Shown here piece after piece: positions 1 to 21,315 of a DNA stretch of 21,315 bases. Below the pieces are notes generated by a model. The model searched no databases, was not told the origin of the DNA, and saw only the letters and a list, made by a program, of their open reading frames with translations. Numbering within the stretch: position 1 is the stretch's first letter; each line of letters opens with the position of its first letter. Made by a program: the position numbers and the translations under genes. The stretch covers positions 1-21,315 of IMG/VR virus record IMGVR_UViG_3300044776_000102. One strand, given 5' to 3'. This DNA is from a virus.

Positions 1-411
1 CCTGGAGTGCAAGACTCCGTCTTCATTGTCCGCGCTTACCAGCCTATCACAGCGACGGATGAGAACAGCAACGTGCGCTACTTTGAAGCTGTAGGATTCC
101 AACTCACCCTGCCGCCCACGGACGATGCGGGCTATCAAAGTCTTTCCATTGCCATCGACAACGTGAGCCGGCGCGTGCTTCAGTTTGTGGAAACGGCCAA
201 GTCGGAAAAGGTTCCTGTGGAAATGGTCTACCGCCCTTTCCTTTCCACGGACTTGTCCCGCCCGCAAATGATTCCGCCCCTCGTGCTTTACTTGAAGGAT
301 ATTCGAATCAACAATCTGCAAGTAACGGGCAAAGCCACCTTCATGGACGTAGTGAACAAGAAGTTCCCTTCCGAGCTTTACAACCGCGACCGCTTCCCTT
401 CCCTTGGGTAA
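1..411 (+). CDS. DUF1833-type phage tail assembly protein (5' partial)
   Basis: The frame is open from base 1, so the gene starts upstream; a GTG at position 7 is internal and is not a convincing start. About 136 residues are visible. The order of motifs fits the DUF1833 family of siphovirus tail proteins: a central ISIDNVSRR-like segment, then a VEMVYRPFLSTDLSRPQ segment, then VTGKATFMDVVNKKFPSELY and a terminal RFPSLG. In known phages this family lies just before the NlpC/P60 peptidase and the tail tip protein, which is exactly the order here. Its role is inferred to be in building the tail tip or baseplate; no enzymatic motif is visible. The stop codon is one base before the ATG of the next gene, so the two are almost certainly co-translated. 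Family assignment is from recognised motifs, not a search. Confidence 0.85.
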   Translation, partial: PGVQDSVFIVRAYQPITATDENSNVRYFEAVGFQLTLPPTDDAGYQSLSIAIDNVSRRVLQFVETAKSEKVPVEMVYRPFLSTDLSRPQMIPPLVLYLKDIRINNLQVTGKATFMDVVNKKFPSELYNRDRFPSLG

Positions 412-412
412 C

Positions 413-850
413 ATGCTGCACTGGGTTCACAAATATCTCGCAATCCCTTACCGCCCGGGCGGGCGGGACCGCACGGGGCTGGACTGCTGGGGGCTGCTAA
501 AGCTGGTTTACCGGGAGCAGTTTGGCATAGAGCTGCCGGAAATGCCCCTCCTTGCGCCCTACCGGGTCCGGGACGCTGCCGGACTGCTAAGGTCGGAGCA
601 AAGCACGTCCTGGACGGAGCTTGCGGCTCCGATAGACGGGTGCGGCATAGGGCTCAGCCAGCGCAGCGCCCTCCACCACGTGGGGATTTGGGCGGCAGCG
701 GACGGGGGGAAGATTATTCATTGCTTAGAGCCGCGGCACGGGCATGAGGAGGGATCCGCTCCTTGCGTGGCGGCTGTGACTAAAAGAGACTTGTGGCTGC
801 AAGGCTGGCTGGTTATTAAATTCTATCGGCACAACTTATGGTCTACATAA
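413..850 (+). CDS. NlpC/P60 family tail-tip cysteine peptidase
   Basis: 145 residues from the ATG at 413; a TTG nine bases upstream is possible but would overlap the previous gene. The NlpC/P60 catalytic pattern is clear: Cys25 within LDCWGL, the catalytic His in ALHHVGIW (88/89) and a third polar position at His103 in GGKIIH. Phage proteins of this family sit at the tail tip and cut cell-wall peptides during DNA entry or help assemble the tip (lambda gpK is the usual comparison). The length is typical of stand-alone phage versions; the N-terminal Mov34/JAB domain of lambda gpK is absent. Its last four codons overlap the start of the tail tip gene, a usual sign of translational coupling. No Shine-Dalgarno sequence is obvious before the start. 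Confidence 0.88.
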   Translation: MLHWVHKYLAIPYRPGGRDRTGLDCWGLLKLVYREQFGIELPEMPLLAPYRVRDAAGLLRSEQSTSWTELAAPIDGCGIGLSQRSALHHVGIWAAADGGKIIHCLEPRHGHEEGSAPCVAAVTKRDLWLQGWLVIKFYRHNLWST

Positions 851-3800
851 TCGAAACACCCAATCCGTTTGAGCCGCTGAAGATGGTTAAGCACGTGCTG
901 GAGCCGGGCCAGTCCATCCGCGAGTGGGTTTTGGAAAGGCACCCGGAGGGCGACTTCCCCGTGCCGACCATTTGCATTGTGAACGGAGACGCAGTGATGC
1001 GGGCGGGCTGGGACTATAGGACGAAGGACGGCGACGTGGTTAATTTCATTACGCTGCCCCACTGTGTCATTGTCATCCTGCTCATTGTTGCCATCGTGAT
1101 TGCTCTGGCTTCCGTCGTGGTTTCCCTGCTCATGTCTGCACCGGCGCCGGGGACTCCTGGGGACGGGCCCGCCTCGGATCCCGTCTTCTCCATCAAAGGC
1201 CAGTCCAACTCTATTCGGCTGGGCGAGCCCATTGAGTGCAGCTATGGAAGGAATCGCATCTACCCTTCCTACGCCTCCCGCCCCTACTATGAATACCGCG
1301 ACAACGATCAATACCAGTTCAGCTTGTTTTGCATAGGGCAGGGCGAGTATGAAATCCACGACATTCAAATTGGCGATACAGCGCTGGCCAGCTTTCAAGA
1401 AGTCCAATACGAAATCATTCCCCCCGCGGGGCAAGTAACCCTGTTCCCCACGAACGTCTACACGTCGGCCACCGCCGGGGGCCAAAAGCTTTTCTCCTCC
1501 AACGAGGAAGACTACCCGCTGGGCAGCGATCCCAGCGAGGACGGGTGGGTGGGTCCCTTCATTGTCAACCCGGCCAACACGGAGGGGACTGAGCTGCAAA
1601 TAGACTTGGTGTTTCCCAAAGGCATTTACAAGCTGAGCGCTAAGGGAAATTTGAAGGAGAAGACGATCCAAGTGGAAGTCCAATCCCGGCTGATCGACAA
1701 CGCGGGCAATCCCCTGGGAACGTGGAACGCGCAGTTCGCTAACAAGAAGGTGGAAGTGTTCACCGCCACGCCGCGCAGCCTCCTTTGGAAAACTAAGCCG
1801 CACACCCACTGGGATTGGATCCATACGTCTACGAGTATTGAGCCCTGGGAGTCTAACGATCCGGACGTGGGCACTGTCACCACCGTTTACAGCGACGCGG
1901 GCGGGGCGGATCCGCAAGGGCGCCCGGGCGTAACCAAGACGGTTACTACGGTGACAGCGGAGAACGAGCTGATTACCATCACCGGCAAAACAACCACGCC
2001 CCAGCGCAAAACATTCCGGAGCACAGTGACGCCCGGGCGCTACGAAGTGAGGATGCGGCGGGTGGACTTGTTTGACGATAGCTACAAGTCCGGGCATGAA
2101 GTGGAGTGGGGCGGGATGCGGACCTACTTGACAGCGGATCCCATCTTCGGAGCGGTCACGCTGCTGGCTGTGATCATCCGAGCAACTAACAACCTCAACG
2201 TCAACAGCTCAAAACAGATCAACGTCATCTGCACGCGCAAGCTGGAAATCCGGGAGTCCTCGGGCAGCTGGTCCGAGCCCACGGCGACCCGCAGCCCTGT
2301 GTGGGCCTTTGTGGATATCTTCCGCAACGTCTACGGAGCGCAAATTGACGACGACGTGTTCTTTGACTGGGACGAGCTAGAGACGCTGGACGCCCTGCTC
2401 GCCTCCCGCGAGGACTACTTTGATTTCACATTTCGAGATCCCATTACCGTTTGGGAGTCTGCCCGGGTGGTGGCTCGGGTAGGGCGTGCCGTTCCTATGT
2501 TAGTGGGGTCTCTCATTTCTATGCGGCGGGATGCGGCCGCCACCGTCCCCGTGACTATGTTCACGCCGGACAACATTGTGAAGGACAGCTTCGACTGGTC
2601 AGTAAAGCTGTGGGACTTGGGCGAGTTCGATTCCATTACGATGGAATACACCGACCCCGACACGGGTTACAAGCAGGAGCAAGTCACCGCCACGCTGCCC
2701 GGAGGCACGACGGACCGCCCGCAAGACGTGCGCTTCCTAGGCTGCCAGTCTCGGACACGCGCCTACCGCGAAGCGCTTTACTTGCTGGCGGTGGACAAGT
2801 ATCTGCGGGACAACATCACCTTTGAAACGGGGTTGGAGGGCCACTTGCCCACCTACGGGGACTTGGTTGCTTTCGCTCATGACGTGCCGCAGTGGGGACA
2901 GGCCGGCTATGTAGTCCACGGGGAGCGGGGAGCTGGGGAGTGGTATCACTTGCACGTGTCGGAGCCGCTCGTCTTTGGAGAGTCAGGAGACTATCAAATC
3001 GTTCTGCGCGGCCGGGCGGGAGAAATCTTGGGACCCTTCACCGCTTATGAGACGACGAGCCCCAAGCAAGTAGCCATCCAAACGGAGGAGTCCGATATGG
3101 ACTTCATGCTGGGCGGGCAGAGCGAGCCCATGCTCTTCATGTTCGGGACCGTGTCGCAGCTCACGCGCTACTGGAAGGTGGTCCGCATTGAGCCCACTGG
3201 CGGGGAGAAAGTCCGGGTCACCGCGGTCAACGTCAACGATGTGATTTACTCCTTTGACGAGCTGGCTCCGCCCGTCCTTAACACCCCGCCCACGCCGCCG
3301 CAGGCTCCGGACTTGCCCGAGATAACGAGCATCGCCGTGACACCCATCGGGGATGATGACTTTCATGTGGTGCAGGTTTCCTGGCCCGCCGCCTTCGGGG
3401 CCCAATACTACGTGGTGCAAACGAGCGAGGATGGAGTCCACTGGACGGAGCGGGCGCTCATCACCCAAAGCTCCGTGCAGTTCCAAGTCCGGCCGGGCGA
3501 GCTGTGGGTGCGGGTGGCTGCCGTCAACACAGGGCAGGGTCCCTGGGAGCAGGCTGCCTTGGTGCTAAGCACGGCGCCCAGCAACCCTTCCTTCGTGCTG
3601 AGCAGCGCGGACAGCGATCAAATATTCTATACGCTCTCCTGGACGGTGCCCGACGATGACGAGTTGATCCGGGTAGCCGTTTGGCTGTCCGACGTAAACG
3701 ACTTTGATCCCAGCGTCGAGGTCCCGGTGCTGGATGAAACCCTAAGCTCTGCGGGCTGGGAGAATATCCCCACGTCCTACGTGGCAGCCGTTCCCATCGA

Positions 3801-3915
3801 CTCCTTTGGCGGGCACGCAATTCAGTATTGGCGCGTGGCGCTGTTCGTGGTGGGAGAGGACGACATCACAACCAACATCACACCCCAGCAATCCATTCCG
3901 GCTTATTCCATTTGA
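838..3915 (+). CDS. TipJ-family tail tip / host specificity protein
   Basis: 1025 residues. Residues 1-74 resemble a small beta-grasp domain of the kind found in tail assembly protein I. Residues 76-99 are a strongly hydrophobic segment (rich in I, V, L), followed by a Pro/Gly linker at 101-115. The middle holds the long beta-rich body typical of phage tip attachment proteins, with a conserved-looking SIRLGEPIECSYGRNRIYP near 123. Residues about 824-908 look like a fibronectin type III domain and 915-1015 like a second, more divergent beta domain. Family knowledge: the J-type protein forms the tail tip, binds the host receptor and sets host range. It is the last gene of the late tail operon and starts inside the peptidase gene. 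A 424-residue open frame on the opposite strand (823-2097) is a codon-bias shadow. Confidence 0.85.
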   Translation: MVYIIETPNPFEPLKMVKHVLEPGQSIREWVLERHPEGDFPVPTICIVNGDAVMRAGWDYRTKDGDVVNFITLPHCVIVILLIVAIVIALASVVVSLLMSAPAPGTPGDGPASDPVFSIKGQSNSIRLGEPIECSYGRNRIYPSYASRPYYEYRDNDQYQFSLFCIGQGEYEIHDIQIGDTALASFQEVQYEIIPPAGQVTLFPTNVYTSATAGGQKLFSSNEEDYPLGSDPSEDGWVGPFIVNPANTEGTELQIDLVFPKGIYKLSAKGNLKEKTIQVEVQSRLIDNAGNPLGTWNAQFANKKVEVFTATPRSLLWKTKPHTHWDWIHTSTSIEPWESNDPDVGTVTTVYSDAGGADPQGRPGVTKTVTTVTAENELITITGKTTTPQRKTFRSTVTPGRYEVRMRRVDLFDDSYKSGHEVEWGGMRTYLTADPIFGAVTLLAVIIRATNNLNVNSSKQINVICTRKLEIRESSGSWSEPTATRSPVWAFVDIFRNVYGAQIDDDVFFDWDELETLDALLASREDYFDFTFRDPITVWESARVVARVGRAVPMLVGSLISMRRDAAATVPVTMFTPDNIVKDSFDWSVKLWDLGEFDSITMEYTDPDTGYKQEQVTATLPGGTTDRPQDVRFLGCQSRTRAYREALYLLAVDKYLRDNITFETGLEGHLPTYGDLVAFAHDVPQWGQAGYVVHGERGAGEWYHLHVSEPLVFGESGDYQIVLRGRAGEILGPFTAYETTSPKQVAIQTEESDMDFMLGGQSEPMLFMFGTVSQLTRYWKVVRIEPTGGEKVRVTAVNVNDVIYSFDELAPPVLNTPPTPPQAPDLPEITSIAVTPIGDDDFHVVQVSWPAAFGAQYYVVQTSEDGVHWTERALITQSSVQFQVRPGELWVRVAAVNTGQGPWEQAALVLSTAPSNPSFVLSSADSDQIFYTLSWTVPDDDELIRVAVWLSDVNDFDPSVEVPVLDETLSSAGWENIPTSYVAAVPIDSFGGHAIQYWRVALFVVGEDDITTNITPQQSIPAYSI

Positions 3916-3919
3916 CATC

Positions 3920-3946
3920 TCCCACGCCCTGTGTTAAGGGGTGGGA
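3920..3946. repeat. Hairpin between converging operons, IS200/IS605-end-like
   Basis: TCCCACGCCCT, a six-base loop GTGTTA, then AGGGGTGGGA form a stem of ten pairs with one bulged G. It begins five bases after the tail tip stop codon and lies where plus- and minus-strand transcription meet, so it could act as a weak bidirectional terminator, but neither side has a T-run. Read on the minus strand it runs into GTGGGAGATGTCAA, which resembles the right ends of IS200/IS605 elements, where the stem is followed by a GATGTCAA-like boundary. That likeness is from memory and is unproven. Confidence 0.55.
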
Positions 3947-3976
3947 ATGAAAACGAGGTTTGTGAGGGGAGCAAGG

Positions 3977-4138
3977 ATGACGCTTTTCCCTTGTAAGGAG
4001 TGCTACGGAACTGGCCGCCCTTTCGACGCATCTTGCTTGGTGGCTCGCCACTGCCGCGGGTGTAGCGGGCGTGGTTATGTAGCGCACCCGGTCAATCCCA
4101 AATCCCGTCCGGGTGGTCTTTCTTCAGTGCGCTCATAG
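3977..4138 (+). CDS. Small two-CxxC zinc-finger-like protein
   Basis: 53 residues from the ATG at 3977, chosen because GAGGGGA lies six bases upstream; an in-frame start at 3941 would lie inside the hairpin and adds only twelve residues. The protein has two Cys pairs, CKEC (residues 6-9) and CRGC (about 27-30), each followed by a Gly-rich xGxG turn, as in the zinc-binding repeats of DnaJ. A single zinc site of this kind commonly binds RNA, DNA or a partner protein, but nothing indicates which. It sits alone between the tail operon and the converging minus-strand operon, and its last 47 bases overlap the end of the DUF3820 gene on the other strand. That overlap leaves some doubt that the whole frame is used. 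Function unknown. Confidence 0.5.
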   Translation: MTLFPCKECYGTGRPFDASCLVARHCRGCSGRGYVAHPVNPKSRPGGLSSVRS

Positions 4139-4307
4139 AGCGCTTGATGTAGTCCGAGACGGGGTGGAGCTTGTCCTCCCGGAGTCCATTGATCCAAAGG
4201 TAATGGAAGTAGGAGGCGGGCACGTCCTGCATCAAGCGCCCTTCCCCGCGGGGCTTGGGTCCATACTTGCCGAAGGGCATGGGGGAAAGACCCTCGAGCG
4301 GTTTCAT
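4092..4307 (-). CDS. DUF3820-like small protein
   Basis: 71 residues. The segment MPFGKYGPKPRGEGRLMQDVP followed by SYFHYLWINGL matches the pattern of DUF3820 proteins (MPFGKHKG...L.dlP..YL.WL), a family common in phages and bacteria with no settled function, although a putative virulence-regulator name is attached to some members. Residues 48-71 are a charged tail. The ATG follows directly on the stop codon of the upstream gene, with no separate ribosome binding site, so translation probably depends on re-initiation. An internal ATG at residue 10 would begin at the conserved motif itself. It is the last gene of the minus-strand recombination operon and overlaps the 3' end of the converging small zinc-finger gene. 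Confidence 0.65.
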   Translation of the reverse strand: MKPLEGLSPMPFGKYGPKPRGEGRLMQDVPASYFHYLWINGLREDKLHPVSDYIKRSMSALKKDHPDGIWD

Positions 4308-4571
4308 TTAGTTGCAACGAATCTTGTGCTGGCGGTAGGACTCAGCCACTTCTTCTAGGTAGTTGCGGACGCTGCACTCCACGACTCCGTTGTCGTCCCC
4401 GTCGAACTTCAGAGTCATGCCGGCCACCTGCAAGGGTTGGTCCCGCTCCGCGGACATCTTTAGGAACTGCTCTACGCTCATGTTCTCGGCGTAAAGCCCG
4501 CCTGCGTGCAGCTGGATTTGGAAGCGGTGGTGGGCGGCGCAGTAGCGGGCCCGGAGGCTTATTTGAATCAT
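4308..4571 (-). CDS. Hypothetical 87-residue protein of the recombination operon
   Basis: The family is not recognised. The N-terminal part, MIQISLRARYCAAHHRF, is basic with a C-x-x-H-H cluster; the middle (residues 29-60) is acidic and the C-terminus has an amphipathic helix-like stretch (NYLEEVAESYRQHK). There is no signal peptide or membrane segment. The start ATG overlaps the stop of the Rad50 C-half gene in an ATGA, and the stop abuts the next start, so it is embedded in the coupled operon. It may be an accessory factor of the recombination complex, but that rests on position only. Confidence 0.6.
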   Translation of the reverse strand: MIQISLRARYCAAHHRFQIQLHAGGLYAENMSVEQFLKMSAERDQPLQVAGMTLKFDGDDNGVVECSVRNYLEEVAESYRQHKIRCN

Positions 4572-5134
4572 AGCTCTATTATCTGTCCCGTTTCATATTC
4601 CGTTGAGTGTGTGACTTGGATCACTTGCACGCCTAAATCCTCCGACAGTTCTTCCAGCATGGCCCGCACGTTCTCGCGATACTGCTCCGACACGAACTTA
4701 AAGCCCTCGTCAATGACGACAATGCGGGACAAGCGGGGCCGGTGCAGCATCAGGCAAGCCACACGCAAGGCAAAGGCCGCGATGTCCACCACGCCTCCGC
4801 CCGCCGCCGTTAAAGGATCCGCGTCTAGCTCCCGCCGGAGAAAGCGCAAGCTGGCTTCCGTCCGGCCGCGCTTGCGTTCAAACTCGATGTGGAACTGGTA
4901 AGGGTCCTCGAACACGGACTCCAGGCACTTGCTCACTACGGCGGACAAGCGCTCGTGGGCTTGCTGCTGGACGGCTTGCGCGATGAGCTGGAGCACCTCT
5001 TGCGCCTCCTGTGTGTGTTGGACCGCTAACCCGGCTTTGCGCAGTCCCTCCGTCTCCGCCTCCACGTGCCGCTCCCACTGGGTGAGCAGGGCGGCCAGCT
5101 TGGCTACTTCCTTTTCTTCGGCGACAAAGTCCAT
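4568..5134 (-). CDS. Rad50/SbcC-like ATPase, C-terminal half
   Basis: 188 residues from the ATG at 5134, preferred because GGAGGGG lies five bases upstream and the ATG shares one base with the previous stop (TGATG); a start at 5146 would add four residues. It carries the C-terminal half of an ABC/SMC-type ATPase: a short helical coil (1-70), a signature-like AAGGGVVD (110-117), Walker B RIVVIDEGFKF with D142 and E143, and the switch His176 in VTHS. It has no Walker A. The missing N-lobe, with Walker A, Q-loop and zinc hook, is encoded separately at 8067-9098. Together they would form one Rad50 head that regulates the Mre11-like nuclease encoded between them. Split Rad50/SbcC genes with this layout are, from memory, found in other phages; the pairing here is inferred. 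Confidence 0.85.
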   Translation of the reverse strand: MDFVAEEKEVAKLAALLTQWERHVEAETEGLRKAGLAVQHTQEAQEVLQLIAQAVQQQAHERLSAVVSKCLESVFEDPYQFHIEFERKRGRTEASLRFLRRELDADPLTAAGGGVVDIAAFALRVACLMLHRPRLSRIVVIDEGFKFVSEQYRENVRAMLEELSEDLGVQVIQVTHSTEYETGQIIEL

Positions 5135-5379
5135 CAGCCCCTCCATTTTTCCTCGTAGGCGGCCAGCGTCTTCTCAAACGCTGCTTCTGCTTTCTCTTTC
5201 TTTGCTGTAAGCTCGGACAGCTTGAGCTTGGCTTCCTTTAGCGTGCCGCACTCGAACTCATCCCGGAGCCGGGCGAGCAGCTGGTCCAGCGCCCCTTGCG
5301 CCCGGTCTGCCTCTGCCTTCGTTTGCTCCACTTCAGCCTTCAGTTTGCGATACTTCTCCTCTGTTATGTCATTTGCCAT
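5134..5379 (-). CDS. Short coiled-coil protein of the SbcC-like complex
   Basis: 81 residues, almost wholly predicted helix and rich in Lys, Glu, Ala and Leu with heptad-like spacing (for example residues 8-38 and 47-80). A single Cys (Cys44) lies at the break between the two helical arms in a FECGTLKEA segment. It starts after GGGAGG, which is encoded by the end of the preceding gene, overlaps that gene by eleven bases and runs into the Rad50 C-half. The order suggests it supplies part of the coiled-coil arm that a whole Rad50 would carry between its zinc hook and C-terminal ATPase lobe. A similar small coiled-coil gene beside split SbcC genes occurs in other phages as far as I recall. Its biochemical role is inferred from position and composition. 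Confidence 0.75.
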   Translation of the reverse strand: MANDITEEKYRKLKAEVEQTKAEADRAQGALDQLLARLRDEFECGTLKEAKLKLSELTAKKEKAEAAFEKTLAAYEEKWRG

Positions 5380-5695
5380 TTAGCCTCCCATTGTCGGGTT
5401 TGATTCCTAGCTCGCGGCACTTGTCTACCCACGCCTTGTCCGTAGGCTCAGGCAGGAAGTTTATTGCGTGCAAGAACATGAGCTGGACGTTGCGGGCCCC
5501 GCGGCAGATACGCTCCGGCTTGCCGGTGTCCTTGTGGAAGGCGTTGTTCTTCCCTGTGGAGTGGCAAATGCGGGAGGCAGCCCGCTGGGTGATTGGGTCC
5601 AGTCCCAGTATCAACTCGATGGTCACGCCCTGCACGTCCTTGTATTGCTGCGCTACGCCCTCCCGGAAGGGACAGGTGGCGCACTGAGTCTTCAT
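5369..5695 (-). CDS. DUF6283-like Cys-rich protein
   Basis: 108 residues from the ATG at 5695. A longer reading from 5854 is rejected because its first 53 residues overlap the upstream gene out of frame. It begins MKTQCATCPFREG and has two further Cys motifs, RICHST (about 50) and RICRGARN (about 70). The pattern C-x-x-C-P-F/W-R, then C-H, then C-R-G resembles DUF6283, a phage and actinobacterial family of unknown function; four spaced Cys could bind an Fe-S cluster or zinc. The C-terminal 30 residues are hydrophilic and end in GRLNGK, whose codons also form the ribosome binding site of the coiled-coil gene. Five bases separate its ATG from the previous stop. Family call is from motif memory. 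Confidence 0.7.
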   Translation of the reverse strand: MKTQCATCPFREGVAQQYKDVQGVTIELILGLDPITQRAASRICHSTGKNNAFHKDTGKPERICRGARNVQLMFLHAINFLPEPTDKAWVDKCRELGIKPDNGRLNGK

Positions 5696-5700
5696 TACTT

Positions 5701-5961
5701 TCACAGCTTGAGGTGGAGGGCCAAGCCTCCGTGGGTGATTGTTGTAGAGCCGTGGCACACGCAACACTCGCCCTCTTCGTAAAGCGTGTTGGGTTCCACC
5801 AGCGAGCAGCGGGCCCCGCAGTGGGAGCAGGTGAACTTGAAGTTGACATGGCACTTGTCCGGGCCGCCGTATCGTTCGATCTCTTGGTTGGCCAGAGCAG
5901 CGAGCTGGAGGCGGGGCAAGTCCCCGGGGCGGGGCGGGTGTTTAGCGGGAGTGGCTTTCAT
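5701..5961 (-). CDS. Zinc-ribbon hypothetical protein
   Basis: 86 residues from the ATG at 5961; a TTG two codons upstream is possible. The start overlaps the stop of the 48-residue gene as ATGA. The N-terminal 30 residues are basic and Pro-rich. Residues from about 44 form a ribbon: CSHCGARCSL, then the spacer EPNTLYEEGE, then CCVCHGSTTI, giving two CxxC knuckles about 20 residues apart. The ending, THGGLALHLKL, is beta-like. Small zinc ribbons like this occur near replication or recombination genes in many phages; its partner is unknown. It may bind nucleic acid or bridge subunits of the SbcCD-like complex, but no specific function can be assigned. Confidence 0.7.
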   Translation of the reverse strand: MKATPAKHPPRPGDLPRLQLAALANQEIERYGGPDKCHVNFKFTCSHCGARCSLVEPNTLYEEGECCVCHGSTTITHGGLALHLKL

Positions 5962-6104
5962 GCGCAAGTGGTGATAGAGTAAACGAAGTCAAAGCCCATC
6001 GGTCCGTTGAGGAACTTGTTGAGCGCTTGCGCTATGCTTCCCGCTTCTACCGTTTCACAAAGGAACTGGTCCTCCGCGACAAACACTATTAGGAATCTCT
6101 TCAT
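5958..6104 (-). CDS. 48-residue hypothetical protein, coupled at both ends
   Basis: A very short gene running from the ATG at 6104 to the TGA at 5958-5960. It begins MKRFLIVFVAEDQFLCETVEA and ends FVYSITTCA. Its start overlaps the stop of the Mre11-like C-half in an ATGA, and its own stop overlaps the start of the zinc-ribbon gene in another ATGA. This double overlap is the main reason to believe it is real. The first half looks like a small beta-alpha unit (hydrophobic strand, then a helix around EAGSIAQALNKFL). No family is recognised and no membrane segment is likely. It lies between recombination genes with no space on either side. Confidence 0.6.
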   Translation of the reverse strand: MKRFLIVFVAEDQFLCETVEAGSIAQALNKFLNGPMGFDFVYSITTCA

Positions 6105-6424
6105 GCCTTATTATCTAGCGCAGCCAATATGATTTCCTTAACTCCCGGCGCCAAGTCCTCCGTCTCCAAGTGCTGCTCCACGGCCGCGCGGAAGTCCAGC
6201 CCATGCTCGCCCAGCTTTTCCAGCCCTTCGATAAATTCCTTCATGTTAAAAGCTAACTCGGGACGGGCCGCCCCTAGCTCATGGAAGCGATCCCCGGAGC
6301 AGTCCAGCCGCTTGCGCTGGCAAGTCCCGTCGCTCATAATAATTACGATTGAAGGAGTGTAGTCGATCTCATCGGATTTCCTTCTAATGAAAGTCCCGAT
6401 GTTATGAATGGTTTTATTTGACAT
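6101..6424 (-). CDS. Mre11/SbcD-like nuclease, C-terminal fragment
   Basis: 107 residues from the ATG at 6424, which has GGGAGG ten bases upstream; a second ATG at 6442 would add six residues without a matching site. The opening TIHNIGTFIRRKSDEIDYTP is what follows the last metal-ligand motif in phage SbcD-like phosphoesterases (the usual form is vNcGsf-RR--DE-DY-P). The nuclease N-half at 6931-7557 ends GDNHIHWSA, so joining the halves gives a continuous nuclease with no obvious gap. The fragment lacks every metal ligand and should supply the closing strand and capping region. The HNH gene sits between the halves and overlaps this start by eleven bases. Whether the fragment associates with the N-half is unknown; a functional split enzyme or a broken gene are both possible. 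Confidence 0.8.
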   Translation of the reverse strand: MSNKTIHNIGTFIRRKSDEIDYTPSIVIIMSDGTCQRKRLDCSGDRFHELGAARPELAFNMKEFIEGLEKLGEHGLDFRAAVEQHLETEDLAPGVKEIILAALDNKA

Positions 6425-6923
6425 GATTCCAGGCCCTCCCATCCAGGACTTGTCGAATTGTTCCGGGAGCCACCCCGTATTCTTTTGCGAGTCTTCCCCA
6501 ACCGTATCCGGGGGTGTATTTCTTCCTTATCTCCCGCACCTTGTTTTCGGTCAGCTTAGCGTTGGGTTTGTTTGTTCCTTTCGGAGTCCTCCCCCTGCTA
6601 ACCGCGTCTTGTATGTTATCGGATTGGGTTCCGAGAAGGAGATGGTAGGGGTTGCAACAATACGGGACGTCGCAAGTATGACGGACAAGCTCCCCTCCGG
6701 TTGAACCTTTGGTGCAAGGGAGCAGCGGACGGCCTAAATGGATCTCCATTGAAATCCTATGGACAAGACGCATTTGCTCGCCTGCAATCCACGGAGCGAA
6801 TGCTTGTCCGTCCTTATTTCGTTTACCCTTCCAAAGCCAGCATTCTTTTGGACCGCGGATGTCTATCAAGTTCACAAAGGATTTAATCCTTTCCAATTTA
6901 GTTTTCCTGTGAGAAAATCCCAT
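6414..6923 (-). CDS. HNH homing-type endonuclease inserted in the sbcD-like gene
   Basis: 169 residues. The HNH core spans about 78-106 (RHTCDVPYCCNPYHLLLGT, then SDNIQD), with His82, Asn91 and His94 in the expected places and paired Cys that may bind zinc. Before it is a WLWKGKRNKDG segment typical of phage HNH_3 proteins. After it come NAKLTENKVREIR and a helix-turn-helix (about 144-160), ending in DGRAW. Free-standing enzymes of this type nick a conserved target in a related phage lacking the gene, so that repair copies the gene across. The gene fills nearly all the space between the two halves of the Mre11-like gene, with seven bases to the first half's stop. Too little sequence flanks it for a group I intron. 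Its 3' end encodes the ribosome binding site and ATG of the next fragment. Confidence 0.88.
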   Translation of the reverse strand: MGFSHRKTKLERIKSFVNLIDIRGPKECWLWKGKRNKDGQAFAPWIAGEQMRLVHRISMEIHLGRPLLPCTKGSTGGELVRHTCDVPYCCNPYHLLLGTQSDNIQDAVSRGRTPKGTNKPNAKLTENKVREIRKKYTPGYGWGRLAKEYGVAPGTIRQVLDGRAWNHVK

Positions 6924-6930
6924 AGTAGTT

Positions 6931-7557
6931 TTATGCGCTCCAGTGAATATGGTTGTCGCCTATGCAAACTGCGTCGTAGGTCCTCAGCACCTTCTCCAAC
7001 TTTCCGAAGGAAGCTTCCGCCGGAGCGTTTGGAAATGCAGTTCCCCGATTAAGAAAAACATAGCGATGAATCAGTGCTATGTGAGGTTTGCTATTAAGTC
7101 GTTTCTTCAAAGGAACTACTTCTTGCTCCCAGCCAAATCCTCTAACCACACAAGTGCTGGCGTCGTAAGGCTCGCCGCTGCTCAAGTCCCGGATCTTCCC
7201 CGCTTGCTTGAGCACGCCATACCCGCTTCGGTGCATTAAGTCCGTCCGGTGCAGTGGCAAGTCATGCTGCCCAGGGACGCACAGCATTCCGTCGGGCAGA
7301 TGCTCCAGCGCAAAGTTGATCAGCTCAGGCGGGACGTTCCACTTGTCGAAAATATCCCCAGCGCACAGGATAGGCAGGCACTCGGGCCCGGGGTGCCGGC
7401 GGGTCAGTTCATTGCAAGCCAGCTCCCGCACTTGCTGAAGGTAGCCGGCTTGCACTGCCATCCAGTCCTTGTCTGCACGGCACGCAGGTTGGAGCAAGGA
7501 AAGGTGGAGGTCGGCAATAGCAATGGCGATAGGGTAGGGGGTATTTATTCTTTCCAT
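6931..7557 (-). CDS. Mre11/SbcD-like nuclease, N-terminal fragment
   Basis: 208 residues. Calcineurin-like phosphoesterase motifs are in order: IADLHLS (Asp16, His18), CAGDIFDKW (Asp68), VPGQHD (96-99, Gln where most have Asn), ALIHRY (His164) and GDNHIH (200-205). The protein then stops after WSA, whereas relatives continue through a capping segment found here in a separate frame at 6101-6424. It would act as the manganese-dependent nuclease of an SbcCD/Mre11-Rad50 complex, processing DNA ends or hairpins with the Rad50 halves encoded on either side. The start ATG at 7557 lies inside the end of the second HNH gene and uses AAGGAAG from it as ribosome binding site. All metal ligands are in this piece, so activity without the tail is conceivable but untested. 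Confidence 0.85.
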   Translation of the reverse strand: MERINTPYPIAIAIADLHLSLLQPACRADKDWMAVQAGYLQQVRELACNELTRRHPGPECLPILCAGDIFDKWNVPPELINFALEHLPDGMLCVPGQHDLPLHRTDLMHRSGYGVLKQAGKIRDLSSGEPYDASTCVVRGFGWEQEVVPLKKRLNSKPHIALIHRYVFLNRGTAFPNAPAEASFGKLEKVLRTYDAVCIGDNHIHWSA

Positions 7558-8060
7558 GTTCTTCCTTGTAAAATATTCACTATGCTATCGCGGTGCATTC
7601 CGTAGCGGAGCGCAAGAAGCTGTGGGCTCCTACTGGAGTTTCGGATCCTTCGCACCTTCACCCACGTCAGCTTTGCAAAGGTGTTTCTTTCACCACTGGT
7701 ATCAGTCCCGTTTTGTTTTCTGTCCCGCAAGTTGACTGAGTGTGCAGCCCACTCTAAGTTTGACAGTCGGTTGTTTGCAGGAATTGAATTTAGATGCCGG
7801 CTCTCTTTCCCGGGTGGGCGCGGGCCTACAAAAGCTTCAAGCACTAGGCGGTGAACGCTGACTCGTTTCCGTTTCCTGTTCCGATACAAGAAAACCCAAT
7901 TATAACCATCCGCATCCGGTTTGCCTTTCAGCTTTTTCCACGGCCCACGCCAATCCCGGACGGGCCCGGTTTTGTGGCACGAAAACACTTGCCCCTCCGT
8001 GTCTATACGATAAAGTCCATCAAACCCAGCAATGTCTTTTATCCGATAAGGTTCACTCAT
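7545..8060 (-). CDS. NUMOD4/HNH homing-type endonuclease between rad50- and mre11-like genes
   Basis: 171 residues. Residues 4-28 (YRIKDIAGFDGLYRIDTEGQV) match the NUMOD4 DNA-binding motif of homing endonucleases. Residues 89-110 hold the HNH core HLNSIPANNRLSNLEW followed by AAHSVN. The third part, FAKLTWVKVRRIR plus a helix-turn-helix ending NILQGRTWKE, resembles the tail of the other HNH protein in this window, though the N-terminal parts differ. It lies six bases after the Rad50 N-half stop and overlaps the start of the Mre11 N-half by thirteen bases. TTTACAAG occurs at both edges of the gene, a possible insertion footprint. The neighbours are not visibly truncated. Activity is inferred from family; the core has Asn-Ser where Asn-Gly or Asp-Gly is common. 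Confidence 0.85.
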   Translation of the reverse strand: MSEPYRIKDIAGFDGLYRIDTEGQVFSCHKTGPVRDWRGPWKKLKGKPDADGYNWVFLYRNRKRKRVSVHRLVLEAFVGPRPPGKESRHLNSIPANNRLSNLEWAAHSVNLRDRKQNGTDTSGERNTFAKLTWVKVRRIRNSSRSPQLLALRYGMHRDSIVNILQGRTWKE

Positions 8061-8066
8061 TAGTAA

Positions 8067-9098
8067 TTATCTTGTAAACCTAGCTCCGCAAAGAGGGCAA
8101 GCTTTGTCTTGAATCTCTTTGTGAAACTTGTCTTCAGCTTGCTGCGCTAGCTCCTCCAGCACTTTGACCTGGGCTTGCTGCTTGGCTGCTTTCTCATTGA
8201 GACGCGCTAGCGATTGCTCGTGGTCCCGGGCTAGGACCCAGTCGCTATGAGTGCGCATAACAGGGCTGAGGTCCGGCGGGTGCCGCACGTCCTGGAGCCG
8301 CTTCGCTTCTTCTATTATCCCTTGCAGGACTTCGTGGGTCCGCTGCGCTCGGCGGGCCGCCAGCATAACAGCCAGCAGCGCCACACCATCTTCGGCTTGG
8401 GCCGCGAGCGGCTGCGCTTCATTGGCACGGATCCGCTCCAGGACTGCCTCCAGTCCACTGTGAGCTTTATGGGTTTCATCTAGTTTGAGCTGCTGGGCTT
8501 TTAGGGTTTTGAATTGCTCCACCCGCTCCCGCTGCGGGGCTAGTTGCTCGAGCTGCGCTTGTGCCTCCTTCAGCCGCTCCTCCGTTAGGGACTTGCGCTC
8601 TTGCGCCCGCCGGACTTCGCTGGCGATGGCGGCCAGTGTCGTGTCAATGATGCTTAGGTCAATAACGGAGTTGAGCTTGCGGGAGACTTCGCCCGCAGTG
8701 TCCGCAAACCAAAAAGGGGAATCGTGCTGGCCCTGGAAGTTGATATCCGTTAGCGCCAGCGCCGTGGCGATGTCCGGCGGGACGCCTTGCCCAAAGGCTT
8801 TGTATTCCTTGCTCCCCAGGGAGTAAGTGTTCACGTGCCCGTCCCGGGACTTAACGCGGGTGATTAGCCAAGGACCCGGCGCTCCGCTAAGCTGCAAAGC
8901 AACAACCACGCGCTTGGCTCCTTCCCGGATAAAGTCCGCTCCCACGGGATCGTTTAAGCAAACCCAACGCAGGGCCCGGAGCACTGCGCTCTTGCCCGCG
9001 TCCGTGGGTCCTTTGATAGTTGTTACCCCGGGAGCGAACTGCACTGTGAGCGCAGCGTGGGCCTGAAAGTTCTTTAGCGTAATCGACTCCAGTTTCAT
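8067..9098 (-). CDS. Rad50/SbcC-like ATPase, N-terminal half with zinc hook
   Basis: 343 residues. It opens with the ABC/SMC strand pattern LESITLKNFQAH, then Walker A GPTDAGKS (30-37) and a Q-loop region INFQGQHDSPFWF (119-131). Residues about 160-325 are a long coiled coil. It ends in a zinc hook, CPLCG, with Cys334 and Cys337 only six residues from the C-terminus. Rad50/SbcC proteins dimerise through such hooks and use ATP to control the Mre11 nuclease. The other half of the ATPase is a separate gene at 4568-5134, so the chain has been cut just at the apex of the hook. It is the first gene of the minus-strand operon; a candidate minus-strand promoter lies in 9142-9177. No strong ribosome binding site sits by the ATG. 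Confidence 0.88.
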   Translation of the reverse strand: MKLESITLKNFQAHAALTVQFAPGVTTIKGPTDAGKSAVLRALRWVCLNDPVGADFIREGAKRVVVALQLSGAPGPWLITRVKSRDGHVNTYSLGSKEYKAFGQGVPPDIATALALTDINFQGQHDSPFWFADTAGEVSRKLNSVIDLSIIDTTLAAIASEVRRAQERKSLTEERLKEAQAQLEQLAPQRERVEQFKTLKAQQLKLDETHKAHSGLEAVLERIRANEAQPLAAQAEDGVALLAVMLAARRAQRTHEVLQGIIEEAKRLQDVRHPPDLSPVMRTHSDWVLARDHEQSLARLNEKAAKQQAQVKVLEELAQQAEDKFHKEIQDKACPLCGARFTR

Positions 9099-9140
9099 CC
9101 GTGTCTATTATCGTGGCCGTGTCCTCCGGAAAATAAACAC

Positions 9141-9168
9141 TTGCGCAATGATAAAGCTCGTGTATAGT
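9141..9168 (+). promoter_or_regulatory. Sigma70-type promoter P1, with a possible divergent partner
   Basis: TTGCGC, sixteen bases, then TATAGT, preceded by ACAC. The same ACACTTGCG box, spacing and TATANT recur at 12149 and 15579; the copy at 15579 shares most of the spacer too (GATAAAGCTCGTG). It should drive the small plus-strand genes from 9221. On the minus strand the same DNA reads TTGCTA, sixteen bases, TATCAT, a plausible promoter for the Rad50/Mre11 operon, so the divergent operons may share a control region. Confidence 0.7.
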
Positions 9169-9189
9169 ATAGCAACAGGGAGATAACAA

Positions 9190-9211
9190 ACTGGGCCTAG
9201 CGCCCGCTTAT
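9190..9211 (+). repeat. 22-base leader repeat with hairpin, copy 1
   Basis: Identical in all 22 bases to 9470-9491. It contains GGGC, a five-base loop and GCCC, followed by GCTTAT ten bases before the start codon. It lies in the 5' leader made from promoter P1 and may affect translation or stability of the message. Confidence 0.75.
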
Positions 9212-9220
9212 CTAAATCAT

Positions 9221-9460
9221 ATGCAAAACAAAGTAACCAAAGCACAAGTGGAAGAAGTCCTAACTGAAAGTGGCCCGTGGACGCGGGAGCAAGCAAACGG
9301 AATGGCAGTGCAGTTGCTCACGCTCCGCGGCGGTTTCCGTTCCCAGCCCGTCCTTTTGCAGTCTGCAAAGAAACTAGGCAGATACATTTGGGAAACCAAC
9401 GACGCATTTAACTGCGTGGGTTTAGTCACTACACGTGTAAATTGCAGGACTTTAGTTTAA
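9221..9460 (+). CDS. Hypothetical 79-residue early protein
   Basis: No family recognised. The first codons are A-rich (MQNKVTK) and there is no Shine-Dalgarno sequence close to the ATG; instead the hairpin leader repeat ends ten bases upstream. The protein looks globular: a helix around TKAQVEEVLTE, a second around REQANGMAVQLLTL and a basic middle. There are two Cys near the C-terminus and no membrane segment. It is the first gene after promoter P1 and stands at the head of a run of small genes, the usual place for early phage proteins that act on the host. That role is only a guess from position. Confidence 0.6.
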   Translation: MQNKVTKAQVEEVLTESGPWTREQANGMAVQLLTLRGGFRSQPVLLQSAKKLGRYIWETNDAFNCVGLVTTRVNCRTLV

Positions 9461-9499
9461 GGGCACAACACTGGGCCTAGCGCCCGCTTATACAATATC
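9461..9499 (+). promoter_or_regulatory. GGGCACAACAC leader with hairpin repeat, copy 2
   Basis: The leader begins with GGGCACAACAC (9461-9471) and continues into the second copy of the 22-base hairpin repeat (9470-9491), ending eight bases before the ATG at 9500. The 11-mer recurs exactly at 13984 and 15841, in each case before a gene without a nearby Shine-Dalgarno sequence. It starts right at the end of the previous gene, so it probably works in the RNA and not as a promoter. Confidence 0.6.
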
Positions 9500-9739
9500 A
9501 TGAATATAAAACCAACACTGTTCGCACACTTGCAGGACTTCGTTTCCTGTTACGTGGGACCCTTTGACGCACGGGAAGCTTTAGACGCCCATGTTAAGTG
9601 GTGCAAGGAAGTCCGCGGGGACTCAGCGGAGCTTATGGAAGTGGTGGAAGCCCTTCCTGCGGGAGCGTTCACAATGACGCCCGAAGCGGACAAGAACGGC
9701 ACGGATGGGGACAGCGGGCTGGGAAACGACTGCGTATGA
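9500..9739 (+). CDS. Hypothetical 79-residue protein
   Basis: No family recognised. It begins MNIKPTLFAHLQDFVSCYV and has two helix-like stretches in the first 50 residues; the last 20 are acidic and Gly-rich (ADKNGTDGDSGLGND) and probably flexible. There is no signal peptide or membrane segment. Translation is likely driven by the hairpin-bearing leader, not a standard ribosome binding site. Its TGA overlaps the ATG of the next gene (ATGA), so the following two small genes probably depend on it for translation. Confidence 0.6.
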   Translation: MNIKPTLFAHLQDFVSCYVGPFDAREALDAHVKWCKEVRGDSAELMEVVEALPAGAFTMTPEADKNGTDGDSGLGNDCV

Positions 9740-9939
9740 AATTCATTATCCGCTCCGTCTTTCGGGAGGAGCCCAACTGCTTCTTTGCAGCAATCCACAG
9801 CTTCACGCCCTTCTACGGCACCCGGGACAAAGCCCGCCGGTTCCCCACACTGGCAGACGCGGAGGCTTATGCGGAGGCGGAGTTGTTTACGGACGACAGC
9901 GCTTACGAAGTGGAACCCGTGCTGGGGGAGAGGGTATGA
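9736..9939 (+). CDS. Hypothetical 67-residue protein, coupled
   Basis: It starts at the ATG at 9736, which overlaps the preceding stop in an ATGA; an open frame beginning at 9598 lies inside the previous gene and is rejected. The sequence reads MKFIIRSVFREEPNCFF, then a TRDKARRFPTLADAEAYAEAE helix, then an acidic end. This layout, a beta strand followed by an alanine-rich helix, resembles many small phage proteins annotated only as hypothetical. The stop overlaps the next ATG in the same way. No function is proposed. Confidence 0.6.
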   Translation: MKFIIRSVFREEPNCFFAAIHSFTPFYGTRDKARRFPTLADAEAYAEAELFTDDSAYEVEPVLGERV

Positions 9940-10097
9940 ATTGGCACGAGCTATGCAGCGGGCTGGGTTACGAGCTGCTTTTCCTCCGCTGGGTCCAAAG
10001 CCAAGTTTGGCTCCACAACGATTGGGTGATTTTCGTCCTTATGTATGTGGTCATGCTGCTCAGCTTCCGCTGGACGTGCAGGAGGAACATACGGTAA
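9936..10097 (+). CDS. Small single-pass membrane protein
   Basis: 53 residues from the ATG at 9936, which overlaps the previous stop (ATGA) and has a purine-rich GGGGGAGAGGG directly upstream. The N-terminal half is amphipathic with several Trp; residues 30-45 (DWVIFVLMYVVMLLSF) form one membrane span; the end is basic (RWTCRRNIR). By the positive-inside rule the C-terminus would be cytoplasmic. Small early membrane proteins in phages often interfere with host envelope functions or superinfection, or act in lysis, but nothing here tells which. It is followed by 44 bases without a gene. Confidence 0.55.
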   Translation: MNWHELCSGLGYELLFLRWVQSQVWLHNDWVIFVLMYVVMLLSFRWTCRRNIR

Positions 10098-10141
10098 AAA
10101 TCAAAGCTTGCCTCCCGCACCCGGACATTTACAATCCTCCT

Positions 10142-10792
10142 ATGCGCACCGAATACTCAATTGATCCCGCAGTTGCCCTGCCGCAAGTGGAGAAGATGCT
10201 CCTTTCCCTTGCTTGGAAAATCACGCAAGCCTACCCCGTCCCGTTTGAGGAAGCCCGGGCGGAAGCTTACTTTCATTTCATGTCCGCCTGCCGCATGTAT
10301 AAGCCCCAGAAGGGAAAGTTCTCTACGTGGTGCTACTTCGTTGTTTGGATGCAACTGAAAACTTTTATCACCAACCGCGCTAAGGACCCGCACGTGTTTG
10401 TCGAAATCGATGACGACCTGTGCGGAGCCGCTCCCGAAGACGGTGTGGGCAGCCTGCTTCGGGACTTGCCCGCGGACGCCCGGGAGCTGTTCACCATGCT
10501 GTGCGACGCTCCCCGGGAAGTGCTGGAAGGGTTCCGGCTTCTGCTCCACGGGGACGACTTCGACCAGGAGCTTGATAATACTTGCGTGGAGAAGGCGGTC
10601 CGCTTCCTTAAGAGCAAGGGCAAGAGCGTGGTGGACTTGGTGGACTTGAACCAAGCCGTTGTGGCGGGAGGCGCACTGGAAACGGCGTCGGACCGCCTCG
10701 AGCAAGAATGGGATAATGACCAAACTTTACGAGTTCCAAAAAGAGGGAGTGCGGCAGATTTACCACTTCCGCGGACGTGCTCTGCTCGGTGA
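10142..10792 (+). CDS. Sigma-70 region 2-like transcription factor
   Basis: 216 residues from the ATG at 10142; the frame is open further upstream but that part overlaps coupled genes. Residues 34-80 (PFEEARAEAYFHFMSACRMY, then KPQKGKFSTWCYFVVWM and QLKTFITNRA) follow the sigma-70 region 2 pattern: acidic helix, aromatic -10-binding helix, then a short basic end. The second half contains LPADARELFTMLCDAP, similar to the start of a region 4, but a full helix-turn-helix is not clear. Proteins like this are often annotated as phage sigma factors; it could direct transcription of later genes, or be a decayed relative. It overlaps the next gene by 77 bases, more than any other pair here. No ribosome binding site is evident. 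Confidence 0.55.
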   Translation: MRTEYSIDPAVALPQVEKMLLSLAWKITQAYPVPFEEARAEAYFHFMSACRMYKPQKGKFSTWCYFVVWMQLKTFITNRAKDPHVFVEIDDDLCGAAPEDGVGSLLRDLPADARELFTMLCDAPREVLEGFRLLLHGDDFDQELDNTCVEKAVRFLKSKGKSVVDLVDLNQAVVAGGALETASDRLEQEWDNDQTLRVPKRGSAADLPLPRTCSAR

Positions 10793-12053
10793 TGAGATGG
10801 GCTTGGGCAAGACGATCCAAGCCCTCGAGTGGGTGCGGCGGATCCCGAAGCGCCGGCCCGTTGTGATCGTTACTCCCGCCAGCCTCAAGTGGACGTGGCA
10901 AGTGGAAGCTGCGCAACACTTCGGCTTGCGCGTGGAAGTGCTGGAGGGCCGGGCCACGCGCCGTTCCTACCTTCCGGGCGACATCGTTGTGCTCAATTAC
11001 GAAATCCTTCCCTCCTGGCTCCCGCTGCTCCGCGCGGCCCGTCCGCAGTGTATCATCATAGACGAAGTCCACTTCATTAAGAACCGCCAAGCCCAGCGGA
11101 CTCGTGCGTGCCGGAAGCTAGCGGCCCGGGCTGCCTCTGTGCTGGGACTTAGCGGGACGCCTATCACCAACCGCCCTATTGAATTCTGGTCCATACTGAA
11201 CGTCCTCCGCCCCGAGTTGTTTCCTTCCTACTCCCAGTTTGGAATCCGTTACTGCAAGCCCCGGAAAAGGCGCTGGGGTTGGGAGTATAAGGGCGCCACC
11301 CGCATGGGCGAGCTGCGCCGGATCCTCACGAAGGAGTGCATGATCCGGAGGCGCAAGGAGGAAGTCCTGCCCGAGCTGGGGAAGAAGCTTCGGCTCATCG
11401 TGCCCTTCCGGCTCAAGTCCTACACGGAATACAACCTGGCCCGGGATGAGTTCCTAACCTGGCTGCGCAGTGTGGACCCAACCCGGATCCGCAAAGCGAA
11501 GCGGGCCCAAGCTTTAGTCCAGCTGGGCTACTTGCTGCGCTTGGTAGCTAGGCTCAAGCTGGCCCGCACGGAGCAGTGGATTGCGGACTTCTTCGAAGCC
11601 AACCCGGGGGAGAAGCTGGTCGCCTTTACGTCCAACACTTTTGTCATCGACCTGTTGCACGCCCGCTTTCCCCAGTCCGTTATTGTGGACGGGCGGGTGA
11701 CCGGGCGCAAGCGGGTGGAGTCTGTCCGTAAGTTTCAAAGCCACCGCGGGATTAAGCTGTTCCTGGGGAACTGGAAGGCCGCGGGAGTAGGGATCACTTT
11801 AACAAAGTCCCAGCATGTAGTGGCGCTGGACTATCCCTGGACTCCGGGGGATCTGCTGCAAGGGGAAGACCGGATCCACAGGATTGGGCAGGAGCGACAA
11901 GCTACTATCCACTACCTAATGACGCTGGATACAGTGGAGGAGAAGCTGGTGCGGGCATTGCGGAGCAAGGCGGGGGTGCTCGATTCAGTTTTGAATGGAA
12001 AGAGGTCCGGGTCGGACTTGGACGTGTTTAGCCAGCTGCTCGAGAGCGTCTAG
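10716..12053 (+). CDS. SNF2-family (SMARCAL1-like) DNA helicase
   Basis: 445 residues from the ATG at 10716, which places the canonical LYEFQKEGV at the N-terminus; upstream in-frame codons give an implausible basic extension. Motifs run in order: I GDEMGLGKT (25-33), Ia IVTPASLKWTW, II DEVH (116-119), III LSGTPITN (145-152), V GVGITLTKSQ and VI GEDRIHRIGQ (about 386-395). It is a compact two-lobe translocase without added domains. SNF2 ATPases move on duplex DNA; SMARCAL1 types anneal or remodel forks, and phage versions lie with primase and helicase genes as here. The role in this phage, probably fork restart or recombination, is inferred. After its stop a regulatory region with promoter P2 begins. 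Confidence 0.92.
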   Translation: MTKLYEFQKEGVRQIYHFRGRALLGDEMGLGKTIQALEWVRRIPKRRPVVIVTPASLKWTWQVEAAQHFGLRVEVLEGRATRRSYLPGDIVVLNYEILPSWLPLLRAARPQCIIIDEVHFIKNRQAQRTRACRKLAARAASVLGLSGTPITNRPIEFWSILNVLRPELFPSYSQFGIRYCKPRKRRWGWEYKGATRMGELRRILTKECMIRRRKEEVLPELGKKLRLIVPFRLKSYTEYNLARDEFLTWLRSVDPTRIRKAKRAQALVQLGYLLRLVARLKLARTEQWIADFFEANPGEKLVAFTSNTFVIDLLHARFPQSVIVDGRVTGRKRVESVRKFQSHRGIKLFLGNWKAAGVGITLTKSQHVVALDYPWTPGDLLQGEDRIHRIGQERQATIHYLMTLDTVEEKLVRALRSKAGVLDSVLNGKRSGSDLDVFSQLLESV

Positions 12054-12094
12054 AAGTGGACAGACATTGGAAGGGAAGATGACACGGCGCTGCT

Positions 12095-12149
12095 AGTGTC
12101 TAGAAATCAATACAGTGTCAGATAGACACTGGCATGAATGAAAGACACT
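12095..12149. promoter_or_regulatory. Cluster of AGTGTC/GACACT sites upstream of P2
   Basis: AGTGTC occurs at 12095 and 12114 and its complement GACACT at 12125 and 12144, the last running into the -35 box. Two of them form a perfect inverted repeat, CAGTGTC-AGATA-GACACTG (12113-12131). A further CAGTGTC lies at 13689, after the primase gene. The arrangement looks like an operator array for a repressor or activator acting on P2; the binding protein is not identified. The gene-free stretch 12054-12215 shows nothing else clear. Confidence 0.5.
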
Positions 12150-12176
12150 TGCGTCTTAGGAAAGGTCCGTTATACT
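12149..12176 (+). promoter_or_regulatory. Sigma70-type promoter P2
   Basis: TTGCGT, sixteen bases, TATACT, preceded by GACAC, giving the ACACTTGCG box shared with P1 and P3. The start codon served is at 12216, with an AGGAGGGCACAGCAC leader motif between. It would drive the hypothetical pair and the primase. Confidence 0.75.
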
Positions 12177-12215
12177 GTGATTGCAGGAGGGCACAGCACT
12201 AGCTAACACAAGAGT

Positions 12216-12533
12216 ATGAATATTAAATTAGAACCGCTGCTCGGTTACAAACTGTTCAAAGCCGACAAGAGTCCAACTCAGTTCGCACAGTCCGACGGAA
12301 TATTTTGGACGCTGGACGGCGCTGCACTAAGCGGAGTGCAGTTAAGCAACACCATTGCGTCAACAGTAGCTAGGGGCGATTGCGTGCTAGCGTGGCATTG
12401 TTACGGACCCGCTTGCAATTCGGAAGCGGTGAAGGACGCGTGCTACCGCAGCAGGGCTGCGGGTGTGGACGTGACTAGCGGAATGTGCCCTAGCTGCTTA
12501 GCGCTGTTCATGAAGGAGATCGAAAAACTATGA
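12216..12533 (+). CDS. Hypothetical Cys-containing 105-residue protein
   Basis: No family recognised. The first half has a WTLDGAALSGVQLSN segment. The second half has CVLAWHCYGPAC, a later CYRS and a terminal CPSC, so five or six Cys plus His could form a metal site. The opening codons are A-rich (MNIKLEP) and, as for other genes here, the leader carries a GGGCACAGCAC motif and no Shine-Dalgarno sequence close to the ATG. Its stop overlaps the next ATG (ATGA). It is first in the primase transcript from promoter P2. It might bind nucleic acid, but the evidence is thin. Confidence 0.6.
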   Translation: MNIKLEPLLGYKLFKADKSPTQFAQSDGIFWTLDGAALSGVQLSNTIASTVARGDCVLAWHCYGPACNSEAVKDACYRSRAAGVDVTSGMCPSCLALFMKEIEKL

Positions 12534-12748
12534 AGCAAACAACGAACTGGTTCGAAGAAGCAAAGCGTGTTGCCCACGCAGCCCGCCAACGTCGGCTCCT
12601 TGCCTCCATCCCCAAGCGGATGAAGCTGGACAAGCCTGTGCCCACATTCAAACCCAACCCGCACTTATATGATGCAGTGGGCGTAAATGGATACGTAGCA
12701 ATGAAGCTAAGGCTTGCTGGCGCTGCGGGACGACCCATTCCGAAATAG
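12530..12748 (+). CDS. Small basic protein, probably a frameshifted HTH gene
   Basis: 72 residues as read: basic and rich in helix, MKQTTNWFEEAKRVAHAARQ at the start, then GVNGYVAMKLRLAGAAGRPIPK and a TAG. The end looks wrong. In the -1 frame the codons from about 12727 encode THSEIAKRFNVSRGCVTRIL followed by SGRAR and a TGA that overlaps the primase ATG as ATGA. A typical helix-turn-helix of this type reads AMKLRLAGA-THSEIAKRF, so the two frames appear to be one domain broken by a single-base change. The product may be a DNA-binding protein of about 93 residues related to the tails of the HNH proteins here. Sequencing error, real mutation or programmed shift cannot be separated; no classic slippery heptamer is seen. 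Confidence 0.55.
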   Translation: MKQTTNWFEEAKRVAHAARQRRLLASIPKRMKLDKPVPTFKPNPHLYDAVGVNGYVAMKLRLAGAAGRPIPK

Positions 12749-12810
12749 CAAAGAGGTTCAACGTGTCCCGCGGTTGTGTAACCCGCATTTTAAGCGGAAG
12801 GGCGCGATGA
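12673..12810 (+). pseudogene. Helix-turn-helix segment in the -1 frame before the primase
   Basis: This frame is open from 12673 to the TGA at 12808-12810 but has no good start codon. Its residues 21-45 form a textbook helix-turn-helix (SEIAKRF, then the turn NVS, then the recognition helix RGCVTRIL) and a short SGRAR end. It is best explained as the second half of the gene starting at 12530. The codons for SGR contain GGAAGG, the ribosome binding site of the primase, and its stop overlaps the primase start. Confidence 0.55.
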
Positions 12811-13667
12811 CCATTCAGGAGATATTGACGGAGCATCGCATTGAGTTTTTGGAATCGGGTCACCATCATTGTAGGGTGGGATGGCTGCAACTTAAAGTCT
12901 GCCCCTTCTGTGAGTCGGACAGCTATCACTTGGGCTGGAACTTAGCCAGCAATTATGCGAGCTGCTGGCGCTGCGGACACCACCCTTCCTACAAGCTGCT
13001 GGAAGCCCTAGGGGTCTCTAAAGGGGCCCGGGCCCTGCTGGACGGCGCGGAGCCGGGCCCGGTCCAGCGCGAAGTCCCGGGCAAGCTTCAGCTCCCCGCC
13101 GGCCTAGGGCCGCTTCAGGCTCCCCACCGCCGTTACTTGCGGGAGCGGGGCTTTGCTCCTTGTGAGATTGTCCGGCGCTGGGGAGTGCGAGGCTTAGCGA
13201 TTGCGGGCCGGCTGAGCTGGCGTCTCTTCATTCCCATTTACCAGCGGACCGTGCAAGTGAGCTGGACCACACGCGCCATCGGCGACGTGCAGCCGCGCTA
13301 CGTTTCCGCGGGAGCGGACCAGGAATCCTTCCCGCACAAGCGCCTCGTTTACGGGCTGGACTTCTGCGCCACGTCCGTTGTGGCTGTCGAAGGTCCGCTG
13401 GACGCTTGGGCAATCGGTCCCGGAGCGGGAGCGCTGTTCGGGACCACGTTCCTTGCAGCCCAGGTTTTGCTGCTTGCTAAATATCCCCGCCGCTTCGTGT
13501 GCTTAGACTCCTCCCCGGAGGCGCAAGTCCGGGCCCGGGCTTTAGTGGACCAGCTGGCTGTCTTCCCGGGCACGACTCAAAACATTGTGCTGGATAGCAA
13601 GGATCCCGCGGACGCAAGTCCGCGGGAGTTAAAGCTACTGCGCAAAGCAACGGGGCTGGCTGATTAA
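12807..13667 (+). CDS. Phage DNA primase (zinc ribbon plus TOPRIM)
   Basis: 286 residues from the ATG at 12807, supported by GGAAGG five bases upstream and the ATGA overlap with the shifted frame before it. A zinc ribbon lies at 32-56 (CPFC...CWRC), as in DnaG-type and T7 gp4-type primases. After a linker rich in Pro and Gly, a middle domain contains RRYLRERGF and RLFIPIY. A TOPRIM-like part begins VVAVEGPLDAWAIGP at about 190, with the catalytic Glu, and is followed by VCLDSSPEAQ near 231. The DxD of classic TOPRIM is reduced (LDSSPEA), which is common in phage forms. No helicase domain is fused; that is supplied at 19479-20852. It makes RNA primers for lagging-strand synthesis. Confidence 0.87.
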   Translation: MTIQEILTEHRIEFLESGHHHCRVGWLQLKVCPFCESDSYHLGWNLASNYASCWRCGHHPSYKLLEALGVSKGARALLDGAEPGPVQREVPGKLQLPAGLGPLQAPHRRYLRERGFAPCEIVRRWGVRGLAIAGRLSWRLFIPIYQRTVQVSWTTRAIGDVQPRYVSAGADQESFPHKRLVYGLDFCATSVVAVEGPLDAWAIGPGAGALFGTTFLAAQVLLLAKYPRRFVCLDSSPEAQVRARALVDQLAVFPGTTQNIVLDSKDPADASPRELKLLRKATGLAD

Positions 13668-13786
13668 AAGTGGACACGGGAGGACGGACAGTGTCTCAAA
13701 ACAAAGCGCTTTAAGTTTGAGCTATATAGTATTTACAGGGCTTTATTAAATAATCAGCTGGGTCCCGCAACTGCTATAGGGTGGGT
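13668..13786 (+). promoter_or_regulatory. Intergenic region with operator half-site and weak -10
   Basis: It contains AAGTGGACA just after the primase stop, also found just after the SNF2 stop at 12054, and CAGTGTC at 13689-13695. A TATAGT -10-like hexamer lies at 13725, but no acceptable -35 box is found sixteen to eighteen bases before it. It may be a repressed or activator-dependent promoter for the gene at 13787. Confidence 0.3.
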
Positions 13787-13981
13787 ATGGACGTAATTAA
13801 AAAGACTTTCAAAGATAAAAAGACCCAGATTCCGGAAGGGTTTCGCTTGCTCAGCAAAGGGGAAGCAATACAACCGGGGGACTTCGTTACCACATCCGTG
13901 CGCGATTATTGGCAAGAAGTAAGTGGGAGCAACGTGCAGCCTTCCGCGGTTAAATATCACATCCGCCGCTTAGCTAACTAA
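13787..13981 (+). CDS. Hypothetical 64-residue protein
   Basis: It starts at the ATG at 13787, with AGGGTGGGT directly upstream; a GTG two codons earlier is less likely. The core IPEGFRLLSKGEAIQPGDF, then YWQEVSG and IRRL at the end, resembles a widespread type of small phage protein in which a GYRLL-x-x-GE-x-I-x-x-GD motif is followed by a Trp and a terminal Tyr/Arg pair. None of these has a known function that I can name. The N-terminus is Lys-rich. It follows the intergenic region after the primase and precedes a leader copy. Confidence 0.6.
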   Translation: MDVIKKTFKDKKTQIPEGFRLLSKGEAIQPGDFVTTSVRDYWQEVSGSNVQPSAVKYHIRRLAN

Positions 13982-13983
13982 AC

Positions 13984-14011
13984 GGGCACAACACTCGCTT
14001 ATATAAATCAT
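13984..14011 (+). promoter_or_regulatory. GGGCACAACAC leader lacking the hairpin
   Basis: GGGCACAACACT is joined directly to CGCTTATATAAATCAT before the ATG at 14012. Compared with the leaders at 9190 and 9470 this is the same element with the hairpin core between ACT and CGCTTAT missing. The AAATCATATGCAAA junction with the start codon matches the one at 9215-9228, so the leaders look copied from one another. Confidence 0.55.
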
Positions 14012-14323
14012 ATGCAAATCAAAATACAACTCGGATCCTTTGAAACGGAACTCGTGCTGGCGCTCACAGACGCGCCCGCTACTTACGATGGGTTCCAAAC
14101 CTTCACCCTCCAACAGTTCGACTACCCGCTGGGCGGGACTAAGAACAACGCCCGGCTGGTAGCTATGCGGAGCGAACATGCAACGTGGCAATTGGGGCGC
14201 TATCACAGCGGGTGGAACGTCACACTTAACGAAGAGAATTTCGATAAGGAGTTCAGCCACTTTACGGAGCGGGAGCTCATTGACATGCTGTGGCTCCGCA
14301 TCACCGGATTGGAGGGCAAGTGA
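14012..14323 (+). CDS. Hypothetical 103-residue protein
   Basis: No family recognised. It opens MQIKIQLGSFETELVLAL, a beta-rich start, and has a middle block NNARLVAMRSEHATWQLGRY with a helix-rich, acidic end (NFDKEFSHFTERELIDMLWL). It is probably a small globular alpha-beta protein with no membrane segment. The start is fixed by the leader element that ends at the ATG. The stop overlaps the GTG start of the next gene (GTGA), so the pair is likely co-translated. Confidence 0.6.
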   Translation: MQIKIQLGSFETELVLALTDAPATYDGFQTFTLQQFDYPLGGTKNNARLVAMRSEHATWQLGRYHSGWNVTLNEENFDKEFSHFTERELIDMLWLRITGLEGK

Positions 14324-14553
14324 GCTCGAGCAACGCAAAGTTTCAAATCCTCATTTGGGATTGGAAGGAAGAGATGGACGTGGAAGCGCTGGACAAGCTG
14401 ATAGCCCAGTTCAAAAAGCCGCGGGTGCGGAGCGTGGAGGATACGGGCGGGGACTCTGTGGCCCTCGTAGTGACGGAGCGCAGTGACTCCCGCCCGGCGC
14501 AGATGTTGTGGGACTTGGAAATGGAGGAGCTTGAGAAAGAGTGTGGGGAATAA
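14320..14553 (+). CDS. Hypothetical 77-residue acidic protein, GTG start
   Basis: The GTG at 14320 overlaps the previous stop (GTGA) and has GGAGGG just upstream; an ATG at 14374 preceded by GGAAGGAAGAG would give a 59-residue form. The protein is acidic with helices at its two ends (EEMDVEALDKLIAQFKK and LWDLEMEELEKECGE) and a variable middle. No family is recognised. It is followed by a leader with GGGCACAAAC before the DUF932 gene. Confidence 0.55.
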   Translation: MSSSNAKFQILIWDWKEEMDVEALDKLIAQFKKPRVRSVEDTGGDSVALVVTERSDSRPAQMLWDLEMEELEKECGE

Positions 14554-14595
14554 ATCAATTTCACAGGGCACAAACGAAATAAGATAATAAGGTAT

Positions 14596-15492
14596 ATGAA
14601 ATCAATAATTCAATCACAAGGAGCGAAGGCGCTGCCCACCCTGGAAGCAACGCTGGAGGCTGCGGGTCTTAACTGGAAAGTGCTAACCGACGACGTGGCG
14701 GGAGTGGGATCTGGAATCGTGATGCCGCGGACCAAGCTGCTCTATCGCAGCGACACCCGGCGGGCGCTGGGCGTGGTGGGGATCGATTACGAGCCCTCGG
14801 ACCCTCACACGTTCCTGTCCCGCCAGTTTGAAATGGCGGCAGCAATGGGCGGGAGCGTGGCGCAAGCCGGGTTCTGCGAAGTGAAATCCAAAGCTTTCTG
14901 CTTCGTGCGGCTGGGCGAAGAATGGAAGCTGCCCAAGTCCTCCCTGAAGAAGGGCGATCCCGTGCAAACCTACCTCTACTCCACAGACGGTTGGGATGGA
15001 GGCACGCCTTCGCGGAGCCGGCTTTACGTGGAGCGGCTGCGCTGTCTCAACGGGATGACGAGCACGGAAGTCCACAGCCACTATTGGGTCTCGCACGGCA
15101 AGGGCAAAGAGACCCGCGAGCTGCCCCGCTGGGAAGAGTTCCAGGAAGGAGTTACAGTCCAAATCAAAGGGATCCAGGCGCAGTTCATCGCGCTCGCGGA
15201 CGCGACAATGACCGAGTTCGAAATGCTAGCCTTCCTGGAGAACTTGCTCCCGGGGGAGTCCACCCGCACAGAAAACCGCCGGGCTGCGCTGTTCAAACTG
15301 TTCAGCAAGGAAGAGACGGGGAACCTAGGCCAAACCCGCTGGGACGCCTACAACGCCGTTACGGAATACGTCACGCACGAGCGCGGCCACAAAGAGATGG
15401 GCGCAACGTCCTCCGCGGAGGAGAACCGTTTCTACAGCGTGCTCGAGAAGGACACGTTGCGGGCGCAAGCAATGAAGCTGCTCCTCAACTAA
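14596..15492 (+). CDS. DUF932 family protein
   Basis: 298 residues. The middle and end match the DUF932 (TIGR03299-like) family of phage and plasmid proteins: RLRCLNGMTSTEVHSHYWVSH near 148-168, then NRRAALFKLF and the WDAYNAVTEYVTHERGH and ENRFYSVLEKDTLRAQAM segments at the C-terminus. The family has no agreed function. Members commonly sit near replication or recombination genes and are abundant in large plasmids. No catalytic triad or nucleotide-binding loop is visible. The start lies after an AT-rich leader carrying GGGCACAAAC. The gene is followed within 20 bases by a strong terminator, so it ends a transcript. Confidence 0.85.
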   Translation: MKSIIQSQGAKALPTLEATLEAAGLNWKVLTDDVAGVGSGIVMPRTKLLYRSDTRRALGVVGIDYEPSDPHTFLSRQFEMAAAMGGSVAQAGFCEVKSKAFCFVRLGEEWKLPKSSLKKGDPVQTYLYSTDGWDGGTPSRSRLYVERLRCLNGMTSTEVHSHYWVSHGKGKETRELPRWEEFQEGVTVQIKGIQAQFIALADATMTEFEMLAFLENLLPGESTRTENRRAALFKLFSKEETGNLGQTRWDAYNAVTEYVTHERGHKEMGATSSAEENRFYSVLEKDTLRAQAMKLLLN

Positions 15493-15511
15493 ACGTCCCG
15501 CGGGAGTAAAC

Positions 15512-15540
15512 GCCCGGCCTAACCCGCCGGGCTTTCTTCT
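15512..15540 (+). terminator. Rho-independent terminator after the DUF932 gene
   Basis: GCCCGGC, seven-base loop CTAACCC, GCCGGGC, then TTTCTTCT. The stem is perfect and GC-rich with a T-rich tail. A small palindrome TCCCGCGGGA lies just before it. The 12-mer AACCCGCCGGGC is repeated at 17403 inside another hairpin. Confidence 0.85.
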
Positions 15541-15578
15541 GTCCAAATCCCCCCGGACCGATTCCTAAAAATAAACAC

Positions 15579-15606
15579 TTGCGGACTGATAAAGCTCGTG
15601 TATATT
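15579..15606 (+). promoter_or_regulatory. Sigma70-type promoter P3
   Basis: TTGCGG, sixteen bases, TATATT, with ACAC before it. The stretch from AAATAAACACTTGCG through GATAAAGCTCGTGTATA is nearly the same as at P1, including the spacer, which is more than sigma70 recognition needs and suggests a shared regulator or recent duplication. It lies directly after the terminator and starts the next transcript. Confidence 0.78.
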
Positions 15607-15655
15607 AGCAAACACAAGGGAGGCACGGCGGGCCGGTCCGCTGCTTATAGCAAGT

Positions 15656-15835
15656 ATGAACAAAACCGAACTAAAGCAACTGATCGACACTGCGGATTTG
15701 AATAACCCCGACACGGCGGCACGCGAAGCAGCGGAGCGGGAGCTGGTCCGCATCGGCGCAGTCAACGCGGACGGGGAGTTTATCAGCCCCAACCCAAACG
15801 CGGGGTTTGACGAAGTATTTGACCTCTACGCCTAA
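15656..15835 (+). CDS. Hypothetical 59-residue acidic protein
   Basis: A short gene from the ATG at 15656 to the TAA at 15833. It begins MNKTELKQLIDTADLNNPDT, continues with a helix AAREAAERELVRIGAVN and ends in GFDEVFDLYA. It is acidic and probably helical in its first half. It lies first after promoter P3, with a leader that contains GGGAGGCAC and a hairpin-like GCGG-GCCGGT-CCGC followed by GCTTAT, the same layout as at 9190. The codon use and the start context match its neighbours, which supports it as a real gene. Function unknown. Confidence 0.6.
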   Translation: MNKTELKQLIDTADLNNPDTAAREAAERELVRIGAVNADGEFISPNPNAGFDEVFDLYA

Positions 15836-15889
15836 ACAACGGGCACAACACAAGCTAACTAATTTATCACAGGGCACCCAATTCAAATT

Positions 15890-16582
15890 ATGAAAACCGA
15901 AAAAACGACAGTGCAGTGCAAAGAGTTTAACGCAGCCAACGCGGCCTACATCGCCTCCGGGCTAGTGGAGGCAGTGGAGCCCAACGACACCATGCTTCTG
16001 CTCGAAAAGCAAACCGCGGATCGGGCTAAAGCCCAGTTCGTGGAAGCGGAGTCTAAGCAAGCCGTCCTTAAGCAGTTGGATCCCAACGCTACGAACGACA
16101 AGGCGCTGGGTGTTTACGTGCGGCTGGAGAAGACGGGCGGCCACTACGGGAACAGTTGCACGGGCTGGAAGATGATTATCGGCGGCGGGGACAACAAAAC
16201 CTGGCTCAAAATCGGCAACGGCCGGACGCTCGGGCTGGACGCGAAGCAGAAGGCCAAGGCGCTGGAAAAGCTCGCGGCTGTGCTGGAAGTGCAGGACGCC
16301 CGCAACGTCCAGGCACAAGCCGCTCGAACGGTGGCCAACCGCTATTACGAGTTCGTGCGGGTCCCACGCAACAAGGAGCTCGTGCGGGGCATCACCGGCC
16401 AAAGCTACGTGCCCGAAGTCAACACCCTAACGGGTTTCCGGGTGGAAGCGGACGGCCGGCTTAGTTGCAACGGGGAGACTTTCACCGTGGCGCAGTGGGA
16501 GCAGGTTGTGGCGCTCCGCGCCTCCCACGCCCGCGAAGTGCGGTTGCTGAAGGACAGCTTTAAGCCTGCTGCACCCCTTTGA
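15890..16582 (+). CDS. Hypothetical 230-residue protein
   Basis: No family recognised with confidence. The first 30 residues include an AANAAYIASGLVE helix. A central segment, GHYGNSCTGWKMIIGGGDNKTW, has a Gly-rich turn that is not a Walker A. Residues about 118-150 form a long helix (KQKAKALEKLAAVLEVQDARN) and the end contains FRVEADGRLSCNGETFTVAQW. It appears soluble and is the second gene of the P3 transcript. The 54 bases before it hold two copies of the GGGCAC motif (15841 and 15872). No function is proposed. Confidence 0.65.
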   Translation: MKTEKTTVQCKEFNAANAAYIASGLVEAVEPNDTMLLLEKQTADRAKAQFVEAESKQAVLKQLDPNATNDKALGVYVRLEKTGGHYGNSCTGWKMIIGGGDNKTWLKIGNGRTLGLDAKQKAKALEKLAAVLEVQDARNVQAQAARTVANRYYEFVRVPRNKELVRGITGQSYVPEVNTLTGFRVEADGRLSCNGETFTVAQWEQVVALRASHAREVRLLKDSFKPAAPL

Positions 16583-16618
16583 TTTAACTTTCACACAGGG
16601 CGCAACTTGATAATAGAA

Positions 16619-17374
16619 ATGAACATGAACAAGCAAGTAGATCCCGCAGTATTGGAACGGCTCCGCAAGATTCTCGCGCTCGCTAACTGCGACGCGGCGA
16701 CGCAGGGCGAAGTGGAGTCCGCGCTCGCCCGGGCCAAAGAGCTAGCGACAAAGCACAACCTGGAACTCTCCACGCTGGACCTCAGCACGCCGGAGAAGGC
16801 TAAGGGCGCTATCGACATCGAACACACCCACACGCAACTGCGGACCAAGTATGAGCAAATATATCACCGCTACATTTACAACGTAATCAACAAAGTGTTC
16901 GGGGTTGCAATCATCCGCTCCATGCACCGCTCCCACGGAGTGGCTGCGGGCAACGTCGTGGTCGGCCAGCTGCATATGATTGGGGATCCGTTCGACGTCG
17001 CGATTGCCAAAGCGGTGTTCCCTTGGCTGGAGGACGTGTTTGCGAAGACATATCAACGCTTCGTAAACGAGGGCAAGCTCACTCGGGCCCACGCGGACAA
17101 GCACGGCTGTTACCAGGGGATTGCGATGGGGATCCAAGAAATGAATCGGCGGGAGGAGGCAAAGGTGGCCAACCCGAATGCCTACGCCTTAGTGGTGCGC
17201 AGCAAGGACGCGCTCATCGCCGCGCGGACTGCGGAAATCTTCCCGCATATGAACAGGGAAAAGTCCCGGCCCGTGCTCCGCAGCAACCTCGCCCGCGAGC
17301 TCGGCTATCAGGAGGGCAGCAAGATTAACCTCAAGCAAGTAGGCAGCGCTAAAGCTGCGGGAGCAATCGCGTGA
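16619..17374 (+). CDS. DUF2786-containing protein
   Basis: 251 residues from the ATG at 16619; a second ATG two codons on is also possible. Residues 11-50 (VLERLRKILALANCDAAT, then EVESALARAKELATKHNLEL) match DUF2786, a short helical domain seen in many phage and bacterial proteins. The remainder fits the DUF7168-like companion region: YNVINKVFGV, a long helix AIAKAVFPWLEDVF, and MGIQEMNRREE before an Asn-Ala segment. The family is often annotated hypothetical; no catalytic residues are known to me. The 5' leader has GGGCGCAAC. The stop overlaps a GTG that might start the next frame. Confidence 0.78.
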   Translation: MNMNKQVDPAVLERLRKILALANCDAATQGEVESALARAKELATKHNLELSTLDLSTPEKAKGAIDIEHTHTQLRTKYEQIYHRYIYNVINKVFGVAIIRSMHRSHGVAAGNVVVGQLHMIGDPFDVAIAKAVFPWLEDVFAKTYQRFVNEGKLTRAHADKHGCYQGIAMGIQEMNRREEAKVANPNAYALVVRSKDALIAARTAEIFPHMNREKSRPVLRSNLARELGYQEGSKINLKQVGSAKAAGAIA

Positions 17375-17392
17375 GCGAGTTTATTTACCGGA

Positions 17393-17413
17393 CCCGGCGC
17401 TCAACCCGCCGGG
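17393..17413 (+). repeat. Seven-base-pair hairpin in a possible leader
   Basis: CCCGGCG, loop CTCAACC, CGCCGGG. It shares the 12-mer AACCCGCCGGGC (17403-17414) with the terminator at 15512 but has no T-run. If the next gene starts at 17446 the hairpin lies in its leader; if it starts at 17371 the hairpin is coding. Confidence 0.5.
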
Positions 17414-17445
17414 CCGCACTCAACGCACAAGTAGTCGAAATCTAT

Positions 17446-17649
17446 ATGAAACGGAAACAAGAAAAACCATTCCAAACAACCATCACGGACAAGGACAAGG
17501 CGGCGCTGGAGAAGCTGGCCGCGGAGGACGGGGTGCAGCGGGGGATCTTCTTCAGCACGTCCGGGCGCAAGTATTCGGAGCGGGTGAGCTCCACGTCCTC
17601 GACTAACTGGCTTTTCAAAACCACCGCGGGCAAGCCCTTCATTTGGTAA
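17446..17649 (+). CDS. Hypothetical 67-residue Lys-rich protein
   Basis: The ATG at 17446 is preferred because its first codons are A-rich (MKRKQEKPFQ), as at every leader-driven gene in the window, and because the stretch before it is GC-rich and carries a hairpin. A GTG at 17371 overlapping the previous stop (GTGA) would give 92 residues, and coupling of that kind is also common here, so the start is uncertain. The protein has a helix DKDKAALEKLAAEDGVQ and a basic, Ser-rich second half (GRKYSERVSSTSSTNW). No family is recognised. It is followed three bases later by the next gene. Confidence 0.55.
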   Translation: MKRKQEKPFQTTITDKDKAALEKLAAEDGVQRGIFFSTSGRKYSERVSSTSSTNWLFKTTAGKPFIW

Positions 17650-17652
17650 GCT

Positions 17653-18054
17653 ATGAAACTCCGCCCTTTACTTAACACGTTCCGCAAGGACGACTATGAC
17701 TTCTGCCTGCTGTCCCGCTCCGGGGAAGTGGGCAAGCCCTCGGTCGCCCTCTATCAAAAGATCAATCCCCTGCACGTGCAGCTCTACCTTACGGAGCAGC
17801 GCACCCATCTAGCGGACCACTTCGAAGTGATACTGGTGCAGCAAGCCCGGGAGACTTACTGGGAGCACAGCGGGGTGACGACGCCCGCCCGCGAGCTGCC
17901 TCCCTCCGCGGAGTCCTGGGGCAAGCAAGGCTGGAGCTTTACGACCCGGGAGGCTGCGGAGTGGAAGTTCGACCAGCTGGCCGAAGGACTGGAGGACGCA
18001 CCCAAAAAGGCTGTAAAGATGCGCAAAAAGGGGAAGGTGTCCTTTGGAGGATAA
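17653..18054 (+). CDS. Hypothetical 133-residue protein
   Basis: No family recognised. A first region (MKLRPLLNTFRKDDYDFCLL and VALYQKINPLHVQLYLTEQ) is beta-rich; the C-terminal third is Lys-rich (DAPKKAVKMRKKGKVSFGG) and could bind nucleic acid. There is no Shine-Dalgarno sequence, and the ATG is three bases after the previous stop, so coupling is likely. It is the last gene before a strong terminator and therefore closes the transcript begun at P3. Confidence 0.6.
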   Translation: MKLRPLLNTFRKDDYDFCLLSRSGEVGKPSVALYQKINPLHVQLYLTEQRTHLADHFEVILVQQARETYWEHSGVTTPARELPPSAESWGKQGWSFTTREAAEWKFDQLAEGLEDAPKKAVKMRKKGKVSFGG

Positions 18055-18067
18055 CCTTTAGCCTAGG

Positions 18068-18106
18068 ACGTGTTGGGGAGTGCAGCCGCTACCCCAACAC
18101 GTTTTT
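18068..18106 (+). terminator. Strong rho-independent terminator
   Basis: ACGTGTTGGGG and CCCCAACACGT form a perfect eleven-base stem around a thirteen-base loop, followed by TTTTT. It lies fourteen bases after the gene at 17653 and separates the P3 transcript from the replication initiator and helicase genes. Confidence 0.9.
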
Positions 18107-18151
18107 GGCTTTCTAAGTGCTCCCTAGGAACACGGCCGCAACAACAAACCT

Positions 18152-18352
18152 ATGCCTCGCAAGCTTAATCCTGACAGTGCGGCGGGGAGGATCCGGCGCT
18201 TGCTGGAGTCCTGCCCCACCCTAACCAACGCTGGGCTTTACACTGCGCTAAAGCCCAGCTTCGGCAACGTCAACCCGCGCTGGCTCCGCGGACGGATCAA
18301 TGATATGCGGGGCGTGCTGAAGCGGGAGCTGGCCAGGAAGGCAGGGAGATAA
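18152..18352 (+). CDS. Hypothetical 66-residue basic protein
   Basis: A short, strongly basic protein, MPRKLNPDSAAGRIRRLLESC, then PTLTNAGLYTALKPSFG and INDMRGVLKRELARKAGR. Its layout of three helices with a TNAGLYTAL turn could be a winged-helix or homeodomain-like DNA-binding fold, but this is only a likeness. It lies alone between two hairpins: the terminator at 18068 and the inverted repeat at 18404. No clear promoter was seen before it. It might be a small regulator. Confidence 0.5.
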   Translation: MPRKLNPDSAAGRIRRLLESCPTLTNAGLYTALKPSFGNVNPRWLRGRINDMRGVLKRELARKAGR

Positions 18353-18403
18353 TAGAGTGTTGACGGGCCGTGGAAAGCCTGAGTGTGTAGGTTTGCCTGT
18401 AAT

Positions 18404-18469
18404 AAAAACCGTCGTTCTGGATAGGCGCAACAGGCCGCCGAATTTCCACTTTCCGGAACGACGGTTTTT
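18404..18469. terminator. Perfect 14-base inverted repeat with a 38-base loop
   Basis: AAAAACCGTCGTTC at 18404-18417 is the exact complement of GAACGACGGTTTTT at 18456-18469. The A-run and T-run make it look like a bidirectional terminator, but the 38-base loop is far longer than usual. It lies in the 132-base gap between the genes at 18152 and 18485, where nothing else is clear, and ends only fifteen bases before the next ATG. Confidence 0.6.
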
Positions 18470-18484
18470 CTTTTGGAGAAAGCT

Positions 18485-18715
18485 ATGAAACAGAGTCCCG
18501 TTGGAAGAGAAAAAGTAGTGGACCGAGCAATCAAGTTTGGTAGGGCTCTAAGCCATACCATGTTCGACTTGCTGGATGCGGAGGAGCTGAGTGAGATGTT
18601 TGAATACTACTTGGAGCATAAGGAAGTGATAGACGCTGCGGCGAACTTGGAGGACGCGGATGATTGGATGCACCCTATGGACAGGAAGAAAAGGAAGGCG
18701 GAGGACGTGGAATGA
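18485..18715 (+). CDS. Hypothetical 76-residue acidic protein
   Basis: It starts at the ATG at 18485, with GGAG six bases upstream, one of the few standard ribosome binding sites on this strand. The protein is helical: a basic first part (KVVDRAIKFGRALSH), an acidic middle (FDLLDAEELSEMFEYYLEHK) and a charged end. No family is recognised. Its stop overlaps the start of the replication initiator-like gene (ATGA), which suggests the two are made together and may interact during replication initiation. Confidence 0.6.
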   Translation: MKQSPVGREKVVDRAIKFGRALSHTMFDLLDAEELSEMFEYYLEHKEVIDAAANLEDADDWMHPMDRKKRKAEDVE

Positions 18716-19482
18716 ACTGGTATGACTTGCTGGATTCGATTTCGTTTTGTCCGATCTTTGTGGACTGGACGGGGAGCGTGAACGCTGCGCTCATTCTCTC
18801 CCAACTGATCTACTGGAGCAAGCGCACCACAAACCCAGAGGGTTGGGTCTATAAGACTGCGGCTCAGTGGGAGCAGGAAACCCGGCTAACCAAGCGGGAG
18901 CAAATGAGGGCCCGAGGGAGACTGCGGGAGTGCGGGCTGGTGGAGGAGAAAGTAAAGAAAGCCAACGGCAGTCCTACTGTTCACTTCCGGATAGTGGAGG
19001 AGCGGTTGAGAGCGCTGGTCTCCGAAGCTGCTGGCAATAGTGACCGTCGGTCACTATCAGCTAAAGTGACCAAAGGTAACGAACCCGCTTTACTACGTAA
19101 AGCTAAACATAAACTACAAACACGCCGCAACGGCGCTGCGCCACCGTTGACGGAGTGGGAGGAGTTAATTGTGTTCTGCGCCAATCAACTTGATAAATTC
19201 CTCCGCACCAAAAGGGATCTAAACGGCCAGCAAGTCCCATTGCCTACGTGGGTGAAGCAGCTCAGGTGGTTACTTAGGGACAAGCTGGAGGGAGATGCCC
19301 ATAGACTCAAACGTGTCGTCCGCGGCTACATTAAAAACTCCTACGAGAAGAAGCCCACCATCGACAACGCTTTCCAGTTCAAAGATAAGTTTTTTCGAAT
19401 AGAGGACTGGCTGAATAGATACGAGCCTCCTCCGGCTCCCCAGACCATAGAGCGTGTGACGGTCCGGAGGGTAGAGTTATGA
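18712..19482 (+). CDS. Winged-helix replication initiator-like protein
   Basis: 256 residues from the ATG at 18712, which overlaps the previous stop. Residues 14-100 have the winged-helix pattern of phage replication proteins: DWTGSVNAALILSQLIYW, then GWVYKTAAQWEQET, LTKREQMRARGRLRECGLVE and a wing ending in VHFRIVEERL. A middle linker (about 105-150) is polar and Lys/Arg-rich. The C-terminal part, with WVKQLRWLLRD and VVRGYIKNSYE, is helical and could bind the helicase. Proteins of this type (O-like or DnaD-like) bind the origin and load the replicative helicase, whose gene follows with an ATGA overlap. No origin repeats are obvious inside the gene. The role is inferred from fold pattern and context. 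Confidence 0.72.
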   Translation: MNWYDLLDSISFCPIFVDWTGSVNAALILSQLIYWSKRTTNPEGWVYKTAAQWEQETRLTKREQMRARGRLRECGLVEEKVKKANGSPTVHFRIVEERLRALVSEAAGNSDRRSLSAKVTKGNEPALLRKAKHKLQTRRNGAAPPLTEWEELIVFCANQLDKFLRTKRDLNGQQVPLPTWVKQLRWLLRDKLEGDAHRLKRVVRGYIKNSYEKKPTIDNAFQFKDKFFRIEDWLNRYEPPPAPQTIERVTVRRVEL

Positions 19483-20852
19483 AGATTACCAAATACCAAA
19501 GCGACGACGAGCGGGCTGCGCTGACGGGCATGATTGTGAGCGACCGTGTGCTCGGGCGCATCCATTCCCGTCTTAAAGACGAGCGCAAGCCCTTTCGTTC
19601 TAAGTGGAGCAGCATTGTGGCGGGCTGGTGCTTGGACTACTTCTCCAAATATCAGAAGGCTCCGCGCGGAGCGATTGTTGGTTTGTTCCGGCAGTGGGCG
19701 GGTAAAGCCCGGGACGAAGACACGGTGGAGGCCATTGAGAAGTTCCTAGCAGTGCTCAGCGCGGACCACGTGCGGGCTAAGGATTTGAACGAGGACTGGG
19801 TGATCGATGCTGCGGCCAAGCATTTCAACGAGGTGCTGGTGCAGCGTTTGAATGACGCCATTGAGTTGGATCCGGCGTCCGCCCAGGAAAAGATTGCGGC
19901 CCACCGGCCCATCAGCTTGTCCTCGTCCAGCCTCGTATGGTGGTTTAAGGATCGCGAGTTCATATTTAGCGGCTACGACCAGGAGGCTGCGGACGTGCTG
20001 GTTCACTACCCCAAGGACTTGGGCCGCTTCTTTGGGCCGCACTTGCGGCGGGGCGGGTTCATTGCTTTCATGGCCCCGGAGAAGCGGGGCAAATCGTTTT
20101 GGCTGCTGGACCTGGCGTGGCGGGCGGCTGTGCGGGACAAGCGCCGGGTCCTGTTCTACTCGGTGGGAGATATGACTGCCGCTGAAATAAACCAGCGGCT
20201 GCTGGTCCGCACAGCCAAGCGGCCACGCTGGAAGGAGCTGATAGACTACCCGCTGAGCATCCAGCCAGGCAGCAAGAAGCGGCTCACTGTCGTCCCCGCG
20301 GAGAAGCGGGACTATGCGAAGCCGCTTTCCAAAGCGGAGATGAGTCTGGCGTTAGACCGCTTAGCGGACTGCCAGCTTGGGCTCAAATGCACGCTCAACG
20401 GGACCACGACGGTGGCCGAAATCCAAGCGGACATCACCGGGCTCGTGCGCGAAGGCTGGGTCCCGGACGTGGTTGTGGTTGATTATCCAGACATCCTGGC
20501 GCCCGAGGCTGGCTCCGCGAAGGAGGAATACCGGCACCAAATCAATATCACGTGGCAAGCGCTGCGCCGGCTGTCGCAGGAGAATCACGTGTTGTTGGTG
20601 ACTGCGACCCAGTCCGACGCCAAGTCCTACGGCGTCCGCCTGCTGCGGCGGGAGCACTTCAGCGAGGACAAGCGCAAGTTCTCGCACGTGACTGGGATCG
20701 TGGGGATCAATCAGGACCCACAAGAGATGGAGCTTGGGGTGTTTCGGCTCAACTGGATTGCACTGCGGGAAGGATCCTATTCCGAGTCCCGTTGCTGCCA
20801 CGTCGCGGGGTGTTTAGCGATCGCCAACCCAGCGATTGTGAGCGCTTGGTAA
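19479..20852 (+). CDS. DnaB-like replicative helicase (RecA-fold)
   Basis: 457 residues. The N-terminal 140 residues are helical and contain an FSKYQKAPRGAIVGLF region like the DnaB N-terminal domain. The RecA fold follows: Walker A APEKRGKS (199-206), an acidic motif near GDMTAAEINQR (230-240), Walker B VVVVDYPDIL (331-340, Asp335) and the sensor Gln378 in TATQSD. The end, HVTGIVGINQDPQEMELGVF, matches the DnaB-type motif that reports on nucleotide state. It unwinds the fork as a hexamer, working with the separate primase at 12807 and the initiator just upstream, to which it is coupled by ATGA. The predicted product ends at 20852, followed by a gene-free 110 bases. Confidence 0.85.
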   Translation: MKITKYQSDDERAALTGMIVSDRVLGRIHSRLKDERKPFRSKWSSIVAGWCLDYFSKYQKAPRGAIVGLFRQWAGKARDEDTVEAIEKFLAVLSADHVRAKDLNEDWVIDAAAKHFNEVLVQRLNDAIELDPASAQEKIAAHRPISLSSSSLVWWFKDREFIFSGYDQEAADVLVHYPKDLGRFFGPHLRRGGFIAFMAPEKRGKSFWLLDLAWRAAVRDKRRVLFYSVGDMTAAEINQRLLVRTAKRPRWKELIDYPLSIQPGSKKRLTVVPAEKRDYAKPLSKAEMSLALDRLADCQLGLKCTLNGTTTVAEIQADITGLVREGWVPDVVVVDYPDILAPEAGSAKEEYRHQINITWQALRRLSQENHVLLVTATQSDAKSYGVRLLRREHFSEDKRKFSHVTGIVGINQDPQEMELGVFRLNWIALREGSYSESRCCHVAGCLAIANPAIVSAW

Positions 20853-20962
20853 AAACTCAATTCACTTGACTGTCAACGGGATGCAACTCACAGAGCGGAA
20901 TCGTTTGGAGAAACGAAGATAATACAATCGAACAGGGTAACAAAACAGAAAGCAAACTAAAA
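20853..20962 (+). promoter_or_regulatory. Leader region after the helicase gene
   Basis: It holds the palindrome TTGACTGTCAA (20866-20876), a small hairpin CGTTT-GGAG-AAACG (20902-20915), a TAATAC/TACAAT -10-like stretch at about 20921-20928 without a clear -35 box, and the leader motif GGGTAACAAAAC (20935-20946). The next ATG has A-rich codons like other leader-driven genes. No T-run marks a terminator. Confidence 0.35.
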
Positions 20963-21315
20963 ATGAAAGTAGAACGAACAAATGCAGTGGCGCTCCTCGT
21001 AGCGCTGGGATTCAACAAAGCGGGCGACTGGGATAACGAAAAGCTGGCCGCACGGCTGGCGCAAGTCCCCGCTAAAGTGGACGAATCCAAAGTCCCGGAT
21101 GAGTTCAAGGATCTTTACGGCAAGCTGGGCGAAGCCGTAGCGAGCGACAATGACGCGCCGATTGAGCTCACAGGCGAAGCGGGTCCGGCGGCGAAGAAGA
21201 GCAAGCCCGCCGCAGCGCCGGCCAAAGCTCCCGCAGCCAAGAAGGGCAGCAAGCCCGCCGCGGAAGCCAAGCCGGCCAAGTCCCGCTCCCGCAAGGAGCC
21301 CAAGGAAATCGAGGA
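20963..21315 (+). CDS. Protein with histone-like Lys/Ala/Pro tail (3' partial)
   Basis: 117 complete codons are visible and the frame runs off the window. Residues 1-60 form an ordered helical part (MKVERTNAVALLVALGFNKA, then LAARLAQVPAKVD and EFKDLYGKLGEA). From about residue 70 the protein becomes a Lys-Ala-Pro-Ser repeat (KKSKPAAAPAKAPAAKK) like the tails of histone H1 or bacterial Hc1/HU-like proteins. Phage proteins of this layout usually carry another domain after the tail, which is outside the window. It could compact or coat DNA, but the tail may only be a flexible linker. The start is preceded by a GGGTAACAAAAC leader. Confidence 0.65.
   Translation, partial: MKVERTNAVALLVALGFNKAGDWDNEKLAARLAQVPAKVDESKVPDEFKDLYGKLGEAVASDNDAPIELTGEAGPAAKKSKPAAAPAKAPAAKKGSKPAAEAKPAKSRSRKEPKEIE

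Follow-up and report, generated by a model that had tools for sequence, protein, structure and literature searches.

In Aeromonas phage Aeh1 the nrdA gene is split by mobE, and the resulting RNR is fully active (Friedrich et al., 2007, reviewed in PMC2988022). The topoisomerase genes 60/39 of phage T4 (mobA) and gene 43A/43B of phage 25 (seg43) are also split, and co-conversion of flanking DNA is a known effect of homing (PMC2988022). The original prediction for the locus described here compared it with Aeh1 nrdA/mobE, and the parallel is correct (PMC2988022). The locus holds an sbcD gene that is divided by an HNH gene. The split is genuine, the HNH gene is its cause, and sbcD is a new case among the known genes in pieces (Aeh1 nrdA, T4 gene 60, phage 25 gene 43). 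The best overall explanation, which we consider probable, is that sbcD was invaded by an HNH homing endonuclease gene and that its product now functions as two chains without a covalent link.

The window is the whole of a 21,315-bp uncultured virus record, for which a DNA-level search against phages returned no match. A minus-strand recombination operon lies between plus-strand tail genes and a plus-strand replication region encoding SNF2-like and DnaB-like helicases. The order along the minus strand is Rad50/SbcC N lobe, HNH gene 1, SbcD chain 1, HNH gene 2 and SbcD chain 2, beyond which small ORFs, a coiled coil of 81 residues and the Rad50 C lobe follow on the same strand (Table 1). No terminator was found on the minus strand between the sbcD and HNH parts. 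A cysteine-rich ORF (CATCPFR...CHST...CRGAR) is present at 5369-5854, downstream of sbcD, and an ORF with 58-59% identity occupies the same position in the relatives L013 and L014.

Table 1. Coordinates of the features of the recombination operon in the 21,315-bp window.
Feature	Position	Strand	Basis
SbcD/Mre11 chain 1, 208 aa, phosphoesterase core	6931..7557	-	ORF; Metallophos E 2.3e-6; model pLDDT 93
HNH gene 2, 169 aa, homing-endonuclease-type, interrupts sbcD	6414..6923	-	PHROG HNH families E 1e-24
SbcD/Mre11 chain 2, 107 aa from ATG 6424	6101..6424	-	ORF; homologues; profile rank 21/74
Shine-Dalgarno-like site GGGAGGG within final HNH codons	6425..6444	-	duplex energy -10.7 kcal/mol
Low-GC tract, sbcD codons ~139-235 + HNH gene	6346..7140	-	GC scan, 74 genes
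HNH gene 1, 171 aa, NUMOD4-like + HNH_3	7545..8060	-	HNH_3 E 1.5e-10
Rad50/SbcC N-lobe ORF, 343 aa, zinc-hook motif CPLC at end	8067..9098	-	AAA_23; Rad50 structures E ~1e-9
Coiled-coil ORF, 81 aa, presumed returning arm of Rad50	5134..5379	-	ORF; locus comparison
Rad50/SbcC C-lobe ORF, 192 aa, signature + Walker B region	4568..5146	-	phrog_15167 ATPase E 6e-22; Rad50 3qkr_B E 3.6e-5

The ORFs and their translations place both half-genes and the HNH gene where the original prediction had put them. Its assignment of the gene to the Mre11/SbcD family was also borne out: chain 1 matches Pfam Metallophos, and an AlphaFold model of the intact relative L013 (pLDDT 91) returned Mre11 chains as its top PDB matches (E 8e-10). 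At the sequence level the family profile matches Mre11 weakly, and the family is nearly missing from PHROGs. The metal-ligand motifs of chain 1 are D16xH18, GD68, GQHD (H98), H164 and GDNH (H203). The ligands D16, H18, D68, H98, H164 and H203 do not vary within the alignment and all are kept in the window, and Gln replaces the Asn of GNHD here and in nearly all relatives. sbcD lies between genes for the N and C lobes of Rad50, so the expected partner, Rad50/SbcC, is encoded alongside. The C-terminal helices of Mre11 bind Rad50. Chain 2 comprises the last strands of the catalytic domain and the C-terminal helical, putative Rad50-binding part. With the HNH gene inside sbcD, the enzyme has to be made as two separate chains.

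IMG/VR was searched with chain 1 and with the alignment, yielding about 80 relatives, and one more was found in a bacterial MAG. Once duplicates and fragments at contig ends had been removed, 73 distinct full-length SbcD sequences were left. All 73 are single uninterrupted ORFs running through the insertion site and none is split; this agrees with the prediction that sbcD is cut by the HNH gene and puts the split far beyond chance. The closest relatives, L013 and L014, have 62-63% identity across the whole joined protein, and the chain 2 part is 71% identical to L014. As anticipated, the downstream segment is present in the intact homologues, the gap between the motifs in these does not extend to tens of residues, and the 21-kb record contains no second sbcD copy; eight relative contigs of 66-86 kb carry one copy each. 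A split allele in a second genome was sought through the relatives search, a scan for the pattern GDNHIHW and a search with chain 2, and was not found, so long-term maintenance of the split cannot be inferred. The match from the pattern scan proved to be unrelated sequence, and the three loci returned by the chain 2 search were the L013 and L014 contigs and an uninterrupted fragment. The gene of L071 looked truncated at first and proved to be intact.

The break had been described as lying exactly behind the last metal-ligand motif, with no residue missing at the join. The first statement needs correction, the actual position being 5 residues past GDNH. The second is slightly off: the joined sequence has 10 residues from GDNH to the next N-x-G, or 12 if the Met-Ser of chain 2 is counted, against a median of 13 (about 9-25) in relatives. 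Chain 1 terminates in GDNHIHWSA-stop. The preferred start of chain 2 is the ATG at 6424 (MSNKTIHNIG..., 107 aa), and an alternative in-frame ATG at 6442 gives 113 aa. The window termini supply 5 + 7 residues at the turn, a loop shorter than usual. In the L013 model (pLDDT 91) the cut maps to the turn of the hairpin E201-204/E210-213, which is the site of length variation among the relatives. The model places the cut inside the catalytic domain, away from any domain border. Confidence in the model is lower over its C-terminal part (pLDDT 46-79). Chain 1 modelled alone gave a confident alpha/beta core (pLDDT 93), a result with no bearing on its stability.

No stop, frameshift or lost motif was found in either half, and both are as well conserved as in the intact relatives, without sign of decay. 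Leave-one-out profile scores ranked the N half 58/74 and the C half 21/74, which is ordinary among relatives, and neither half shows long terminal branches. Two of the 39 near-invariant positions (shared by at least 90% of relatives) are changed in the window, W168F and F206W, the latter adjoining the break. The absence of stops, frameshifts and losses at conserved positions argues against the main rival explanation, namely that the insertion killed sbcD and that the halves are remnants too recent to have decayed, or that chain 1 alone keeps a residual role. The well-placed chain 2 start with its SD-like site argues in the same direction, as does the lack of a backup copy in related phages. 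The conservation, profile and branch tests give the same picture for a working split gene and for a gene split very recently. At third codon positions the N half has reached saturation in its differences from the nearest relatives, so that selection after the split is not separable from selection before it, and dating of the split by dN/dS was ruled out on the same ground. A dead gene would also be consistent with a break inside the catalytic domain, with a split allele present in one genome only and with a co-conversion-like tract that suggests a recent event; we regard it as unlikely. From the sequences we infer that the two chains likely form a working nuclease, its expression and assembly included.

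In the preferred explanation, that of an invaded gene working as two chains, an HNH homing gene would have entered sbcD at a beta-hairpin turn just past the last metal-ligand motif, and flanking DNA would have been brought in along with it by co-conversion. One transcript would carry three cistrons, for chain 1, the HNH enzyme and chain 2, with the HNH tail enclosing the SD site and ATG of chain 2. Chain 1, with the metal-binding core, and chain 2, with the last sheet strands and the Rad50-binding helices, would be re-joined non-covalently. Contacts through the hairpin and the core sheet, together with Rad50, would hold the chains as a working two-chain Mre11. The split allele is known from a single metagenomic record.

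The GC content of sbcD codons ~139-235 is ~0.45 vs 0.59 elsewhere. An unbiased scan across 74 sbcD genes ranked the dip of the window as the strongest (z -4.4 vs a mean of -2.1, sd 0.55, for the others) and showed that it brackets the insertion point. An earlier post-hoc test had found that 0/73 relatives reach this dip, and the low-GC tract around the insert is absent from the relatives. Over codons 116-208 the protein is 48% identical to L024 vs 42% to L013, and both flanks of this segment are about 70% L013-like. The low-GC tract and this pattern of identities fit co-conversion of the flanks during homing, with a putative donor outside the collections. A fall in GC content to ~0.46 was also observed where the Rad50 N-lobe gene ends, beside HNH gene 1.

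The ATAAAAC repeat noted in the original prediction is present at the junctions and constitutes weak evidence, with 3 copies in the window vs 1.2 expected and 11 of 100 shuffles reaching 3. A simple target-site duplication was rejected, as the copies differ in codon phase and excision of the insert plus one copy leaves a stop. No longer flanking repeats were found around the insert.

Joining of the halves post-transcription or in translation, by a self-splicing intron, an intein or ribosomal bypassing, is very improbable. HNH genes are often carried in introns or inteins (PMC10448857), but no intron family, group I included, was matched in Rfam at the gathering threshold or at E<=5, and the HNH ORF takes up nearly the whole insert, leaving no room for an intron outside it. 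An intein was rejected on the stops across the insert and on the three different frames occupied by chain 1, HNH gene 2 and chain 2. For bypassing, no matching take-off and landing codons were seen by inspection around GCA-TAA and TCA-AAT. Misassembly of the HNH gene into sbcD, conceivable for a lone metagenomic contig with GC shifts near the junctions, is scarcely credible, given that both junctions are clean gene starts or ends with an 11-nt overlap typical of HNH cassettes, that the second HNH gene of the operon is arranged alike and that a chimera needs two coincidental joins in one codon region.

HNH gene 2 has an HNH_3-like core, in which the motif RHTCD...CCNPYH is present, followed by a C-terminal HTH. 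Its match to Pfam HNH_3 (E 4e-4) is below the curated cut-off, its matches to PHROG HNH families are strong (Table 1), and 1204 phage records out of a collection of 50,697 contain homologues. It is predicted to be of the free-standing homing endonuclease type, with putative cleavage and self-copying activities. HNH gene 1 separates the Rad50 N-lobe gene from sbcD, and its final 13 nt overlap the sbcD start. Neither this HNH gene ahead of sbcD nor the division of Rad50 was part of the original prediction.

The ATG of chain 2 overlaps the final 11 nt of HNH gene 2. The HNH Gly-Arg codons (GGG AGG) form an SD-like site that is the strongest among the operon starts scored, against a background in which 6% of random sites reach -8. 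The distance from this site to the chain 2 ATG is ~10 nt, which is slightly long. Six of ten HNH relatives from isolated phages extend into the start of the gene that follows, and the conserved tail W-R-H-V of several HNH relatives encodes the SD-like TGGAGG. From this small sample the HNH cassette seems built to hand translation on, which would soften the damage done by insertion inside a gene. The terminal codons of these HNH genes (G-R-x-W or W-R-H-V; window genes and L096-L104) were seen to read SD-like.

Other loci were also found to hold genes of this kind. At 3645-5001 of L090, a GIY-YIG homing-endonuclease-like ORF, recognised by eye, occupies the place of HNH gene 1, after the Rad50 N-lobe gene and before sbcD. 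Bacillus phage vB_BboS-125 (L093, 2560-5432) has a Rad50 N-like exonuclease, an AP2-domain gene, a 78-aa ORF and an ATPase, with no sbcD annotated between, and an HNH relative adjoins L073. Predicted homing endonucleases thus recur in the Rad50-sbcD cassette, as GIY-YIG (L090), AP2-domain (vB_BboS-125) and HNH (L073) types.

Rad50 was identified through profile matches of both lobes to Rad50 structures (Table 1). The N-lobe ORF stops shortly past a CPxC-type zinc-hook motif, usually within 10 residues, in 79/79 loci holding it, a number that includes some overlapping stretches of one contig. In all of these loci sbcD comes after the Rad50 N lobe, and in nearly all that are long enough it is itself followed by a coiled coil of ~80 aa and a separate C-lobe ORF. 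Microcystis phage Mvi-JY20 has a similar gene order with all genes annotated as hypothetical, of which the SbcD-like gene alone was matched by search. The same cassette of Rad50 N, sbcD, coiled coil and Rad50 C was observed on a Planctomycetaceae MAG contig (L092), perhaps a prophage or mis-binned phage. A literature search covering few subscription journals found no earlier report of a split SbcD, Mre11, SbcC or Rad50, and no paper on the three-ORF arrangement of Rad50 with a nested sbcD. The Rad50 split is possibly of more interest than that of sbcD. We give even chances to a five-chain Mre11-Rad50, in which Rad50 is three proteins broken at the zinc hook, Mre11 is nested between these and, in this phage, broken within the catalytic domain, and the Rad50 scaffold tolerates the insertion of homing endonuclease genes.

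If the chains work, this would be a case of natural division within the catalytic domain of a universal DNA-repair nuclease. It would mark a hairpin that tolerates a chain break, which would be useful for split-enzyme design and for understanding how Rad50 holds Mre11. It would also indicate that an important gene can be entered cheaply by a selfish one whose tail brings the ribosome site and start codon used by the fragment behind. A Rad50 split at the zinc hook in every examined case of a wider phage family raises the question of whether Rad50 tethering requires the coiled coil to be one continuous chain.

The closest precedent is Aeh1 nrdA/mobE, which shares with the present locus a free-standing HNH-type gene in a critical region of an enzyme, the division into two chains and the existence of intact homologues elsewhere. 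The target here is Mre11/SbcD and its two-chain function is putative, whereas RNR activity has been demonstrated for Aeh1. T4 gene 60/39 and phage 25 gene 43 are alike in being homing-endonuclease-associated fragmentations of a replication or recombination enzyme; they differ in the genes and endonuclease families involved, and the order of events is uncertain in phage 25. In T4 gp46/gp47 and E. coli SbcCD (Mre11-Rad50) a nuclease and an ABC-ATPase partner are likewise encoded together, but in the window two ORFs make up the nuclease and three the ATPase, and sbcD is nested between the two halves of Rad50. The Rad50 ABC-ATPase crystal entries 1f2t, 1ii8 and 3qkr are engineered constructs in which the N and C lobes are separate, pairing chains. 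The split in the window is, in contrast, natural, and its N half retains the zinc hook.
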